A stretch of 64,000 nt of DNA, from positions 1-64,000 of the IMG/VR virus record IMGVR_UViG_3300044954_000337; one strand, 5' to 3'. Of the stretch, positions 1-64,000 are shown one piece after another. The notes under the pieces were generated by a model. It was given only the letters and a program-made list of their open reading frames with translations. It was not told the DNA's origin and ran no database searches. This DNA is from a virus. The position numbers and the translations under genes were made by a program. How positions within the stretch are numbered: the stretch's first letter is position 1; each line of letters begins with the position of its first letter.

Positions 1-439
1 AAAGGTCAGGGAACTTTTTGTAGTTCTCAATGTCATAGTTGAGGGTGCGCTTTCCGCCAACCGACATAAGCTCGCCCTGGAACCCGGCAGGAACCACAGG
101 CTCGTACTTCCAAATACCAAGCTCTGCTGCTACATCGTCTCCTTTGCGCCAACCCTTACGAGCCGGGTAGATAAGGCCCTGAGACAAGACACCGCGCAGC
201 TTAACAGCTTTAACGCGATTTTTGTCTGATCCGGCGAGCCTACCGGTCAACCCCATCTCTGCAATTAGATCATCGGGAAGTACAGCGCCCTCTGGGATAT
301 AGGCACAGTGATCACCGTTACTAAAGTCACCCTTACGGACGATAGAACGATAATCCCCAATCCGGGCAATTTCAAGATTGTCAGCCCCGGGATGTACTTC
401 AATTTTTACAGGGAGGACTTTGACTTCAAAGGTAGACAT
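1..439 (-). CDS. RNA ligase, DRB0094/Rnl5-like (5' part, runs off left edge)
   Basis: Reading inward from the ATG at 437-439 gives 146 codons with no stop before the edge. The visible part matches the N-terminal OB-fold-like domain of the Deinococcus-type RNA ligase family, with runs such as AYIPEGAVLPDDLIAEMGL, VKAVKLRGVLSQGLIYPA and NYDIENYKKFPD. The nucleotidyltransferase core with the adenylated KxxG lysine would lie beyond the window, so activity cannot be judged. Known members seal nicks with a 3'-OH RNA end in duplexes. With the 2H phosphoesterase, RlaP-like and CCA-type genes in this window it suggests RNA repair (inference). Recognition rests on family memory of this N-terminal pattern. 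Confidence 0.7.
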   Translation of the reverse strand, partial: MSTFEVKVLPVKIEVHPGADNLEIARIGDYRSIVRKGDFSNGDHCAYIPEGAVLPDDLIAEMGLTGRLAGSDKNRVKAVKLRGVLSQGLIYPARKGWRKGDDVAAELGIWKYEPVVPAGFQGELMSVGGKRTLNYDIENYKKFPDL

Positions 440-446
440 GTCTTGA

Positions 447-626
447 CTATAGCACAGGAATAATGAAACGCAAGAACAGGAAAAAAGCTATCGGCAAGCT
501 AACAATTAAAAGAATAGACCCAATAATGAGGCATCCCTGGGCTATGTTTTCTCCCCGCTCTCCGAAGAACTTTCCAGCTACATAAAGAACTCCGTAGAAC
601 ACGATTGCGCAGCAAATCCACTCCAT
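447..626 (-). CDS. Small two-TM membrane protein (59 aa)
   Basis: An ATG at 624-626 opens 59 codons ending in TAG at 447-449, with a TAGGAG ribosome-binding site about nine bases upstream. The product has two hydrophobic stretches, residues 3-20 and about 31-51, separated by a charged turn (FFGERGEN). It fills the gap between the RNA ligase start and the next gene, which supports it being real. No family is recognised. A holin-like or superinfection-exclusion role is possible, but nothing beyond topology supports either. Confidence 0.5.
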   Translation of the reverse strand: MEWICCAIVFYGVLYVAGKFFGERGENIAQGCLIIGSILLIVSLPIAFFLFLRFIIPVL

Positions 627-684
627 GTACTATGACTCCTACTTTACCGTAGCACGACTGTAAATGCTGTCAAACTTTTTGTTA

Positions 685-993
685 CTATTTGGCGGAGTCA
701 TTATCGACAAGCTCTATATTTTCCGGGTCTACATATAAAGCGATAGGAACAAATTTAACATTTAAGGTAAAGTCATCGTAGGTTTTATTTCCAATAGGCA
801 AAATCTTGAATAACGGTATTGATTTCCATATTTCTGGAATGTTTTTGTCTGAGATTCCGAGCACAAGAAACGTTGATCCCATTGTAAGCCTAACCGCCCT
901 TTGTTTTCCGGTGGTATCAATGGCGAGTCCTATGGAGTTTTTGGAAACTTTTACAAGTTCCCCGACGTATTCCTCCGATAATATAACTCCCAT
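685..993 (-). CDS. Hypothetical protein, beta-rich, resembles its upstream neighbour
   Basis: 102 aa, no recognised family. The N-terminus (ELVKVSKNSIGLAID, then RAVRLTMGSTFLVL) resembles the start of the next gene upstream (KLVKVVKYDTSDVLID), so the two are probably diverged paralogues. The alternating hydrophobic pattern suggests a small beta-barrel, possibly SH3-like. The ATG at 991-993 lies inside an 11-bp-arm palindrome (987-1010), and I see no ribosome-binding site in front of it. Expression may therefore depend on that structure. Confidence 0.5.
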   Translation of the reverse strand: MGVILSEEYVGELVKVSKNSIGLAIDTTGKQRAVRLTMGSTFLVLGISDKNIPEIWKSIPLFKILPIGNKTYDDFTLNVKFVPIALYVDPENIELVDNDSAK

Positions 994-1010
994 AGTTTTA
1001 ACTATGGGAG
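987..1010. promoter_or_regulatory. Near-perfect palindrome over a start codon
   Basis: Arms CTCCCATAGTT (987-997) and AACTATGGGAG (1000-1010) pair over 11 bp with a two-base spacer. The start codon of the minus-strand gene ending at 993 lies in one arm. There is no uridine tract after it, so a terminator is unlikely. An operator or a hairpin that hides the start codon fits better (inference). Confidence 0.5.
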
Positions 1011-1013
1011 AAA

Positions 1014-1388
1014 TTAGTCCAAATTAATTTCCTCTAAAAAATCCCCGGAAATCCAATAAGCCCCAGCAGGAAAAACTGCTACTTTGGACCAGGAAAGATA
1101 TGTGTTATGTGGATCGTCATACATCGCCTCAGGAAATAAGACCTTAGCGTAGTTAATTCCTACATTTCTAACGGGTTCCGCTATTTGAATAATTGTGCCA
1201 AGGGTTCCTGACGGAATAAAATAAACATATTTGCTAGGCGAATAAACACTAACGTCAATAAAGTCAATCCAATTTTCTACGTGACATGGAATTGCCCAAG
1301 ATTCACCTATGCAGTCTATCAACACGTCGCTGGTGTCATATTTAACTACTTTTACAAGTTTGGCTAGGTCCTTGTGAGATACTCTCAT
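1014..1388 (-). CDS. Hypothetical protein, likely paralogue of the downstream gene
   Basis: 124 aa, no recognised family. It shares an N-terminal pattern with the 102-aa protein encoded just downstream: a short lead, then a LVKV strand, then an acidic strand. It is rich in aromatic residues and prolines (YSPSKYVYFIPSGTLG) and predicted mostly beta. Its start overlaps the stop of the upstream gene (ATGA), which indicates translational coupling. Confidence 0.5.
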   Translation of the reverse strand: MRVSHKDLAKLVKVVKYDTSDVLIDCIGESWAIPCHVENWIDFIDVSVYSPSKYVYFIPSGTLGTIIQIAEPVRNVGINYAKVLFPEAMYDDPHNTYLSWSKVAVFPAGAYWISGDFLEEINLD

Positions 1389-1672
1389 CGAAAACGCTTG
1401 TGGCTTGGAACTTTTTCTAATAGATGCCCAAGCTGATGTCCGACAAAAATGAGGTCACCCGCTTTGCTTCCTGTGACAATTTCCATTTGATAAAACCAGG
1501 AATTAGGTCCTACTTCTTTTAGGCCAAGACAGTGAAGCAAAATACCATCCTTAAGCTCAAGGGCGTCATCTCCTCTCCTTGCGGGGATACAAGGGAGAAA
1601 ATCAAAACCTTTGATTTTTGCACTTACAAGACAAACGTCACCGAGATCAAACTTGTGTAGTGGTTCAGACAT
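1385..1672 (-). CDS. Hypothetical small protein
   Basis: 95 aa, no recognised family. Hydrophobic strands alternate with turns (FDLGDVCLVSAKIKGF; AGDLIFVGHQLGHLLEKVP), suggesting a compact beta-barrel of the same general kind as the two genes downstream. It ends in an ATGA overlap with the next gene. The three genes 685-1672 form one small cistron group. Confidence 0.5.
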   Translation of the reverse strand: MSEPLHKFDLGDVCLVSAKIKGFDFLPCIPARRGDDALELKDGILLHCLGLKEVGPNSWFYQMEIVTGSKAGDLIFVGHQLGHLLEKVPSHKRFR

Positions 1673-1726
1673 GATGTGCGGTATCTACTGTAGTATAGCA
1701 CACCCCAAGGGCAAGTGTGTAGAATA

Positions 1727-2308
1727 TTAGACCCCCCCGGGGGTAGCTGGTGCTGGCGGTGGGGAAACGGCGCTCGGAGAAATTGGAGCTTGTGCAGGAC
1801 CGCCAGGCGTAGCAGGCGGAGGCGGAGCAGCATTTCCTGGGGGCTGGGCACTTATCTGTTCTGCCTCTGGCTCCACTCCTGTACGAACGTTTACCATAAT
1901 CCTAGAAATATCCTGAAGATATTGGTCAATAATTTGATTCTGTTCGGGGGTTATTTTTTTGAAGTAGGTAACAAGTTGTCCGTAGACCTCTGGATCCGTA
2001 AAGGACTTACCCCCACGAATGACGTTTAGCCTTTCGATCATTGAATCAATGGTCATTTGTTGCGCCTGAGCTTGTGCAGGAGCGTCCTGGCCTTGCTGGG
2101 GAGGCTGGGCCTGGTCGGCTGGTGGCGTAGGCGCAGGAGGAGGCACAGGGCTTCCTGTGGGTGCTGCGGGCTGTGCAGGAGGAGGTGCAGGGGCAGGCTG
2201 CTGCTCATACAGGGCGAGGGTAACTGCCTCCCTTATGAGGTTTTCAAGTCCAAAAATACGAACTTGGGAGTTATTTTTGTCAGAGTTTTCTTTTTTGGTG
2301 GCGGACAT
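1727..2308 (-). CDS. Pro/Ala/Gln-rich protein with 16-residue helical tag
   Basis: 193 aa. Residues about 20-35 read LENLIREAVTLALYEQ, which aligns without gaps to the tag at the start of the proteins at 34.9-40.9 kb. A Pro/Ala/Gln linker follows, then a helical domain (SMIERLNVIRGGKSFTDPEV to about residue 145) and a second Pro-rich tail. Low-complexity linkers plus a tag suggest a virion core or scaffold component (inference). Antisense ORFs over this gene are products of its Pro/Ala codons and are not annotated. Confidence 0.45.
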   Translation of the reverse strand: MSATKKENSDKNNSQVRIFGLENLIREAVTLALYEQQPAPAPPPAQPAAPTGSPVPPPAPTPPADQAQPPQQGQDAPAQAQAQQMTIDSMIERLNVIRGGKSFTDPEVYGQLVTYFKKITPEQNQIIDQYLQDISRIMVNVRTGVEPEAEQISAQPPGNAAPPPPATPGGPAQAPISPSAVSPPPAPATPGGV

Positions 2309-2323
2309 AGCATTAATTATGCC

Positions 2324-2584
2324 CTAGGAAACAAGAATCACTTTTATAGTTTTTTGCCCTGTTTTCTTGTTTTCTTGTACCGAATATATCTTTATTTTCC
2401 CGCTATACTCTTCCCCGTTTACGCTGAGAACATCCTTCTTTGGAGGAGAAACAGCGTCGGCATCGGGCGAGGGATATATTTCTGACTTTGGTGGAAGCAT
2501 TGAGGAAATATCAAGGCTAGTCTCATCAAAGTTCTCGTCCACGATTATCAACCCGTGTGGTGTCTGTATAATTTTACTTCCCAT
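2324..2584 (-). CDS. Hypothetical small acidic protein
   Basis: 86 aa, no recognised family. It begins with a short beta-like segment (KIIQTPHGLIIVDENF), has a Pro/Ser/Asp-rich middle, and ends in a charged strand segment (GKIKIYSVQENKKTGQKTIK). It lies between the tagged Pro-rich protein and a 276-aa helical protein, in the same direction. Confidence 0.45.
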   Translation of the reverse strand: MGSKIIQTPHGLIIVDENFDETSLDISSMLPPKSEIYPSPDADAVSPPKKDVLSVNGEEYSGKIKIYSVQENKKTGQKTIKVILVS

Positions 2585-2594
2585 GTTATATGTT

Positions 2595-3425
2595 TTAAAT
2601 TATAGAACCGGCGTCTTTCATTACCTTGGTGGCAATTTTCCTGTAAATGCGCCTAGAGACCATCAACTGAGCAATGTTAAAAATGTTTATCTGCTTTTTG
2701 AGGTCAGCAGTAAATACGTCCTCAAGCTCTGACTGAGTAGCAGGATTTTCCTCGTCCCTAACCCAGGAAATAAGCTCGCTGATACTATCCAGTTCGATAG
2801 AGTCTGCGATGGCAAAATCTTTTTCTGTAAGGAATCCCGTTTTACACAGGTTCTTTAGAACATCCTGCGGGGTAGCAGAAACCTGAATGGCGTCCGCAAA
2901 AGCCTCGGCTGTGTCCAAAATGGCATTTTCGATTTTCTTGTCTACTTCCATGGCAAGTTTCTTGTTGTCAGAATAAAGGGCAGTAACCATGGCAGAAAGC
3001 TTTAGTGCAGCCCCGTCAGAAATTTTATTTACCATGGTGGTTGTTACGTCACCAATAGCCTTAGAAATTTCTGCAAGAGTTTTTTCTCCCCTGATGTACA
3101 CAGGGGATTTTTCAGAAAACTCATCCAAGACCACAGATTTCAAACCTTCCCTGAGGGAGGGTAGGGTTTCCCAAATCTTTACAACGGAGTATGGCGTCTG
3201 AGGGAAATTATTCTTGGACTGAGAAATAAATTCTAGAACATTGTCCTTGGTAACCGATTTCTTAAAATAATTTAAGGAATTGTGCTTTGTTGGGTCAAAG
3301 TAGACCCGCATAAGCCAATCCCTAAGTTCCGACTCATTTCGGATACCTTCAAATAGTGGGCTAAGTTCCTCGTTGCTGTTGTTACTGTTGTTACTGTTGT
3401 TGGTGTTGATAGTGGTTGTCATCAT
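2595..3425 (-). CDS. Hypothetical helical protein with Asn/Ser-rich N-terminus
   Basis: About 276 aa from tandem ATGs at 3423-3425 and 3420-3422. An upstream TTG in frame at 3452 is a less likely start. The N-terminus has an NNSNNSNN run encoded by near-identical AAC/AGT-type codons, which makes it prone to length change. The rest is predicted almost all helical (KTLAEISKAIGDVTTTMVNK; DKKIENAILDTAEAFADAI). The C-terminus is basic. It could be a structural or scaffold-like protein, but no family is recognised. Confidence 0.5.
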   Translation of the reverse strand: MMTTTINTNNSNNSNNSNEELSPLFEGIRNESELRDWLMRVYFDPTKHNSLNYFKKSVTKDNVLEFISQSKNNFPQTPYSVVKIWETLPSLREGLKSVVLDEFSEKSPVYIRGEKTLAEISKAIGDVTTTMVNKISDGAALKLSAMVTALYSDNKKLAMEVDKKIENAILDTAEAFADAIQVSATPQDVLKNLCKTGFLTEKDFAIADSIELDSISELISWVRDEENPATQSELEDVFTADLKKQINIFNIAQLMVSRRIYRKIATKVMKDAGSII

Positions 3426-3482
3426 CCAGGAAAGAATGTAGCATCGTGCCAAAGCGTGTCAAGTCTGACGTTGCCTTCGGTG

Positions 3483-3731
3483 TTATTTCTCGCCAGTGTC
3501 ACTACTACCCGATTTAGCCTGGGTCCATCTCCGCCCAAAATATAAAGTTGCGATCGGAGCAAACCACAAGGAAGCACCTGAGGCGTCGAACTCTCTTATC
3601 TCCAGGTTCAAAATCTTGTTGAACATAGAAAGACTAAGCCAAAGCGTCAAGACAAAGAAAGTAATAAGAACCATGGTGTAGGACACACTTTTCTTTCCGT
3701 CACTGTCTTTTAGAAGATACCATTGAGCCAT
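3483..3731 (-). CDS. Two-TM inner-membrane protein, holin candidate
   Basis: 82 aa from the ATG at 3729-3731, which has AGAGG five bases upstream. A longer reading from 3770 lacks this. Two hydrophobic segments (MVLITFFVLTLWLSLSMF and SLWFAPIATLYFG) are separated by a charged stretch (NKILNLEIREFDASG), and the tail is hydrophilic. Size, two helices and position next to a spanin-like lipoprotein and an Rz-like protein make it a holin candidate. Function is inferred from context only. Confidence 0.45.
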   Translation of the reverse strand: MAQWYLLKDSDGKKSVSYTMVLITFFVLTLWLSLSMFNKILNLEIREFDASGASLWFAPIATLYFGRRWTQAKSGSSDTGEK

Positions 3732-3747
3732 ATTAACCTCTATTGGA

Positions 3748-4359
3748 TTAATTAGCCCCAACAAAACCAATTATAATGCCAATAGCTGCCCCAACAACAA
3801 GGGCACCACCCACAAACAAGGCTTGTTCCCACCATTCCCCGGAGTTATTTCTTAGATTTTCGTTCATTTCTGTAAGGGAAGCCACCCTTTCGTCTCTCGC
3901 ACGAAGTTCTATGGCATGGACTTCAATCATGGTATTTATTCTAAGGGTGAGCCTGTCTGTTTCTGCCAGGAGTCTTGCCTCAAGCTCTCCTACTCTTCTA
4001 TCCAAGAATAACTGACACCTCTCACGGGCAGCATCCGGCTCGGCCTCAAGCCAGGCAGCGGCGGATTCATTTAAAAGAACCCCCGTAAATGGCGCAGGAC
4101 TTCCAGTAGAAATGCCAACAATTCTCTCATCTCCAGAAGGGGGAGACATTATTACGGGAACTACATCTTCTGGATTTCTTTCTTCTTCCCCACCGGCTGT
4201 AGCTGTTTCCTCTGTATTATTTAATGGAGGAGAAGTTGAAACAGAAGATGATTCTGGAATTGTCTCGCTGGCCCCGGAAGTCTGCGTAACTGCACCGGAA
4301 CAACCTGCCGACAAAATAGAATAAATAGAAAAAATTGCTAGATATTTTTTTGTCATCAT
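3748..4359 (-). CDS. Lipoprotein with C-terminal TM, unimolecular-spanin-like
   Basis: 203 aa. It starts at the ATGATG overlapping the stop of the upstream gene. The signal peptide ends in a lipobox-like LSAGC with the acylated cysteine near residue 20. A Ser/Thr/Pro-rich linker follows, then a helical segment (about residues 105-175, with CQLFLDRRVGELEARLLAET). The protein ends in a strong TM helix (FVGGALVVGAAIGIIIGF). An N-terminal lipid anchor in the outer membrane plus a C-terminal inner-membrane helix is the layout of unimolecular spanins such as T1 gp11. The lipobox position -3 is Ser, which is not ideal. The spanin role is an inference. Confidence 0.5.
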   Translation of the reverse strand: MMTKKYLAIFSIYSILSAGCSGAVTQTSGASETIPESSSVSTSPPLNNTEETATAGGEEERNPEDVVPVIMSPPSGDERIVGISTGSPAPFTGVLLNESAAAWLEAEPDAARERCQLFLDRRVGELEARLLAETDRLTLRINTMIEVHAIELRARDERVASLTEMNENLRNNSGEWWEQALFVGGALVVGAAIGIIIGFVGAN

Positions 4360-4757
4360 GGTTCGCTCCATCCAAGCCTTTCCCTAAGTCTATTGGCCAT
4401 TTCATCAGGTCTTCCCGACGTTTCTCTAATGAATCTTTGTCTCCTGGTTGTTATTCTTGCTTCCAGGTCTGCAAGTCTTTCATTGTAGTCAGCCCTTAGG
4501 CGCTCAATTTCTTCGGTGTACCTGACATTTATTTGTTCTTGTTCCTGGCGTTCTGCCTCAAAGGAGGTTCTCATTTCTTCTAGACTGGCAGTGTGCCTTG
4601 CAAACTCTTCTTCATTTTCCCTCGCCATGTCATTTAATAAATTTTTGGCCATCTGTTGGGTGTAAAACAAAAACACACCAAGACCAACAATAATAAACAA
4701 CATCCAGTTGTCCTTTAGCCAGGACAACACCTTTACTATTACTTCATTTGTTTGCAT
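4356..4757 (-). CDS. Rz-like membrane-anchored coiled-coil protein
   Basis: 133 aa from the ATG at 4755-4757, one base after the stop of the upstream gene (TGACATG). A cytoplasmic stub leads into one TM helix (about residues 18-34). A long charged coiled coil follows, rich in Glu and Arg (REERQE-type heptads), to about residue 110. This is the topology of an i-spanin (Rz). It overlaps the downstream lipoprotein gene by four bases, as Rz/Rz1-type pairs often do. A structural coiled-coil role cannot be excluded. Confidence 0.5.
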   Translation of the reverse strand: MQTNEVIVKVLSWLKDNWMLFIIVGLGVFLFYTQQMAKNLLNDMARENEEEFARHTASLEEMRTSFEAERQEQEQINVRYTEEIERLRADYNERLADLEARITTRRQRFIRETSGRPDEMANRLRERLGWSEP

Positions 4758-4758
4758 G

Positions 4759-5163
4759 TCAGTTTGAGTTTTGTTTTCTCTTGCCTGGAATGTCTGGAAA
4801 GGAAAAAGGATTCTCGTCCTGTTGCTGTTTTGAAGCCTTGTCACCTGGCCCGCCGGTAGAAAAAGGCTGGTGCTGTTTTACAAACATAATTTTACCTTGG
4901 TCAAGCTGATTTAATAGTTCCTCCTGAAGGGTGGCTATTTGAACCAAGAATTCTTGCTGTTGCTTCTGAGCGAGAATAAGATTGTTGATATTAACAGCAA
5001 GAATATAGACTTTTTCTGACAGTTCTTTTAACTGTTGATTTTCAACTGCCTTTATTATTTCTTCTGCTTCTTCGGAGATGGTAACGATAGGTTTTTCTAC
5101 TTCTTTTGGTGATTCCTCTATTTTTGGGAAGAAAAGTTCGGTTAGTTTAGCAAAAAAATTCAT
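4759..5163 (-). CDS. Hypothetical coiled-coil protein
   Basis: 134 aa, no recognised family. An amphipathic N-terminus (MNFFAKLTELFFPKIEE) is followed by Glu/Lys/Gln-rich helix (ELSEKVYILAVNINNLILAQ) and a polar C-terminal tail. There is no TM segment, but the N-terminal amphipathic helix could associate with a membrane. It lies immediately upstream of the Rz-like gene and may belong to the same lysis or envelope block. Confidence 0.4.
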   Translation of the reverse strand: MNFFAKLTELFFPKIEESPKEVEKPIVTISEEAEEIIKAVENQQLKELSEKVYILAVNINNLILAQKQQQEFLVQIATLQEELLNQLDQGKIMFVKQHQPFSTGGPGDKASKQQQDENPFSFPDIPGKRKQNSN

Positions 5164-5178
5164 AAGGTTACCTCTTTC

Positions 5179-5472
5179 TTATTTTTCTTTCTCTTGTCTC
5201 TCAAAAAAGGAATAAAGATTATTTGGATTTATTTTCAATAAATCCTCTTTTCCTTCTTTGGAAACAATGAGACTTTCTTCATGGAACTTCACAGCCTTTG
5301 TCAACAAATCCTTAGCGGACTCGTCTTCCATAGTAAGCTTGTGCATCACAAAAGTAATATACTGCTGCAAAGTCATGTTGTTTGCAAACAAAACTTTTCT
5401 AGCGTCCAGCAACAAGTCGTCGTCAAAGGAGAATAAAACGTTTTTCTTCTTTCCCTCTGAATTTGTTGTCAT
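5179..5472 (-). CDS. Ribbon-helix-helix-type DNA-binding protein (candidate)
   Basis: 97 aa. Residues about 10-50 (KNVLFSFDDDLLLDARKVLF, then NNMTLQQYITFVMHKL) match the strand-helix-turn-helix pattern of RelB/DinJ-type ribbon-helix-helix proteins, which bind DNA as dimers. The C-terminal half is helical and charged, with no toxin partner beside it. A small phage transcription regulator is a reasonable reading; its target is unknown. Confidence 0.45.
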   Translation of the reverse strand: MTTNSEGKKKNVLFSFDDDLLLDARKVLFANNMTLQQYITFVMHKLTMEDESAKDLLTKAVKFHEESLIVSKEGKEDLLKINPNNLYSFFERQEKEK

Positions 5473-5478
5473 GGGATA

Positions 5479-6477
5479 TTATCCTGCAGCCCCGCCTCCA
5501 GCACCGTAGATAGCATTTGCTGCCGGTGGAGCCATTCTTTTGTCTCTTTCTGGTGGCTGAGGGTTTACTCCGAGACGTTCTGTCATTATTTCTTCAAACA
5601 TCTTAGCAGTTGCCTCGTCATAGTTCACTCTGATATATTCCTTGGCTCTGTTGAAGATGGTGGTTTTTGGGTCAAGTAGGGCCTCATAATTTTCAATGAG
5701 TCTGGCAACTGCCCTACAGTAAGAATTTAGATTCATTTTAGGAGTGTCAATCACAGGTGGGGATTTTGGACCTGCGGCTCCCGCCATAGGATCGCCTCCT
5801 GCTGTTGGATCGGCCCCTAAGCCTCCTGCTGCTGTTGGATCTGTCGCAGTGGGATCGGCTGCTCCTGCTGCTGCCGTTGGGTCTTCTCCTGGCTCTTGTT
5901 CGAATAACAAGGATTCCAGAAGCCCCTTGTTGTTTATCTTTTTTGACTCATATGGAGGAAGTGGAGCAGCGGGTCCCCCTGAAGTTGTCCCGCCTGTAGC
6001 CATTCCAGGTCCCTGATTTGCTGCATTTATTTCTGCTTGTCCAGCCATCATATCCACGTCATACACAGACGAAGTAGGAATTGCCTCTCTCTCATATCTT
6101 ACCAGATATTTATCTACCTTTTGATCGAGAGAAACATCTGGAATTTCTACAGGGTCCGTCTCAGACGGTTCAATGGCGCTCTCAGCTTCCTTGAAAAGAA
6201 GCGTCTCCAGAATTCCTTTTTGTTTAGTTGTTTTTGTCATTTTTGACTCACCTATTTCGCTTTTAACAAACTGACCAGACTGTGCAAGGTGTTGTGCTGC
6301 CAAACCATCTACATTTGATTGTGCTTTTGGGGTTATTAAAAGAAATTTGTTTTGTGCCGTCTTGTAGAGCGCAAATAAGGTATTTGCCGGAATAACCACA
6401 GGAGGATTTCCAACTGGTATTTCTCCGTCGGCCCTGTAGTAGTTGACATTACCTAGTGCTGGAAGATTTATATTCAT
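5479..6477 (-). CDS. Structural-like protein with two internal tag copies; nested start likely
   Basis: 332 aa. Two near-identical short motifs occur, KGILETLLFKE (about residue 87) and KGLLESLLFEQ (about residue 184). Each follows a basic patch and precedes an acidic or Ala/Gly/Pro-rich linker, and both resemble the tag seen in other proteins here and T4 Alt's LITELFDE start. The C-terminal domain (about 245-310) is helical. An in-frame ATG at 6238-6240, directly before the first copy, has a strong AGGTGA site seven bases upstream, so a 253-aa shorter product is likely. A phage core/scaffold or cargo protein is inferred. Confidence 0.45.
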   Translation of the reverse strand: MNINLPALGNVNYYRADGEIPVGNPPVVIPANTLFALYKTAQNKFLLITPKAQSNVDGLAAQHLAQSGQFVKSEIGESKMTKTTKQKGILETLLFKEAESAIEPSETDPVEIPDVSLDQKVDKYLVRYEREAIPTSSVYDVDMMAGQAEINAANQGPGMATGGTTSGGPAAPLPPYESKKINNKGLLESLLFEQEPGEDPTAAAGAADPTATDPTAAGGLGADPTAGGDPMAGAAGPKSPPVIDTPKMNLNSYCRAVARLIENYEALLDPKTTIFNRAKEYIRVNYDEATAKMFEEIMTERLGVNPQPPERDKRMAPPAANAIYGAGGGAAG

Positions 6478-7427
6478 GCGCCTCTTGGCTTTCCTTGGTC
6501 CCCAATTTGCGGAGCAGGTTGATTTCCAGTTACCTCAGAGGACTGAATCTGGTCTTTTTGTATTGGAGCCATATTGTCCGCATTTACAGCTTGTAGTATT
6601 CTGTCCGGTACAGAGTTGGTGATAGGCTGGATTTTAAACACAGCGTCCACGTTTGCTCTTTCGGCAATCATCATTCTTGCCTCAATGACGTTCCAGTTAA
6701 GCTCACGCATCATGGCGTTTACATAACTCTTTTTGTCATCTAGATAATCCCGGTAATAAGAGTGTGCCCACATGTCGAGGACAACTACCGGAATACCGCC
6801 AAGGGGAATTCCAACGTTGTGGCTGTCAACCACACAAGTCATGTAGCAATTTCTGTAAGGTTCGTAATAGGTTACTACCCAACCTTCCCTGGCCGACATA
6901 GCACAAGCCCTAAAACAAAACTGCCATCTGTCAAACGTGCCAAAGTCCCTGGCAAGTCTCATAAACGGAATGGAGTCAACGGCTATATGCGAGGAAGCAT
7001 CAGAAATGTTGGTGAAATAAAGCTCGTGAAGCTTTACCGCATTCAAGTTGTACTGCTCATCTATTTTTAACGACCTATATGGAGAGTGGGCGCTACCGGC
7101 TTCCTCTGGATTTGCTGCATCCAAAAGGGAAGAACACTTGTTAAATGCATCCACATATTCCTTATAAAGCGACTCATGTGCCTGCTTTGCCTTGGAAGAC
7201 AGAAATTCCGTCTTCATAAGGAAAGTTTTTGGCACCAAAACAATTGCCTCCTTGAGTAAAGTAGCTGTTTTTATTACAGTTTCCTTTATGGAGGAAGATG
7301 TTTTTTGAGGACTTACACCCTTTGCCGACACCTCAGGAAGGTTTTTAGATTTTATTCCTGCGGCATCAAAGGTGCTCTTTACAGAGGACAGAATGATATT
7401 TTGTAAGTCAACTACAGGTTTAGCCAT
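6474..7427 (-). CDS. Fe/Mn superoxide dismutase-like protein
   Basis: 317 aa. The middle matches the Fe/Mn SOD fold, and all four metal ligands can be placed: His84 (QAHESLYKEYVDAFN), His134 (NAVKLHELYFTNI), Asp218 and His222 (LDMWAHSYYRDYLDD). The closing SOD signature (NWNVIEARM) is also present. Family enzymes are about 200 aa. Here about 75 residues are added in front and a hydrophilic tail behind. The first helix (LQNIILSSVKSTFDAA) has the hydrophobic spacing of the phage tag but lacks its Glu. It could be an enzyme or a virion protein using the fold. It overlaps the downstream gene by ATGA. Confidence 0.7.
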   Translation of the reverse strand: MAKPVVDLQNIILSSVKSTFDAAGIKSKNLPEVSAKGVSPQKTSSSIKETVIKTATLLKEAIVLVPKTFLMKTEFLSSKAKQAHESLYKEYVDAFNKCSSLLDAANPEEAGSAHSPYRSLKIDEQYNLNAVKLHELYFTNISDASSHIAVDSIPFMRLARDFGTFDRWQFCFRACAMSAREGWVVTYYEPYRNCYMTCVVDSHNVGIPLGGIPVVVLDMWAHSYYRDYLDDKKSYVNAMMRELNWNVIEARMMIAERANVDAVFKIQPITNSVPDRILQAVNADNMAPIQKDQIQSSEVTGNQPAPQIGDQGKPRGA

Positions 7428-7495
7428 GAAATATTACCCTTAAATTATCCAAATTTGTGGAATTCTAAGGGTAATTAGTTGGCCTAGGATGTTCT

Positions 7496-8725
7496 TTATT
7501 TTGGCTCTCTAGAAATAATCTCGGTAAGCCAGTAGTCGTGTGAGGGGTCCAAATCCGCTCCCTCCGGGACCATCGTACCGTATTCTACGTACCTGGCCAT
7601 TTCCAAGGCCCTATTTCGTTCTTTTTCAAGAAGGGACTGGACAGCGTTCTCGGAGGCTTGCTTGTTTATGGCAAATCCCTTTAGCATGGCATTTTCTCTA
7701 AACGTCTCAAACAGATTGAGACCGCTAATTTCCCCTAGGTCAGAAACTATCTTTAGCCCGGTTCCAAATTTTACAATCCTTTCAAAGGAGGAATAGTATT
7801 TATTGGCTTCAATCTCTTTTTTTAGATCAAAGTTTTTGATGTTTCTCTCAGCAGACTTGGAGTCATCCCAATTGCTGACCCTGATCCACAGGTGATCACA
7901 ATATTTTTCGAGCTGAATTTCAAGCCGTTTTGGCCTGGGGGGCTCAACAGAAAGATCCATTTTCCATCTGTTTATGTAGCTTGTAACATACCAGGAGGAA
8001 TGGGATTGGTTTTTACAGCTATTCCAGTGCTTCCAACGTGTGAAATCTGTGTCCTCTTCATCGAGGACTGCCCTGAGTCCTGATGCCTTCCCGGCATAGA
8101 GCCAGACGTTTCCATTCTTTTCCTGATAAAAGTGCCACGGAACGAGATGTTTTGTGTGGATATTTTTTTTCTCTTGCCTGTCCGTCACGACAATAAGAGC
8201 CTTGTGAAGGTCGGACCCTACCCGTACCAACTTCATCTCGCTGCCAATTTTTGCCCAAATATATTTCCCGTTTAGATAGCCGCCTGGGGAGACGCCAACT
8301 GTCCGCATAAGGTCAAGAAGAATATCCTCTCGAAGGTCAAAATACCTACCAGACTCATCTGCACACTTCCAAGCCATGCCGCCATTTCCTCGGAAGTCCA
8401 TGCCATACACACGAAGATTGCTGATAGGGTCATTTGCTCGGGTTACTTCCGTAACGGGTTCGGTTGGGTCAATCCATTTTTTCTGCTGATAGTCATAATA
8501 CCGTCCAGCAGACTTTGCCCACTGTCGGCCAGTAGCCAGTGTTTTTTCATTTGTGGAGTCGCTAACAAAGGTCGGGTAAACCTTTTCCTGTTTGACGACA
8601 TATTCCTCGGCTGCCTCTTCCTCTTCCGACGGGACCAGGGCATCCTCCCAGGTTATTGTGACCGTCTTAGGAGAGGCAACGATATAAGTAAGTTCCTTGG
8701 GAATGTTACCGGATTTAATTCTCAT
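7496..8725 (-). CDS. Hypothetical protein (409 aa)
   Basis: No family recognised. The N-terminal 30 residues and an acidic spacer (PSEEEEAAEEYVV) precede a mixed alpha/beta region with many aromatic residues (GRYYDYQQKKWIDPTEP; MDFRGNGGMAWKCADE). The C-terminal 100 residues are helical and charged. It lies downstream of, and overlaps, the 2H phosphoesterase gene. No signal peptide or TM segment is seen. Confidence 0.45.
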   Translation of the reverse strand: MRIKSGNIPKELTYIVASPKTVTITWEDALVPSEEEEAAEEYVVKQEKVYPTFVSDSTNEKTLATGRQWAKSAGRYYDYQQKKWIDPTEPVTEVTRANDPISNLRVYGMDFRGNGGMAWKCADESGRYFDLREDILLDLMRTVGVSPGGYLNGKYIWAKIGSEMKLVRVGSDLHKALIVVTDRQEKKNIHTKHLVPWHFYQEKNGNVWLYAGKASGLRAVLDEEDTDFTRWKHWNSCKNQSHSSWYVTSYINRWKMDLSVEPPRPKRLEIQLEKYCDHLWIRVSNWDDSKSAERNIKNFDLKKEIEANKYYSSFERIVKFGTGLKIVSDLGEISGLNLFETFRENAMLKGFAINKQASENAVQSLLEKERNRALEMARYVEYGTMVPEGADLDPSHDYWLTEIISREPK

Positions 8726-9282
8726 TGTTGTGGGATTTCTTGTATTTGCCCCATCAGGTCGATGGGTGTTGTGTACCTCCCTACAGTACCAGACTCCTCA
8801 TCAGTTTGCAAGCTCTTTGCTATCAGGTCGTTCGACACGACAGGCTTCCCTCCGGCAGCCCTATTCACAGCCACGGTAATGTGCGGGTGTTTGTTTTTAA
8901 CAAACGGACGAATTTCCGGGGGAACAATTGCTTCTATGGCAGCAACCTTGTCATTGACATAAAAACCTGATGCCTTTAGGGTGACAGGCAATCCAATGCT
9001 AGGTTTTAGCTCGGGAGGAAGTTCTCCCATTTTTATTGTTACGTGATGGGCGACAACATCCCAGCCTTCTGGAATTCTGTCCGCAAGCTTGGATAGTAAC
9101 TTATTTCTGGATTCATCGGTAAGAACAATGGCAGAATAGGAAATTTTATTTTCTGAAAGCATATAGGATTCTCCTCTTTTTTTGATTTTTAACTCAAACA
9201 GTCCGCCAAGTCTTTCGTCTGGTATTCCACAGTCGCAATTCTTGCACCGTTTGGCGTGTTTTTGTTTTATGTTGGTAGTCAT
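8722..9282 (-). CDS. 2H phosphoesterase (LigT/CPDase-like)
   Basis: 186 aa with the two paired catalytic motifs of the 2H superfamily: H80-V-T82 (AHHVTIKMG) and H134-I-T136 (KHPHITVAVN). These enzymes act on 2',3'-cyclic phosphates or cyclic nucleotides. Resemblance is closest to the CPDase or RNA-repair-like group (SAIVLTDESRNKLL). A second ATG at 9160-9162 has a strong AGAGGAG site and starts exactly at the enzyme fold. The long form adds a Cys-rich lead (RCKNCDCG) that could bind metal. Possible roles are tRNA-end processing for the phage RNA ligase or destruction of host signalling nucleotides, as by T4 Acb1. Confidence 0.65.
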   Translation of the reverse strand: MTTNIKQKHAKRCKNCDCGIPDERLGGLFELKIKKRGESYMLSENKISYSAIVLTDESRNKLLSKLADRIPEGWDVVAHHVTIKMGELPPELKPSIGLPVTLKASGFYVNDKVAAIEAIVPPEIRPFVKNKHPHITVAVNRAAGGKPVVSNDLIAKSLQTDEESGTVGRYTTPIDLMGQIQEIPQQ

Positions 9283-9615
9283 TTACGAAAGGTGTGGTTC
9301 TTTTTTCTTAGGTTCTGGTTTATTTTTTGGGTTAATAAATGCAAGGACTTGCGTACCGTAGGCAATATAGTCACACCCGTAAGTTATTTTTCGAATGTTG
9401 TTTTCTACAAAGTAGATTGCTTCATTTTCTGAGGGGAGTTCGTCTACTAAAAGCGTATTCGTATACTCACATTCTACATAGACAGAATATTTTTTTTCAT
9501 TTCCGGTATGATGTCTCCGTTCCCAAATTGAAATAGTAACTCCTTCTTTTGGATGCAAGCTTTTTACTCTAGTGTGATACCACTCATCTCCCGGTTGCCA
9601 GTCATTTGTTACCAT
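9283..9615 (-). CDS. Hypothetical protein (110 aa)
   Basis: No family recognised. It looks mostly beta (VTISIWERRHHTGNEKKYSV; NTLLVDELPSENEAIYFV) with a Lys/Pro-rich C-terminus. Its stop adjoins the ATG of the phosphoesterase (TAAATG). Its start overlaps the end of the upstream membrane-protein gene. Confidence 0.45.
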   Translation of the reverse strand: MVTNDWQPGDEWYHTRVKSLHPKEGVTISIWERRHHTGNEKKYSVYVECEYTNTLLVDELPSENEAIYFVENNIRKITYGCDYIAYGTQVLAFINPKNKPEPKKKEPHLS

Positions 9616-9928
9616 CTTTACTTTCCCCCGTCAAATAAGACGTTATTTTGTTAATTATCTTTTTAACAGGGACATATAGTAAAAAAACATGCAAAAGAGC
9701 AGCGCCAAGAACAAAATTGACTGGAGTTATGCTCGGAAACCACAAGTATACAAAAACCATAAGAATGTATGTCGCCATCATACAAACAGACGGATCAAGA
9801 TAACCTTTTGAAGTCAAGAAAAATCCAATATTTTTGGAATTAAAGGTCTCAAAAAGTCTAGACCCAAGACTTCTTCCTCTGTCGATAAATTCCTGTTTTT
9901 GCTGCTCTTTATCCTCGGCCGTAGACAT
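9602..9928 (-). CDS. Two-TM membrane protein (108 aa)
   Basis: A hydrophilic N-terminal third is followed by two hydrophobic segments (MMATYILMVFVYLWF and FVLGAALLHVFLLYVPV) and a basic C-terminal tail. No family is recognised. It follows the DNA polymerase III alpha gene after three bases and overlaps the next gene by 14 bases. Confidence 0.5.
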   Translation of the reverse strand: MSTAEDKEQQKQEFIDRGRSLGSRLFETFNSKNIGFFLTSKGYLDPSVCMMATYILMVFVYLWFPSITPVNFVLGAALLHVFLLYVPVKKIINKITSYLTGESKDGNK

Positions 9929-9931
9929 TTT

Positions 9932-12900
9932 TCAATCCTCTCTGACCTTGTATATTTTTCTGATGTTGGTGCTTAGGCCATACTCGTTCTTTTGGAAAAC
10001 AGAGGTGATGACGGTGTTCTTTTGAAGCTTTTCATTTTCTTCTGCAGAGCCACCATAACTCCATATGCTACACATATGCGTGGAACCATTAGAACCCATG
10101 AGAGCTACTTTCATGTATTTTCTTCCTGTGCGGGCGGTAGCAAGAGTACAATTTTGTACTATGGCCCAATAGGCAGAATTCTCACTCTCCCATAGCTCAA
10201 TCGGAGAAATGTCGTTATCGTTTAGGAATTGTTCAATCCCCGGGGTCATAATAAGGCTTAGATCCACAGAGCCGCCAAGTTCTAGTTGAAATCTCAGCTT
10301 CTCCTCCGGGGTCCAGTCTGGAAGGGTTTGAACTTCCTCAATAAACTGCTTTAGAAGTTCCTCGTGATTTCTATTTTTCTTCCTGGCGAGAGCCTTCTTT
10401 ATTTGATCGCCCTTCTCCACCATAACCTCATACATCTGCCTGTAGTTTTGAAAGGTTTTTCCTGGTCCTACAAGGCCCATGGAGTCAAAAGCTTCCATCT
10501 TGACGAGGGTAGCCAGAGCACGCTTGTTAAACTTGCTGTGACGCCATATGGTGTGCAGGGAGTTTTTTGTCCACAGAAGATCCTCAAGGGACTTATATGG
10601 CCTGTAGTCATTTATTTCTCTAACAACCGTTGTACCAACGTGCTTAAGAGAGGCAAAGCTTGGAATCAAGAGATTTCCCTGGATGGTGTACTCGTGCTCT
10701 GACAAGTTAATGTCCGGTTTTCCAAACCGGAATCCAAGAGCCTTAGCTTCCTTTATGGCAACTGCCTTTGGATCCTCCTGTCCAGAAACCTTTCCCTTGT
10801 CTGTGGAGCAGTAGTCAATATAGGTGGTGATCCACTCATCCGGGTAATAGGTAAACAGCCACGCACAACAATAGCTGTTTATGCTATAGGAAATAGCGTG
10901 AGCCTTGTTGAACAAGTAAGCGGCACACATGTCAATGTCATCAAAGATTCTAGCAGAAACATGTTCCTCGATGCCATTTACCGACTTGCACCTCTTGGTA
11001 AAGTCATCCCTTAGTCTCTTTTGTTCTGCCTTGGCCTTTTCTTTGTTAGAAATTTCTTTTTTGGTGAAGGCTTTTCTAATGGAGTCAGTCTCCGCCAGGG
11101 GCACACCAGCAAGTTTGTGATAAATAAGCTGGAGATCCTCTTGATAAATAATGGTGTCTCTGTTAGGACCAAAGACTTCCTTAAGAAGGGGATGAAGATA
11201 TGTTGTTTTGCCTTCTGTGCGGGTTTCAAGATATCTATTATGGGAGCCGACTCCCATAGGACCCGGCCTAAATAGGCTGGTAATGTCGGCTAGGTCAAAC
11301 ACCGAAGTTGGCTTAACAAGAGCGGCATAGTTTTGAACCTTGGGGTCGATGAACTGGAAAATGCCAGCAAACCTATTGCTCCAGAAAACATTTTTGTAGA
11401 CGTTAATGTCATCGTAAGCATTGTTGTCAGGATGAAGGTTGGCATCAAACCACTCCTTTATTTGAGAGAAGGTTGGGTGTTTGTTTCCTTGCTTCTTTAG
11501 GATTTTTCTGACACAGTTTTCAAACATCCTCAAGGTACCAAGACCAAGAATGTCAAACTTGAGAAAACCAAATTCCTCAAGGTGTCGGGCATTCACGCCC
11601 TCCGGCCACGGTGTTTGCAAACCGCCTTTTGCCTTGATGAGCGGCATATTACCAGGGGCATTTTCTGTAATGAGAACACCGCCAGCATGTCGGGAGACAT
11701 TTCTAACTTGCTTAAACAAGATTTTGAGGGCAACCTCAAAATCTGGGTACTTCTTCATCTTTTCCATAAACTCACGGAAAGATGGGCTATCTTTTTCTGC
11801 GTCCTCTACCGTAAACTGCCAGACGCCTGCATCAAAGCCTGGCCTGGCCTTTGCCACCGCAAGGGCTTCGCTTCTCATTTTTGCGGTATATTTGTTGACC
11901 TCCTCGAAAGGCACACCAAATATTTTGGCAAGGTCCTTGATAAGGGACGCCACCTGTAGTTGAGAAAAATTGGAAACGGGGATGACGTTTTCATCGCCGA
12001 AATATTCAGCGATAAGCTTTACAGCCTTATCTCTGTCTGACCAGTCATTGTCAATATCGGCCACGCCTTTTTTAAACTTTGAACCGAATCGCTCCCAAAG
12101 CGTTCCCCACCTTATGGGATCAACCTGGGAAATACCAAGAAGGTAAGCAATAAGAGAGCCACCTACGCTTCCCCTGCCACTTCCAACAAACAACTCGGAA
12201 GTAGTAAGTTCCATGATTTTGGCATAGGTGAGGAAATATTTCGCCCACCCAATTACTTTTATGTCATCCAATTCCGTGTGGAGACGGGCGATGTAGTCTT
12301 TTTTCTCATGCAAGTTCCTTGCAATCAGCTTTTGTTTACAAAGTCTGAGGAGTTCCTTGTAGGCAATATCGTCCTCAGAAAGCTCAACATTTCCTGACTT
12401 AGACTTATGGGCATCAATATTCTCTGTTGGAATAAGCTTTGTGATGGCAGGAAGTTTTACCTTCCTGTCGATTTCTGGATTTTCAATTTGCTCGTGGGCA
12501 ATTGTCCAAGTTCTTTCGATGGCATCGCAAATGAGATCATCGTCATAGAAATCATATCCCTTGGAGTATTTCTTGTAGGACTCCCAAACTTGCTCTACGT
12601 TTTTGGGATAGAGTTCACACTTAAGGTCATCCATGGACTTTGGAATTTTTTCCAAACTGGCGTCTTCTTTGGTTTTAGACATCCAGGCCATCATTTTGTA
12701 GAGTTCGCGCTCTTTCCAATGCGATGGATCCGAGTAGTGGGCATCTACCGTTACAATTAGAGGAGTATTTGTTCTTTTGGAAGCCTCAATAAAGTGATAG
12801 TTGGCGAGATGCTGTGCTCCAAGGTTGTTCCACTGAAGTTCTAGATAGAAATTCTCGTCTCCGAGAGCCCACTTGAATTTTTCAATGGCTTCCTTTATCT

Positions 12901-13678
12901 CTGCTTGAATTTTTTCAAAGTTTTCCTGCGAGGGAGCAAACTTTTTCCAATCTGGCTCCGTTTGATGCTTAAAAACAATATCTGCAAGCATTCCGGCTAC
13001 ACATGCTTGGGAGGCAATAATATTACCCTTGGCCTCCTGTTTTAAAATGTTGAAGTCAATTCTCGGAAACCTGTAGAAGCCCTCGATAAACGACCTAGAG
13101 GTAATTTTAAACAGAGACTTCAAACCCTCAGAGTTTTTCGCCAGAAGGACAAGATGATGGCGTCTTTTTAGCGGATCTCTAACTGGTCCACCCTTGGATT
13201 CTTCTTCGTTTTCTACGATGGTGCCGCCCTCGTTGTCAGAGGAGTCATCCGACACGACTTTATGACCATTGTCAGAAAGAGTTTCTACAAGGTCTTTTGT
13301 GGTGTTTGCAAACTCGTCCCCAAGTGCCGATGGCATTTCTGCGGTTCTATATGCACTTTCCTGGTTCTGCTGCTCTTTTTCCTTAGCAGCCGCTTTTTCA
13401 TCTGCTAGTTTTTGCTTATAGTCCGACCACTCGGAAAGATTAGGATGAAAATATGCCTCAATGCCAGGAATATATTTAATACCACCTCCGAGATTTTTGG
13501 AGGCATGGTAGGCAAAGCTGTAGGAGTTCATGTTGCCATGGTCGGTAATGGCATGAGCACTCAGGCCATTTTTCATGGCAAAAGAAAGGTGGTCAAACGG
13601 TGTACCAATAGCATCACCAGGGGAACCCTGGGTGGTATGGTTATGGAGTCCTACAAATTTTTTAGGAATTTTTGTCAT
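9932..13678 (-). CDS. dnaE: DNA polymerase III alpha subunit (DnaE type, C family)
   Basis: 1248 aa. The N-terminal PHP domain keeps its metal motifs: H12-N-H14, D46-H-G48, E74 (PGIEAYF), RHHLVLLAKN, and a DAHY motif. That suggests a working 3'-5' proofreading site, which E. coli DnaE lacks. The palm follows, with GSGRGSVGG and the catalytic acids in GVADIDNDW (about residue 540), then YQEDLQLIYHKLAG and FNKAHAISYSINSY. About 85 polar residues are inserted in the PHP domain (after SDYKQKLADE). The C-terminus is shorter than in bacterial DnaE. It is likely a phage replicase, although a family A polymerase is also encoded at 51.9-53.0 kb. Confidence 0.95.
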   Translation of the reverse strand: MTKIPKKFVGLHNHTTQGSPGDAIGTPFDHLSFAMKNGLSAHAITDHGNMNSYSFAYHASKNLGGGIKYIPGIEAYFHPNLSEWSDYKQKLADEKAAAKEKEQQNQESAYRTAEMPSALGDEFANTTKDLVETLSDNGHKVVSDDSSDNEGGTIVENEEESKGGPVRDPLKRRHHLVLLAKNSEGLKSLFKITSRSFIEGFYRFPRIDFNILKQEAKGNIIASQACVAGMLADIVFKHQTEPDWKKFAPSQENFEKIQAEIKEAIEKFKWALGDENFYLELQWNNLGAQHLANYHFIEASKRTNTPLIVTVDAHYSDPSHWKERELYKMMAWMSKTKEDASLEKIPKSMDDLKCELYPKNVEQVWESYKKYSKGYDFYDDDLICDAIERTWTIAHEQIENPEIDRKVKLPAITKLIPTENIDAHKSKSGNVELSEDDIAYKELLRLCKQKLIARNLHEKKDYIARLHTELDDIKVIGWAKYFLTYAKIMELTTSELFVGSGRGSVGGSLIAYLLGISQVDPIRWGTLWERFGSKFKKGVADIDNDWSDRDKAVKLIAEYFGDENVIPVSNFSQLQVASLIKDLAKIFGVPFEEVNKYTAKMRSEALAVAKARPGFDAGVWQFTVEDAEKDSPSFREFMEKMKKYPDFEVALKILFKQVRNVSRHAGGVLITENAPGNMPLIKAKGGLQTPWPEGVNARHLEEFGFLKFDILGLGTLRMFENCVRKILKKQGNKHPTFSQIKEWFDANLHPDNNAYDDINVYKNVFWSNRFAGIFQFIDPKVQNYAALVKPTSVFDLADITSLFRPGPMGVGSHNRYLETRTEGKTTYLHPLLKEVFGPNRDTIIYQEDLQLIYHKLAGVPLAETDSIRKAFTKKEISNKEKAKAEQKRLRDDFTKRCKSVNGIEEHVSARIFDDIDMCAAYLFNKAHAISYSINSYCCAWLFTYYPDEWITTYIDYCSTDKGKVSGQEDPKAVAIKEAKALGFRFGKPDINLSEHEYTIQGNLLIPSFASLKHVGTTVVREINDYRPYKSLEDLLWTKNSLHTIWRHSKFNKRALATLVKMEAFDSMGLVGPGKTFQNYRQMYEVMVEKGDQIKKALARKKNRNHEELLKQFIEEVQTLPDWTPEEKLRFQLELGGSVDLSLIMTPGIEQFLNDNDISPIELWESENSAYWAIVQNCTLATARTGRKYMKVALMGSNGSTHMCSIWSYGGSAEENEKLQKNTVITSVFQKNEYGLSTNIRKIYKVRED

Positions 13679-13683
13679 AGTAA

Positions 13684-14523
13684 TCAGAAAAAGGAGAGCA
13701 GATGTTTGGGTTGCTTAATTTTTTCTGCCCTGCCAGTACGGATGTCAAAAATTTTCTTGAATCCTATGCCGAGAGGAAAAAATAGAATAAGGTCTTCCAT
13801 AGGAGTATTCTCATCCAAGAGAATTTTTTCTATCTGCGGGGAACAGTAACTAGTTTTTGTTTGTAAGAAATCCCAGGCAAGCTGCTGTAGAAATTCAGTC
13901 CTAGAATCGTCGTCCCAAAAACCAGCCGGAAATTTTGATAAGTATTTTCCGAGTCTTTGGATATTGTTCTTTGCAAGTTTCTTTTTTTCTACTTGAGTAG
14001 AATTTTCTGCAATATATAGGTTTCGTTTGTAGGACAACTTTTTTGTACCAATCAAATGCGGAACAAGTTCGCTATAGGCCATTTCATAGGTACCATATTT
14101 ATCCCGGTAAATTGCAACCTTGCAGTTGTCAAAGTCAAATTGACCAAGAATTTCCTCCACGGTTCCGAACTTCGTTTTGATTAACTGCCAGATTTGGTTG
14201 TGTCCGCCGACAGTATATGCCCTGACGGACTCTCCAAAGTAGAATTGCTCACCCAGATCGCGCTGCGAGAGGTCCAAGTCCTTCTTAAAGAAAATGTTAG
14301 CAAAATCAATAGCCTTCTTGTATTCTTCCTCGGAAGAAAAAAAGAAATCAATGTCACCCTGGCGACTTGTTAAATCCGTTTCCATTTTTACATGCAACGG
14401 AAAACCGCCTGCAATACAACAGTCAAAATTCCGAAGCATGGACTCTACAAACTCCCATGCCTTTAGATTAAAATGCATCTGTAATGTCTTCGTGCTAACG
14501 AATTGATGTAGAAATTCTGTCAT
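13684..14523 (-). CDS. Nucleotidyltransferase-fold protein
   Basis: 279 aa. The N-terminal half has the nucleotidyltransferase signature: G39-G40 (CCIAGGFPLHV), then D57-x-D59 (RQGDIDFFF), and a later acidic strand (GQFDFDNCKVAIYRD) that can supply the third carboxylate. The C-terminal half is helical with a basic patch. The nucleotide transferred and the acceptor are unknown. It lies five bases upstream of the polymerase gene and is likely co-transcribed with it. Confidence 0.55.
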   Translation of the reverse strand: MTEFLHQFVSTKTLQMHFNLKAWEFVESMLRNFDCCIAGGFPLHVKMETDLTSRQGDIDFFFSSEEEYKKAIDFANIFFKKDLDLSQRDLGEQFYFGESVRAYTVGGHNQIWQLIKTKFGTVEEILGQFDFDNCKVAIYRDKYGTYEMAYSELVPHLIGTKKLSYKRNLYIAENSTQVEKKKLAKNNIQRLGKYLSKFPAGFWDDDSRTEFLQQLAWDFLQTKTSYCSPQIEKILLDENTPMEDLILFFPLGIGFKKIFDIRTGRAEKIKQPKHLLSFF

Positions 14524-14547
14524 GGCTTCAGTCTAGCAGAGGACGGG

Positions 14548-15048
14548 TCAGTCTGCAACCCTCATCAAAAGCATCGGTGCAACTACCCTTGCATATTCCC
14601 TAGCTCCTCTTCTTGACATATGAATCCCGTCTGAGGCTAGGTGAATTCTTGGTCTATAGTATCTTGGAACCGTCATGTGGAAAACGTGAGTGCCAGAAGG
14701 AAGAGATTCCACTAGGGTACTTACATTTTCTTTTATCGACCTCCACGTCCGCCCATGGACTCTATCATTTCCTCCAAGAGACACAAGTACAATGTCTGCT
14801 CCCTCGCACACTTCTGCAAAATCACCAGACCTAATCCACCGTCTGGAAGTCCATCCTCTTCTTCCCTCTGCCCTTATTTCGTATTCTTCTCCAAGTTCCT
14901 CTTGAAGTACCCGTAGAAAATACGACCCAGGCACAACATGAGAATCACCAACGGCACATACAATATGACTAGGTTGGCTTCTCGCCGTCGCCGGTAACAA
15001 AAAAAGATTTACTGAGAAAAAGAGCGTAAACCAAAAATATTTTGTCAT
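14548..15048 (-). CDS. Secreted SGNH/GDSL-type hydrolase
   Basis: 166 aa with an N-terminal signal peptide (FWFTLFFSVNLFLLPATARS). The SGNH blocks are clear: GDSH with Ser36, Gly in the GWTSRRW region, GGND with Asn94, and DGIH with Asp140 and His143. Such enzymes deacylate sugars or lipids. A periplasmic esterase acting on peptidoglycan or LPS acetyl groups is likely (inference). It is next to the lysozyme-superfamily candidate, which it could assist by removing acetyl groups. Confidence 0.8.
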   Translation of the reverse strand: MTKYFWFTLFFSVNLFLLPATARSQPSHIVCAVGDSHVVPGSYFLRVLQEELGEEYEIRAEGRRGWTSRRWIRSGDFAEVCEGADIVLVSLGGNDRVHGRTWRSIKENVSTLVESLPSGTHVFHMTVPRYYRPRIHLASDGIHMSRRGAREYARVVAPMLLMRVAD

Positions 15049-15069
15049 GCCTTAATTAGGCACGACTAA

Positions 15070-15963
15070 TCAAAGGTTGACCGGGGCTACGGAAGTAAAA
15101 AGACTCTCTTCAAATAATCCAGATTCCTTAGCATATTTTCTGGTTCTAGAATATCTTTCTTTCCAGTTGGCATAGGAATTTGTGCCCAAGTTTTTAACAA
15201 GCAACTTAGAAAAATCAAGAGGTCCGTGTCCCTGCCCTAGAAGGGCCTCAAGAACCGACCTGGCCTTACTTGGAGCATTTACAGAAAAGCTGTGATAGAT
15301 GCACATAGCAAGATCAAGTTCATTGCTAATGTTTGTTCCAACGAGGGCAGCAGAGGCATTTTCAATCTTGCAATACCTTGAGTAGACAGTATTTTCAAGA
15401 ATTTTATGCGACTCAAGCAAACCATTTTTTGTCTGTCTAATCTGGCAGGCAAATGTGGCAGGGTCCTCAAAAAGCTTATTAAAGGTTTCTGCCCACCTTA
15501 CAGCCTTTTCAAAATCTGGCCCTGATTCTGGCACGACGCCAGCAACCGGGGAAAGTTCGTTTCTTATTTCTTGACCGGTAACAGCCGCTCCGGTATCCTT
15601 TTTCCTAAGGACGCCCTTTGTATCGAGGTACCATCCCACATTTCCTAGAGCATTTTTCATTCTGATCCAGGTTGGACTTGTGTCAGGGAGAGCTTCGTCT
15701 ATTTTAGACAAGAGACCCCACAGGCTTCCTGGTTCCATGCTACGAGGTAGTAGGCCGATACAGTGCTCTAGTCCAGCCGACATACCACAACCATCGTAGG
15801 ACTGTACTGAGCCAAATACTCCACCACCTTCCACACAGGCGGTAAGCCATGCTGCTTTTTCTAGGTGATTTTCCCGCTTAACCGAAGTGGCTTCCCACTT
15901 GGTAGAGCCTTTTATAACAATACCTGCCCACTGTTTATAAGTCACACGACGCGCTTGAGACAT
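15070..15963 (-). CDS. Lysozyme-superfamily glycosidase candidate
   Basis: 297 aa. Residues 40-66 carry the helix-Glu then Asp-Gly-Gly hairpin typical of the lysozyme/chitosanase superfamily: Glu45 in ACVEGGGVFG and Asp57 in SYDGCGMSAGLEH. The rest is mostly helical, as expected for that fold. There is no signal peptide, so export would need a holin. It is the best endolysin candidate in the window. Its ribosome-binding site (GGGAG) lies inside the end of the upstream homing-endonuclease gene, with which it overlaps by 22 bases. The assignment rests on one motif region. Confidence 0.45.
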   Translation of the reverse strand: MSQARRVTYKQWAGIVIKGSTKWEATSVKRENHLEKAAWLTACVEGGGVFGSVQSYDGCGMSAGLEHCIGLLPRSMEPGSLWGLLSKIDEALPDTSPTWIRMKNALGNVGWYLDTKGVLRKKDTGAAVTGQEIRNELSPVAGVVPESGPDFEKAVRWAETFNKLFEDPATFACQIRQTKNGLLESHKILENTVYSRYCKIENASAALVGTNISNELDLAMCIYHSFSVNAPSKARSVLEALLGQGHGPLDFSKLLVKNLGTNSYANWKERYSRTRKYAKESGLFEESLFTSVAPVNL

Positions 15964-16469
15964 TCTTTATTCTCCCTATATCTTGCCCACCGTTTAAGTT
16001 GAGCAACGCTCAATTTACGACGAGTTTCACTTGTCATTGGTGGTCTTGTTTTCCAAGCTTTTCTTAAAGCTTCTTTGTGCTCTTTTGAAAGTTTTACACC
16101 CCTGTTTGCATTTGACAATTTTTGTTTATGTTCAAATGTTAATTTTCGTCCTCTTGATGGTGCTTCTGCCAGATTGGACAAATTATAACACATTTTTTGA
16201 TTGTCATAATACTGGTCCAGATATTTCTGTTCAACCTTTAAAAGATTTTCTGGCAAACATATTTCAAGAATAGAAAATTCAAAAGAGGCTTCACCACATT
16301 TATGAAAATCATTTTCTAAAAATTTATTAGTGTGAAGTCTACGTCTCATTTTTGAAAAATGAGAATCACGTCTTTGAAAGACGGACAGAGAACTGCCGAT
16401 GTAAAGTCGATTGTTGATTTTATTTAACAATCGATATACACCACTAACTCGTCTTGGTGCTTGTGTCAT
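15942..16469 (-). CDS. GIY-YIG homing endonuclease with NUMOD3 repeats
   Basis: 175 aa. The catalytic domain begins with G10-V-Y and Y23-I-G (GVYRLLNKINNRLYIGSS), followed by the conserved Arg and Glu region. The C-terminus has NUMOD3-type DNA-binding repeats (GRKLTFEHKQKLSNANRG, then GVKLSKEHKEALRKAW). It is a free-standing, Seg-like mobile gene. It overlaps both neighbours, by four bases upstream and 22 bases downstream, so it has been fitted into the operon without a gap. Confidence 0.9.
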   Translation of the reverse strand: MTQAPRRVSGVYRLLNKINNRLYIGSSLSVFQRRDSHFSKMRRRLHTNKFLENDFHKCGEASFEFSILEICLPENLLKVEQKYLDQYYDNQKMCYNLSNLAEAPSRGRKLTFEHKQKLSNANRGVKLSKEHKEALRKAWKTRPPMTSETRRKLSVAQLKRWARYRENKECLKRVV

Positions 16470-17083
16470 GTTACATATGGTAGGAGACGAAGTTCAAATT
16501 GGATGTTGGATCTGGCCTTAGACTCATATTTGTTTCGAAAGTGTTCCGTAGAATAAATGTTTCGCCTAGCAAGGAACTTCTCAAGAATTTTCTTGCGATT
16601 TTCCACGTAGACAGATTTTTCTACAAAGGAATATTCCTTGCGGATATTTTCCGCGTATTCCTGATATGTTTTTTCGTCTGCGCCAAGAATGGAAAGGTCA
16701 ATGTCCAGAAAATACTGGGTAGCAAGGTCGAGCTTATCATAAACAAGATGACCGCTGGTAGCCTCAATCATTTTTACGATTGAGGAAACAATAGACTTGC
16801 CGACTGTTAGTTCTTGGTACTTATACAGAGAATCCCACGCAAGTTGTGCGCTGTCTATTTCGTTCTGACCCCAAGGTGCTTTCGGGTCATAAACGCTATC
16901 ATGGAACCAAATAGCGTATTCTATCGCTAGCCGTTCGCTGACATCCGGTTTTGAAATACTTTCAACGTCCATCAGTTCCTTGAGTTCCCTGAGGCAGTGC
17001 TGAACATGGGAAAGGTTGTGATAGTGCCTGTGGGGTTCTCCATAAAGAACAGTGAGCTTGGAACGAAGGTCTAGACTAATCAT
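16466..17083 (-). CDS. HD-domain metal-dependent phosphohydrolase
   Basis: 205 aa with the HD signature: HYHNLSHV near the N-terminus, the H61-D62 pair in AIWFHDSVYD, and a later Asp (FLDIDLSILG). It resembles the small predicted HD hydrolases of the YpgQ type, which act on nucleotides. Its substrate here is unknown. Nucleotide pool control or removal of host signalling nucleotides are both possible. Confidence 0.75.
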   Translation of the reverse strand: MISLDLRSKLTVLYGEPHRHYHNLSHVQHCLRELKELMDVESISKPDVSERLAIEYAIWFHDSVYDPKAPWGQNEIDSAQLAWDSLYKYQELTVGKSIVSSIVKMIEATSGHLVYDKLDLATQYFLDIDLSILGADEKTYQEYAENIRKEYSFVEKSVYVENRKKILEKFLARRNIYSTEHFRNKYESKARSNIQFELRLLPYVT

Positions 17084-17089
17084 TTGCGC

Positions 17090-17374
17090 TTACCTGTAAA
17101 CGGTTTTTGCTTCCGGTCTCTCTACTAGGGTAACATCATCTAGAATCGGTTGCAAGGTGAAAGAGCTTACACCGGTTGGTACTATTTCTACTTTTACATC
17201 CCACACATGATTTTTTTCCATTTTCTTGTGTGAAAGCCTAATTCTCTCTAACTCATCCTTCATTCTTTGAAGGGTTGCAGGAGTCAAAGGCTTGTATAAA
17301 AATAACTTTGAAAGCTGGTCCTGGTAAAGCAACAGAACCTTCTGAAGTTCTTGTGAGATGACCACTATTGTCAT
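17090..17374 (-). CDS. Hypothetical protein (94 aa)
   Basis: No family recognised. The first 60 residues are helical (LQKVLLLYQDQLSKLFLYKP; LQRMKDELERIRLSHKKMEK) and the rest beta-like. Its ATG overlaps the stop of the ClpP-like gene (ATGA), so the two are translationally coupled. It could be a partner of that protease, but nothing else supports this. Confidence 0.45.
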   Translation of the reverse strand: MTIVVISQELQKVLLLYQDQLSKLFLYKPLTPATLQRMKDELERIRLSHKKMEKNHVWDVKVEIVPTGVSSFTLQPILDDVTLVERPEAKTVYR

Positions 17375-18036
17375 TTAAAGTTTACCTTGGTGGATATTTG
17401 TATATTAAATTCTGGTATCCTGACGTGGTTTACTAAATTGTGTTTTACAGCTTCCTTCGGACCTATATACCAGTCAGTGTTTTTCTTTTTAGACATTAAC
17501 TTGTGAAAATAAGTTTTGGAGTGTCCACAATTTAAGCTTAGAACTTCCAGTATTTTTTGATTGAGGCGTATTAATTCCTCTGCGTCCACTTTAACTTCGT
17601 CTGCATTTCCAGAGATGCCGGTCTGCCAGGCCGAGTGGATCATTATGGTTGAACTTGGGGAAGCAAATCTCATTCCTTCATTTCCGCAAGATAAAAGAAC
17701 GGAGCCTGCGCTCATCGCCTTGCCCATGACAACAGTCGCCACCGGAACTGAGCTAGCTTCAATTATGTCAATCATTGATAGCAAGGCATATATGTCACCA
17801 CCATAGGAGTCAATGACAATAGGGACAACGCTTTGTCCGCTACTTTCTGCGATGTGAAAAGAATTTGCAAAGTCCCCTGCAGTTTCCTCTGTGATTTCGC
17901 CTCTCACTTGAACTATGTGCGGCAGCTTTACAAGGTCACCAGGGTTTATTAATTTGATATCTGAGTCCAAAGACACTTTGCACTTAATGGGAAATCTGGG
18001 AACATCCATGGGAAATGAAAAGTGATCATGTGTCAT
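17371..18036 (-). CDS. clpP: ClpP-like serine protease (S14)
   Basis: 221 aa from the ATG at 18034-18036, which has AAAGGT seven bases upstream. A start at 18060 in the same frame lacks a site. The catalytic triad can be placed as Ser109 (GKAMSAGSVLLSCG), His134 (STIMIHSAWQTG) and Asp188 (NTDWYIGPKEAV), with the GGD strand (IDSYGGDIYALL) of the family. ClpP-fold proteases in phages serve as head-maturation proteases or as partners of host ClpA/X. If the tagged proteins here are trimmed during assembly, this is the only recognised candidate protease in the cytoplasm (inference). Confidence 0.85.
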   Translation of the reverse strand: MTHDHFSFPMDVPRFPIKCKVSLDSDIKLINPGDLVKLPHIVQVRGEITEETAGDFANSFHIAESSGQSVVPIVIDSYGGDIYALLSMIDIIEASSVPVATVVMGKAMSAGSVLLSCGNEGMRFASPSSTIMIHSAWQTGISGNADEVKVDAEELIRLNQKILEVLSLNCGHSKTYFHKLMSKKKNTDWYIGPKEAVKHNLVNHVRIPEFNIQISTKVNFK

Positions 18037-18067
18037 TTCTTGACCTTTTATATTTTTCATATTTTGA

Positions 18068-18625
18068 TTAAGTCTTCAATTCTGCCATCATTTTCTTTAG
18101 GACGGCTATGGTTAAAAATACGTCAGCTTTTGACTGATGTGCATTAGTGGCGTCGATGCCATACAACTCGGCCAGATTTACCAAGGAAATATTAAAATTC
18201 TTTGGTAGCTTCCCGAGAGACTTCAAAACCAAGGCAGTTGAGGCTGTATCAAGATTGTGTCTATGAAAATAAAACTCAGAGGGCTCTAGGAGGAGGTGTT
18301 TCTTGAGAAGTTCGTTGTCAAAGTAAACATTATGCCCACAAAAACAGAGTTTTTTGTTTCTGAAATTGGTATGCTTTAAAAGAAAGTCCTTAAGTATCTG
18401 GGCACACTCGGACACTGGCCTTGCAATACGATTATGCTCTAGGATATTAATCTTGTTTATCTCTAGAGCCCGCGCCTCCACGACATAAATTCCATTTTCT
18501 GGTTTAATGGAAAATTCAATTTCATCTATAATTGAAAATTTTTCATCAAGAACTGCCCCGTAAAACGTTAAAATGCTTGCATTTTCACACAAGCCTCCGG
18601 TTTCAAAATCGTGGACAAAGTACAT
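18068..18625 (-). CDS. DnaQ-like 3'-5' exonuclease (DEDDh)
   Basis: 185 aa with all three Exo motifs: D6-F-E8 (VHDFETGG), the second Asp in CGHNVYFDNELL, and His plus Asp in AHQSKADVFLT. This is the epsilon/proofreading family. It may proofread for the phage Pol III alpha, whose PHP domain also looks active, or process DNA or RNA ends. It is the last gene of the left minus-strand block. The 89-base divergent gap to the plus-strand block holds an interrupted palindrome. Confidence 0.9.
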   Translation of the reverse strand: MYFVHDFETGGLCENASILTFYGAVLDEKFSIIDEIEFSIKPENGIYVVEARALEINKINILEHNRIARPVSECAQILKDFLLKHTNFRNKKLCFCGHNVYFDNELLKKHLLLEPSEFYFHRHNLDTASTALVLKSLGKLPKNFNISLVNLAELYGIDATNAHQSKADVFLTIAVLKKMMAELKT

Positions 18626-18685
18626 GAGAAGTATCCTACAAGGAGGTCAAATGAAATAAACCGAAGATAAAGCCAAGTTGCCATA

Positions 18686-18720
18686 GGACACAGGAGAATA
18701 ATTAAGATAATCCCGTGTCC
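18686..18720. promoter_or_regulatory. Interrupted palindrome at divergent junction
   Basis: GGACACAGGA (18686-18695) and TCCCGTGTCC (18711-18720) pair at nine of ten positions around a 15-base AT-rich loop. The arms include an AGGAG motif and the GTG start of the plus-strand gene. It could be an operator between the two divergent blocks or a translation-blocking hairpin (inference). Confidence 0.4.
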
Positions 18721-19896
18721 AATAACAACAAAAAAATAAAAGAAAACATAGGTGACTTTTCTGGGTCTCCTACGTTCCAGGGAAGTCCTTTTGGGTATGG
18801 AGGACCCAAGCAGCTTGCTGCCCCTACAAAGCCCCCTGAGGACTTTGAACGGATTATAGATGACCTAGTAGCCCAGGAACTTGAAGACATTTCTGGAGGT
18901 CAGCCAGACATTTTTACAGAGAGAAATCAAGCAGACCAGTTCTACAGGGACCTTCCAGGATTTCCTGCAACCAATACGCTGGTTGCCAAACGGATGTTCG
19001 TACCAGATGACCCGGCAGAAAAAGACAATGTTGATCTTCTTGGTCCAACCGTGGGCGGAATCGCCATTAAGGATATCCCCGGAAATACTTCCAACAACTG
19101 GAAAGCAACCACCCCAGAAAAAAGAGGAAGACAAATAATCGACATAAATGCACTTGTCAAGGACTATGAACTTCCAGAAAGTATTAGCGTTCTTGGAAGG
19201 GGTGAGTGGGGCTCTCCCTGGAATCCTGCTCAGCTTGTTGCCAAAAGAGACTGGCAAGCAGAAATAGAGCAAAATAAGGACGGCGACATAAAAGCCAAAA
19301 ATCCCGTGGGAGGAATGGGTATCACGGTGAGACCAATGGTTTTTGTTCCGAAGTCAGCCGAAAATCAAATAAATATTCAAAGGGAATCTTCTGCCTCTAA
19401 GGAAGTACTTAAACCAAGGAAAAATATACAAATGTCTACCAAAAATCTTGTTGAAACAATCAAAAAAATAATATTTGAGGAACTTTCTGAGGCAGAGGAA
19501 CTTGGAACCATGCAAACCTCTCAAAATATTATAAAAGCAATGGAAGACCTGGCTATAAAGTATGGAGGAAAAGGTCTTGAGGACTATGACCGGTTAGTGC
19601 CGCAGGCAGAAAAGGACAAACTAATTCGTTTTGGCAATGCCTCAATGAAACTTTCTAGGTCTATCCACGGGTCCCCAGTTGTTAAACCGCAACCCGGTGG
19701 ACCAAAACCCAGTGGACCAAATATTCAACAGTTGACTGCGAGAACTCAGGATCTTGCACGTAAGTACCAGTTACAGAAACAACAGATGCAAAATTCTGGC
19801 GTGGTCGTCCTAGGAACCCTCGTGGAAAATATCTTGGCAGAAGTCTTGCAAGAAATAATAGACGAAAGAGCAAAAGAGAATGGCAAAAATAAATAA
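18715..19896 (+). CDS. Structural-like protein with two tag copies; internal start likely
   Basis: 393 aa from a GTG at 18715. An in-frame stop at 18703 rules out a longer form. The first 230 residues are Pro/Asn-rich and unrecognised. TKNLVETIKKIIFEEL (about residue 242) and LGTLVENILAEVLQEI near the C-terminus both align to the tag seen at 34.9-40.9 kb. An ATG at 19432, just before the first copy, has AAGGA eleven bases upstream, so a nested 154-aa product is possible. The helical C-terminus and linkers suggest a head-core or scaffold role (inference). It overlaps the next gene by 17 bases. Confidence 0.45.
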   Translation: MSNNNKKIKENIGDFSGSPTFQGSPFGYGGPKQLAAPTKPPEDFERIIDDLVAQELEDISGGQPDIFTERNQADQFYRDLPGFPATNTLVAKRMFVPDDPAEKDNVDLLGPTVGGIAIKDIPGNTSNNWKATTPEKRGRQIIDINALVKDYELPESISVLGRGEWGSPWNPAQLVAKRDWQAEIEQNKDGDIKAKNPVGGMGITVRPMVFVPKSAENQINIQRESSASKEVLKPRKNIQMSTKNLVETIKKIIFEELSEAEELGTMQTSQNIIKAMEDLAIKYGGKGLEDYDRLVPQAEKDKLIRFGNASMKLSRSIHGSPVVKPQPGGPKPSGPNIQQLTARTQDLARKYQLQKQQMQNSGVVVLGTLVENILAEVLQEIIDERAKENGKNK

Positions 19897-20290
19897 CAAA
19901 TCTGTAACTCTTGAGAATTTCCTTAGAGAAAAAATAAGAGAAGCAATTATCGAACAAATGATTTCCTTGTACGAGTGGGACCCAGATGAGTGGGATGAAA
20001 GAGGACAACATGGTCCTTCTCACGGGGACATAAGAAATGATCCTGACACTGGCAGCCTAGAAATTTATGATGAAAATGAAAATGAGTGGATAAGCGAGAA
20101 TGAGTGGGAAGTACGCTATCCCGAACCCGATTTATCGGAGCATAAAAAATCTGATGTACCAGAAAAAAATATTGATTCCTTATTAAGTCTTGAATTCGAT
20201 GAAAACAAAAAAATACAAATGGAGTATCTTGATAAAATGATTAAAGAGAGTGTAAAAAGATACTTCAAGGTAAACAATAATAAGGAATAA
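19880..20290 (+). CDS. Acidic protein with N-terminal tag
   Basis: 136 aa, no recognised family. Residues about 11-26 (LENFLREKIREAIIEQ) align without gaps to the shared 16-residue tag. An acidic, Trp-containing middle follows (DPDEWDERGQHGPSHGD; NEWISENEWEV), then a second basic-hydrophobic helix at the C-terminus (YLDKMIKESVKRYFKV). Its start lies in the end of the preceding tagged gene. Confidence 0.45.
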   Translation: MAKINNKSVTLENFLREKIREAIIEQMISLYEWDPDEWDERGQHGPSHGDIRNDPDTGSLEIYDENENEWISENEWEVRYPEPDLSEHKKSDVPEKNIDSLLSLEFDENKKIQMEYLDKMIKESVKRYFKVNNNKE

Positions 20291-20296
20291 CAAATT

Positions 20297-20839
20297 ATGA
20301 CCAAAATTCCTGGATGGCATCAAAAATACCTTCAGCAAAGGCAGAAGGGAATGCCAGCAAACCCTGGCACAAGTTCACCAGCACCCGATTTTTCCCGAAA
20401 ATTAAATGGTCCAATGCCAACTCAGTCAGGAGAAGGAGACATTTCACATCTCCTAGCTACTAGGGTTCAGCAAAAAGCAGCAGAACTAGCCTCTGGCGGT
20501 GGAAGCAACGGATACACTGCAGACTTAGTAGAAGGATTTCCATATTATACAAAGCTTCAGGCAGAACCATTTGGACATGTGGTTTCCTTGTTTAGAACAG
20601 CGGGAACAATAAGTGGACCAACTGCTAGGGGAGTCCAAGTAAAAGGGGAAATAAATGGCTATCTCATTGATGGCATCAATGCCGTAGACATGTCAAAAAT
20701 AAAAGATAGAAACGATCTTCAAGTTGCCTTGGTTGAGGTTTCTGTTCCATTCATGGGAACATTTTTAGTTCCAAAGGAGGCAGTGGTTAAAAAGGGTTCT
20801 GGGCCGACGGGAGACGGTCGAAAGCTTCTAAAGGGATGA
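20297..20839 (+). CDS. Hypothetical structural-like protein (180 aa)
   Basis: No family recognised. A Gly/Pro/Ser-rich N-terminal third is followed by a beta-rich domain (FGHVVSLFRTAGTISG; VQVKGEINGYLIDGINAV; VALVEVSVPFMGTFLVP) and a basic tail. It follows the tagged acidic protein by six bases and precedes appendage genes, so a virion role is plausible. Confidence 0.45.
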   Translation: MTKIPGWHQKYLQQRQKGMPANPGTSSPAPDFSRKLNGPMPTQSGEGDISHLLATRVQQKAAELASGGGSNGYTADLVEGFPYYTKLQAEPFGHVVSLFRTAGTISGPTARGVQVKGEINGYLIDGINAVDMSKIKDRNDLQVALVEVSVPFMGTFLVPKEAVVKKGSGPTGDGRKLLKG

Positions 20840-20919
20840 TTTATCCCTACGGGGCAGTTTATTACAAAACCATTGGAGGAGGTATTTGTAATAATATTTT
20901 TTTCTATGGCATGGTGTAA
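20836..20919 (+). CDS. Possible 27-aa mini-ORF
   Basis: An ATG overlapping the stop of the preceding gene opens 27 codons rich in Tyr, Gly and Ile and stops at 20917-20919, three bases before the next start. There is no well-spaced ribosome-binding site. It may be translated by coupling, or may simply be spacer. Confidence 0.2.
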   Translation: MIYPYGAVYYKTIGGGICNNIFFYGMV

Positions 20920-20922
20920 TTC

Positions 20923-21396
20923 GTGGCAACAAGTTTCCCGACAGCCCTAGACTCATACATAAATCCTACTGGTACTAACCACCTGGATGACGCCCCGGTT
21001 CTACACAGCGCCCAGCACTCCAATATAAATGACGCAGTAGAGGCAATAGAGGCCAAGGTAGGAATTGACTTTTCCAGCGTAACAAACACCCTGGACTTTA
21101 TCACCAAGCTACTGCTAATGACCTGGCTTCAACACCAGGATGGGGGATACAGAGAAATAACTTATGTTTCTGGAAACCCGCCAATCGTCTCAACGGTCAT
21201 TTGGTACACGACTTCTGCCAAAACAATAAAACTAGTAGAAAAAATCTATACTTACGGCTCAATAAAAATTCTTCCTACGGTCGTTACCCTAAAACTTTAC
21301 GATGGAACCATCGCCAACGTATTAAAAAGAACAATAACGGATACAATAATTTACGACAGGGTTTTTGAGACTTCCAGGTCAAGAATAATAACCTGA
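20923..21396 (+). CDS. Virion appendage or neck-associated protein
   Basis: 157 aa from a GTG at 20923. The N-terminus (FPTALDSYINPTGTNHLDD, then HSAQHSNINDAVEAIEAKVG) is a pattern common in phage appendage and neck proteins, usually ahead of a fibre or attachment domain. The C-terminal half is beta-rich. No ribosome-binding site lies at normal distance. A GGAGGAGG stretch sits about 40 bases upstream. Confidence 0.45.
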   Translation: MATSFPTALDSYINPTGTNHLDDAPVLHSAQHSNINDAVEAIEAKVGIDFSSVTNTLDFITKLLLMTWLQHQDGGYREITYVSGNPPIVSTVIWYTTSAKTIKLVEKIYTYGSIKILPTVVTLKLYDGTIANVLKRTITDTIIYDRVFETSRSRIIT

Positions 21397-21453
21397 ACCG
21401 TATATTTATAGTTTGACGAAATCAAGCGTCACAAAACACAGGAATAAACAAAT

Positions 21454-21993
21454 ATGCCTTTAGAATCACCTATTTCAGTTCTTTATGACTCAAACGGAAC
21501 AGAAATTGCTGTTTCGCAATCACAAATCGTTTCTGGCGCTTCTCAACCGGGATTAATGGTCGCCGGTTCCGGCTCTAACGGCGGTGCTATATTCTTTAGA
21601 ATGGCAAATGATGGCGCCCTGTTTGTGACGGGAACGCTCGCCACGGCTGCCGTAGCCACTCAGTCGGTTGCAGTGATAAGCTGGTCGGCTGCTGTTACAG
21701 CCTCCGTCAGAGAAATCGGAGCAAGGACGACCGTTGTGTCTTCCGCCAACGGCTCTGTCACAAACTTTACCGTTCTCGCCGCAAATGGCACTCGTAAAAA
21801 GGCTTCCTTCTACAAGGAAGGCGGTAGTACGTGCTATATTAAACTCGGAGCCACAGCTTCTACCACTTCATATACCGTGGCCATTGGTAATAATGGTTAC
21901 TTTGAAACCCCAGATGGTTACACGGGCCAGGTAGATATTATTTTCAGTAATAATGCTGGCGTAGTTAGAGTAACCGAAATTACTTACCCATAA
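21454..21993 (+). CDS. Beta-rich appendage / tail-fibre-like protein
   Basis: 179 aa. The short lead (PLESPISVLYDSNGTEIAV) and a GLMVAGSGSNGGAIFFRM, then DGALFVTG segment recur in weaker form in the next gene, suggesting a shared attachment module. The rest is Ser/Thr/Ala-rich beta strand ending in a compact domain (KASFYKEGGSTCYIKLGA). AGGA lies ten bases upstream of the ATG. It is followed by a strong terminator. Confidence 0.45.
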   Translation: MPLESPISVLYDSNGTEIAVSQSQIVSGASQPGLMVAGSGSNGGAIFFRMANDGALFVTGTLATAAVATQSVAVISWSAAVTASVREIGARTTVVSSANGSVTNFTVLAANGTRKKASFYKEGGSTCYIKLGATASTTSYTVAIGNNGYFETPDGYTGQVDIIFSNNAGVVRVTEITYP

Positions 21994-22028
21994 TCTAGTT
22001 TAAACTACCTCTAGGTGGATTCTAAAAG

Positions 22029-22063
22029 GAAGGCGCTAATTACGGTTAGCGCCTTTCTTTTTT
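22029..22063 (+). terminator. Intrinsic terminator
   Basis: AGGCGCTAA (22031-22039) and TTAGCGCCT (22046-22054) form a perfect nine-pair GC-rich stem with a six-base loop, followed directly by a T-rich run to 22063. It sits about 40 bases after the stop of the appendage gene and before the next plus-strand gene, so it ends or attenuates that transcript. Confidence 0.9.
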
Positions 22064-22089
22064 AGCACTATTTTGGCGAAATAGGTAAA

Positions 22090-23100
22090 ATGCCTTTAAC
22101 AATAGATGACCAGATTATTTCCTTGGTAGACGTATCCAGTTCTTACATGGACGTAAGAAGTGGAAGTCTTGTAAATACGGTTTCCCAGTCTATGTTTCTT
22201 ATTGGAGGTATTTCTGGCTCAAACCCTAACTTTATACAACTAGACAACCAAGGATCTTTGATTATCACGGGTTCTGCTACTGTTAACCAAGGTAGGTCGG
22301 GATCTCTTGGAAGTCCATGGCCAATTTTATTGACTAGTGGCGGGATTCAAACCGGCATCTCCGGTTCCCCAATAACAGTAACCGGATCTATAGCTGTAAC
22401 CAATACTCCTTTGACGGTACAATTTGGTTCGTCTGGCGGTGGTATCGGCCTTTCAAAATTAATTAATTTGTCATTCAATGCTTCCGATGGAGCCATTGTG
22501 GCAAACAAATTTAAGCGTGTCGTAACTTACACTACTCCCACGGGATTTTATGGATACCTTATAAGTTTTTCTTCCTGGCAAAATGAGGTAGCAAATTCCA
22601 GGTTTGTGGCCGAAACAAACCTGGCCCAGTTGAACATTAACACCAACACGTTTACGGCCGGAGAATCTTATGTGAACCCTCAGTGGTCAGCAAACGTGGA
22701 AGCTGATGTAACTACGGCCTTAGCTGCGGGCTCAGGAAACGTGAAGATAACAGTAACATACACAAATGAAACTGGTGTAGGCAGCAGAACAGGTACTATT
22801 TCAATACCAAAGGGCTCGGCAGTAGGCTCAAGATGGGTTATGGTATTACAAGCTGGTGATATTGGCGTTAGGTCAATTCAAAATCTTAGTGCATCCCCTA
22901 CACAAGTAGGCGTTATAAGAGTTCTTGGATTTATACTACTTGCCCAACACCAGGATGAAAATGTCGCAGGTTCGATTATGACCGATTATGCCCCAGGAGC
23001 AATTTCGTTTCCGTCTGGTACAGTCGTTGGCATAGAGTATTCCGGCGGCACCGTGTCGAAACAAAGAATTTTTAATTCCATTTTACAAATATTAACCTAA
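22090..23100 (+). CDS. Appendage / tail-fibre-like protein
   Basis: 336 aa. An N-terminal module (SMFLIGGISGSNPNFIQLDN, then GSLIITG) resembles the preceding protein's. A Gly/Ser-rich repeat-like stretch (TGISGSPITVTGSIAVTNTP) follows, then a beta-rich C-terminal domain with a helix (NEVANSRFVAETNLAQLNIN). AGG lies six bases before the ATG. As the first gene after the terminator it needs its own promoter, which I could not identify with confidence. Confidence 0.45.
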   Translation: MPLTIDDQIISLVDVSSSYMDVRSGSLVNTVSQSMFLIGGISGSNPNFIQLDNQGSLIITGSATVNQGRSGSLGSPWPILLTSGGIQTGISGSPITVTGSIAVTNTPLTVQFGSSGGGIGLSKLINLSFNASDGAIVANKFKRVVTYTTPTGFYGYLISFSSWQNEVANSRFVAETNLAQLNINTNTFTAGESYVNPQWSANVEADVTTALAAGSGNVKITVTYTNETGVGSRTGTISIPKGSAVGSRWVMVLQAGDIGVRSIQNLSASPTQVGVIRVLGFILLAQHQDENVAGSIMTDYAPGAISFPSGTVVGIEYSGGTVSKQRIFNSILQILT

Positions 23101-23101
23101 C

Positions 23102-24052
23102 ATGACAAATCTAAAAATAATTTCTGGTGCTGTGGTGGATTTCGAAGCCGATTGGGCTTCCTTCAAGGAATGGATCAATGGCGTAAATGCTTATTTGCCT
23201 TATACTTGGGCTGACGAAGGACCATCTTATTCTGTTATTGCAATAGATAACAACATTTATAGAACTGTTGGATTAAATAAAGATGGTGGCGCGAACGTAG
23301 TAGATTTTGAAACGAACTGGAAACCATTCGGATCCGAACCGATTACACAAGGAAATTTCACAGATCCAAGAATAATTCACAAATTCGGAAATCTTACAAC
23401 AACTGCGACATCTGAGGTTCTTGTTTCTACCAGACCATACGTTGAACAATCTTCACAGGCCCAACGATCTGTAAAGTCAACAAGCGCAAACGATGCAAAT
23501 CCAGCCGGAACTGGAGCCACAGAAGTAAGAATTACTTATTTGGATTCGAATTATGTTCTAAAAACAGAAGATGTTTTACTCAATGGACTAACAGCAGTTG
23601 CCACTGTTGCCACAGACATAAGATTTATTGAAAGCTTCAAAGTTATTAAAGGTGCGCCAGCAGCGGGAGCTATCGAGCTTTGGACCAACAATAACGGAAC
23701 CGGAACTGCCATTTGCGGTATCCCCGCCCTTGCTGAGGATGCTTTCTTGTGTCATCACTATGTTCCTGCAGGGAAAAGAGCCTATATTTTATTGTGGGGA
23801 AGTACTGTAAGTGATGACGGGTCCATGAAACTTAAGAGTCAAGTCAGATATGGAGCAAATCTTGTAGATGTAAACCTTGACTTAGATAATCTCACAGGTA
23901 TAGCTGCCGGTTCAAGAAGTTCATTTGAAAGAAAATTTACTGGCGGGATGTATGTTGGAGAAAAAACCTATATCAGAATAACCGTGGTTCCTGGTCAGGC
24001 GACATCAACAATTATTCGTGCCATACTTGACATTTGGGAAGATAAAGCGTAA
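23102..24052 (+). CDS. Appendage / tail-fibre-like protein with short internal repeat
   Basis: 316 aa. The first 80 residues contain a short repeat, VVDFEADWASF and VVDFETNWKPF, with an intervening SYSVIAIDNNIYRTVG that recalls carbohydrate-binding-like modules of phage fibres. The remainder is beta-rich (TEVRITYLDSNYVLKTEDVL; KTYIRITVVPGQATST). It starts one base after the previous stop. Confidence 0.45.
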   Translation: MTNLKIISGAVVDFEADWASFKEWINGVNAYLPYTWADEGPSYSVIAIDNNIYRTVGLNKDGGANVVDFETNWKPFGSEPITQGNFTDPRIIHKFGNLTTTATSEVLVSTRPYVEQSSQAQRSVKSTSANDANPAGTGATEVRITYLDSNYVLKTEDVLLNGLTAVATVATDIRFIESFKVIKGAPAAGAIELWTNNNGTGTAICGIPALAEDAFLCHHYVPAGKRAYILLWGSTVSDDGSMKLKSQVRYGANLVDVNLDLDNLTGIAAGSRSSFERKFTGGMYVGEKTYIRITVVPGQATSTIIRAILDIWEDKA

Positions 24053-24103
24053 GAGCACAAATATTTATTGGGGCAAACTGGAAGCGAGGAAGAGAAACGA
24101 GTT

Positions 24104-25186
24104 ATGTGCCAAACACCAGCCCAACTAAATACCGATCTTAAGGCCGCAACACAGGCCCAAGTTATCAGCCTTTCTGGAATAAATCCAATAAATTGTCCAA
24201 CGCTTGCAATGACGGGTTCATGGACAGGAGGAAAGTTGTTTTTCTCTGACTCCCCAGAGACTCCCACCTCAGCAGGAAAGCTTTATTTTGATACATCCGT
24301 CCCGGCTACAGTAGGAACAGATTATCACAGAATTTTTCTTTATCATGTAAATGGCAAAGCATCTGGAAAGATGAAGTTTTCTGCCATGATCAAAAATACC
24401 GGAACCGCTTCCGCTACACTCACTGTGCAGAAAATTGGTACATCAGGTCCAACCACTAGTTTTCTTTATGCGGGTAAGCTTGCCTATCAGAGATGGCTTG
24501 TGTCTACAGCGGGAACTCCAAGAACGGTAGCTCCCGGGGCTTGGATTAGAGTAGACACTTCATTTGATGCCCTTCAGGCAAGTCCCGGTAATCTCCTTCA
24601 TGGAATTTGGGACTACAAAATGGACCAACCACACGAGGTTTTGATTGTTGCGCTAAACCAGAATGACGACCCAATTTCTGTCGGTCCTGGTCTTCCTCTC
24701 CTTGCTAGAGACACTCACGACAGAGGAACTTTTCCATTTTGTGACAAAGTTTATGACACCGATTCTGGCGTAACTTTTGACACAGCAGGAGATATTAAAT
24801 CTTTCCCTATTGGCGGCGGAACAAGCCCAGATGACTTTGCCGTGGGTATGGATACTACCGACGGAACCCCAATGACTCTTGCTGGAAACTTTGGAGTGAA
24901 TTACAAAATTCACGTAAATACGATTTCCACAGATGGTAAAAACATAGGAATTATGATAAACCCAAGAGGAGGACAGTGGGGTGGTGCTGTGTGGGCTATG
25001 GCCGGAGTGTTTCCAAGTGGAAAAATTCTTATTCCCCCAACCACAGCTTCTACCGGTGATAATACCAAGGGTGCAGTAGAAGGAAAATATGTTCCTGGCG
25101 CTGGACTTACTATTTGGGCGCAGTTTATGCCAACCGGCGGTTCTTCCTTTCCAGTCAGATGTGTTCTTGTCCCGTATACTCCGTAG
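24104..25186 (+). CDS. Appendage / receptor-binding-like protein
   Basis: 360 aa from the ATG at 24104, which has AGGAAGAG upstream. A TTG at 24068 in frame is less likely. The protein is beta-rich with many Gly/Thr/Ser turns (YFDTSVPATVGTDYHRIFLY; GNFGVNYKIHVNTISTDG) and no catalytic motif I recognise. Position at the end of the appendage group suggests an outer tail component. Confidence 0.4.
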   Translation: MCQTPAQLNTDLKAATQAQVISLSGINPINCPTLAMTGSWTGGKLFFSDSPETPTSAGKLYFDTSVPATVGTDYHRIFLYHVNGKASGKMKFSAMIKNTGTASATLTVQKIGTSGPTTSFLYAGKLAYQRWLVSTAGTPRTVAPGAWIRVDTSFDALQASPGNLLHGIWDYKMDQPHEVLIVALNQNDDPISVGPGLPLLARDTHDRGTFPFCDKVYDTDSGVTFDTAGDIKSFPIGGGTSPDDFAVGMDTTDGTPMTLAGNFGVNYKIHVNTISTDGKNIGIMINPRGGQWGGAVWAMAGVFPSGKILIPPTTASTGDNTKGAVEGKYVPGAGLTIWAQFMPTGGSSFPVRCVLVPYTP

Positions 25187-25217
25187 TAGATAGCAACTAT
25201 ATAGAGAGGTACATAAC

Positions 25218-26129
25218 ATGATCAAAAGAGCCTTAGTTCTCTCAGGTGGTGGTGCAAAAGGATCTTACCAAGTTGGTGCCCTTAAAGCCCTTTGTGAAAG
25301 GGGTCGATATTGGACCTCTGTCCATGGAATTTCTGTGGGCGCTCTAAACGCTGCATGGTTCGCCATGCACAAGCCAGAGGAACAGGCAAAGTCATTTTCT
25401 GGTCTTCAGGCTATTTGGGATCAGGTAAAAACCTCTAATGACATTTACAAGCCATGGGCTCCCTATTTCTTAAAGTACATTTTCTCGCTTTGGAAAGGAT
25501 CTCTAAATACAGGAGCCCCACTTAGAAAGTTGGTCACCAAATTTTGGGACTATGACAAAGTTAAAAACTCTGGAGTAAATCTAACTGTAAGTTGCGTGTC
25601 TCTTACTACTGCCAGGTATCATGCCATAGGCCAAGAAAATGAAAATATTTTAGAGTATATTCTTGCATCCTCTCATTTACCTGTGGTTTTTGAACCGCTA
25701 TCAATTGACGGAGAACTTTGGGTGGATGGTGGTATTAGACACCAGATCCCAATCTTGGAGGCGGTAAAGGAAGACCCGGACGAAATTGACGTTATCATCA
25801 CTCAGCCTATTACTAACTGGGAAGAGTATAAAGTAGATAATTCTAAACTCAAAAGCGCAATTGATGTCAGTCTCAGAGGAGCAGGTATTTTCTCTGATCA
25901 AATTTATTTCGAAGACTGCATGAACGTAGTAAAATTAATCAAAGACTCAGGAAAAAAACATAATATTAAGGTAAACTTCTTTGTTCCATCAAAAATGCCC
26001 CCTGTGGACAGTATGGATTTCAACGAAGCCAAGATTCAGGAAATAATTCAAATGGGATACGAGGAAACCAAGGCAAAGTTAGAAAAACTTGCAGAAACCT
26101 CAGAGAATGACTTTGTTGGTGAGTTTTAA
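25218..26129 (+). CDS. Patatin-like phospholipase
   Basis: 303 aa with the family's full set of motifs: oxyanion hole GGGAKG (residues 10-15), nucleophile Ser39 in GISVG, and catalytic Asp170 in VDGGIRHQIPI. There is no signal peptide. A good GAGAGGT site precedes the ATG. Patatins hydrolyse acyl groups from membrane lipids. Placed directly after tail-appendage genes, it could act in host-membrane penetration, in lysis or in lipid remodelling during infection. None of these can be chosen from sequence. Confidence 0.9.
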   Translation: MIKRALVLSGGGAKGSYQVGALKALCERGRYWTSVHGISVGALNAAWFAMHKPEEQAKSFSGLQAIWDQVKTSNDIYKPWAPYFLKYIFSLWKGSLNTGAPLRKLVTKFWDYDKVKNSGVNLTVSCVSLTTARYHAIGQENENILEYILASSHLPVVFEPLSIDGELWVDGGIRHQIPILEAVKEDPDEIDVIITQPITNWEEYKVDNSKLKSAIDVSLRGAGIFSDQIYFEDCMNVVKLIKDSGKKHNIKVNFFVPSKMPPVDSMDFNEAKIQEIIQMGYEETKAKLEKLAETSENDFVGEF

Positions 26130-26156
26130 CCAGCAAAAATAGTTAAATCTGAGTAA

Positions 26157-26750
26157 ATGACTCTCCCTACACCGCCCTATTTTTATGATGACTCTCGTCT
26201 AGTCTACGATGAGCATTGCTTCTTTTATGATGGCGGGTATGATGACGTATGCCTTAGTGCCCCAACTGCGGTCATAGTTCGTCGTGGTGGCAGGAAAAAA
26301 CAATCTAAACCGTACCTCAATGTCTTCGTTCGTTGTTGCGTGTGCAAGGTAAACGGCGAAGAAATCCCCTGCAGTGACCTTGAGGGGTGGACCAGATTTG
26401 CCGGGGAAGATGAACCTCTTACGGTTTTCATAAATGGCGTTGCCATAAACATGAAAACCCCCTATGCCTCCGGGTATTTAAAAGACCTGATTAACTCCAA
26501 AAATCAAGTGGACGGTGTAAACCTAAGTCTACAATTCCTTCAAAAAATTGAGGACGAAGGACCGGAGTGCGTAATTGAGCCGGAGTCCGACACAAATAAT
26601 AACATAGACGTTAAAATAGTAGAACCCTGGCAAGACACACTTGAGGTAAAATGCGACCTAATACCAATCAGCATAGTTACCTCCTCACTTAAGGTTGAGA
26701 GCAAAATAATTAACCCAGAAGAGATAGATAAGAAAAAAGACCGAAAATGA
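26157..26750 (+). CDS. Hypothetical protein with Cys-rich centre
   Basis: 197 aa, no recognised family. An aromatic N-terminus (PPYFYDDSRLVYDEHCFFYD) is followed by a basic patch and a VRCCVCKVNGEEIPCSDLEG stretch whose four close cysteines might bind metal. The C-terminal half is acidic. It overlaps the next gene by ATGA. Confidence 0.45.
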   Translation: MTLPTPPYFYDDSRLVYDEHCFFYDGGYDDVCLSAPTAVIVRRGGRKKQSKPYLNVFVRCCVCKVNGEEIPCSDLEGWTRFAGEDEPLTVFINGVAINMKTPYASGYLKDLINSKNQVDGVNLSLQFLQKIEDEGPECVIEPESDTNNNIDVKIVEPWQDTLEVKCDLIPISIVTSSLKVESKIINPEEIDKKKDRK

Positions 26751-27352
26751 GTAAAATAACTTTAAAACTTGACGAGGCAAATGACTTAAATTTCCAATTT
26801 AAGGTCCAAGGTACCAGTTCAGAGCCAGGGGCAACGGCTCCTCAATTTAGGTTTGTGGTATTTGAAAAAGATAACCAAAAAGGGGTGGGGTATATATTCC
26901 CGGTAACGTCCAAGGAAGAAAACGGGACAATAACAGTATCAATGCCTGTCCTCAAGGACATTTTCCAAGAGAAAACTACCTATATTGGAAAAGTAGAGGT
27001 TATTATCGGCACCAGGCTTCTGGTGCCAACAACCTTGGAACTTGAGTTCGTAAAATCCCTGACAATCGAAGTTACCCCAATCCTTCCAGAAGGGGAGGCA
27101 GAAGCCAAAGTAGACGACAGAAAGACTCCAGAAGAACTTTTGCCGGAACTTGAAGCCCTGGAAATGAAAGAAGTCTTACCAGCAACAGTTGAAAATACCG
27201 GTGGCAAAAAGAAAATAACCCTAACAAAGTCCCAGCTTAATCAAATGATCCTGGAAAGGAAAAAGCAAAAGACTTTAAAGAATCCTCTAAAGGATTTAAT
27301 GAAGTCTGCCCTAAAGGACGATGACGACACTGGAGATAAGGGAAATACCTAA
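26747..27352 (+). CDS. Hypothetical structural-like protein (201 aa)
   Basis: Residues 1-105 form a beta-rich domain (LKLDEANDLNFQFKVQG; FRFVVFEKDNQKGVGYIFPV) of a type I recall from marine-phage virion regions. A charged helical tail follows, with TLTKSQLNQMILERKKQKT. Its stop codon overlaps the stop of the convergent minus-strand gene, so no terminator separates the two blocks. Confidence 0.4.
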   Translation: MSKITLKLDEANDLNFQFKVQGTSSEPGATAPQFRFVVFEKDNQKGVGYIFPVTSKEENGTITVSMPVLKDIFQEKTTYIGKVEVIIGTRLLVPTTLELEFVKSLTIEVTPILPEGEAEAKVDDRKTPEELLPELEALEMKEVLPATVENTGGKKKITLTKSQLNQMILERKKQKTLKNPLKDLMKSALKDDDDTGDKGNT

Positions 27353-27543
27353 TTTTTCAGGCGACGAAAATCGGCAGCTACGAACCACTTTTTGGAACCA
27401 TCTGCAAATTCCACGAGATATTCTCTCATAAAATTAACCACGGTTGTTTGAACGATTTTTACCTTGAAGTCCTCTCCGTTGAACGAAAGCTCAACGGAGT
27501 CACCTAGCTTTAAAGTTTTTCTGGTTTCGTTATCTCCTGCCAC
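27349..27543 (-). CDS. Hypothetical small protein (64 aa)
   Basis: Taken from the GTG at 27541-27543, two bases after the stop of the upstream gene; the longer open frame merely overlaps that gene. The product is a small beta protein (KLGDSVELSFNGEDFKVKIV; REYLVEFADGSKKWFVAADF), with the look of a Tudor/SH3-like barrel. No family is recognised. Confidence 0.45.
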   Translation of the reverse strand: MAGDNETRKTLKLGDSVELSFNGEDFKVKIVQTTVVNFMREYLVEFADGSKKWFVAADFRRLKN

Positions 27544-27544
27544 T

Positions 27545-27751
27545 TTATTTGTTATCCCTTCTTTGTTCGGATTCAACTCTGACTGCACTCTGTCGTGCTG
27601 CCGCTCTAGCCTCAAAATAAGTATCCCGGATTTCACATACGTCAAATGCGGGAATTGTGACACGCCAACGACCATCGCTTAGCTGTTCTTCTTCCATTGT
27701 AAAGAACTCGCCTGTGAGGTGACTACAATAACCTACTGTCACAAGGGTCAT
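27545..27751 (-). CDS. HicB-like small protein
   Basis: 68 aa. The DGRWRVTIPAFDVCEIRDTY, then FEARAAARQSAV pattern fits the partial RNase-H-like fold of HicB antitoxin-type proteins, which is a strand pair, a strand and a helix. No HicA-like toxin or DNA-binding domain is attached, so it is probably a stand-alone fold with unknown role. Confidence 0.4.
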   Translation of the reverse strand: MTLVTVGYCSHLTGEFFTMEEEQLSDGRWRVTIPAFDVCEIRDTYFEARAAARQSAVRVESEQRRDNK

Positions 27752-27757
27752 AGTTGA

Positions 27758-28930
27758 TTACTCGTAATTACGCTCTGAAAGAAAACTCGGAAAGCGAGGA
27801 ATCTTTGCATCGGTCAATTCCTGGTACCTAAAGGTAATCTTGGAACCGACCGCAGGAGGATTTTTCCGCTCTGCATCAGACAGTCCGGTGCCAACCTCAA
27901 ATTCCACATTTTTCCACCTACACACCAGGGCTCCAATTCTTCCCTTGTGCTTGCCCTTGCCGTCCGTGTACCCAATTACTTCTGCCTCATCATCGAAAAA
28001 GGTCTTGACCTTGAGACAGGTACTAGAACGACCTTCCTCATATGAGGACCCGGACTGGCGGAGCATCACGCCCTCGCCACCAAATGACTCAATCTTTGCA
28101 AGATATTCCTTGAGATGGTCAGGACCCTTGCAACGATGCTGTTCCAGCGCAGCAACATGCCCAATTCCTTCACCGTGATGAGACTCGTAAGCAGGAAAAA
28201 GCGTCTTGAGGTACTCAGTGCGTTCCTCAAACTTTCCCTCGAACTTCGGAGCGTCATACATGACATAGGTCACATCAAGCCATTCCTTGTCGTCAGGAAT
28301 GAGTTTGCGGACCACCGAAACAGTTTGCTGAAACTTTCCACGACCGATGAAAAGCTCACCATCAAGAACAACCTTCGGAAGAAGGTTCTTGAACCAAACA
28401 GGTGCGTGGTAGGTATTTCCAAGACGGGAAATGAAGTTTTCCCCGTCCCACCAGGCCCTTACACCATCCAGCTTTTCAGACATCCACCACCCGGTCGGGT
28501 CTTCTCCTTCCCACTTGTGGGCAAGGAGACAAGGCGGGGCAGTATCCTTAACCACAACCTGTTTAACGGCAGTAGAAATCTTCCCCGTCTTTGTAAGTCG
28601 GACACCATTACCAGCAGCAGCGTTTGCGGCATTAATGGCAACGGTCATGGGGACGCCAAGACCAGAATTGGGAAGATTTACAGGAGCACCTCCCTGGGGA
28701 ATGGTTACGCCACCAATTCCCATGGCAAGCTGGGCCTGCGGCAGGAGGCACGTTGGGTCAATATTTGCCTTGATGTGCTTGCAAACCCTAACGTCAATAG
28801 GACCACCAAGATTGCGCCATGCGGGACACGAACAGTCCACAACCCCACCAATTTTTCGGACAATATAGGGCTTTTTACCAGAGCCCTGAATTTCCACCTT
28901 GTCACCTTCGTTTAGGAATGTCTTGGTCAT
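27758..28930 (-). CDS. ATP-dependent DNA ligase with N-terminal SWIM zinc finger
   Basis: 390 aa. Residues 30-52 form a SWIM-type finger (Cys33, Cys35, Cys50, His52). A Gly/Ala/Pro linker leads to the ligase core: motif I with Lys153 (SEKLDGVRAWW), VVLDGELFIGRG (motif III), EGVMLRQ (motif IV) and LKVKTF (motif V). An OB-fold follows (GALVCRWKNVEFEVGTGLSD). Ligase core size matches the short phage/bacterial class. The finger probably adds DNA or protein binding. It would seal nicks in phage replication. Confidence 0.93.
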   Translation of the reverse strand: MTKTFLNEGDKVEIQGSGKKPYIVRKIGGVVDCSCPAWRNLGGPIDVRVCKHIKANIDPTCLLPQAQLAMGIGGVTIPQGGAPVNLPNSGLGVPMTVAINAANAAAGNGVRLTKTGKISTAVKQVVVKDTAPPCLLAHKWEGEDPTGWWMSEKLDGVRAWWDGENFISRLGNTYHAPVWFKNLLPKVVLDGELFIGRGKFQQTVSVVRKLIPDDKEWLDVTYVMYDAPKFEGKFEERTEYLKTLFPAYESHHGEGIGHVAALEQHRCKGPDHLKEYLAKIESFGGEGVMLRQSGSSYEEGRSSTCLKVKTFFDDEAEVIGYTDGKGKHKGRIGALVCRWKNVEFEVGTGLSDAERKNPPAVGSKITFRYQELTDAKIPRFPSFLSERNYE

Positions 28931-28960
28931 GTCCTGAGCATAGCACCAACCCTCCGTGCG

Positions 28961-29269
28961 TCAAGGAGAAACGGAAGCAACAGACTCCTTGTCGTCATCG
29001 AACTCTTTTTTGAGGGACTCGTAGAGTTTCTTTCTCTTTAGTCTCGCCTCTTCCTTTTCCTTAAGGCGAAACTTTTCAAGGATTTCGTTGTAGGAGACCG
29101 TTTTCACTGGTTGGACAATGATCTTGCTAACCTCATAAGTGCATCCCGGGGAGGCAATCCTCTCCAGGTAATTATTTACTTCTTCCTCCGAGGTTGCATT
29201 TATTTCCCAGGAATCCCAGGTATTAAACCAGCCATTTTTACGCTCGCAGACAATTTTATATGTTTCCAT
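28961..29269 (-). CDS. Hypothetical protein (102 aa)
   Basis: No family recognised. A short alpha/beta N-terminal half (YKIVCERKNGWFNTWDSWEI; SEEEVNNYLERIASPG) is followed by a highly charged helix (EKFRLKEKEEARLKRKK). A hairpin (29281-29307) lies just upstream and includes its ribosome-binding sequence AAGGAA. Confidence 0.45.
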   Translation of the reverse strand: METYKIVCERKNGWFNTWDSWEINATSEEEVNNYLERIASPGCTYEVSKIIVQPVKTVSYNEILEKFRLKEKEEARLKRKKLYESLKKEFDDDKESVASVSP

Positions 29270-29280
29270 GATTATTTATT

Positions 29281-29307
29281 CCTTTTTGAGCCATGTTGGG
29301 CTCAAGG
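29281..29307 (-). promoter_or_regulatory. Hairpin in front of a start codon
   Basis: TTGAGCC (29286-29292) and GGCTCAA (29299-29305) pair around a six-base loop, extended by CC/GG across a bulge. On the minus strand the AAGGAA ribosome-binding sequence of the gene starting at 29269 falls in the lower stem. A TTGACA hexamer lies upstream at 29333-29338, but no convincing -10 follows. Confidence 0.35.
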
Positions 29308-29400
29308 AACACGGTAATCATGTCTTTTGGACTGTCAAGAGGTGAATAAAAGAAAAAATTACTTCTCTTTAATTTATTTCACCATGAGAGCCTAGCATCA

Positions 29401-29673
29401 TCACTCCTCAACGGCAACGGTCTTCTGCATCTCTTCCTGACGCTTGAGAGCAGCCTCATTGAGCTTCTGTACCATGTCGTTATATGCAGCAACATATTCT
29501 GGGGTAACCGTAAGAAACAGAGGCTTTCCCTCTACTTGTTCCATCTGCACAGCCCGGAAGTGATCCACTATATTTGTACCAGTTAAAAAGCTCAACTGGA
29601 CCAGTTCTCTCACCATGGCGATGAGGTCATCGGACATTTTAAATACCTGACGCTGTTGTTTTTCTTCTGACAT
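29401..29673 (-). CDS. Hypothetical helical protein (90 aa)
   Basis: No family recognised. It is almost wholly helical (DDLIAMVRELVQLSFLTG; AAYNDMVQKLNEAALKRQEE) and acidic. It sits in a run of small minus-strand genes and is separated by about 130 bases from the gene downstream. Confidence 0.45.
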   Translation of the reverse strand: MSEEKQQRQVFKMSDDLIAMVRELVQLSFLTGTNIVDHFRAVQMEQVEGKPLFLTVTPEYVAAYNDMVQKLNEAALKRQEEMQKTVAVEE

Positions 29674-29679
29674 TGTGTT

Positions 29680-30081
29680 TCAATCCTTTTTTTCGCTAGT
29701 TTTAATACCTGCAAGTTTTTGCCAGCGTTTTTTGCTGGCATTTGCTTCTGCTTGCGACTTCTTTTCCATCAAAAGAATTTCGGCTAATTTCTTTCTATTT
29801 TCCTTGGACAGCAAAACTTCGTCATAGGAAGGGCTTTCCAAGCCAAGGAAATATTTTAAAGCAACCCAGGCTCTTTTATACCAGGGAAGGTAGTGATTTA
29901 ATCTAACTTCCACCGACACCTCGTCATCTATGGTGTCATACACCACAAAAAAATGATGATCTGGCAACCAGCAGTCGCAGGAAAAGGATATTTTCTGTAG
30001 ACCAGAATCTACAGTTGCCGATTTTTGCAACTCGTGAGCCGAAATATTTTCTTTATTTTTGGATACAGCCATATTTGACAT
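29680..30081 (-). CDS. Hypothetical protein (133 aa)
   Basis: The centre (FSCDCWLPDHHFFVVYD, then VRLNHYLPWYKRAWVALKYF) is a pattern I recall from small conserved phage proteins of unknown function: a CxC plus His strand pair followed by a basic amphipathic helix. The C-terminus is a charged helix. M1 and M4 are both possible starts. Confidence 0.45.
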   Translation of the reverse strand: MSNMAVSKNKENISAHELQKSATVDSGLQKISFSCDCWLPDHHFFVVYDTIDDEVSVEVRLNHYLPWYKRAWVALKYFLGLESPSYDEVLLSKENRKKLAEILLMEKKSQAEANASKKRWQKLAGIKTSEKKD

Positions 30082-30096
30082 TGATAAAGTATTAGA

Positions 30097-31212
30097 CTAA
30101 AGCTTTGTTTTGTTTAAGGCTTCCTCTACCATTATCTGGCACAGATTGTCAAGATAACGGTGATTTGGCTCCCGAGGCAAAGCCGTGGAAGTCTTATAAA
30201 GATCGTTTAATTCTTTTTCTTGCCGGTCAGACCACTCAATAAGTTGGTCATATGTCCAGATGCCGTTATTTTTGATGGCAAGAAGCTCCTCCCTGTCCTC
30301 AACGCGCTTTACAATAACCTTGCCGTCGGTCAGGATTTCCCGGCACATTTTCATTAGACGAACAAGGTGCGAGGCATGTTTTGTGTCATAGCCGAATTTT
30401 GCCTCAAGTTCAGCCCTCTTTGGGTTTCTTGTCTTGAGCCAGTTCTGGTACTGTTCCCACTCTGTCTGTTTTGCCTTGAAGGCGCGTTCCTTTTGAAGGA
30501 GAGCAAGGAAATTGTCATCCAATCCCAGGGAACGTCCTGTCCTAGTCCAAACATCATCCCCTGTTAGGTGCATTTCCTCAAAAAACTTAGAGATATTTCC
30601 CTGAAGGGAAATTCTGTCGGCCTCGTCCAACACAGACCAGTCGAAGTCGAAGGTTTCAATCTTTTTCTTAATTTCGGCCTCTACCGCCCCAAGTTGGTCC
30701 CTTGGAATGATGGTAAATTCAGGAAGGTCAAAGTCTTTCCTAAGCGGAGGAGTCTTTGGCGGATTAGAAAGCCACCTGTGGTGTGTCTGGATGCGCTTTA
30801 GCTCAGCGTGGGCATATCCAGAAAATGTATGCTTTGCCTTAAGCGACAGGAACTTGTCCTTGTTTTCGACAAGGAGTTTTCCGAGGGAAGAAACCCTAAC
30901 CCACACACTTGGGTCGGTATGGAGAACTTCAATGATATTCGGGTTGCACTGTGCGGCTAGCTTGAAGAATTTTCTAATTTCATAAACAACAAGGTCATAG
31001 GGAACTTTTCCTTCTGCCTGTTCAAAACCCTCAGAGTACCCAAGATACACATTTTTCGGGGCAATACAAACACCCTTTACGTCAATGTCGGAAGTCTCGG
31101 TGTTGAGACCATACGCATGACTTCCATGCAACGTCGCAAAGATAGTTCTATCCGTAAGCCACTTTACGTTGCCATTGTACATGATGTTGAAATCTAGAGT
31201 GGGGTGCGTCAT
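30097..31212 (-). CDS. RlaP/YcgL-type nucleotidyltransferase
   Basis: 371 aa. The polymerase-beta-type signature is clear: HG30-S31 followed by D42-x-D44 (LHGSHAYGL, then TSDIDVKGV), and a YLGYSEGFEQ region as in the YcgL/RlaP family. This family was described as linked to RNA ligases in RNA repair operons; its reaction is not settled. The C-terminal two thirds are helical. Here it sits in one window with an RNA ligase and a 2H phosphoesterase, though not beside them. Confidence 0.75.
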   Translation of the reverse strand: MTHPTLDFNIMYNGNVKWLTDRTIFATLHGSHAYGLNTETSDIDVKGVCIAPKNVYLGYSEGFEQAEGKVPYDLVVYEIRKFFKLAAQCNPNIIEVLHTDPSVWVRVSSLGKLLVENKDKFLSLKAKHTFSGYAHAELKRIQTHHRWLSNPPKTPPLRKDFDLPEFTIIPRDQLGAVEAEIKKKIETFDFDWSVLDEADRISLQGNISKFFEEMHLTGDDVWTRTGRSLGLDDNFLALLQKERAFKAKQTEWEQYQNWLKTRNPKRAELEAKFGYDTKHASHLVRLMKMCREILTDGKVIVKRVEDREELLAIKNNGIWTYDQLIEWSDRQEKELNDLYKTSTALPREPNHRYLDNLCQIMVEEALNKTKL

Positions 31213-31218
31213 TACAGC

Positions 31219-31623
31219 TTAGTCCTCAACCAGGTTACCATAGTATGAACTGTAGTCAATATTTTTCGGACATTCAAATAAAGTTTCTTCAAGAACTTGC
31301 GATATTGTGGCTTTTCTTTGTGGGTGGTACTTTACTATAACCATGTCAAAAATATAAACCCAAAAAAGGTTCGCCCGAGAAGAAGGTTGAACTCTTAATC
31401 GAAAATCTATTTGATCATTTTCGCCCAAGAGATGAAGATATTTTTTTGCCTTCTTAAGATAAAAGTTTGGATGTAAACCGTAATACCCGGCAGCATCTTG
31501 CATAAATGCACTGCCAATCTTTACCTTGCCATTAAAAAACGAATAGCCGTAGCTGTCCGCGATGTATGGAAACTCACATTTGCGTAATAATGTCTCTGGT
31601 TCTTCTCTTGGTATCATTGGCAT
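31219..31623 (-). CDS. Hypothetical protein (134 aa)
   Basis: No family recognised. Aromatic-rich alpha/beta protein (YIADSYGYSFFNGKVKIG; FRLRVQPSSRANLFWVYIFD). It overlaps the start or stop of its neighbours and is probably co-transcribed with the nucleotidyltransferase gene downstream. Confidence 0.4.
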   Translation of the reverse strand: MPMIPREEPETLLRKCEFPYIADSYGYSFFNGKVKIGSAFMQDAAGYYGLHPNFYLKKAKKYLHLLGENDQIDFRLRVQPSSRANLFWVYIFDMVIVKYHPQRKATISQVLEETLFECPKNIDYSSYYGNLVED

Positions 31624-31970
31624 CAGTCCTTTAAGAACATTACATCCTTAGCAGAAGGAACAATGGCATCTTCAAAATCCTTTTCTCTGTTTTCTTGCTC
31701 CTCGTCCTTCATTGTACCAAGGAGAGCATACCCGCAAATATCCCTATATGGAGATTCCCCTAGGGCGTTTTTATCAGTAGCAATTCTTTTGAGTTTGTCG
31801 AAAATTCGAACAATGCACAATGCATCAGTATAGGCACTTACCGGGATGCCATCCGGGTAAAGAATCTCAAGAAACTTACCTACCTGTCCGAAGGAGTCTC
31901 CATAGGCTTTGTTTTTTTCATCCACGAGTTGGCCGATTTCTTGTCCAAGTTTTTCGTACTTTCCAGTCAT
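31623..31970 (-). CDS. MazG-like / nucleotide-modification-associated small protein
   Basis: 115 aa. The run KNKAYGDSFGQVGKFLEILY, then RIFDKLKRIATDK and SPYRDICGYALLG matches a helical phage family I associate with MazG-like nucleotide pyrophosphohydrolases or DUF1599-type proteins. It is the first gene of the block and is divergent from the plus-strand gene at 32029. The nucleotide substrate is unknown. Confidence 0.4.
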   Translation of the reverse strand: MTGKYEKLGQEIGQLVDEKNKAYGDSFGQVGKFLEILYPDGIPVSAYTDALCIVRIFDKLKRIATDKNALGESPYRDICGYALLGTMKDEEQENREKDFEDAIVPSAKDVMFLKD

Positions 31971-31996
31971 AGTTCTTCTATCCTAACACGTAGACA

Positions 31997-32016
31997 CTTT
32001 GTTATCTACAACAAAG
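31997..32016. promoter_or_regulatory. Inverted repeat between divergent genes
   Basis: CTTTGTT (31997-32003) and AACAAAG (32010-32016) form a perfect seven-base inverted repeat with a six-base spacer in the 58-base gap between divergent genes. Position fits an operator controlling both sides. A TATAAG-like sequence follows on the plus strand. Confidence 0.35.
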
Positions 32017-32028
32017 TATAAGATATAA

Positions 32029-33039
32029 ATGGCCTCTCTTACTTTATTTGAGCTTAAAAAGAGAAACAACATAGAGATATTTCTTAATAAGATTTACACA
32101 GGTCAGCCATTTCAACTAACTCCAGAAAAACAAACTGAACTCGACAGAGAAAATGTTATCCTAAAGAAGACTCAGGAGCTTATAGACAGCTTAAATAAAA
32201 TAACGAAATCTTCCTCTTTTTCTGAGGACAAGAACATTCTCACCAAAAAAGCCTGCATAAGTTTTCTATTGCTGGAAACCGTAGACGGCTTACAGATTCC
32301 ATCTGGTGCCCTACAGAAGACTTGGGAGTTTGGTAGCAAGACTTCTTCCATGGTCTATGCCAAGGAAACCAAACACAGAAAACAACTTGCATCAAGTCTC
32401 AGGTTGGCTACGGTATTTGGTCTCAAGCCAGTTTCTATATCTATTAAAACGGTTTCCGGTAAAACGTTTTCCTACGAGGGCGTTACTTCCGTGGTAAGTC
32501 CAGAGTCTATAGCAGGGCGACTTCCAAAGGCAGATTTTCATTTCCTCGGAAAGGATAATGCTGTTCTTTTTAAGGTATCCCACAAGGATGGCAGAAAGCC
32601 AAAAGACTTTAGGCAATGGTCTGGGATAAAAGATTTTTGTGACCATGCAGAAATAAAAAGATTTGGCCAAGACCTCAAGTCTTTCCTAGAAACTCAACAA
32701 ACTTGGGTGGATACAAAAATTTTTCCACCAACTTTTTCCGTTGCCAGAGAAATAGTTGACCCAAACCTAAAAAAACTTGCCATCTTCGGAAACGAAAGTG
32801 ACTCGGCAGATTTTTTGTTTCAAGGAGAATGTTTTTTCACTAAGGTAGGAGACTTTCATTTTGAAGTTTCCTCTAACATCATCCTTCACAAGGAAGACGA
32901 CCTCGGTCTTTTACCAGAGGGCTACCAACCAGTTGTCCTAGCTAGAAGAGGGGATCTGAAGAGAGGTGCCTTTGGTATAAAAGCTTGCAGAAGTTTCATA
33001 TATCCGAAGGCTGGAAGAAAAATCCACAAGCTTATCTGA
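32029..33039 (+). CDS. Hypothetical protein, possible nuclease-like fold
   Basis: 336 aa. The segment KADFHFLGKDNAVLFKVSHK (acidic residue, strand, then Lys in a strand) followed by DFRQWSG resembles the core of PD-(D/E)XK-type nucleases, and I recall similar proteins in marine T4-like phages. The acidic and Lys spacing is not decisive. The N-terminal third is helical. The gene is divergent from the MazG-like gene and followed by the ART-like gene. Confidence 0.35.
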   Translation: MASLTLFELKKRNNIEIFLNKIYTGQPFQLTPEKQTELDRENVILKKTQELIDSLNKITKSSSFSEDKNILTKKACISFLLLETVDGLQIPSGALQKTWEFGSKTSSMVYAKETKHRKQLASSLRLATVFGLKPVSISIKTVSGKTFSYEGVTSVVSPESIAGRLPKADFHFLGKDNAVLFKVSHKDGRKPKDFRQWSGIKDFCDHAEIKRFGQDLKSFLETQQTWVDTKIFPPTFSVAREIVDPNLKKLAIFGNESDSADFLFQGECFFTKVGDFHFEVSSNIILHKEDDLGLLPEGYQPVVLARRGDLKRGAFGIKACRSFIYPKAGRKIHKLI

Positions 33040-33057
33040 CCACTATTTATCTGTGTT

Positions 33058-33534
33058 ATGAAATATGTTCATTTTACAGATAACGAGGGCGCTAGGCAAA
33101 TCCTAGACTCTGGAAACCTCCTAAAATCCTCTATAGTAGATGGCGTGTTCGCCGTGGCCGTGGGAGGCTCCTATGTGCCAGAAACGCAGCAGACCCGTCT
33201 AGGCCGCGCTAAAAATAGGAACGTGGCGGTGGTCTTTCAGACGCCAGAACTACCGGACGTTGCTTTCCCGGAAGAGGTTATTTGGCACCTAGAGAAAATA
33301 CCCGTTTATAATGTAGAAATTATGCCGGCAGACCAGGCAAGAACTTTATTGGACGGCTCTATACCATCAAAATTTGGGGAAGGCGATGCCTTGGATATAC
33401 CACTGCACCCTTCCATTGTGGACAAAAGAACCCTTGAAAGGGTAAGGCTTAAAAAAGAGTCTGTCTCTAGGTTTATTTCAGACCTACAGAATCAGGACAG
33501 GCTTAGAAAGCTCAAGACAAAAAATGTCAGGTAA
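33058..33534 (+). CDS. ADP-ribosyltransferase-like protein (HYD1/KptA-type start)
   Basis: 158 aa. The N-terminus (YVHFTDNEGARQILDSGNLL, then KSS) matches the H-x-T strand and helix that open ART-HYD1, DarT and related ADP-ribosyltransferase folds, with His5 as the NAD contact. A later EEVIWHLEKIP strand could carry the acidic residue. T4-type phages use such enzymes to modify host RNA polymerase and translation factors. Support is mostly the first 25 residues. The gene overlaps convergently with ThyX by eight bases. Confidence 0.5.
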   Translation: MKYVHFTDNEGARQILDSGNLLKSSIVDGVFAVAVGGSYVPETQQTRLGRAKNRNVAVVFQTPELPDVAFPEEVIWHLEKIPVYNVEIMPADQARTLLDGSIPSKFGEGDALDIPLHPSIVDKRTLERVRLKKESVSRFISDLQNQDRLRKLKTKNVR

Positions 33535-34231
33535 ATGGCCCGGCCAGGGTACCATCTTCTATTTTTAGACCAAAGGCTCTAAGGGTCATTTCAAATTCCC
33601 CGGTTTGGTCTACCATTTCCAACATTTTTCTTGCAAGCTCCCTTATTTCTACCTGGGCGTGGGTAGAGTACCTGAGAGTCAGGAAATGATAAAAAGACCT
33701 GAAGTTGAACATTACGTCTGCCTGAAGTTGATTTCCATATGGCAAATATAATCTAGCAGATTCCTTTGCTCTTTTTTTATCCATGCCCCTGGCAACTAAA
33801 CGTTCTATGGTTGAATGATAAGAGCTTAGACTTTCTTCTAGGTGCTTAACATATAAAAGAACTTCTTCTTCTGGCCAATCCTGCGGGACATAAAATTTGT
33901 TATCTTTCAACTCTTTATACCTGGCAGATTCTCCATTTACAGAGACGCCAATTCTATGTTTAATCAGGTGAATGTGGGAGGCGATGTCGGTAGTAACCAA
34001 AAAGTGAATGGCAGACTTCTCAAATGGAGTTCCATGTTGATTGCTTGCTAGCATCTTAAGAAGCTGTGGAATTCTTGCCGCTTTATCATCAGACAAATTT
34101 CTAGAGGTTGAGGTCCAGGCAGAACAAGCGTGAGTCTTATCCCCTCCGTAGGTACCTAAAAGCTCCACCTTGTTTTGATGGAGTTCCTTATATATTTGTG
34201 CCATTTCCTTGTAATCAAATCCTTCACTCAT
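33527..34231 (-). CDS. thyX: Flavin-dependent thymidylate synthase ThyX
   Basis: 234 aa. The ThyX motif appears in the form KHRIGVSVNGESARY: Lys replaces the usual first Arg, and one residue is added relative to the classic RHR-x7-S. I recall that form from other phage ThyX proteins. Other family features are TPFEKSAIHFLVTTDIAS and the C-terminal LTLRYSTHAQVEIRELA. It makes dTMP from dUMP using FAD and methylene-tetrahydrofolate, working with the dUTPase and RNR in this window. Confidence 0.95.
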   Translation of the reverse strand: MSEGFDYKEMAQIYKELHQNKVELLGTYGGDKTHACSAWTSTSRNLSDDKAARIPQLLKMLASNQHGTPFEKSAIHFLVTTDIASHIHLIKHRIGVSVNGESARYKELKDNKFYVPQDWPEEEVLLYVKHLEESLSSYHSTIERLVARGMDKKRAKESARLYLPYGNQLQADVMFNFRSFYHFLTLRYSTHAQVEIRELARKMLEMVDQTGEFEMTLRAFGLKIEDGTLAGPFT

Positions 34232-34599
34232 ATTTTTTGATCTCCTAAGAACTCAATCTTTTCTATTTCTTCCCCAAGAAAGACATAACTAACAAGCTTT
34301 GTTTGGTTTCCTCGTCTTTTAACGACGTTTACCTCAACAAGTTTCAGTACAGCCCCGGGGGCTGGTCTTCTGGTGTCGGCGCTTATGAAAAACCCGTCCA
34401 CCTTTCTGGTCCTTATGTCTTCCTCGTCCAGTCTTTGATAGCTAAGACTATGGACTTCAGAAATGATACCTACTTCCTTGGGGTCTTTGAGAAAGACTCT
34501 AATGAAGTCCCCGGGTACCAAGTCAGAAACAGAAACCATTTTCTCGCTCTTGGTATCATTTGCACCAAGAAGCCATTTTTTAACAATAGACAGCACCAT
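34228..34599 (-). CDS. Hypothetical protein (123 aa)
   Basis: No family recognised. A basic N-terminal lead is followed by a beta-rich domain (VPGDFIRVFLKDPKEVGIIS; GAVLKLVEVNVVKRRG) that looks like a small barrel. It overlaps the ThyX start by four bases, so it is coupled to it. Confidence 0.45.
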   Translation of the reverse strand: MVLSIVKKWLLGANDTKSEKMVSVSDLVPGDFIRVFLKDPKEVGIISEVHSLSYQRLDEEDIRTRKVDGFFISADTRRPAPGAVLKLVEVNVVKRRGNQTKLVSYVFLGEEIEKIEFLGDQKI

Positions 34600-34626
34600 T
34601 CGTTTGGAAGGTACACCCTGCGGAAA

Positions 34627-34875
34627 TCAGAATGAACCGGAGATTGACCCGGACATAAGCTGCCAAATTTGGTTGGCAACTCTTTGCTCTAATTTAAACA
34701 CAACAGTTGGCTTACCGGACCCATCTGCGAGGTTTTGAAGCTGAACCTCTGGTACGAGTCTGATGCCTACATAAATACGATCTACCCCATCCGTGTCTGT
34801 TATTCTGCGGACAGTCTGAGAACCTGTAAGGTAGGTGCTGGAGAAAGTAAGAAATGTATTGTCGGGTGTTGCCAT
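34627..34875 (-). CDS. Hypothetical small protein (82 aa)
   Basis: No family recognised. Beta-rich (VRRITDTDGVDRIYVGIRLV) with a short C-terminal helix (VFKLEQRVANQIWQLM). A TATAAT sequence lies just upstream of the ATG, with no well-spaced -35 and no clear ribosome-binding site. Confidence 0.4.
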   Translation of the reverse strand: MATPDNTFLTFSSTYLTGSQTVRRITDTDGVDRIYVGIRLVPEVQLQNLADGSGKPTVVFKLEQRVANQIWQLMSGSISGSF

Positions 34876-34904
34876 AGGAGTAATTATATCTTATTTTTAG
34901 TAAT

Positions 34905-36566
34905 TCAAGACGCAACGCGATTTAAGGCAGCAGTTACAAAATCCCAGTTGTATTTATTGCCAATTCCAAAAAGTTTATCTAAAAGTCTCTTTCGATTATA
35001 GATATCGTCTGGTTTCAGTCCGCTCATAAGAGTGTCAACTATATCTACCCAACTTCTACTACTGCTATTTTGAAATCCTTCTGGAATTCTACGTTCCAGC
35101 GAACGAATTAAATCTGGAATCTGCTGGAGATGCTCACGACCGCCGATTGGGTCGGCGGTATACCTCTCCAGAATTGCTTTCATTCTCTCTGGATAAAAAA
35201 CAAGGGGTAATATATAATTGGGCCAGTAAATTTCTTCTTGGCGCGAGATGATAATTGTTGCCAAAACCTTTAAGGCGGATTCCGTAAGGGCAAATGTACC
35301 AGGATTGATTTTATGAATTCGAATAACTTTTTCTGCCCAACCATGGTTGAAAATCTCTCTTCCCCGGTCAACAATCATTCCTAGACCAATTCTAATTCTG
35401 CTATTTGCAAGTCTTATGTCGTCATTCGACCATCCGTCCCTAGGGACAGTTGCAAGATATTCAATTATTTTAAGTCCTTTCTCGGGGTTTTCTTTTATGG
35501 CGTTGTTAAAATAATCCCAGTTGAGTGCTGGTCTTGGGTCACGCTTGAGGTCTTCCATAGAAAAAACATTAAATGGAGCGATACCAATTGCTGGTTGCAA
35601 GAAATTATTTAATATGTCAAGAATTGGCTTTGGGTACTTTTCTTCTATGTAAATTTTTTTCTTTTCGTTATCTTGTGCGTCATATATCTCTATCTGCTCA
35701 ATATCTCCAGCAAAGGCGATGGCATCTTTGTCTCCTGTTTTCTTGTTTATGACAAACAAGAATCTTGCACCTTTCTCGAAATATTCATCAAAATAGTTTT
35801 TAGATTGTGTAGCGGATATACACCACTGAGTTCCTTTTCCGTACACGCAAGAGGCTTCCTTGCTCCTTGGCTCTATTATGAGATATTCTTGGTCCTCATA
35901 AATTTTTTCTGCAGTTTTTTCTGCCGCCTTTTGCTGTTGGGCTACCTCGGCTTCTGCCTCGGCTTTTTCTACCACGCGGAGAAGGCTATATAAATCTTTG
36001 TACTTTAAAATATCCTTGGAGTCTTGTGGGATTCTGTTGAGTTTTAACATCTTCTCAAATCTGTTGACAACCCCTAATTCGCCTTCTGCTGTTTCGTTGG
36101 CATTATTACGAATGTAGTTAGCGTTTCTATAATCTTTATTATTGGGATAAGTTTTTGCCTTTATTTCCCAATCTACTGCCCATTCTTTTCCTCTTGCTGT
36201 AAGCCATGGCACATACTTTGGCAGTACATCTCCTTGTTTTAAAGTCTCCAAGAAAGCCGTAAGAAACACATCATCTTTCGCCGCCGCAATGGCTTGGTCT
36301 ATCTTTCCCTCAAGAAGTCTAGTGGTTGACTCCCCAAGGCCCATTCTAGGCGGATCGTGGGAATATGGCTTTTTGTTAAGGTTCTTGGAAACCTTCTTCA
36401 TCACAGACTTAGTTCTTTTCTTGTTGGGGTCATTCCTGTCCATGTACACGGCCCCACCACCAATCATGCCTCTTCTGACAGACTTGGTAGCTTTTTTGTG
36501 ACCCATGTCATCAAGAACATTTTCCACAAGGGCCTCAATAAGTTTTTTTATTGTCTCTGTCGCCAT
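34905..36566 (-). CDS. Tagged protein with CxxGxGTxWC-type domain
   Basis: 553 aa. Residues 5-21 carry the tag (IKKLIEALVENVLDDM), followed by a Lys/Arg/Gly-rich linker to about residue 75. Residues 225-285 hold a domain with Cys240 and Cys249 in EASCVYGKGTQWCISA, then YFDEYFEKGARFLFVINKK. I recall it from many large marine-phage proteins of unknown function; the paired Cys and Trp suggest a catalytic or zinc site. The C-terminal half is helical. It follows three more tagged genes in the same direction, almost without gaps. Confidence 0.5.
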   Translation of the reverse strand: MATETIKKLIEALVENVLDDMGHKKATKSVRRGMIGGGAVYMDRNDPNKKRTKSVMKKVSKNLNKKPYSHDPPRMGLGESTTRLLEGKIDQAIAAAKDDVFLTAFLETLKQGDVLPKYVPWLTARGKEWAVDWEIKAKTYPNNKDYRNANYIRNNANETAEGELGVVNRFEKMLKLNRIPQDSKDILKYKDLYSLLRVVEKAEAEAEVAQQQKAAEKTAEKIYEDQEYLIIEPRSKEASCVYGKGTQWCISATQSKNYFDEYFEKGARFLFVINKKTGDKDAIAFAGDIEQIEIYDAQDNEKKKIYIEEKYPKPILDILNNFLQPAIGIAPFNVFSMEDLKRDPRPALNWDYFNNAIKENPEKGLKIIEYLATVPRDGWSNDDIRLANSRIRIGLGMIVDRGREIFNHGWAEKVIRIHKINPGTFALTESALKVLATIIISRQEEIYWPNYILPLVFYPERMKAILERYTADPIGGREHLQQIPDLIRSLERRIPEGFQNSSSRSWVDIVDTLMSGLKPDDIYNRKRLLDKLFGIGNKYNWDFVTAALNRVAS

Positions 36567-36567
36567 A

Positions 36568-37398
36568 TTATACCCCTATGTCAAGTGCCTTGATGTTTCC
36601 ATTAGCATCCAAGCCCCAGTGATCTGCCCTATCTATGTCCATAACGTTGTGGTGAACCGCAAGAACAAAATATTTGTTCAGAAGTTCCTCCGCTTTTGGA
36701 TTTGACTTGTAGATATTTAGAAGTTCCTCGGCTCTGGCGGCAGACCAAGCCACCTCGTCGCCCTTCATTTGCGAGATAGCAAGAAGAAACTCTCCGGCGA
36801 CTTTATGGTTTTTTGCACCAAGCTCGCGTGTGTTTATCAGAGTATCAAATGTACCAAGGTTTCTCCTGGAAACGCCTGTTATATTTTTCATATTGGCATC
36901 TTGCCCCGGTCTATCAAATTGTTTTATTGGCTCTACCACAAACCACGAAGAATGATCTTTGTCATAATCATATATTGTTGGGACAAGTCCAGTTCCGGCT
37001 AAGTCTAGGGAACGATCTATTTCTTTCTTAAACTGACCGAATTCGTCAAATCCATACCTAGAAATTTTTAGAATCTTTCCAGAGGAAATAGCAAAAACAT
37101 CTTTTGCGACTCCAAAACCAAGGTATGGGATGGCAAACTTGTTTACATAGTCCCACTGCTGTTCCACTGGAAGGGATTTAAACTTTCTCATGTTAAATCC
37201 TCTGAACATGGCTTCCGGCAAAACCTTCTTCTTCTTTCTAGGTTTATCCCCTGACCACATAACCCGGTGCTGTGGTGTCATATTAATTCCAAGAGGCTGA
37301 CCTCCGGTTGCAGAAACCCCTCCGGCGCCTATGGCATTAAACTCGTCCAGTTCTTGCTGGACGAGTTCTTCAATCAAATTTTTGAGATTAGTATTCAT
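36568..37398 (-). CDS. Tagged kinase-like protein A
   Basis: 276 aa. Tag LKNLIEELVQQELDEF at residues 5-20, then a Gly/Pro/Lys linker of about 40 residues. From residue 62 it is homologous to the next gene upstream. The kinase/APH-like features are a Gly-loop (YLGFGVAKDVFAI, residues 92-104), a strand Lys (KILKIS, Lys111), a hinge (HSSWFVVEPI), and a C-terminal DANGNIKALDIG with the metal-binding Asp. The position that normally holds the catalytic-loop Asn reads HWG. The phosphate acceptor is unknown, and the fold is inferred from motif order. Confidence 0.5.
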   Translation of the reverse strand: MNTNLKNLIEELVQQELDEFNAIGAGGVSATGGQPLGINMTPQHRVMWSGDKPRKKKKVLPEAMFRGFNMRKFKSLPVEQQWDYVNKFAIPYLGFGVAKDVFAISSGKILKISRYGFDEFGQFKKEIDRSLDLAGTGLVPTIYDYDKDHSSWFVVEPIKQFDRPGQDANMKNITGVSRRNLGTFDTLINTRELGAKNHKVAGEFLLAISQMKGDEVAWSAARAEELLNIYKSNPKAEELLNKYFVLAVHHNVMDIDRADHWGLDANGNIKALDIGV

Positions 37399-38020
37399 GG
37401 GTCATTCCTAAATCAACACAAACAAGTCTTCCACCAGCCGTTATTCCCCAGTGAGCCCAGTGGGTTACATCATCCATTCCACCCCTGGCAAGGTGAGCCA
37501 TTTTTGCTATAAGTATCTTCCCTAGTTTTGTTGGTGAAACATCGGGAACCTCCCACGATTTTACTTTGTTGAATTCCCTGCTTAGGTTTTCTGGGGTGAC
37601 TTCTGGGTGGGTCAAAAGAAAATGAAAGGCGCTTTCAAGCCAAGTTTCATTGAGTCCCGTGTCTGCCTCAAACTGCTCGGCAGACTGCCAGGTTGTGGCA
37701 TGTTCGGAAATCATCCATGTAAAATACTCATCATGGTCATAAATGGCCGGGGCATACTTAGGTCCGAATTTCTTGAAAGCAGAAAACTCCTTGGAGTTCT
37801 GTTCTGCGTCCTTAGCTATTTTTATAACTTTCTCTGGGGAAAGAGCATAGGTGCATTTTGCCACACCACATCCCAGTCTAGGCAACCCAGTCTCCTTGGC
37901 GTAGGTCATTCTTTCTTTGTAACCGGGAAGTGCCCTGAAATGTTCCAGGTCAAAACCCGATAAAAATGCTTCCTCCACAAGACGGTCAAGCATTTCCCTA
38001 AGGGAGACAGAGGCGTTCAT
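37388..38020 (-). CDS. Tagged kinase-like protein B (paralogue of A)
   Basis: 210 aa. The tag LREMLDRLVEEAFLSG runs directly into the domain shared with protein A: SGFDLEHFRALPGY, RLGCGVAKCTYALSPEKVIKI (Gly-loop and Lys, as two adjoining strands), DEYFTWMISEHA (hinge), and THWAHWGITAGGRLVCVDLG at the C-terminus. The linker present in A is missing. It also has HWG where Asn is usual. The start of gene A lies within its last codons (11-base overlap). Confidence 0.5.
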   Translation of the reverse strand: MNASVSLREMLDRLVEEAFLSGFDLEHFRALPGYKERMTYAKETGLPRLGCGVAKCTYALSPEKVIKIAKDAEQNSKEFSAFKKFGPKYAPAIYDHDEYFTWMISEHATTWQSAEQFEADTGLNETWLESAFHFLLTHPEVTPENLSREFNKVKSWEVPDVSPTKLGKILIAKMAHLARGGMDDVTHWAHWGITAGGRLVCVDLGMTHEY

Positions 38021-38029
38021 GCCCTTTAA

Positions 38030-38707
38030 TTATACCGGCAAACCTCTGGCTTTCAGAATATTTTCAAGCTTTTGGATAGTGTCCTGTGGATTTTTGTGCA
38101 AAATGATGGTTCCGCCGTTTGCCTCAAACTTGGAGGTATACTTGGTGCGGTCATCAATCAAAATACTATTAGAGTTCGCGTAGTTATGCTTATCCTGGGT
38201 GCAAATAAAATCCGAAAACATCCCTTGGAAGTTTTTTTCTATCCACTGGCGTTTTTCTTCCTCGCACCTAGCAGGATCATTGTCAATCGGGGCAGTAAGG
38301 ACAACTGGCTTTTTACCCGTCATGGCTGCTATCCTCGAAACCATTTCCTGTGCTCCAGAAAGCACAGGGAGGCTCAGGAAAAATCCTTTTTGTCCTGCAA
38401 CGGCAAATTTCTGCTCCCTGTATTTCTGCCAGGCTTTCTTCAGGGCTTTAAGTCCTGGGTCCGTCTGAGGGCCAGCAAGCCTTGCTTTGAGTTCATCATC
38501 CTGAAGGGTAGAAAACTCTGGAAACTTGCTAAGAAGCAAGTCGAAAGTCTGTTTAGTTTTATTGGAGCTTCCACCCGTTCTGTCTTGAACGCCTTGGTCG
38601 AATGCAGCAATCACACCGTCCATGTCTACGTAAACAGTCGGAGTATTTAAAACCCCAAGCTCAGCTTCTACTAGATTTTCTACAAATTCTCTTAAAATTT
38701 TAGTCAT
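38030..38707 (-). CDS. Tagged HAD-family 5'-nucleotidase-like phosphatase
   Basis: 225 aa. Tag LREFVENLVEAELGVL at residues 5-20, then immediately the HAD core: D28-x-D30 (VYVDMDGVIAAFD), a Thr motif (PVVLTAPID), Lys and the acidic motif (SNSILIDDRTKY). It resembles the 5'(3')-deoxyribonucleotidase group, which removes phosphate from nucleoside monophosphates. A polynucleotide 3'-phosphatase role is an alternative. A hairpin (38708-38733) sits against its start codon, and no clear ribosome-binding site is seen. Confidence 0.7.
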   Translation of the reverse strand: MTKILREFVENLVEAELGVLNTPTVYVDMDGVIAAFDQGVQDRTGGSSNKTKQTFDLLLSKFPEFSTLQDDELKARLAGPQTDPGLKALKKAWQKYREQKFAVAGQKGFFLSLPVLSGAQEMVSRIAAMTGKKPVVLTAPIDNDPARCEEEKRQWIEKNFQGMFSDFICTQDKHNYANSNSILIDDRTKYTSKFEANGGTIILHKNPQDTIQKLENILKARGLPV

Positions 38708-38733
38708 GTGCTACTTCTACTAGTAAGTAGCAC
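38708..38733. promoter_or_regulatory. Perfect 9-bp-arm hairpin at a start codon
   Basis: GTGCTACTT (38708-38716) and AAGTAGCAC (38725-38733) pair perfectly around an eight-base loop, ending at the base before the ATG of the HAD gene on the minus strand. No T-run follows in either direction that would make it a normal terminator. An RNA processing site or translation-control hairpin fits better. Confidence 0.45.
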
Positions 38734-38769
38734 AAAACTTTCGCATCTTCAACTTTCGCTACAATGCGA

Positions 38770-39693
38770 TCAAAAAACAGACACCACAGGCGGCTCGGAA
38801 GCAAGAAGCCTTCTTATTACTTCCACGCTGCTATAAATGGTTATGTGAGAATGTGTAGCGTTTCTTCCGGCAAGAATAGCATTTGCAAGAGCAACTACTT
38901 CTCCTCTAGAATTTACTAGAGGTCCACCAGAACATCCAGGGGATGTGGCAACGTTTGTCTGAATAACACTTACCATGCCTGGGTCTGTTCTGTCATTTTG
39001 AATGAGCCCAGAAACTATGCCGCTTACGAAGTACCAAGGAACCCCAAGCGGGTGACCAACATGGAATACTTCGCTACCTATACTTGGGACTTCCTCTGCG
39101 AGTGGGACGTAAGCTACTGGGTTATAAAGATACCAGTTTTCTTCCCTTACCGTCAAAATAACCACGTCATTGTCCTCGTCCCACAAAATAACCTCTACCG
39201 GAACAGGGTTTCCGGTTACCTGCCCTTCGTGGGTGATACCACCACGATTAACAAACCATCCCCTGTTTCCAATTGGATTTGGTCTGGTTGGAACCTGCAA
39301 GACAATCCCTGGTATAATTTCAACCAGCATTATCTCTTGAAAGCAGTGAGCGGCACTTATAATGTGAATCTCGTCCACAAAAAACCCTGTGCAGTATGGA
39401 CCTTGCCACTCTACCTCGGAAAGATTCTCAAGACCACTCTCTATGGTTTCTGTCGGCTCCACAAAGGCAACTGTGGCGTTTAAAAGTCTTTCTGTGTTTT
39501 CTTCTGACAGACTAATTCTGGAAACTGGTTCTTCCGGTCTTACAACCCTCTGTGCGCAGCTTACGCAACACATCAGAATCATACCAGTTGCCATAAAAGT
39601 TCCTACGGCTGTCAAAAATTTAGATAAATTACTATTGTTTCCCCTTACAAAATTATGCGTTCCCATTCTCTCCTCGTGTCTCCCATGTGTCAT
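38770..39693 (-). CDS. Exported trypsin-like serine protease, probable lipoprotein
   Basis: 307 aa from 39693, or 298 aa from an ATG at 39664-39666 that has GAGGAG just upstream. A signal sequence (FLTAVGTFMATGMILMCC) ends near VSCAQR, a weak lipobox. The catalytic triad is visible: SAAHC (His), DEDNDVVIL (Asp) and SPGCSGGPLVN (Ser), in HtrA/trypsin order. It would act in the periplasm or at the outer membrane. Possible roles are envelope protein turnover, superinfection control or lysis timing. Confidence 0.8.
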   Translation of the reverse strand: MTHGRHEERMGTHNFVRGNNSNLSKFLTAVGTFMATGMILMCCVSCAQRVVRPEEPVSRISLSEENTERLLNATVAFVEPTETIESGLENLSEVEWQGPYCTGFFVDEIHIISAAHCFQEIMLVEIIPGIVLQVPTRPNPIGNRGWFVNRGGITHEGQVTGNPVPVEVILWDEDNDVVILTVREENWYLYNPVAYVPLAEEVPSIGSEVFHVGHPLGVPWYFVSGIVSGLIQNDRTDPGMVSVIQTNVATSPGCSGGPLVNSRGEVVALANAILAGRNATHSHITIYSSVEVIRRLLASEPPVVSVF

Positions 39694-39703
39694 AAATATG
39701 ACA
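39688..39703. promoter_or_regulatory. Palindrome over the protease start codon
   Basis: TGTCATA and TATGACA flank a two-base AA spacer, a perfect seven-base-arm palindrome that covers the upstream start codon (39691-39693) of the protease gene. It has the size and symmetry of a dimeric repressor site. If the ATG at 39666 is the true start, the palindrome lies in the leader. Confidence 0.4.
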
Positions 39704-39722
39704 TAACACGAAAATAAAAGAA

Positions 39723-40925
39723 TCAGGAAGTCATTCTTCTGAAAAGTTCTGTTTCCCGACGTTCCATTTCTGCTCCAAGTTCTTTACCTTGGAATCCCTG
39801 ATTCTGAAGTTCCAATCCAGTTATGGATGGCTCATATCTCAAGAAGACTTTAACCAGGTGCTCTGGAGGATTACCTACCAGTCTAGAAAATTCCTCTAAA
39901 TCTTGAGAACTCAGCCGGGAGTTCTTAAAAAGCTTCTTCATTTTGTAAGCATTGGGTACATTTAATCCTAAAAATGCCGCTAAGAATGAAACTTGAGATA
40001 CTTCATCTGCAGAATATTTTAGGTTATTGAGTTTCCCCATAATAACCTTGGGACTATTTTCTCTTAATAGGACAGCCAGGGCAACAGGGATATTTTTGGT
40101 ATCCTTGAAATCCCTAGAAACAACCATTCCCGGGAAAATCTGTGGCCATAGGTCAAATTCTGATATCAAATTAAGGAATTGCGGTACACTTTTGGCACTT
40201 TTAATACCCTTTAAGAATTCATCCCTAATTCTTTCCCCAGACACTCCATCCAGAGAGTTATTGGATTTAATGGCCTGAGCAGTCTCAGGATCCAGCCCAG
40301 AACCGATTCTAGCCGCGAACCGAATGGCACGTAAGATTCTCAGCCTGTCCTCGTCAAAGCGTTCCTGGGGGCTTCCAACGGTCCTAATGACACCTTTTTC
40401 AATGTCTTCTATCCCGCCAACGTAGTCTATGATTTCTTGGGTCTCTATGTCATAAAAAAGGGCATTTATTCTGAGGTCTCTTCTTTGTTGGTCCTGCTCT
40501 ATGGAACTAACAAAATTAACGGCATCTGGCCTACGTCCCTTTCCTACGTCAGTCCGAAGGGTGGCAATCTCAAATTCCCCTCCTTCTGGGGTAATAACCT
40601 TAACAACTCCAAAGGATTTACCAATTTCAAGGATTTTTAGGCTTGGGTCTTGTTTTAAAATATCAATCGTGTCATCTGGCTGAGCATCCGTGGCAACATC
40701 CAGGTCCTTGGGCTGCTTGCCCATGAGGGCGTCCCTTACAGAACCACCCACAAGCCAGAATCCTTTGTTATTTGCCTTGAACATCTTGGAGAGACGAAGA
40801 AGGTCGGGTGGCAAAGAAATTGGAAACTTTTTTCTGATAGGTGAGGTAGAATTTTCTATTTCTAGCAGAATATTCTCTACCAAATATTCTACGTAACGTC
40901 GCAGATATTGATTTTTCATAGCCAT
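39723..40925 (-). CDS. cca: Tagged class II CCA-adding / poly(A) polymerase-type enzyme
   Basis: 400 aa. Residues 8-23 carry the tag (LRRYVEYLVENILLEI). The head domain has G60-G61 (FWLVGGSVRDALMGK), D74-x-D76 (KDLDVATD), RRDLRINALFYD and the RFDEDRLRILRAIRFAAR motif that reads the base. A helical body follows, about the usual length for class II enzymes. It would add or repair tRNA 3' CCA ends, or tail RNA. Bacterial homologues start near the GG motif without such a lead, so the tag is an addition. Confidence 0.88.
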   Translation of the reverse strand: MAMKNQYLRRYVEYLVENILLEIENSTSPIRKKFPISLPPDLLRLSKMFKANNKGFWLVGGSVRDALMGKQPKDLDVATDAQPDDTIDILKQDPSLKILEIGKSFGVVKVITPEGGEFEIATLRTDVGKGRRPDAVNFVSSIEQDQQRRDLRINALFYDIETQEIIDYVGGIEDIEKGVIRTVGSPQERFDEDRLRILRAIRFAARIGSGLDPETAQAIKSNNSLDGVSGERIRDEFLKGIKSAKSVPQFLNLISEFDLWPQIFPGMVVSRDFKDTKNIPVALAVLLRENSPKVIMGKLNNLKYSADEVSQVSFLAAFLGLNVPNAYKMKKLFKNSRLSSQDLEEFSRLVGNPPEHLVKVFLRYEPSITGLELQNQGFQGKELGAEMERRETELFRRMTS

Positions 40926-40926
40926 A

Positions 40927-41838
40927 TCACGACATATTTTTTATCTGATTAAGTTTTTGTTGAAGTTCTTGTGGCGTTTTTGATTGATAAAGATCAAGGG
41001 CTTTTCTGTGCGCAGCGTACAAAATTTTCTTTGCCCTTGGATCTTGTGGATTATCATTTAAAGAAAAATTAGAAAAACCTAATCCTTTTTCATGCGCAAA
41101 ATCTGAAAGTATGCGATTTATAGCAAAGCGGTCTTCTTGGCTTCTTTTTTCTATTGGCTGACCGCTAGGTCCAAGTATGATCGCAAAACGATAAGCTAAT
41201 GATTTTTCTTTGTTATCGAAATTTTGAGCCCTTTGCCAAGCTGCCTGCAAAGCCTGGTGCGTGTCAATTCCCTTGAAATTAATTTGCGACAAGGTACCAA
41301 CCATAGACGTAATCAAGTTATTAACCAAAGTTTTCATTTGGTTTAATTTTGTAGCATCCATCTGTACCGAAAGTTGATTAAGAATCAGCTGACTTATTTG
41401 TTCTGGGCTTACTTCAATGCCGGCAGTATTTGGGTTAAAGTCTTCCAAGCTTATCATAATGGCTATTCTCAAAATGGCTTCACCTATGTTGTATTTTTGA
41501 GCAATGCCAATATCCTTCATATTTAGAACGCCAGCCCTTTTTTCAAAATCTTGTACTTTGTCTCCAAGTGCCCTCCCTGCGGCAAAAAAAGAATTTAGCG
41601 CGTTTGAAAAAGTGGCGTAATCTTTTTCAGTAAATCCCAAAGCACTCATTTGTTTTTCGAAGTTTAAAATTAATGGGGTGACACGTTTCATTATTTCAGT
41701 TTTAAGCTGCTCGGTAGGCATCGCGTCCCAGTTTGGCTCTTTGCCTTTTCCAAAAAACATATCCAATAAGCCCTCATTTAAAGAATTTGGATATTTTTCC
41801 GGGTAAAGGAACGGTAATAATGATAAATTTCTAGACAT
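40927..41838 (-). CDS. Hypothetical helical protein, possible short tag
   Basis: 303 aa, no recognised family. Residues about 19-32 (LNEGLLDMFFGKGKE) resemble the short form of the tag (GLLESLLFEQ). The rest is helical, Gln/Asn-rich, with an internal region that looks like a bundle (NQLSVQMDATKLNQMKTLVN). It lies one base upstream of the CCA-type gene and is part of the tagged block by position. Confidence 0.4.
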   Translation of the reverse strand: MSRNLSLLPFLYPEKYPNSLNEGLLDMFFGKGKEPNWDAMPTEQLKTEIMKRVTPLILNFEKQMSALGFTEKDYATFSNALNSFFAAGRALGDKVQDFEKRAGVLNMKDIGIAQKYNIGEAILRIAIMISLEDFNPNTAGIEVSPEQISQLILNQLSVQMDATKLNQMKTLVNNLITSMVGTLSQINFKGIDTHQALQAAWQRAQNFDNKEKSLAYRFAIILGPSGQPIEKRSQEDRFAINRILSDFAHEKGLGFSNFSLNDNPQDPRAKKILYAAHRKALDLYQSKTPQELQQKLNQIKNMS

Positions 41839-41845
41839 ATCGTTA

Positions 41846-42625
41846 CTAAGTATGTTTTAAAATCCACTTAATTGCCGCGAGGTCAAAGCCTACCCTAGAC
41901 CTCAGGGATTTTGTCTGAGGAGTTTCTAGAGTTGTGGTTTCCCCACACCCAAGCTCACAAGCAAAAGTCTCGGATGTCCCTTTGTACTCAGGATATTGCC
42001 ACAACCCTTTTTTCCTTGGCACCCCTAGGGCAATCTGGAGAGATTTTACCAAGCCCTTTACCTTCTTGTTTCTAAAGAGATATGGTTCCTTATCCTTGAT
42101 TGTAGAGTCCTCATGGATGTCTACAAAAATCTGGGGTTGAAAGTTCTCTAGTTCGTTTTTAAGTTCGTGGATGTACTTTGGAGCCCTCTCCTTGTTCCAT
42201 ACACAGTTAAGGTTCATCCTACCAGATTCAAATCTTCTTTTGTTGTTCCAAGCTTCATGTCCGATAATTGGACACACAAGAAGAGACACATTTTTTGGAA
42301 TAAGATTTCTTCTTTTGGTAGACTCAAGCCACGCAAGGAGAGCCACAGGGCCGGAGCGTTCCTCCCCATGGATTCCAGAAATTATAGCTACCTTGGCTGG
42401 ACCCTTGCCAAGATAATACACAACTCTGCCACTATCAAGAAGTCTTGCCCTAAATCCATGTCTTTTTGCTGCCTTATGGAATCTTTCCATGTATTTGTCA
42501 GCAGACAGGCTATTGATTTTATTCAGTTTTGCAGAGATTGGAACCAAGGAAGAAACTTCAGAAGAGATAATTCTCTTTGTCCAGGCCGACCTTTTCTTTT
42601 TTGTTAATGTCTTCTTCCCTGTCAT
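41846..42625 (-). CDS. M14-like zinc carboxypeptidase / AstE-AspA-type hydrolase
   Basis: 259 aa. Zinc ligands are visible as H-x-x-E (ISGIHGEERSGPVALL) and a later His (IFVDIHEDS). MNLNCVWN follows the family's N-x-N pattern, and TTTLETP carries the catalytic Glu. The N-terminal 55 residues are basic and hydrophilic. Relatives remove acyl or amino-acid groups from small molecules or peptides. A role in trimming peptidoglycan or a modified amino acid is possible, but the substrate is unknown. Confidence 0.65.
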   Translation of the reverse strand: MTGKKTLTKKKRSAWTKRIISSEVSSLVPISAKLNKINSLSADKYMERFHKAAKRHGFRARLLDSGRVVYYLGKGPAKVAIISGIHGEERSGPVALLAWLESTKRRNLIPKNVSLLVCPIIGHEAWNNKRRFESGRMNLNCVWNKERAPKYIHELKNELENFQPQIFVDIHEDSTIKDKEPYLFRNKKVKGLVKSLQIALGVPRKKGLWQYPEYKGTSETFACELGCGETTTLETPQTKSLRSRVGFDLAAIKWILKHT

Positions 42626-42672
42626 GCCCCTAAGTATGGCAGGAAAAATATTAACCGAATATCAAAATATTG

Positions 42673-42972
42673 CTACGGAATAGGAATTAACCGTAGGCAT
42701 GGTTTTGAAAACCAACCGCCAACCCAAAATTTTATACCAGTTTTTGTATTTTGCAAGTGGAAACTAAAATTATTTTCCTCTAAAACATAATAAATTTCAT
42801 CTAATCTGTATTCTGACTTAAAATTATTATTGTGGGCAAGCGAATAAAGCTTTAGTTCCCATGCTTTTTGGGTTATTTGAGCGATATCAATAAGTTCTTG
42901 TTTAGAATCTCCAAAAAAAATAGTGGAGCCTGTGAAATTATTGCAAATTCTATATTTTTGGAGGTTATCCAC
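42673..42972 (-). CDS. Hypothetical protein (99 aa)
   Basis: Taken from a GTG at 42970-42972 that overlaps the last codons of the reductase gene; the longer open frame would lie mostly inside it. No family recognised: a helical middle (DSKQELIDIAQITQKAWELK) and a C-terminal strand region rich in aromatic residues (GIKFWVGGWFSKP). Confidence 0.4.
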   Translation of the reverse strand: MDNLQKYRICNNFTGSTIFFGDSKQELIDIAQITQKAWELKLYSLAHNNNFKSEYRLDEIYYVLEENNFSFHLQNTKTGIKFWVGGWFSKPCLRLIPIP

Positions 42973-45487
42973 ATTTACTGTGTCCGCAATTTTTGCACGA
43001 GACACATCCTTCTTGATAAATGAGATTGCCAGAGCCACAGGAGGGGCATTTCTTCTCTGATGCCTTTGTCCCATCCTGGATATACTCTTTCAGAACCCTG
43101 GACATGGCTCTTGAAAAAGAAAACAGGTCGTCATCCTTCTCGGAACCTTTTACAAGTTGTTCCACGACATACTGAACGGGCGTTCCATGCCTGAGGGCAA
43201 GAGAGATCGTTCTGGTAAAGGCTGCGTTTGTGGCGTTATCAAAAACTGCTGCAATGTCCTTTACAACCGTTTCATCCTCTGGAGACTTTTCGAAGTCATA
43301 GTGGAAGTCATATCTTGGAACAGGATTCTCCAAGCCGTTGTGCTTTACTATTTTTCCTACCTTGGCTCTTTTTGGAATGGAGATGTATTTTGACAAGCCG
43401 CCCATTATTTCATAAGGTCTTTCCTCGTGGAGGCCAACGAAGAAAGTCCACTTCTCACCCTGAACGGTTGTATGAATAACGTCACATCCAAGTTCTTTCG
43501 GTCTTTTGGGAGCATGATGGTCAAGAAATTTATTTTCTGCATCTTTTGTTCCCATTGTCTGAGAGTTTTCCGTAACCAGAACGCCAGTCCTGGAGCCGTC
43601 ACGATAAATCGTGAATCCCTTGCAGCCAGATTCCCAGGCAGACATATAAATGTCACCAACAAGCTCCTTTGAGGCCGTATTTGGTAGATTGCAAGTTTTG
43701 GAGATAGCATGACAAATATATTCCTGAGCGGCAGCTTGCAATTTTACCGAGGCTTTCCAGTCTACGTCATTTGCTCTTGACTTCCAGTAAGGAGATTCCT
43801 CTACCTTTGTTTTCCCGGTAATCTTCATCCATTTCTGGAACTGAGGATGATAAACCTCATACTCTTGCCACTTGTCTCCCAAGTCGTCCACAAAGTCCAC
43901 ACGGACATCTTTGTCACTTGACATTATCTTTCTACGACGCTTGTAGACAACCTCAAATGCTGGTTCAATGCCGGAGGTTGTTCTTGTCAGAATCGACACA
44001 CTTCCTGCCGGTGCAGTTGTAGTAAGGGCGATATTTCTACGACCAAATTTCTTTAGTCTTTCCTTTAGAGCTTTATCGTGTTGAGCAATTTTGTTGATAA
44101 ACGGGTGATCTTTTTCTTTCTCGTAGTCGTATGCCGGAAATGGTCCACGTTGCTCTGCCAGGCATGTAGTTTCCCAATAGGCGTTATGCGCTAAAAGGCC
44201 ATATATGCTATGAACAGTCTCTATGGACTCTGCCGAGCCATATCTTTGACCAAGTGCGGCAATGGTATCTCCAACAGCCGTTACGCCAAGTCCAGTTCTG
44301 CGACCTCTCTCACAAGAAACACGAATTCTCTTCCAGAGATCACTTTCTATTCGCTTTACGCTTTCTGGCTCTGGATCATTTTTTATCTTCTCTATAATTT
44401 TGTCGATACACTCCAGTTCTAGGTCAATCATGTCGTCCATAAGACGCTGCGCCAATCTTACGGTGTTCCCATAACTTTTTCCATCAAATGTTGCCTTGTC
44501 TGTAAATGGATTTTCCACAAAGGACAACGTGTTGACGAGCATGAGTCGGCAACTATCATCCTTAGACAGAACTATTTCGGAACATGGATTTACACCAACG
44601 CTAGCAAACTCCTCATAGCAATCGCTAGGAGTATTTTTAAGAACAGTGTCCCAAAACAACAAACCTGGTTCAGCGCAAGCATGGGCACTATCAATTATTT
44701 GATCCCAAATCTGTTTAGCGGAAACCTTTTTGGATATTTCTGGTGTCTTGGAGTTTGTTGGCCACCTTAACTCAACCTGGTCATTTGCCTTGACCGCTTT
44801 CATAAATTCGTCCGTAAGACGAATAGAAATGTTGGCACCCGTTACTTTCTTAAGGTCTCTCTTGATGTTTATAAAGGTTTCAATTTCTGGATGATGAACA
44901 GAAATCGTCAACATTAGGGCGCCCCTTCTTCCAGAGCCTTGGGCGACCTCTCTGCACGAGTTCGAAAATCTTTCCATGAAGACGGCAATGCCATCCGTGG
45001 ACTTGGCAGCATTTTTGGTAATTAAACCCTTCGGTCGAATATTAGAAATATCAAACCCAACACCAGCCCTTCTTTTCATCAACTGAACTTGCTCTTGGTC
45101 GGTCTTGAGAATTCCTCCGTAGGAGTCATACGGGGGTTCAAGCGTGTAGCAATTGCTTAAGGTCATCACCTGATAAGGGTTTCCAATCCCTGCCATGGGG
45201 GAACCTTGTGGAACAATATACTTGAAGTCTTTCAGATAAGAATAAATCACCTCTTCAGAAACAGGGTTTGGATATTTTTTTTCTATCCTTGCAAATTCCT
45301 TTGCAAGCCTCTTGTGCATTTCATCGGGAGTAGGCTCCAAAACTTCACCCGTGGGTGTGGTAAGGGCATATTTGTCAACATAAACTCCTGCCGCAAGAGC
45401 ATCACCACCAAAGTATTCCGTTGATCTTTCTAGTGCTTCATTGTAATCTGTCATGTTTTTCTCTAAGTTGTTTTCGCGGTATATCAT
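42965..45487 (-). CDS. nrdJ: Class II (adenosylcobalamin-dependent) ribonucleotide reductase
   Basis: 840 aa from an ATG overlapping the helicase stop. A second ATG at 45452-45454, preceded by AGAG, is also possible. Reductase motifs include VMTLSNCYTL, VGVNPCSEIVLS (redox Cys and radical-site region), TTTAPAGSVSILTRTTSG and a C-terminal zinc ribbon (CPSCGSGNLI, then CVSCKNCG). No separate radical-generating subunit is encoded here, as expected for the B12-dependent class. It makes dNTP precursors and is coupled to the replication genes. Confidence 0.93.
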   Translation of the reverse strand: MIYRENNLEKNMTDYNEALERSTEYFGGDALAAGVYVDKYALTTPTGEVLEPTPDEMHKRLAKEFARIEKKYPNPVSEEVIYSYLKDFKYIVPQGSPMAGIGNPYQVMTLSNCYTLEPPYDSYGGILKTDQEQVQLMKRRAGVGFDISNIRPKGLITKNAAKSTDGIAVFMERFSNSCREVAQGSGRRGALMLTISVHHPEIETFINIKRDLKKVTGANISIRLTDEFMKAVKANDQVELRWPTNSKTPEISKKVSAKQIWDQIIDSAHACAEPGLLFWDTVLKNTPSDCYEEFASVGVNPCSEIVLSKDDSCRLMLVNTLSFVENPFTDKATFDGKSYGNTVRLAQRLMDDMIDLELECIDKIIEKIKNDPEPESVKRIESDLWKRIRVSCERGRRTGLGVTAVGDTIAALGQRYGSAESIETVHSIYGLLAHNAYWETTCLAEQRGPFPAYDYEKEKDHPFINKIAQHDKALKERLKKFGRRNIALTTTAPAGSVSILTRTTSGIEPAFEVVYKRRRKIMSSDKDVRVDFVDDLGDKWQEYEVYHPQFQKWMKITGKTKVEESPYWKSRANDVDWKASVKLQAAAQEYICHAISKTCNLPNTASKELVGDIYMSAWESGCKGFTIYRDGSRTGVLVTENSQTMGTKDAENKFLDHHAPKRPKELGCDVIHTTVQGEKWTFFVGLHEERPYEIMGGLSKYISIPKRAKVGKIVKHNGLENPVPRYDFHYDFEKSPEDETVVKDIAAVFDNATNAAFTRTISLALRHGTPVQYVVEQLVKGSEKDDDLFSFSRAMSRVLKEYIQDGTKASEKKCPSCGSGNLIYQEGCVSCKNCGHSKCG

Positions 45488-46980
45488 GCTAAACTTTCAA
45501 GCTTCACAGGATTATTTTCGGATTTTTCTTTTTGTTGTTCTTTGTAAATTTTTCTAAGTGCAGAAATTGCACTTGAGCTTTGACTACTATTGTTGTTTCC
45601 GTGCGAGGATGAGAAATTATTGCCGCCGCCATTATTACCGCTTGTGGCATTCTCAGCAAGCTCTGGTTCCATTTCCGAAATAATTTTAAGCTTGGACTTG
45701 GAAGTATCCAGGTGTACGTAAAATTGAATTCCGTCCTTACCTGCTCTGTTTTTTGCAATAAACAGAGTTCCGTATCCGGTTGCCTTCATCTCGGGCTTTC
45801 TGTGAAAGCCGAAAATTACATCACAAGCATGACTCTGACCATAGGACTCTGCCATGTTCGTCATGTCAATAAAGTCTTGCTTGCTGCCTTCCTTGTTTGA
45901 CTGTGTTGCTGTCCAAATTGGTACGTTGAGTTCCTGGGCAAGACCTCTGAGTTCCTCGAATATTCTCTGAAGTTCCATTCTTGGAAGTTCATATTTTTCT
46001 GTGGAACGCATGATTCCAGAGTAGTCCACGATAACGAGATCTGGTCTAAATCCAGTTAGAGCAAGTCTGTCAAGGTGATTTCTAAGAGTCTGAACGGTTG
46101 CCGTTCTCGTCGGGAACTCTTTGATAATTAACTTGCCATAGGTTTCTTCATTTTCCTTGTAGTGGTCCTTTATTTTTTGAATGTTCTCGGAGCACTCAAG
46201 AGAATTAATGTCGCAAAGATAGCTGTCGTACCTAACTCCCATAGCTCTTTCTCTAAGCTCAAAGGAATAGTGAACAACATTTTTACCTCTCTTTATTGCC
46301 TCTGCACCAAACTGGATTAGGATGTGTGATTTTCCTACGCCGGACAGAGCAACGACCGTGCCAATTTCTCCGGCACCAAGTCCGCCATTTAGAAGTTGCT
46401 TAGCGTCAAGCTCTGGGATTCCTGTCTTAATTGGATTTCTAGCCGTCTCAGAGTACCTTGCCTCAACGTCAGTACCGAGGGAAAGGCCAGGCGCAGTCGT
46501 CATACCGGCCGCTAGAGCCTCTTTGATGACGGTGGCTACCCTGTCATAGTCCTCGCTTACAATAAGCTCCACAGATTTTTCTAGAGCCATCTGGAGCCCT
46601 TGCTTGCGGCAGAACTCAAGGGCTCTGTCCTTCACAAATGGAAGGTCGCCAAGATTTTCATTCCTTGCAATCATAACAAGGAAGGAATAAATCTGCTGCC
46701 TTAAAATAGAATCCCTGTCGGACTTAAGTTCCTCTACCAGAATTGTTCTCAGAAGTTCGTTTGATGGAAACTCCTTGAACTTTTTGTGGTATTCCACATA
46801 CTTGCTTGCTACCAGCTTCAGGTAAGCATGTTCAAAATAACTAACATCCAATACTTCTGCAAATTGCGCAGCCCAGATTTTATCTGAAATCATGGCCTGA
46901 ACAATTTTTTCCTGAAACGTTTTATCAAAGGTGAAATGTTTCCCTTGATTTTGCGTTTTGTCCTGTAAACTCGTGGACAT
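45484..46980 (-). CDS. dnaB: DnaB-like replicative helicase
   Basis: 498 aa from the ATG at 46978-46980, which has AAGGAG seven bases upstream; the TTG two codons earlier is unlikely. An N-terminal helical domain is followed by a RecA-type ATPase: Walker A (ALSGVGKSH, about 211-219), Walker B (LVIVDYSGI), and the Gln-bearing TATQSNKEG motif. The tail is Asn/Ser/Gly-rich. Its order and size fit phage gp41/DnaB helicases. It overlaps the reductase gene by ATGA. Confidence 0.92.
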   Translation of the reverse strand: MSTSLQDKTQNQGKHFTFDKTFQEKIVQAMISDKIWAAQFAEVLDVSYFEHAYLKLVASKYVEYHKKFKEFPSNELLRTILVEELKSDRDSILRQQIYSFLVMIARNENLGDLPFVKDRALEFCRKQGLQMALEKSVELIVSEDYDRVATVIKEALAAGMTTAPGLSLGTDVEARYSETARNPIKTGIPELDAKQLLNGGLGAGEIGTVVALSGVGKSHILIQFGAEAIKRGKNVVHYSFELRERAMGVRYDSYLCDINSLECSENIQKIKDHYKENEETYGKLIIKEFPTRTATVQTLRNHLDRLALTGFRPDLVIVDYSGIMRSTEKYELPRMELQRIFEELRGLAQELNVPIWTATQSNKEGSKQDFIDMTNMAESYGQSHACDVIFGFHRKPEMKATGYGTLFIAKNRAGKDGIQFYVHLDTSKSKLKIISEMEPELAENATSGNNGGGNNFSSSHGNNNSSQSSSAISALRKIYKEQQKEKSENNPVKLESLA

Positions 46981-46991
46981 GCACAATCTCC

Positions 46992-47081
46992 TTAAAATAA
47001 CTCTATTGTTTTGGTGATACGATAGAGGATACTGTTGTTGTTGTCCGCTAGTCTAACATCGGCACTCATCAGATAAACCAT
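46992..47081 (-). CDS. Possible 29-aa ORF upstream of helicase
   Basis: An ATG at 47079-47081 opens 29 codons (MVYLMSADVRLADNNNSI start) and stops just before the helicase ribosome-binding site. The frame stays open for 20 more codons upstream without a start. Amino-acid content looks protein-like, but there is no clear ribosome-binding site. It may be a leader peptide or part of a decayed gene. Confidence 0.25.
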   Translation of the reverse strand: MVYLMSADVRLADNNNSILYRITKTIELF

Positions 47082-47125
47082 CGTCTGTTTAAAGATGTTC
47101 CTGCGAGAAAAAATTCCAAAAAATT

Positions 47126-48160
47126 CTACTCGACAAGTGTAGTTTTAAACAACACGGACAGCCTATCAAAATCAATGTCGGTTACGACGCCAGCGTCTAT
47201 CATTGTACGAATCAAACCCAATTTATTTAAGTTTGGTTTGAAGTTATCTACAATAAAATCAATTTTTTCAATTTGAGAAGCAGACATGGAAGAGGAATCC
47301 AAATACATGAGTTCCCAATTTCTTTGAAGAATTTCCTTGGCTTCCCCAACGTCAGAATATGCTTTTATTTTTGACTTTTCTTTGAGCTTGGTCTCGCAAT
47401 ATTCTATAATGTCCTTTGGCTGATGGTCCTTGTCCACCTCTGCCAAAAAAGGAAATCTTTTTGCTGCGGTTTTGAGACCAATACCCTCAACACCTGGAAT
47501 ATTGTCCGAGGTGTCACCCACCATAGTTCTTGCCAGGCAAAAGTTTCTTGGAGAAATATTATATTCCGTCAGAATTTTTTCTGCAGATACAAGAATTTTC
47601 TTCCCTGGATCATATATCTCAATGCTTGGATTTTCCAGCAATTGGTAAAAATCTTTGTCAGAAGAAACAAGAATTTTTCTTGCATTTTCTTTAGAAAATT
47701 TGTTCCGAAGCAAATAAGCGGCAATATCATCACACTCCGTTTCTGGAATGTAAATCTGACACACCGGCATCTGCTTTAGAACTTGTGTAAGCAAGTGAAG
47801 TTGCTTAAGTTTATTTTCTTGGTCGCCTAGAAGCCAGGATCTCTTAGAGGTATCATCCTTTATGTTTTTGAAGGATTCCTTGTCCTTGGCTCTGTTTGCC
47901 TTGTAGCCCTCAAAGATTTTCTTACGTCTCGGTGAGGCTCCGCCCTGTTCCCAGACCACTACCAACTTCCTTGGTACGAAGTTATACGTGAGATAATTCA
48001 GATATTTTATAAAACCAACCACGCCACCTACAGGATCTCCACTTGTGGTAACGCTTTCGTTTACCACGAACAGACGAATAAAAAGATTCATACCATCGAC
48101 CACAACAATTGGTCGCTCTGTCTTATGGTCTGGCTTGAATATTAAGTTCACAGGAGTCAT
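47126..48160 (-). CDS. 5'-3' exonuclease / flap endonuclease
   Basis: 344 aa with the family's acidic motifs in order: VVVDGMNLFIR, ETECDDIAAYL, ILVSSDKDFYQL, and GDTSDNIPGVEGIGLKTA with the helix-hairpin-helix. It resembles T4 RNase H and the Pol I 5' nuclease domain, and would remove RNA primers and flaps. This supplies the nuclease missing from the short family A polymerase in this window. Confidence 0.93.
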   Translation of the reverse strand: MTPVNLIFKPDHKTERPIVVVDGMNLFIRLFVVNESVTTSGDPVGGVVGFIKYLNYLTYNFVPRKLVVVWEQGGASPRRKKIFEGYKANRAKDKESFKNIKDDTSKRSWLLGDQENKLKQLHLLTQVLKQMPVCQIYIPETECDDIAAYLLRNKFSKENARKILVSSDKDFYQLLENPSIEIYDPGKKILVSAEKILTEYNISPRNFCLARTMVGDTSDNIPGVEGIGLKTAAKRFPFLAEVDKDHQPKDIIEYCETKLKEKSKIKAYSDVGEAKEILQRNWELMYLDSSSMSASQIEKIDFIVDNFKPNLNKLGLIRTMIDAGVVTDIDFDRLSVLFKTTLVE

Positions 48161-48305
48161 CGTGGTTGTTACATTCTTCTGCGGGGTTGGTTTGATGTAT
48201 TAGGAAAGAAATCGCCGTATATCCAACACATATAGCTGCAACAAATATAAACAATGCCACAAGCCACATTTTTGTTTCTACGTGTATCTCTTTTCTTTTA
48301 ATCAT
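48123..48305 (-). CDS. Small single-TM protein (60 aa)
   Basis: A basic N-terminus (MIKRKEIHVETK) precedes one TM helix (MWLVALFIFVAAICVGYTAI) and a short acidic, Cys-containing tail. It overlaps the start of the exonuclease gene by 38 bases and the gene upstream by four, in another frame. The clean topology supports a real gene. Confidence 0.45.
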   Translation of the reverse strand: MIKRKEIHVETKMWLVALFIFVAAICVGYTAISFLIHQTNPAEECNNHDDSCELNIQARP

Positions 48306-48571
48306 GTATTCTCATTCAAAAATTCTTTTTCCTCTGGAGTGATTTCTCCCTCTGAGATGATTCTTTTTACTATATGGAAGTCACTTAGGTCCTGGGGGCG
48401 GACATAAAGACTTTTGTCAGTTTTTGCGTGGTCAATCACCATAAGGACTTTGCCAATTTCGTCAACAACCTGCCTTGCAGAAGTGTAACGATTGCTATGA
48501 CTGTAGGCATCATCTTTTTTGATGTATTCCCAGGTTACTTCATATTCTATTCTTGTAATCAGGTCTTTCAT
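48302..48571 (-). CDS. Hypothetical protein (89 aa)
   Basis: No family recognised. Alpha/beta with charged helices (RQVVDEIGKVLMVIDHAKTD; ISEGEITPEEKEFLNEN). It lies between dUTPase and the small TM protein and is probably co-transcribed with both. Confidence 0.45.
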   Translation of the reverse strand: MKDLITRIEYEVTWEYIKKDDAYSHSNRYTSARQVVDEIGKVLMVIDHAKTDKSLYVRPQDLSDFHIVKRIISEGEITPEEKEFLNENT

Positions 48572-48601
48572 TTTAATTCCTCTTTAAAGAAAGAAGCAGC
48601 A

Positions 48602-49204
48602 TCATAAACCGGAACTTCCGAATCCTGCCTTACCTCTGTTGGTTTCTGTAACGCTGTTTGTTTCTTCCATGGAAATTTCGCCCATAGTTGCGACCTTGTA
48701 GACAACAAGCTGAGCTACACGCTCACCTTTTTTAAAGATGCGCGAGGTTCCGGGTGTCGGAGGATAGTCGCGATAGTTGAAGTTCAAGCAGTTTAGAACA
48801 ACTCCAATTTCGCCTCTGTAAGTTGGATCAATTATTCCGCCAGTTGGAAATATACCAGATGCAGACAGCCCTGAACGTCCTTCAATTTTCATAAAGATTC
48901 GATTCCTGTCGCTATCTGTGGTTGGCATGTCGGCAAGTTGAATGTTGGTTTTAATTTTTACGGTTTGTCCAGACTTAATTGAAAAGTCTTCGTCGCAATA
49001 TAAGTCAAAACCAATATCCCCGTCTCTCATAGCCGTGGGAATCTTGGCGGTCTCAGACATTTTCTTGAACTTAATTCTAATAATCTTGTCCACGGTTGGG
49101 ATCTTTGGATTTATCCAAGCCGGATCCTGAGTTTTATAGTCGGTTTTGGCTACTGGCTCATTTTCATCAAGTCGAATAGCCTCATTTGGGTCATGGTGTT
49201 TCAT
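48602..49204 (-). CDS. dut: dUTPase (dUTP diphosphatase)
   Basis: 200 aa from the ATG at 49202-49204, which has GAGGAA eight bases upstream. All five trimeric dUTPase motifs are present, including DIGFDLY, EGRSGLSASGI, GGIIDPTYRGEIGVVL, KGERVAQLVV and RGKAGFGSSG. About 45 residues precede the core. It removes dUTP and yields dUMP for ThyX. Confidence 0.95.
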   Translation of the reverse strand: MKHHDPNEAIRLDENEPVAKTDYKTQDPAWINPKIPTVDKIIRIKFKKMSETAKIPTAMRDGDIGFDLYCDEDFSIKSGQTVKIKTNIQLADMPTTDSDRNRIFMKIEGRSGLSASGIFPTGGIIDPTYRGEIGVVLNCLNFNYRDYPPTPGTSRIFKKGERVAQLVVYKVATMGEISMEETNSVTETNRGKAGFGSSGL

Positions 49205-49224
49205 TTTTGCATTCCTCAAATATT

Positions 49225-50466
49225 TCAGGGTGTCTCTGCTGCGAGGTCGCCCGCAGACTTATTCAAAGCCCCAGCAGCCTGAACCTCTTCAACAGAATCA
49301 GAATTAACTCCCTTGAGAGTGGCATGTTCCTCTTGCATCGGCTTCATAACATAAGCCGTATCCATAAGGCCATCAAGATATTTCTTGTACTGTGGGTTTT
49401 CCAGAATTTCATCGAAGGTTGACTTCTGGAACTTCTTTTCTATTGGAGCCTTGCCCTTTTCCTTGATTCTGAGAGTCTTCCAGGCAGACGTTCCCTCGAC
49501 TTCTACGGTGGAGCCATCCTCAAGTGTAGCAGCACCATTCTTTTCACAATGCTCTCTCAGGAAGTCAAAAATATTTTCATGCTCTTTAATTCCAACTCCG
49601 AAGTGGATTTGGAATGTACACTCCCTGAAAGGTCTTGCAACTTTATTTTTGATGGTCTTCGCCGTAACCTCGATACCAATAACGTTTCCATCTTTCTCCA
49701 ACTGCTTACCACCAGTTAGCTTTATTCTGGTGCTTGCAGAGTATGGAATAGCCATACCGCCAGAGGTAGTTGTGGGATCGCCATACATGACACCAATTTT
49801 TGTGCGCTGCTGAGAAACGAGCATCAGCAAGACTTTCTGGTTTGCAATTACGTTTGCAATTTTTCTCATGCCCTTGGAAAGAACTCTGGCCTGTAGACCA
49901 ATTGTATTCTGGTCGTAGTCACCCTCTAGCTCGGCCTTAGGAGAAGACTGAGACACAGAATCCCAAATAACGATGACAGGGACATCTTTTGTCATTGACC
50001 TTGCCTTGGTAATCGTACTCTCGATAACAGACAAGATTTCCTCTGTGCAAGCAGTTTGCACGAAAACAAACTTCTTCGAAATGTCAATGCCAAGGTCAGA
50101 AAGATTATCTATGTTCGTGGCATTTTCGGTGTCAACATAAACGACAATGCCACCCATTTGCTGCACCGACCTAGCGGCTGCAAAACATAGATGAGATTTA
50201 CCGAGGCCGGGCTGAGCCTGGATTTCTACAATTCTTCCTTCTGCCCAACCGCCACCTCTTCTGTTGCCGATAATATAGTCAAGCTGCCTAGAGCCGGTGG
50301 AAATCCATCTTTTTATTTCAGTGGGCGCATCATCAGATGCAAGATTAAATGCAATATTTGAACCGTGGTCCTTGTTTAGTTGCCGAATAAGTTCCTGGGA
50401 GAAATCCTCCGTGGAATTGTTGTTTGAAGGTTTATTGGTAGGTGCTGTGGTTGTAGCTTTTGCCAT
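49225..50466 (-). CDS. recA: RecA/UvsX-like recombinase
   Basis: 413 aa. A Thr/Asn-rich lead precedes the core with Walker A (QAQPGLGKSH, 83-92), YVDTENAT, the Walker B strand (VIVIWDSVS), LMLVSQQRTKIG and the DNA-binding loop (GDPTTTSGGMAIPYSASTRI). The C-terminus is Lys-rich, then acidic. It follows the ssDNA-binding protein gene after about 150 bases with two hairpins. AGGA lies nine bases before the ATG. Confidence 0.93.
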   Translation of the reverse strand: MAKATTTAPTNKPSNNNSTEDFSQELIRQLNKDHGSNIAFNLASDDAPTEIKRWISTGSRQLDYIIGNRRGGGWAEGRIVEIQAQPGLGKSHLCFAAARSVQQMGGIVVYVDTENATNIDNLSDLGIDISKKFVFVQTACTEEILSVIESTITKARSMTKDVPVIVIWDSVSQSSPKAELEGDYDQNTIGLQARVLSKGMRKIANVIANQKVLLMLVSQQRTKIGVMYGDPTTTSGGMAIPYSASTRIKLTGGKQLEKDGNVIGIEVTAKTIKNKVARPFRECTFQIHFGVGIKEHENIFDFLREHCEKNGAATLEDGSTVEVEGTSAWKTLRIKEKGKAPIEKKFQKSTFDEILENPQYKKYLDGLMDTAYVMKPMQEEHATLKGVNSDSVEEVQAAGALNKSAGDLAAETP

Positions 50467-50522
50467 AATTTTTTTCCTATTTATAATTCTCAGGTTTTAC
50501 AGAATAAGGGACTTCATATGAA

Positions 50523-50548
50523 TTTGGCTCCCTTTTACAGGAGCCAAA
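50523..50548. promoter_or_regulatory. Hairpin between ssDNA-binding protein and recA genes
   Basis: TTTGGCTCC (50523-50531) and GGAGCCAAA (50540-50548) pair perfectly around an eight-base loop. There is no T-run after it on the minus strand, so it may be an mRNA-stabilising or processing structure rather than a terminator. Confidence 0.5.
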
Positions 50549-50554
50549 CTCAAT

Positions 50555-50616
50555 ACTTAGACTTCAATTTGTTGTTTTCAAAAGACGTGACTATAGCCTT
50601 TACTCAAAGTCTAAGT
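50555..50616. promoter_or_regulatory. Long inverted repeat just after the ssDNA-binding protein gene
   Basis: ACTTAGACTT (50555-50564) and AAGTCTAAGT (50607-50616) pair over ten bases with 42 bases between them. The repeat begins two bases after the stop codon of the ssDNA-binding protein. With the next hairpin it makes a strongly structured 3' region. Confidence 0.45.
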
Positions 50617-50617
50617 G

Positions 50618-51436
50618 TCACTCAAGATCCTTGAAAGCAGCGTCTACATCGGCTACTGCCTTTGCAGACTCATCGGAGGAACCAGCTTTTACAGAACCCT
50701 CTGAGGTTTCCGTAGAGGTAGCTTCGCCAGACTGAACAGCGAGGAAATTATCACGAATCTCAATCATTTCCTCTTCCGACTTTATCTGAGCCTTGAAATA
50801 AGCCTCAAAATTTGGAACCTGCTTAAGCAGAGCCTCAACCTGTTCCTTCTTTGGAAGGAGCTTGGAGGATTTCCTGCGGGGCTGAAGCTTAATGTCCTTT
50901 ACAGGGAAGTTGTTGAACATTTTATCGGTGGCAGATACCGTGACCGTGAAGTCATACCCGGAATCTATCGAAAACATATCTTCCTCTGCGTAATCTGGAT
51001 GTACAAGAATTCCATAGATATCCTTGCAGAGCTTTGGAGAAATCTCCCAAACCTGGAGACCTTTCTCTTCCTCGCCTCTTACAACGATTCCAGCGTAGTA
51101 TCTCTCTCTTGGAGTAAGCTTTTTGCGGACGAGCCAAGCTTCCCTGGACTTGTCTTTTGCCAGTTCCATTGCAGCTTCCTTGAGCGGGTCTGCGGAACCA
51201 AACTGGCTCGGGGCTACAAATCTTTTGTCTCCGAGGTCTTTGTTGTCGTAGTAGGCAACCTCAAAGAAAGGCTGAGCAAGAGGATTTCCATTTCCATCGG
51301 TGAGCGGAACGAACCTTATGTCATAGGTTCCAATTCCGAACTTTGCCCAGTTTATTTTTGCCTTTGCGTCTGTTGACTTCTGATTTCCTGCAAGCGATGT
51401 TATTTTCTGTTTAATTGAATCAAGATTATATGCCAT
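50618..51436 (-). CDS. gp32-like single-stranded DNA-binding protein
   Basis: 272 aa from the ATG at 51434-51436. The N-terminal segment is followed by an OB-fold region with a basic, aromatic core (RFVPLTDGNGNPLAQPFFEV; WEISPKLCKDIYGILVHPDY; DFTVTVSATDKMFNNFPVKD). A linker rich in Ser/Glu/Ala leads to an acidic tail (AVADVDAAFKDLE) typical of T4 gp32-type proteins, where it recruits partners. No zinc-binding Cys cluster is seen. It is flanked on both sides by hairpins, which suggests a separately controlled transcript. Confidence 0.8.
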   Translation of the reverse strand: MAYNLDSIKQKITSLAGNQKSTDAKAKINWAKFGIGTYDIRFVPLTDGNGNPLAQPFFEVAYYDNKDLGDKRFVAPSQFGSADPLKEAAMELAKDKSREAWLVRKKLTPRERYYAGIVVRGEEEKGLQVWEISPKLCKDIYGILVHPDYAEEDMFSIDSGYDFTVTVSATDKMFNNFPVKDIKLQPRRKSSKLLPKKEQVEALLKQVPNFEAYFKAQIKSEEEMIEIRDNFLAVQSGEATSTETSEGSVKAGSSDESAKAVADVDAAFKDLE

Positions 51437-51456
51437 GTTACTATTTCTCACTTTCT

Positions 51457-51485
51457 AAAAAAACCGGTATAAATTGTTTGACCGG
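51457..51485 (-). terminator. Weak terminator-like hairpin with T-run
   Basis: On the minus strand CCGGT and ACCGG (51481-51485 and 51464-51468) form a five-base stem with a 12-base loop, followed by seven T (51457-51463). It lies between the small acidic gene and the ssDNA-binding protein gene. Stem length is marginal. Confidence 0.35.
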
Positions 51486-51502
51486 ACTATCATAAGTATG
51501 GA

Positions 51503-51522
51503 ATACAAGACTATTCTTGTAT
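51503..51522. promoter_or_regulatory. Hairpin overlapping a stop codon
   Basis: ATACAAGA (51503-51510) and TCTTGTAT (51515-51522) form a perfect eight-base stem with a four-base loop. The arm ends inside the stop codon of the upstream gene. It adds to the structured leader of the ssDNA-binding protein gene. Confidence 0.45.
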
Positions 51523-51854
51523 CACTTCTTTAAAGAATCTTTCTCGTCTAACATAATGAAATCATTAGGTTTTTTGTTGTCGAATTCCGGGGTTTTTGGG
51601 TGCAAATTGTAGTGTGTTTTCAACACGTTAATAGCACCTTCCATTCCATACAAAATTTTTGGAAGGTCTTCTCTGAGAAGAGTGCCAGCGTGAATCTGGT
51701 CTTGCAATCCCTGAAGACTAATGACAATGAGTCTGTCAAAGTCCTCGTCTGAATTTCTGTACTCCCAGACAGCAACTCCGGCTTTCTTATCATTGTCCGT
51801 TTGCTCTTTTTCTTTTTCTTTTACTTCTTCGGGTATATCAAATAGGTCAATCAT
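51522..51854 (-). CDS. Hypothetical acidic protein (110 aa)
   Basis: No family recognised. A charged lead (FDIPEEVKEKEKEQTDND) is followed by a helical domain (FDRLIVISLQGLQDQIHAGT; KILYGMEGAINVLKTHY). It overlaps the polymerase stop by ATGA and sits before the ssDNA-binding protein gene, so a replication role is plausible. Confidence 0.45.
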   Translation of the reverse strand: MIDLFDIPEEVKEKEKEQTDNDKKAGVAVWEYRNSDEDFDRLIVISLQGLQDQIHAGTLLREDLPKILYGMEGAINVLKTHYNLHPKTPEFDNKKPNDFIMLDEKDSLKK

Positions 51855-53005
51855 AATTTCTTTCCTGTCATCCAGAATGTTTGTTCTTGGATTTCCTTAA
51901 CCCCCACAGAATTCAGGATACACAACTTAGGGATTAGATGTTCAACGTCTTTGTGAACGTCTAAAATAAGTGCATCATGTAGAATAAAAATTGGAACTAT
52001 GATATCAAAGGCTTTCTTGGTCTCAGAAAGTTTCTCAAGAATCTTTGCGAAGCCAAGGAGAGCAATATCCACAGCCGTTGACTGAACGTAATAGTTCAGA
52101 AGGGCGTGAGGCTTTCCATCCTCTGGTGTGAGGTGTCTGCCATAGAAGGTCCTTAGAAAAGTTCCTGAGGTTTTCTGGTAGCCTTGTAAAATGAACTGGC
52201 GGAGAGTGTCGATACCGAAGAAGTCATTGACCATCTCCACAACCTCATCCGGGTCTCTCACGTTATATTTTTCCAATGTTTCGATTATTGTGGACTTGGA
52301 TTGTCCATAAAGTTGAGACAATACAATTTGTTTTATGGTTTCCCTTGATATCTCATTTGATAGTTTGAGGGTTTTTAAAGCCAGGGCATATATGTCCATT
52401 GGAAGAGGAGTTTTTTCCGAGGCCATTAGAATTTGCTTAATGGCCAGAGCTACTCTTGGCTCCAGAGAAACGTAGTCAAGGTACCAAATGTTTCCATTTT
52501 TTCCAAACCTGCTAGTAACAATATCTCTAAGTTTTTTTGGAAGCAGCAAAATATTTGGACCAGACTTTATTTTCATCCTTCCGGTAACGCTCTCACATAG
52601 GGAATACTCGGGGACAGGAAGAAAGCCGTATTTATCTGGTCGCCACTGACTCAGATGAACTTTATTTTCCTCGTTAAGGGAATATAGCTTTAGTTTTACC
52701 GCATCAACCTTCGCAGGTTTTAGATACTTGAAAACGGAACTAGTTTTTGTGTATATTTCCTCGTAATATTTTATGTCGGGTCCAATTTCATCTATGATTT
52801 TTTGTACTTTGTGCTCGTAATTGTCCTTAGCTTGCACAAAAGAGTGCTCAGGTAAAATGTTGTGCCATGGCACACTTGACATGGGCATACCTGGCACAAC
52901 CTGGCACATCATTTTTTGAAATGACTCCGGGGCTATGTTTGGAAGCTGTTTTCCAAACACTTTGCATATTTCTTCGATGTTTTCTGGGATAGAGATAGTA
53001 GACAC
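51851..53005 (-). CDS. Short family A DNA polymerase (Pol I-like palm)
   Basis: 384 aa from a GTG at 53003-53005 with GGAAGAG close upstream. The polymerase motifs are in order: motif A (WYLDYVSLEPRVAL), motif B (RETIKQIVLSQLYG, the R-K-L-YG series with Leu at the E. coli Phe762 position), and motif C (FILHDALILDV, where the usual HDE reads HDA). The 3'-5' and 5'-3' exonuclease domains are missing. The thumb is short. The 5' nuclease is encoded separately at 47.1 kb. It coexists with a Pol III alpha gene, so one of the two may have a special role. Confidence 0.88.
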   Translation of the reverse strand: MSTISIPENIEEICKVFGKQLPNIAPESFQKMMCQVVPGMPMSSVPWHNILPEHSFVQAKDNYEHKVQKIIDEIGPDIKYYEEIYTKTSSVFKYLKPAKVDAVKLKLYSLNEENKVHLSQWRPDKYGFLPVPEYSLCESVTGRMKIKSGPNILLLPKKLRDIVTSRFGKNGNIWYLDYVSLEPRVALAIKQILMASEKTPLPMDIYALALKTLKLSNEISRETIKQIVLSQLYGQSKSTIIETLEKYNVRDPDEVVEMVNDFFGIDTLRQFILQGYQKTSGTFLRTFYGRHLTPEDGKPHALLNYYVQSTAVDIALLGFAKILEKLSETKKAFDIIVPIFILHDALILDVHKDVEHLIPKLCILNSVGVKEIQEQTFWMTGKKL

Positions 53006-53038
53006 TACTCTTCCAGCTTACACGATCAGAAAATCTTT

Positions 53039-56000
53039 TTATCCTGGAGGTGTGGCTCCTCCGGTGGCGGTAACAGTGGAGGTGGTTCCTCTGTTTTCCT
53101 CTCTGAGAGCAAGACCAGCATTACCTATACGCTCGATGAGGGCACGGTACGTACCATAGGCGTCAAGAGGAGCAAGTCTCACCTCAGTAGAGAAGTCCCC
53201 AGAAGAAATTCTGTGGGAAATTCCAACCACGCCATAAAGGTTGTCTACAGAAGTTCCAGTCTGGAAGTCAATAAAGAACTGCTGAGCAAAGTCAATGAGC
53301 GGACAGCCAAAGGTGGTAAGATTTAACTCACATGGAATAATTTGAAGGGGTAAACCACCCGGTTGTTCCCCGTTTGGCTCAAGTTGTGTCGTCTGATAAG
53401 ACCGGAGCATGTTTACGGTAGAAAGGGCTGCATCTTGGATGGATGTAAGATTTGCTTGTTTTATAGTTGTGCCTTGCGCCCCGTAAATAACATACGGCAT
53501 TGTTCTTCTAAGGAATTCCTTTAGAACCGGAGTACCACCCCTAATTCTGTACATTTCCGAATCTGGTATTCTTTCAAGAAAGCCTGCACTTGAGGCAGCA
53601 TCCAAAATTCTGTTGTATTCCTCTGTTTGTGACTCGGTTACTCCCTCGTCTCCACCTTCAATATGAGGATTGCCAGAAATATTTCTTATTTCTTCCTCTC
53701 TGGCGGCTGCCATGAGAGCGCCTTGGGTTTCATAGGAGGTTGCTTGTCTGTCAAAAATATGTATTTTCAGAATGGTCTTCAGGTCCCCAGCATCAGCGGA
53801 GTCTCCTTCTCTGTTAATTCTCTGTGGGGAGGTCTCCAGATAAAAGTCAACCTGCGGCATTCTAAATGTGGCGTCTGGGGTAACATCCCGAAGAAGTCTT
53901 TCCAGGCTGCTTTGAAGTTCCACGGCATCCACAGTGGCTTCTGTGGTCACACCTCCGCCATCTACAGAAACTCTTCTAAAAAGAGGAGAGGCGCCTCTCG
54001 CGCTAGAAAATAACCCATAGGAGGGAGCAGCATTGTCATCTATAACGGTGGTGGCAATAAACTGCAAGAAATCCTGAAGATTCATGGTGGAAGACCGACT
54101 CAGGCTCTCAAGACGATTTCTAAGGAAATTCTCATAGAAATATCTCGTGTCAACAGAAAAGCTTCCGATATTTAGGGTTCTTGCAAATCCTGCTCCGTTA
54201 TTAAACGGGTAAAAGACAAGCTGAATGTCGTCAAATCTTCCTGTCATCGCAAGAGGTTCGCCGACAAACAAAGCAATAAGTTTGGCTAGAGAAACTTCTT
54301 CTGGAACGTCTCTAAGTTCAGTTTCTATTCTTCTCTCTGTGGACGTATCTCTTGCACCTCTAGAATTTCTTCTTGCAGCCAATCTCGTACCATTTCTATC
54401 TGACGTTCTAGCAAATGGATCTTCCCCGGAAGCGAGTCTTCTCATTTTTCTTTGCACAGCATCCTGCACAGAACGCCTCAGGGCTCCTACAAGTCCACCA
54501 CTGCCAGAAGTAGACCTAGAGCCGCTACCATCCTCATTGGCGCTCTCATAAAGCCTTGTGAGGGCATCAGACAACTCTCTTGCTGCCCCGCTTCCATCAC
54601 TTCCAGAAGACCTTCTACGGAGCACATTTTGAAAATTCCTAAGATTGTCCTGCATGGATCTATCAAGAATTAGGTTATTTCTTGCGTCCTCGGCGGCGTC
54701 CAAAATTTGTATGCCTCTGATTTCAGTAGAAGAAGCTCCGGCCTCAGTTCCAAAAATTCTTCTTCTGTACTCGCCAATAGCTTCTGACAACTCTCTGATC
54801 TGCGAAAGAATTCTATTTATGTTTCCTGACTCATCCGTCGAAATAACTTCGGAAGATACGTCGGACCCTCCTCTCATGGCAAGGTCAAGAGTCACCTCCA
54901 CAAGTCCTCCATCCTGAAATGTAAGGGAAGAGTTTATAATTCCATACTTTTCCCTACACCTCATAGCATTTATGAGTTCGGCGTAGTGGTTGGTTATGCC
55001 CTCTGAGGATATATTTGCTTCTGGGTGGTTCCACCCGTACTCAATAAGAAATTCGGTTCTGGCGTAAAGGTCTGGGCGGATAAATCCAGCAAGTTCTGAA
55101 AGTCTAGACCGATCGTGTACAGTAAAACTAAGTCTGGCTGTCTTAAACGACATAAGGCCGGTACTTGGAGCAACGTCCACCTGAAGCTCCTTCAGAGTCA
55201 TCAGAGGTTGAAACTTGTCTAAAATTGGATTTACTCTATCGGGATTGTTGAAAGTTTCATTGCCATTCACAAGAGTCTGTGGGGAGGTGAAAATTTCCAT
55301 ACCCGTGGAGGTATAAGTAGAATTTTGTTCGTTTGGTTCCTCCCCTTCTAAAAAGTCTGTATTAATAACCTTGTTAGCAAGGGCAAGAACTGACCTGGTA
55401 CTTCTGGAATCTGGGTCTACTTGAACGTTTCCCTCTAGGAACCTGAACAAAGAAATGTTCTGGAGTCTGCCATTTTGAGAAATTGGACTTCCAGGAGTAA
55501 GAAGTTGAATATTAAGATAAGGCACTGCCCTAGCAAGTTCAAACGTTGGAATCCCATTTAGAAAGACGACAATCGCATTTATATTTCTTGAACTTGGAGT
55601 AATTCTTATATTGTTTACCTTGATGACAGAAAGGTGTGGAGATATAGTTTTGTCAGGGTTGTTGGGATTACTGTTTATGATGCTGTTTTCTAAAACCTGC
55701 GTCATGTCAATCGTAGTTGTAGCCCCGTCGAGAGTGGCTCCCTCTGGACCTACAATTTCCACAAAACGATTTACTCTATCCCTAAGGGAACCACCTTCAG
55801 TTATTCCACCGGTTCCTGTTGCAGAGTCGCTACTTTCTGGAGAGGAAGTGGCAGTTGACATGATGTTGTTCATGTGCTCAACAAGGTCTCTTACCAAGTA
55901 ACTTCCCTCCGAAGTGTCCACAAGGGCAGCAACGAGTTCTGTAATTTCTTGTGGAGGCGGGGGAAGGTCAAAATTTGCCACGGTGGAGTTGGCACCCGCT

Positions 56001-56116
56001 ATACCTTGAATCTGCTCAAGAGCAATACGTCCAGCTAGGTCTCTTGCGGTATAAAGACCAAAAAACCTGGCTAGCCTGTTAGTGCTCGTGTAAAGTTTTT
56101 GTTGTTCGTTAGGCAC
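53039..56116 (-). CDS. Baseplate hub-like tail protein
   Basis: 1025 aa. The region MSFKTARLSFTVHDRSRLSE, then FIRPDLYARTEFLIEYGWNHP, and the C-terminal SVDNLYGVVGISHRISSGDF, then TEVRLAPLDAYG are patterns I recall from baseplate/tail-hub proteins of large myoviruses. The long Ser/Gly/Arg-rich middle (about 430-640) looks like an insertion. It lies next to a LysM-like baseplate gene and the tape measure. Confidence 0.6.
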   Translation of the reverse strand: MPNEQQKLYTSTNRLARFFGLYTARDLAGRIALEQIQGIAGANSTVANFDLPPPPQEITELVAALVDTSEGSYLVRDLVEHMNNIMSTATSSPESSDSATGTGGITEGGSLRDRVNRFVEIVGPEGATLDGATTTIDMTQVLENSIINSNPNNPDKTISPHLSVIKVNNIRITPSSRNINAIVVFLNGIPTFELARAVPYLNIQLLTPGSPISQNGRLQNISLFRFLEGNVQVDPDSRSTRSVLALANKVINTDFLEGEEPNEQNSTYTSTGMEIFTSPQTLVNGNETFNNPDRVNPILDKFQPLMTLKELQVDVAPSTGLMSFKTARLSFTVHDRSRLSELAGFIRPDLYARTEFLIEYGWNHPEANISSEGITNHYAELINAMRCREKYGIINSSLTFQDGGLVEVTLDLAMRGGSDVSSEVISTDESGNINRILSQIRELSEAIGEYRRRIFGTEAGASSTEIRGIQILDAAEDARNNLILDRSMQDNLRNFQNVLRRRSSGSDGSGAARELSDALTRLYESANEDGSGSRSTSGSGGLVGALRRSVQDAVQRKMRRLASGEDPFARTSDRNGTRLAARRNSRGARDTSTERRIETELRDVPEEVSLAKLIALFVGEPLAMTGRFDDIQLVFYPFNNGAGFARTLNIGSFSVDTRYFYENFLRNRLESLSRSSTMNLQDFLQFIATTVIDDNAAPSYGLFSSARGASPLFRRVSVDGGGVTTEATVDAVELQSSLERLLRDVTPDATFRMPQVDFYLETSPQRINREGDSADAGDLKTILKIHIFDRQATSYETQGALMAAAREEEIRNISGNPHIEGGDEGVTESQTEEYNRILDAASSAGFLERIPDSEMYRIRGGTPVLKEFLRRTMPYVIYGAQGTTIKQANLTSIQDAALSTVNMLRSYQTTQLEPNGEQPGGLPLQIIPCELNLTTFGCPLIDFAQQFFIDFQTGTSVDNLYGVVGISHRISSGDFSTEVRLAPLDAYGTYRALIERIGNAGLALREENRGTTSTVTATGGATPPG

Positions 56117-56119
56117 AAA

Positions 56120-56410
56120 TTACCCTAGAAATTTAATTACGTCCTGAAGTTTTGGGATTTTTATTCTTGTCCCGGGAGGAGCCTGCAAGGCCCAGCCAAT
56201 GTCTGAGGCAGCGGAGATAATCCAGAAAAGGCTAGAGTCACCATAAACCTGCCCTGCAAGAATATCGAGTCTTTCTGCCTCATCCAAGGTGGTTTCATCG
56301 AAGCGTATATTACCCACTGCAATATTATTGCGGATAATTGGAATTGCATAACTCGTTCCATAGCTAAAACCCATTCCGAGAACAGGTGTTCTGGCGTATC
56401 TACGTGTCAT
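56120..56410 (-). CDS. LysM-like / gp53-type baseplate protein
   Basis: 96 aa. The RLDILAGQVYGDSSLFWIIS, then PPGTRIKIPKL pattern matches the LysM-like fold of tail protein X and T4 gp53-type baseplate wedge proteins. It starts with an unusual YARTPVLGMGFSYGTSYAIP lead. It touches the genes on both sides (stop and start within four bases). Confidence 0.65.
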   Translation of the reverse strand: MTRRYARTPVLGMGFSYGTSYAIPIIRNNIAVGNIRFDETTLDEAERLDILAGQVYGDSSLFWIISAASDIGWALQAPPGTRIKIPKLQDVIKFLG

Positions 56411-59400
56411 TATGCACGCTCCCTTCTAGAAGTTCTATTTGTTGTTATTTGCGTATTTGTCTTATAGTCCGTTTCTCTAGAATTGACTTCTGCTTGTGAA
56501 TTTCTTGTGATCTGCTTCATGGTGCCACCAACATTGTAAATTGGTGCCGTGTTAAATCCATTGTGATCAAGACCTGGCTGTATATCGTGGATTGGATCAA
56601 ATTGCATGGAAACTTTAATAAGTTTTGGTGCCCTGTTATTTATGCCAGAAGTCTCCCACGTAAAAGACTGATCTACTTCCATGTTCAGGGAACGAATAAA
56701 CCCTGCAAGACCTCTACCTCTAACAGACTCGAAAGACTTGAAAATAGGATTTGCATCCTCGCCATCTGGCTTAAAGAAATCCTGAATTGCCTGCCTTTCT
56801 CCATCTCTGTCGGCAGCCTCGTTAAGAGTTGGTTCTTCACCGGCTCTATTTTCCGCTTGTCTTACAATTTCTTCCGGTGGCATAGTAAGCCATGCTGCAT
56901 TTGCTTTGAATGTACCAGAAGGATCTCCTGAAATAACAGAAGCCACAGATGGTTCTTCAATCCTGAAGTCAAAAAGAGATGGAGGTTCTTCTTGGTTTGC
57001 GCTCGGTCCAAGAATAATAACATTTGCTTCGGTGGCAACCCTAAGACCATCGTCTTCGCTGGTAGATAGAACAGAATAATATGGAAGAATATCTTCTCCA
57101 TTAGGACTTAATTTTAATTTGTCTCCTTCTTCCCACCGTGCGGCTCTTGCTCTTTCGGAAATTTCGGTGGTAGCCTCTAGAAATCTCTCTCTTCTTTCGG
57201 CCGTTTGTGTTGCGAGTTCTCTGTCAGCCTCAGTCTCCAAAGAAAACTCTGGACTTGCTAGCCCAAACAATCTAGCAAGATCGAATCTGTTGTAGTTTGA
57301 CTTAAAAATATCACCCAGTCTGAGACGAATAAGTGGTGAGGCTGCAGGAAGTTGAGAGAATGGCTGGGTAAAAGAGTCATTTCCAAAAATAAGCGACCTA
57401 CCCTGCGTATACTGCGGATAAAGAAGAGTTATGAGTTTGTTTATCTTTACCCACATGTCATCAAAGTCATCCGGGCCTGTTGCCACCACAGAAAATCCAA
57501 GACTAATACTTCTGTTGGTATTTTTATAGGTGAGAACTTTTCCTACTCTTCCATAACCTTCATTTTCGGTGTAGTCCACCGTGTAGTTGTCAGAAATGTT
57601 ATCCAGGAAAGCATGGAAAGAAATAATTTCATTTGTTCTGAGGTCGTGAAAATAAAATGGCAGGTAATCAGCCTCAAGGTAGTTCTCCATGCTTTGAACT
57701 TCCTCGGAGGAAAGACGACCAGTATCAGAATTTCTAAATCCTCTATTTGGCGTAAGGGTGCTGTATCTTCCAGTATCCCCATCGAATCTTTCACCAGCAA
57801 GCTTTATAACGCTTGGTAAAAGATACATGGATTTAACTGTGTTGCTTGCCCAGGCAAGCTTGTTGCCAAATTGGTCGCTTAGTCTATTTTTGGCATGTAG
57901 TACACCAAGTCGAGGAGAAACTTCTCCAAATGGTCCCTCGCCAACATCATTAATGTCGTCAATTCTAGAAGTAGCATTTTTTTCTGACAAAAATGCCGAT
58001 TCTCCCATGAGGGCCATAATATTCATAAATTTCAAAATGACAGAACCGTTTATAGATTTGATATAATTTACTGCCGACGGATTGCTATCAAACCCTAAAC
58101 CGCTTGTCCCTCCGGCAAGATTTGGATCAACGTCATAAGCCCCTCGAACAACAGGAGGCGTTCCTGGCAAAAGATCAATCAAAAGGTCGTTTGTATTTTT
58201 GACAAGATTTCTAAAAACCGTATTATACCATCCCGAGGACAATTGTAAATTTTCGTCATTTACAGAAGAAATTTGTGGTAGAGTTCTTGCACCAAAAAAA
58301 ACTGCAATGCCTTTGTTCACGCATTCAAAATATGGATATTTCGTAACAACTAAATCAATGGCACTTGAATTTTTATATGGTCTATAAATTGCAGTTTCAT
58401 CTCTTTTGCCAAGATAATTTCCAAGTCTTAGTCTTCTTCCAGAAGAAATAGAACCACCGCTGCCAGGGTTTGTGGCAACTCCATTTACCAAACTTCTTTC
58501 TTCGGTGATGGCATTTAAGGTTGTATATAATGCCCTTAGCATTCCCGTCACGGTAAGGGCTAATACTTGAGCACTCGCAACCGAGGAAATGGCAATTAGT
58601 CCAGAAAATGGTACGAGAGGGTTGTTTGCGTTTCCATGAGTTAAAATAGGATTTCCCTTAAGCTGCGAGTCCCTAAGCGGCTTTGCAAGAGTTGGCTCAA
58701 GATCATTTAGAATTTTTACGCCATCAAATCTTGTAACAGGAAATCTTTGTCCGAGTCTTGCCAAACCGGGATTGCCGGCCAATACGCTGGCACCCATAGC
58801 AAGAACCGGGTCATCGAGATCCGTAGGGACATTTATTTCTCCAGAGGCTTGCAAGAGCGTTGTAAGGCCAAAGTTTTTGAGTTTGTCGATAGGAATCGAA
58901 ACGTAGTCCCCACCGTCCCCATCTGCTTTTTTCGGGAACTTCCCTGGCATGTGCTGTCCAAGTTTGGGCTGGACGATTAGGGAGCCGATGGAATTTCCTC
59001 TGCCCTCTTCCTGACCAGGAACAAAGGCAGGATTTGCTTCAGAGAATCTATTGTTCTGAAACATGATTGTCTGGATTCTCTGTGGGATTTCTGCCTCTCC
59101 CTTATTTTGGTCAATATCCCTGAAATATTCGTTTCCAGTTTTTTTATCGTCGTCGGACTTACCTTTTTTGATTTCAAACTTAGTGTCTGTGTCAAGAAGC
59201 CCGGAGTCGCTCAGGGTTTCAAAAATAGACCTAGCTACCTGCCCTGAGTCTGTTTGGGCAACGTCATTCATGTAGGTATTTACAGCATTTCTGTCCTGGT
59301 CATTTATTGGTGCAGGATTTCCCGTTTCTGTCTTTAGTTTAAAAAGCTCAGAACCTTCTTTTATAGGATATTCGTTTTTGAAAACCTGCTGGGTTTGATA

Positions 59401-59541
59401 GGCAATATAATCTCCCAGACGCTTACGTTCCTTCGGAACAAGGTCATCCACGCCCCACTCCGGCAATCCGTTGTTTGACTTGGTGGTATCTGGTAAAGGT
59501 CTCGGTGGAACCTTTGGGTCGGAATCTGACAGGTCTGCCAT
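56410..59541 (-). CDS. Large tail / baseplate structural protein
   Basis: 1043 aa, no recognised family. An acidic Pro-rich N-terminus precedes a long alpha/beta body (SGLIAISSVASAQVLALTVT; DYTVDYTENEGYGRVGKVLT; KTNTQITTNRTSRRERA at the end). Size and location between the tape measure and the LysM-like baseplate gene point to a baseplate or tail-tip component. No ribosome-binding site is obvious before the ATG. Confidence 0.5.
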   Translation of the reverse strand: MADLSDSDPKVPPRPLPDTTKSNNGLPEWGVDDLVPKERKRLGDYIAYQTQQVFKNEYPIKEGSELFKLKTETGNPAPINDQDRNAVNTYMNDVAQTDSGQVARSIFETLSDSGLLDTDTKFEIKKGKSDDDKKTGNEYFRDIDQNKGEAEIPQRIQTIMFQNNRFSEANPAFVPGQEEGRGNSIGSLIVQPKLGQHMPGKFPKKADGDGGDYVSIPIDKLKNFGLTTLLQASGEINVPTDLDDPVLAMGASVLAGNPGLARLGQRFPVTRFDGVKILNDLEPTLAKPLRDSQLKGNPILTHGNANNPLVPFSGLIAISSVASAQVLALTVTGMLRALYTTLNAITEERSLVNGVATNPGSGGSISSGRRLRLGNYLGKRDETAIYRPYKNSSAIDLVVTKYPYFECVNKGIAVFFGARTLPQISSVNDENLQLSSGWYNTVFRNLVKNTNDLLIDLLPGTPPVVRGAYDVDPNLAGGTSGLGFDSNPSAVNYIKSINGSVILKFMNIMALMGESAFLSEKNATSRIDDINDVGEGPFGEVSPRLGVLHAKNRLSDQFGNKLAWASNTVKSMYLLPSVIKLAGERFDGDTGRYSTLTPNRGFRNSDTGRLSSEEVQSMENYLEADYLPFYFHDLRTNEIISFHAFLDNISDNYTVDYTENEGYGRVGKVLTYKNTNRSISLGFSVVATGPDDFDDMWVKINKLITLLYPQYTQGRSLIFGNDSFTQPFSQLPAASPLIRLRLGDIFKSNYNRFDLARLFGLASPEFSLETEADRELATQTAERRERFLEATTEISERARAARWEEGDKLKLSPNGEDILPYYSVLSTSEDDGLRVATEANVIILGPSANQEEPPSLFDFRIEEPSVASVISGDPSGTFKANAAWLTMPPEEIVRQAENRAGEEPTLNEAADRDGERQAIQDFFKPDGEDANPIFKSFESVRGRGLAGFIRSLNMEVDQSFTWETSGINNRAPKLIKVSMQFDPIHDIQPGLDHNGFNTAPIYNVGGTMKQITRNSQAEVNSRETDYKTNTQITTNRTSRRERA

Positions 59542-59550
59542 AAGCTATAA

Positions 59551-59718
59551 CTATTTCTTTAGGCTATTCCTGAGAGGAACAAGAATATTTTCCTCAAAAT
59601 GCCTCAGAAGTTCCTCAGAGGCTTTTTCCGCGAGTCTTCTTTCCTCGTCTGACATTTTTTCGAGTGTTTTTTTGAACTCCGGGGTTTCCTTAAGTTCTTC
59701 AAAAAGTTTTGTTGTCAT
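59551..59718 (-). CDS. Small helical protein between tape measure and tail gene (55 aa)
   Basis: An ATG at 59716-59718 opens 55 codons ending in TAG at 59551-59553. The product is one or two charged helices (LFEELKETPEFKKTLEKMSD; RRLAEKASEELLRHFEEN). It fills the gap between the tape measure and the 1043-aa gene. A tail-assembly accessory role is possible; no family recognised. Confidence 0.5.
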   Translation of the reverse strand: MTTKLFEELKETPEFKKTLEKMSDEERRLAEKASEELLRHFEENILVPLRNSLKK

Positions 59719-59724
59719 AGGCGG

Positions 59725-62700
59725 TTATGTTCCTCCTCTTCCACCGGTTGCCATTATTCTAGAGTTGGGTCTTTCTACAAGAACTCTTTCAAGTTCCTGG
59801 GCATCTATGTGAACTTCTACGTTTACTTCAATATTGAAATCTCTATTTCTAATAGTTAATTCCTCACTGTCTCCAAGACCCAACCTTCCAGCAAGAGCTT
59901 TTAGACTAGTGTTTAGATTAATCGGCTCGATGGATCCAAGATCGGTGGCAATAGAATTAACTCTTTCAACCATAGCTCTTATATTGTCGCCGACATGTAA
60001 AAATGCTCCACTTTCGAGAGCCTTAAGATTTTCACTTATTTGGGCTTCAATGTCAGTAAATGACACTGAGGAAATTTCATTCAAAGAACCCAGGCTTTTG
60101 GAAAGTTCTTCTAGTTTCTCTGCCGGGTTTCCGGTTATCTCAGGAATACCATTAAATGCCGTAGCCATTCGCCTGAACAACTCAGGCAGACCAGGATTGC
60201 CAGGCTCATCTGTTTCATAAAACAGACTTATCATTGTTCCAAGTCTTTGTCGAATTCTGGTATAGTCACCACCCGTGTCCTCGCTAACCAGGGAATAAAG
60301 ACTCTGAAGGGCACCTGGAAGAGTAGAGATAGCCTCGATCATGCTCTTAAATGTCTCAACTCCCGTTTTCAAAGAGGATGCCTCTGCTCTTGTCATTCCA
60401 CCAAAAACTTCCCTGATGCTTCCAAGAAGACTTGCGGAAAGGTCTGCAATCCCAGTCAGCATATTTTCTATGATGGCATTTATTGTGCCAAGTGCTGTGC
60501 CTCTAGCCTCTGCCGGAAGACTTGAGGCGAGAGAGGAAACTTCTCCTATGGTTATTCCGATTCCCGAGATTGCCTCAAAGGCTTTTGTAAGAACAGGCGC
60601 TACGGTAGTAAGTCTATTAGCGTCCGTCTCGGAAATATCTCCTAGAGAGTTTATAAGTTCGGTCATTAAGCCGCTTATCGAACCAATAAGTCCTCCACCT
60701 CCGCCCTCAAAAATACCGGCGATCATTGTGCCGATGGCATCGGATACCTCGGCAATACGTGCCGTGAAATCTCCGCCAGTCAGGTGAGAGAAATTACTGG
60801 TAATAACAGTAATCATGTTTCTGCCAAGAGTTCCAAGAGTTCCGAGAGTCTCTGTGATTACCCCAAGACCCTTAAATGACTCCTCGGAACCATCTAAGCT
60901 AGAAAGAGGACCAGTTAATACCCCGGCTACATCCCTAAGAAGATTTCCAAGAGAAATACCCATGTTCTCTATGAAGATGCTGTAGTTGGATAGATTTTCA
61001 GCGACGTTAGAACCAATGATGGAGGACAGGATACCTCCGCCGGCAGACAAAACCTCAGATGGACCTTGAAGGGCGGTCATAAGGTTGCCGAGAGTTTCCA
61101 TTATAGTTCCAAAAATTTCTGCTCTCTGGATCGCTTCTGGCGTGGCCTCAAGACTAGTAACTTGTTCAAGAATATTTCTCACAAGAACAATCATGTGGGT
61201 TCCCATGTTCTGGATGAAATTATTAAGTTCCCTGAGAACAGAAATCTGATCTTCTGCATTTCCCCCGGTTATCCACCCAGCCAAGGATCCAAAAGAGGTA
61301 GACTCAGAAATTCTGGCTACGATGTCTCCAAAGGAAGTAATGGCTGTTAGGGCCTCAGAGAAAATATCAAACTTTCTGTCAAAGTCCCCTGGAATAATAA
61401 GAGAGGAAACTTCATTTATGATTTCTCTAACGTTTTCAACCATTCCCTTGGTTGTCTCATTTATAGCGGCAAGACCAGCTACAACACCAACCAGGCCAAC
61501 TCCTGTGAGCAAAAATGCTCCCACGCCTGCGGCAGCCAACAGAACTCCGGCAGCAAGGGCAAAGAATGCCCCACCAGCAGCCATGGCTATGGATGCCTTG
61601 ACAAGTTGCTCTGGGGAGAATTCGCTAAGGGCCCCAATGATCATAGGAAGACCGATTCCCATTGCTCCGGCAATTAATCCAAGACCTACCATGCCAGCAA
61701 TAAAGCCGGGTCCAGTAGCGGCGATGGTGGCACCGGCAGCAGATATAATTCCAACAGCCGCAGCCAGTTCAATCATTACCAAGCCTGCAACACCCATCAC
61801 ACCAGCAGCAACTAGCATTTGCTCGGTAGAAATATTGTTTTCCTTCATGGCTGTCGCAATAGCCCAAATTCCAAGAACTATTGCTACCATACCAATAGCC
61901 ATCACGCCGGCAACCATTGCCATTCTTGCGTTCGATGCCGGGTTTACTGGAGCCGCATTTGCAGCAGCAGCAGCAGCCCCAGTTTCGGTTATGGCGGCGG
62001 CAGAAGCGCCGCCAGCCCCTTTAGAAAACACAGAGCTTATTCCTTTTGACAAAGCACCTCTTATAGAGTCGTTAGAGGCGAACTCCGATATACCAGTAGT
62101 TGCTCCCTGGGTTAATCCTTTTGTAAGAGCCCCAGCAAAGGCACCACCGATACCTCCTGCAATTGACCTTAGGAGCGTTGGGCCAAACAAAACTCCCGCA
62201 ATAACGAGAGCATTATCATAAAGGAAGTCCCTTATTCTTGGCCAAACTTCTTCTGTCCAAAGATTCTTAAGAGCTTCAAAAAGTGGAGGCCAGGCTTCCT
62301 TTATTGCTTCCACAATTGGTTCAAACAATTCCATTATGAAGGCAAAGGCACCGCCCGCAGCGGCTCCGCCACCGAGTTCTCTTCTTCCAGAAATAACATC
62401 GGTTATGAATCTTATGCCCTGTGTTAATCCATTACCTATTTCTCGTATCAAGCCGGCGGCTATAACTGCTGCAGCCTTGGAGAATTTTCTTACCCCGTCC
62501 AATATATTTCTTCCTGCTGGACTGGAGGCGTTGAAGTAATTCCAGAACATTGTCTTCAGGCGTTCCATCAGGTTTTTGAAGGAATCTCTGCCGGAGGTGC
62601 TTGTGAGAGATGTAAAGAATTCCCTAAAGATATTTCTTAGGTTTCTTGTCATTTCCCTGAATCTTGATCTGTCGAACAATCCAGAAAGACCCTTGAACAA

Positions 62701-64000
62701 TTGCCTTATGCCCGGGAACAAGTCAACAAACATTTGACCCACCCGTATGCCAGCGAGATAGGTTTCTCGTAAGGCTTGTCGGATATTTACCATTATTTCT
62801 CGGAATTCCCTACTTCGTAGTATTCCTCGTTCAAATCCCTGGAAGAATCGTTCAAAGAACCCACCTCCACCAAGGCTTCCAGACTTCACCAGGCGCTCAA
62901 TTGCTCCTGCGACCTTCTGCAAGGCTTCTGCCTGAGTAAGTTGCGATTTCCTTGCAGCCTCAGATTTCTTTTTAACGGTATCATAACTCAAGCCTTGGTT
63001 TTTGGCAGAAAACACCAAGTCAAGCGCACTATCCTCAAGTCCGGTTTGCTGTGCAAGTAAAGCACGTTCCTGACGGGTCATATTTTCGATAGACCTACCA
63101 GCCGTAAAGAATGCCTTTCGTATCATTTCTGTTCGTTCTGCCGGGTCCTCTGCCTTAAGAAGCTGAAGGGCGTCAAGCTGAAGTCCAAATGCCTGAGTAA
63201 GTTGTGCAGAGCTTCTTGCGGCATCTTCAAAGTTGTCGAACTGATCAATAACTCCAAGGAGACCTTTTACGTCCACTCCAAGCCTTCTAGCATAAACAGA
63301 AATATTTGCAAGAATTTCAGGAGCAAGGGTTCCGAAATTTCGGAAATCCGCCATCATGTCACCCATGTCCTGAGATATTTGTGCCGCCGATATTCCAAAT
63401 TCATCTCCAAGCTGTACGGAGTAATTGGCTATTTCCCTCGTAAGCTCTCGCATACTTGTACCGGTCGCATAAGCTCGTGTGGCTACCGCCTTCTGTCCTT
63501 CCTCTGTGAGGTGCAAGCCTTTTATGAAGGCGGCAAGAACCTCTCCGTGGGCAGCAAATTCTCGCATTACTCCCTGGAAGACGTTGCCCATGTTTTTGGC
63601 GTACTCAGCTATTGTTTTAAGTCGATCTGCGAGATTTCCAAAGGTTCTCCACACACTTAATCCCGTGTTTGCAAGTTCGCCTTTCATGCTCCTGGAAATG
63701 TCAATAATTGCCTTTGCCGAAGTTTTTCTTAGGTCGCCAAATTCCTTACGAATGTCCTCAAGGGCTTGCCTTAGTCCGCTGTCACCTCCTCCCTGGGATG
63801 CAAAATCTGTCAAAATATTCAAAATTCTAAACGGAAAAGTAAAGACGGCTACGGCTAGTTGCCCAAGTCCCTCTAGGGCATCCAAAATACTACTAGAAAA
63901 TAATCTCAAGGAATTTACGGTACCGGTTATACCTGCGGTGAACCCAGACCAGATTCCAGCAAAGGCGGTAAATCCTGGCATGGTTTTGACTGCCTTTTTG
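59725..64000 (-). CDS. Tail tape-measure protein (N-terminal end may lie beyond window)
   Basis: At least 1418 aa from an ATG at 63979-63981, but the frame stays open to the right edge, so the true start may be outside. Long helical stretches with heptad character alternate with strongly hydrophobic segments (about residues 570-940, many Ala/Gly/Ile/Val), as in tape-measure proteins that enter the host membrane. A short basic-acidic C-terminal beta segment (RNRDFNIEVNVEVHIDAQEL) closes it. Length would set a tail of roughly 200 nm by the usual ratio (inference). Large plus-strand ORFs over it are shadows of the Ala/Gly codons. Confidence 0.85.
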   Translation of the reverse strand, partial: KKAVKTMPGFTAFAGIWSGFTAGITGTVNSLRLFSSSILDALEGLGQLAVAVFTFPFRILNILTDFASQGGGDSGLRQALEDIRKEFGDLRKTSAKAIIDISRSMKGELANTGLSVWRTFGNLADRLKTIAEYAKNMGNVFQGVMREFAAHGEVLAAFIKGLHLTEEGQKAVATRAYATGTSMRELTREIANYSVQLGDEFGISAAQISQDMGDMMADFRNFGTLAPEILANISVYARRLGVDVKGLLGVIDQFDNFEDAARSSAQLTQAFGLQLDALQLLKAEDPAERTEMIRKAFFTAGRSIENMTRQERALLAQQTGLEDSALDLVFSAKNQGLSYDTVKKKSEAARKSQLTQAEALQKVAGAIERLVKSGSLGGGGFFERFFQGFERGILRSREFREIMVNIRQALRETYLAGIRVGQMFVDLFPGIRQLFKGLSGLFDRSRFREMTRNLRNIFREFFTSLTSTSGRDSFKNLMERLKTMFWNYFNASSPAGRNILDGVRKFSKAAAVIAAGLIREIGNGLTQGIRFITDVISGRRELGGGAAAGGAFAFIMELFEPIVEAIKEAWPPLFEALKNLWTEEVWPRIRDFLYDNALVIAGVLFGPTLLRSIAGGIGGAFAGALTKGLTQGATTGISEFASNDSIRGALSKGISSVFSKGAGGASAAAITETGAAAAAANAAPVNPASNARMAMVAGVMAIGMVAIVLGIWAIATAMKENNISTEQMLVAAGVMGVAGLVMIELAAAVGIISAAGATIAATGPGFIAGMVGLGLIAGAMGIGLPMIIGALSEFSPEQLVKASIAMAAGGAFFALAAGVLLAAAGVGAFLLTGVGLVGVVAGLAAINETTKGMVENVREIINEVSSLIIPGDFDRKFDIFSEALTAITSFGDIVARISESTSFGSLAGWITGGNAEDQISVLRELNNFIQNMGTHMIVLVRNILEQVTSLEATPEAIQRAEIFGTIMETLGNLMTALQGPSEVLSAGGGILSSIIGSNVAENLSNYSIFIENMGISLGNLLRDVAGVLTGPLSSLDGSEESFKGLGVITETLGTLGTLGRNMITVITSNFSHLTGGDFTARIAEVSDAIGTMIAGIFEGGGGGLIGSISGLMTELINSLGDISETDANRLTTVAPVLTKAFEAISGIGITIGEVSSLASSLPAEARGTALGTINAIIENMLTGIADLSASLLGSIREVFGGMTRAEASSLKTGVETFKSMIEAISTLPGALQSLYSLVSEDTGGDYTRIRQRLGTMISLFYETDEPGNPGLPELFRRMATAFNGIPEITGNPAEKLEELSKSLGSLNEISSVSFTDIEAQISENLKALESGAFLHVGDNIRAMVERVNSIATDLGSIEPINLNTSLKALAGRLGLGDSEELTIRNRDFNIEVNVEVHIDAQELERVLVERPNSRIMATGGRGGT

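Follow-up and report, generated by a model that had tools for sequence, protein, structure and literature searches.

A shared N-terminal helix on unrelated phage enzymes as a probable capsid-targeting tag

Results

Five tagged genes

The window, meaning the whole stretch of DNA analysed, comprises 64,000 nucleotides of a virus (positions 1 to 64,000 of IMG/VR record IMGVR_UViG_3300044954_000337). Between 34905 and 40925, on the minus strand, five open reading frames (ORFs) open with a single gap-free amphipathic helix of 16 residues, here called the tag, which is carried on four unrelated bodies. The genes and tags are as follows:

34905..36566, minus strand: tagged protein of 553 amino acids, matching PHROG 28193/17056 (unknown function)
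36504..36551, minus strand: its tag IKKLIEALVENVLDDM, starting at residue 6
36568..37398, minus strand: kinase-like protein A, 276 amino acids, tagged, paralogue of kinase-like protein B
37339..37386, minus strand: its tag LKNLIEELVQQELDEF, starting at residue 5
37388..38020, minus strand: kinase-like protein B, 210 amino acids, tagged, with PDB fold matches
37955..38002, minus strand: its tag LREMLDRLVEEAFLSG, starting at residue 7
38030..38707, minus strand: HAD 5'-deoxyribonucleotidase (Pfam NT5C), 225 amino acids, tagged
38648..38695, minus strand: its tag LREFVENLVEAELGVL, starting at residue 5
38770..39693, minus strand: trypsin-like serine protease, 307 amino acids, without tag, between the HAD and CCA genes
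39723..40925, minus strand: CCA/poly(A) polymerase-type nucleotidyltransferase, 400 amino acids, tagged
40857..40904, minus strand: its tag LRRYVEYLVENILLEI, starting at residue 8

The original prediction of five tagged ORFs in this block holds for every ORF and peptide, and the serine protease is, as it also said, the sole interruption of the run; this protein has a hydrophobic N-terminus of its own ending in CVSC, a possible lipobox or export signal as judged by eye. The description of the carriers as five mostly unrelated enzymes stands with regard to the shared tag, while the number of independent families is four, the two kinases being paralogues. Glutamate had been expected at position 6 and often at positions 10 and 15. 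Position 6 reads E/E/D/E/E and position 10 E/Q/E/E/E; three of the five tags have an acidic residue at position 15, which is Glu in two. Positions 8-10 are L-V-E in four tags and LVQ in one.

The best PDB folds for kinase-like protein B are APH(2'')-Ia and protein kinases (E about 3e-4, TM about 0.4). A megablast search of annotated phages with the region gave no match, nor did a tblastn search of phages with kinase-like protein B, and for these kinases there is therefore no proteome from a cultured relative.

The hydrophobic moment of the tags (0.41-0.49) would suit an amphipathic helix that anchors proteins to a membrane. However, their net charge is -1 to -4, unlike that of typical basic membrane helices, and the one protein of the block that looks exported has a hydrophobic signal of its own and bears no tag. 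Membrane anchoring is thus very improbable.

Statistics and conservation

The tags were scored leaving one family out at a time, with 10,729 internal 40-mers as the null set. The held-out score is higher than that of all 10,729 for four of the five tags, and 28 of them score as well as the tag of the second kinase. Because the leave-one-family-out scores of the tags exceed those of the null 40-mers, a chance origin of the shared tag is excluded. The codons of the tags differ (nucleotide identity 0.35-0.56, few identical codons), and recent duplication of the tag as DNA is therefore ruled out. The dN/dS ratio of the tag codons is about 0.24 and 0.27 in the two genes for which it was computed, HAD and kinase B; the tag is translated and under purifying selection.

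The tag is retained in the syntenic relatives L086, L087 and L088. L086 carries MTGNNIQQLIEELVEQEL on a protein syntenic with kinase-like protein A and keeps the kinase-like protein B tag as LREVLDRLVEEAFLSS. The HAD tag is kept in L086 and L087 but is missing from most other viral homologues; most of the 48 HAD homologues in other contigs begin 4-20 residues ahead of DMDGV. The CCA enzyme of the window has about 34 more N-terminal residues than solved CCA enzymes (residue 10 of the CCA-adding enzyme 1miv aligns with residue 44 of the query), and the CCA homologue of Atu_ph07 has no leader. Judged from these alignments, in which homologues elsewhere begin at the core, the tag is not part of the HAD and CCA folds. 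The original prediction had pointed to homologues with the same lead peptide in their fold as the contrary case, and none occurred for these two enzymes.

Short helices are common, and the kinase paralogues share their tag by descent, as might be seen if the tag were an ordinary part of each fold or if helices near the start were alike by chance. This has a negligible likelihood in view of the leave-one-family-out statistics, the homologues without tag and the AlphaFold model of kinase-like protein B, in which a separate helix at residues 7-20 has low confidence (block means 54-61 pLDDT vs about 86-94 in the body). The HAD model is poor (pLDDT 63) and was used only for its predicted N-terminal helix.

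Similarity to the T4 capsid targeting sequence

The T4 proteins IPIII and IPII have proven capsid targeting sequences (CTS). The tag matches the T4 sequence MKTYQEFIAE, which is followed after the cut by A, without gaps at K2/Y4/E6/I8/E10. With a profile built from 11 tags of the clade, IPIII ranks second and IPII third among 284 T4 N-termini, and eight T4 core and internal proteins score above the remaining T4 N-termini (p=0.0015). With a profile of the five window tags alone, the same two proteins rank only 12th-13th of 284, so the resemblance to T4 varies with the choice of profile; IPI ranks low.

The T4 targeting residue F7 has no match in the window tags (A/E/R/N/Y), and the tag helix continues about six residues beyond the putative cut, whereas the T4 sequence stops there. 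A putative L/I-x-E cleavage site lies at positions 8-10 in four of the five tags, yet E-rich helices yield such sites easily.

Head genes and leaders in other phages

Genes for a gp21-type protease or a gp23-type capsid protein gave no match on the 65-kb contig of the window phage, which is a genome fragment. Both are encoded by the nearest long relative, G004 (60% RNR identity), and by G001, G007, G010, G012, G013, G016, G018-G020 and W01-W03, the protease matches of W01-W03 falling below the family's cut-off.

The CCA homologues of T4-superfamily huge phages bear different leaders, each common to its own neighbour proteins: MKVKGFKEYNLLIEAA in L003, MILKKYKMFLES in LR745206 and MIITKYAKFLES in LR756502. 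In LR745206 one leader is found on 40 of 405 sampled proteins from 35 families, many of them short unknowns. The leader patterns are LRxYVEYLVE in the window, MK[YH]LKxFNE in LR745206, MKxFxxFLxE in cyanophages and KRxLRRLIxE in marine phages. Strict regular expressions in the T4 register found little in huge-phage genomes outside their own dialect.

These observations also bear on an intracellular docking tag, a helix that would bring nucleotide and tRNA enzymes to the replisome, the ribonucleotide reductase or another phage compartment instead of the capsid. Acidic amphipathic helices bind proteins in a generic way, and among the tagged bodies are several nucleotide or tRNA enzymes whose genes adjoin those for ribonucleotide reductase, helicase, UvsX and SSB. 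The neighbours themselves (RNR, dUTPase, UvsX, SSB and a DnaB-like protein) are nevertheless without a high-scoring N-terminal tag, kinases are not obvious replisome clients, and the spread of the LR745206 leader over so many families and short unknowns does not fit. Docking is therefore considered unlikely.

In the published virion proteome of phage S-CREM2, three enzymes have T4-register leaders: a SAM hydrolase (MKDFDSFLEEF), an APH-like kinase (VKRFDAFLTEE) and a cytidylyltransferase (MKNFSSFLTEA). The leader rule was written after the mass spectrometry (MS) list had been seen, and a loose regular expression run on the whole S-CREM2 genome was not significant (p=0.08). For S-SZBM1 the rule was fixed beforehand, and the outcome was mixed and showed no enrichment: the matches ORF191 and ORF192 are absent from the MS list, and the cytidylyltransferase that MS did detect carries a leader one residue shorter (MRFRQFIIEA).

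Further tag-like helices

A score scan of the window revealed additional tag-like helices:

18715..19896, plus strand: protein of 393 amino acids with internal tag-like helices at 18844-18891 (score 15.1), 19810-19857 (12.6) and, weaker, 19438-19485 (8.5)
2201..2248, minus strand: weak N-terminal tag-like helix LENLIREAVTLALYEQ (score 8.3), preceding a Pro-rich linker in ORF 1727-2308
30106..30153, minus strand: weak C-terminal tag-like helix LDNLCQIMVEEALNKT (score 8.3), on an RlaP-type nucleotidyltransferase at 30097-31212

That some of these are internal or C-terminal counts against the interpretation of the tag as a cargo signal. On the basis of the scan, the 393-residue protein is a possible core or scaffold-type protein. 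A multi-tag protein of 395 residues is also encoded in L089.

Tagged proteins might alternatively bind one another through the hydrophobic face of their helices and assemble into a complex inside infected cells, with multi-tag proteins of this kind as hubs. A prohead core would accommodate the multi-tag proteins just as well. Such self-association leaves unexplained the match to the T4 CTS, the L-V-E at positions 8-10 and the differing leaders on the same enzyme across lineages, and is rather improbable.

Discussion

The tag is probably a capsid-targeting propeptide akin to the CTS of T4 IPII and IPIII, in a dialect of this lineage; we put the probability at about two in three. A T4-like cargo tag had been proposed in the original prediction, and this proposal is partly supported: it is uncontradicted by the tests run, of which the S-SZBM1 outcome was mixed. 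In its favour are the similarity to the T4 CTS, the other leaders appended to the same enzyme in T4-superfamily phages and, by analogy with relatives, the gp21 and gp23 genes of the nearest long relative, together with enzymes of the same classes that carry leaders in a published virion proteome. The S-SZBM1 result, the unmatched F7 and the head genes not found on the contig weigh against it.

Targeting, cleavage and injection in the window phage, as we infer them, might proceed as follows. During head assembly, the amphipathic helix at the N-terminus would attach to a constituent of the prohead core or scaffold, so that the cargo (two kinase-fold proteins, a 5'-nucleotidase, a CCA-type nucleotidyltransferase and the 553-residue protein) would already be inside when DNA packaging starts. 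Cleavage after L-V-E within the helix, probably by a gp21-type protease, would then release the mature enzymes, which would leave the head along with the DNA and be active during the opening minutes of infection.

It is possible, at somewhat less than even odds, that T4-superfamily huge phages have a general cargo code readable from sequence, in which lineage-specific leader dialects are matched to each phage's own prohead core. Such leaders might be carried by dozens of unrelated enzymes, in some cases as two or three copies or at the C-terminus, and a large preloaded toolkit would then reach the host together with the DNA. Were this so, sequence alone would be enough to list the proteins that uncultured huge phages inject, among them kinases, nucleotidases and tRNA-end enzymes active ahead of all phage gene expression. 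The T4 CTS, a curiosity confined to three internal proteins, would become a rule whose signals differ between lineages, and new tags would be available for loading proteins into phage heads.

In the literature on shared leaders in jumbo or T4-like phages, only work on T4, P1 and SPN3US was found. T4 has the CTS of IPI, IPII and IPIII and the Alt propeptide, all processed by gp21, and the tag is likewise a short N-terminal leader on unrelated proteins that matches at positions 2, 4, 6, 8 and 10, with a putative L/I-x-E site at 8-10; a gp21-type protease is encoded as in T4, here in the nearest long relative. In the T4 CTS, processing depends on residues 8 and 10 and targeting on residues 4 and 7, and a stretch of the first 10 is sufficient (PMC9026906). 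Unlike it, the window tag is not aromatic at position 7, is hydrophobic at 5 and 9 instead, reaches as a helix to about residue 16 and sits on bodies that T4 is not known to tag (CCA, HAD and kinase), where its targeting role is putative.

In P1, an N-terminal segment of DarB sends the protein, and also a reporter, into the head (PMC9024508). The role proposed for the tag is similar, but the DarB segment has 30 residues and no consensus exists among Dar N-termini according to that paper (PMC9024508). In SPN3US and phiKZ-like phages, the sections of the published work drawn on here describe N-terminal propeptides of head proteins that are cut by the prohead protease (PMC10052503). Most are long (111-254 residues) and belong to ejection and structural proteins, two have only 20-24 residues, and a shared short tag is not reported in those sections (PMC10052503).

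The leader-bearing enzymes of S-CREM2, which include a kinase-fold protein and a nucleotidyltransferase among unrelated enzymes with CTS-like leaders (PMC10665884), resemble those of the window by enzyme class. Their leaders are in the T4-register dialect (F4, F7, L8, E10), unlike the window tags, and the main text of that paper does not mention a capsid-targeting leader (PMC10665884). They were detected in purified virions, and this comparison shows that virion proteomes already in print can be searched again for leaders.

The tag and the proteins that carry it

The block at 34905-40925 (- strand) holds six ORFs, five of which open with a gap-free amphipathic helix of 16 residues.

553-aa protein: tagged, matches PHROGs of unknown function
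Kinase-like proteins A and B: tagged, paralogues of each other
HAD nucleotidase (Pfam NT5C): tagged
Poly(A)/CCA polymerase (CCA): tagged
38770-39693, trypsin-like protease: the only ORF of the block without the tag

The original prediction of one shared tag was confirmed by leave-one-family-out profiles: held-out tags scored 18.3, 20.1, 10.2, 16.0 and 20.3, four of the five above an entire null of 10,729 internal 40-mers and that of the second kinase matched or exceeded by 28. The bodies, predicted to be mostly unrelated, represent four independent families and not five because the two kinases are related. Nucleotide identity between tags is 0.35-0.56 with few codons in common, which excludes recent copying. 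In comparison with the syntenic contig L086, dN/dS in the tag is near or under that of the body for HAD (0.24 and 0.22) and kinase B (0.27 and 0.38).

The untagged protease has a hydrophobic segment ending in CCVSCAQ, a possible lipoprotein signal also present in L086. Such an apparent export signal of its own fits the tag as a competing address.

For HAD and CCA, the tag lies outside the enzyme fold. Between the first ATG and the catalytic DMDGV, most HAD proteins of other viral contigs have 4-20 residues (e.g. MTIYVDMDGV), compared with 27 in the window HAD; some of these homologues form the C-terminal domain of a longer protein. Residue 10 of the CCA-adding enzyme 1miv aligns to residue 44 of the window CCA, giving the phage enzyme about 34 extra N-terminal residues, and the CCA of phage Atu_ph07 begins right at the core. 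Most of these HAD homologues, 1miv and the Atu_ph07 CCA do without such a lead segment. The model of kinase B shows the tag as a low-confidence helix (residues 7-20, block means 54-61) on a body of ~86-94, whose fold is similar to those of APH and protein kinases (E ~3e-4, TM ~0.4).

Tags and motifs in related contigs

Tagged proteins in L086, whose RNR is 71% identical to that of the window, are HAD, two kinases and one protein of 265 aa. L087 has the tag on HAD and probably on CCA, and L088 and L243 on a kinase. Two tag helices occur in the 265-aa protein and apparently three in a 395-aa protein of L089, each followed by a conserved linker, so the tag is a module that is mostly but not invariably N-terminal. 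At L086:4553-6436 a P-loop kinase-like domain is fused ahead of a CCA-type enzyme, with the tag-like stretch RQTLLEQVLLETEP at the junction.

A second recurrent motif, approximately A[VI]xG[VYA][ST]xP[LV]GxxP, is present in small proteins and at the C-terminal end of long ones, downstream of amphipathic helices and acidic/basic linkers (12 matches among 4,010 proteins, 0 among reversed proteins).

Sites of the second motif
L086:9370-10167
L089:15648-16835
L096:5345-5581
L098:3814-4056
L101:5305-5592
L105:5318-5599
L114 and L148, C-termini

Likeness to T4 and lineage-specific leaders

IPII and IPIII of T4 begin with MKTYQEFIAEA. The tag lines up with this capsid-targeting sequence at positions 2 (K/R), 4 (hydrophobic/aromatic), 8 (L/I) and, with E in most tags, 6 and 10, but T4 F7 is not conserved, so the tag is a dialect and not the T4 sequence itself. 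In T4, residues 4 and 7 serve targeting and 8 and 10 processing, ten residues being enough (PMC9026906). A clade profile of 11 tags ranked IPIII second and IPII third among 284 T4 ORFs (eight core/internal proteins vs the rest, p=0.0015); with window tags only they ranked 12th-13th (p=0.02). A 54-aa lysine-rich T4 ORF (AF158101, 18966-19130) also starts with a leader of this kind, MKTFKEFIKED.

CCA homologues in huge phages of the T4 superfamily also have an extra leader, unlike the window tag.

Leaders of CCA homologues
L003: MKVKGFKEYNLLIEAA
LR745206: MILKKYKMFLES
LR756502: MIITKYAKFLES

The LR745206 type, M[KRI][YH][LI][KR]x[FY], opens 40 of 405 sampled proteins against 0.5 expected from shuffles, and the 36 bearers longer than 70 aa form 35 families (blastp beyond residue 25). 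T4-like KTFEEFITE and QTFNEYLTEA in G001, the contig of L003, are among the top N-terminal matches of the window-only profile. In Atu_ph07 (39484-46418) a row of YRGM-containing proteins in a virion-rich cluster, ADP-ribosyltransferase-like by eye, starts with M[KR]WxxLxE, possibly a further dialect.

The main rivals to a cargo tag are a docking element for a replisome or metabolic partner and a self-association helix; both leave the T4 resemblance and the lineage-specific leaders unexplained.

Head genes and virion proteomes

No gp21- or gp23-type gene was found on the 65-kb contig, itself a genome fragment. The long contig nearest by RNR (G004, 60%) encodes a gp21-type protease (E 9e-28) and a gp23-type capsid protein (E 4e-64), as do many other relatives; protease matches in three huge phages (W01-W03) were under the family cut-off. 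Small proteins at G004:C1:86803-86910, G005:C1:49745-49846, G021:C1:30187-30291 and L087:5231-5713 match only the gp23 N-terminal propeptide (KWxxTGLLEGL-like), as if, judging by sequence, the capsid propeptide doubled as a leader on other proteins.

Five non-structural proteins among the 52 listed for the S-CREM2 virion (PMC10665884) have leaders in the T4 register by sequence; the main text of that paper does not mention capsid targeting.

Leaders of S-CREM2 virion proteins
SAM hydrolase: MKDFDSFLEEF
gp13: MKDLHSFLTEQ
APH-like kinase: VKRFDAFLTEE
gp136: MQTFSMFFSED
Cytidylyltransferase: MKNFSSFLTEA

A Cas9-like virion protein has LRFASFMAEAA at about residue 17. A strict leader rule, devised post hoc with the virion list already known, selected five detected proteins and one undetected (p=0.003, 214 proteins; p=2e-5 outside structural blocks). 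Applied unchanged to S-SZBM1, and set before those data were examined, it matched ORF191, which like the hand-found ORF192 is absent from the 30 detected virion proteins; the detected cytidylyltransferase has a leader shorter by one residue, MRFRQFIIEA. The outcome in this shallow proteome is mixed.

The predicted role as a cargo tag as in T4 is partly supported, by the T4 likeness, the differing leaders on CCA in other T4-superfamily phages, the head genes of G004 and the S-CREM2 leaders, with S-SZBM1 mixed. As a cargo tag, the helix would most likely bind the prohead core, the tagged enzymes would become enclosed in the head, a gp21-type protease would cut after LVE, and the enzymes would be ejected together with the DNA. 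The tag would then belong to the capsid-targeting sequences as a variant form.
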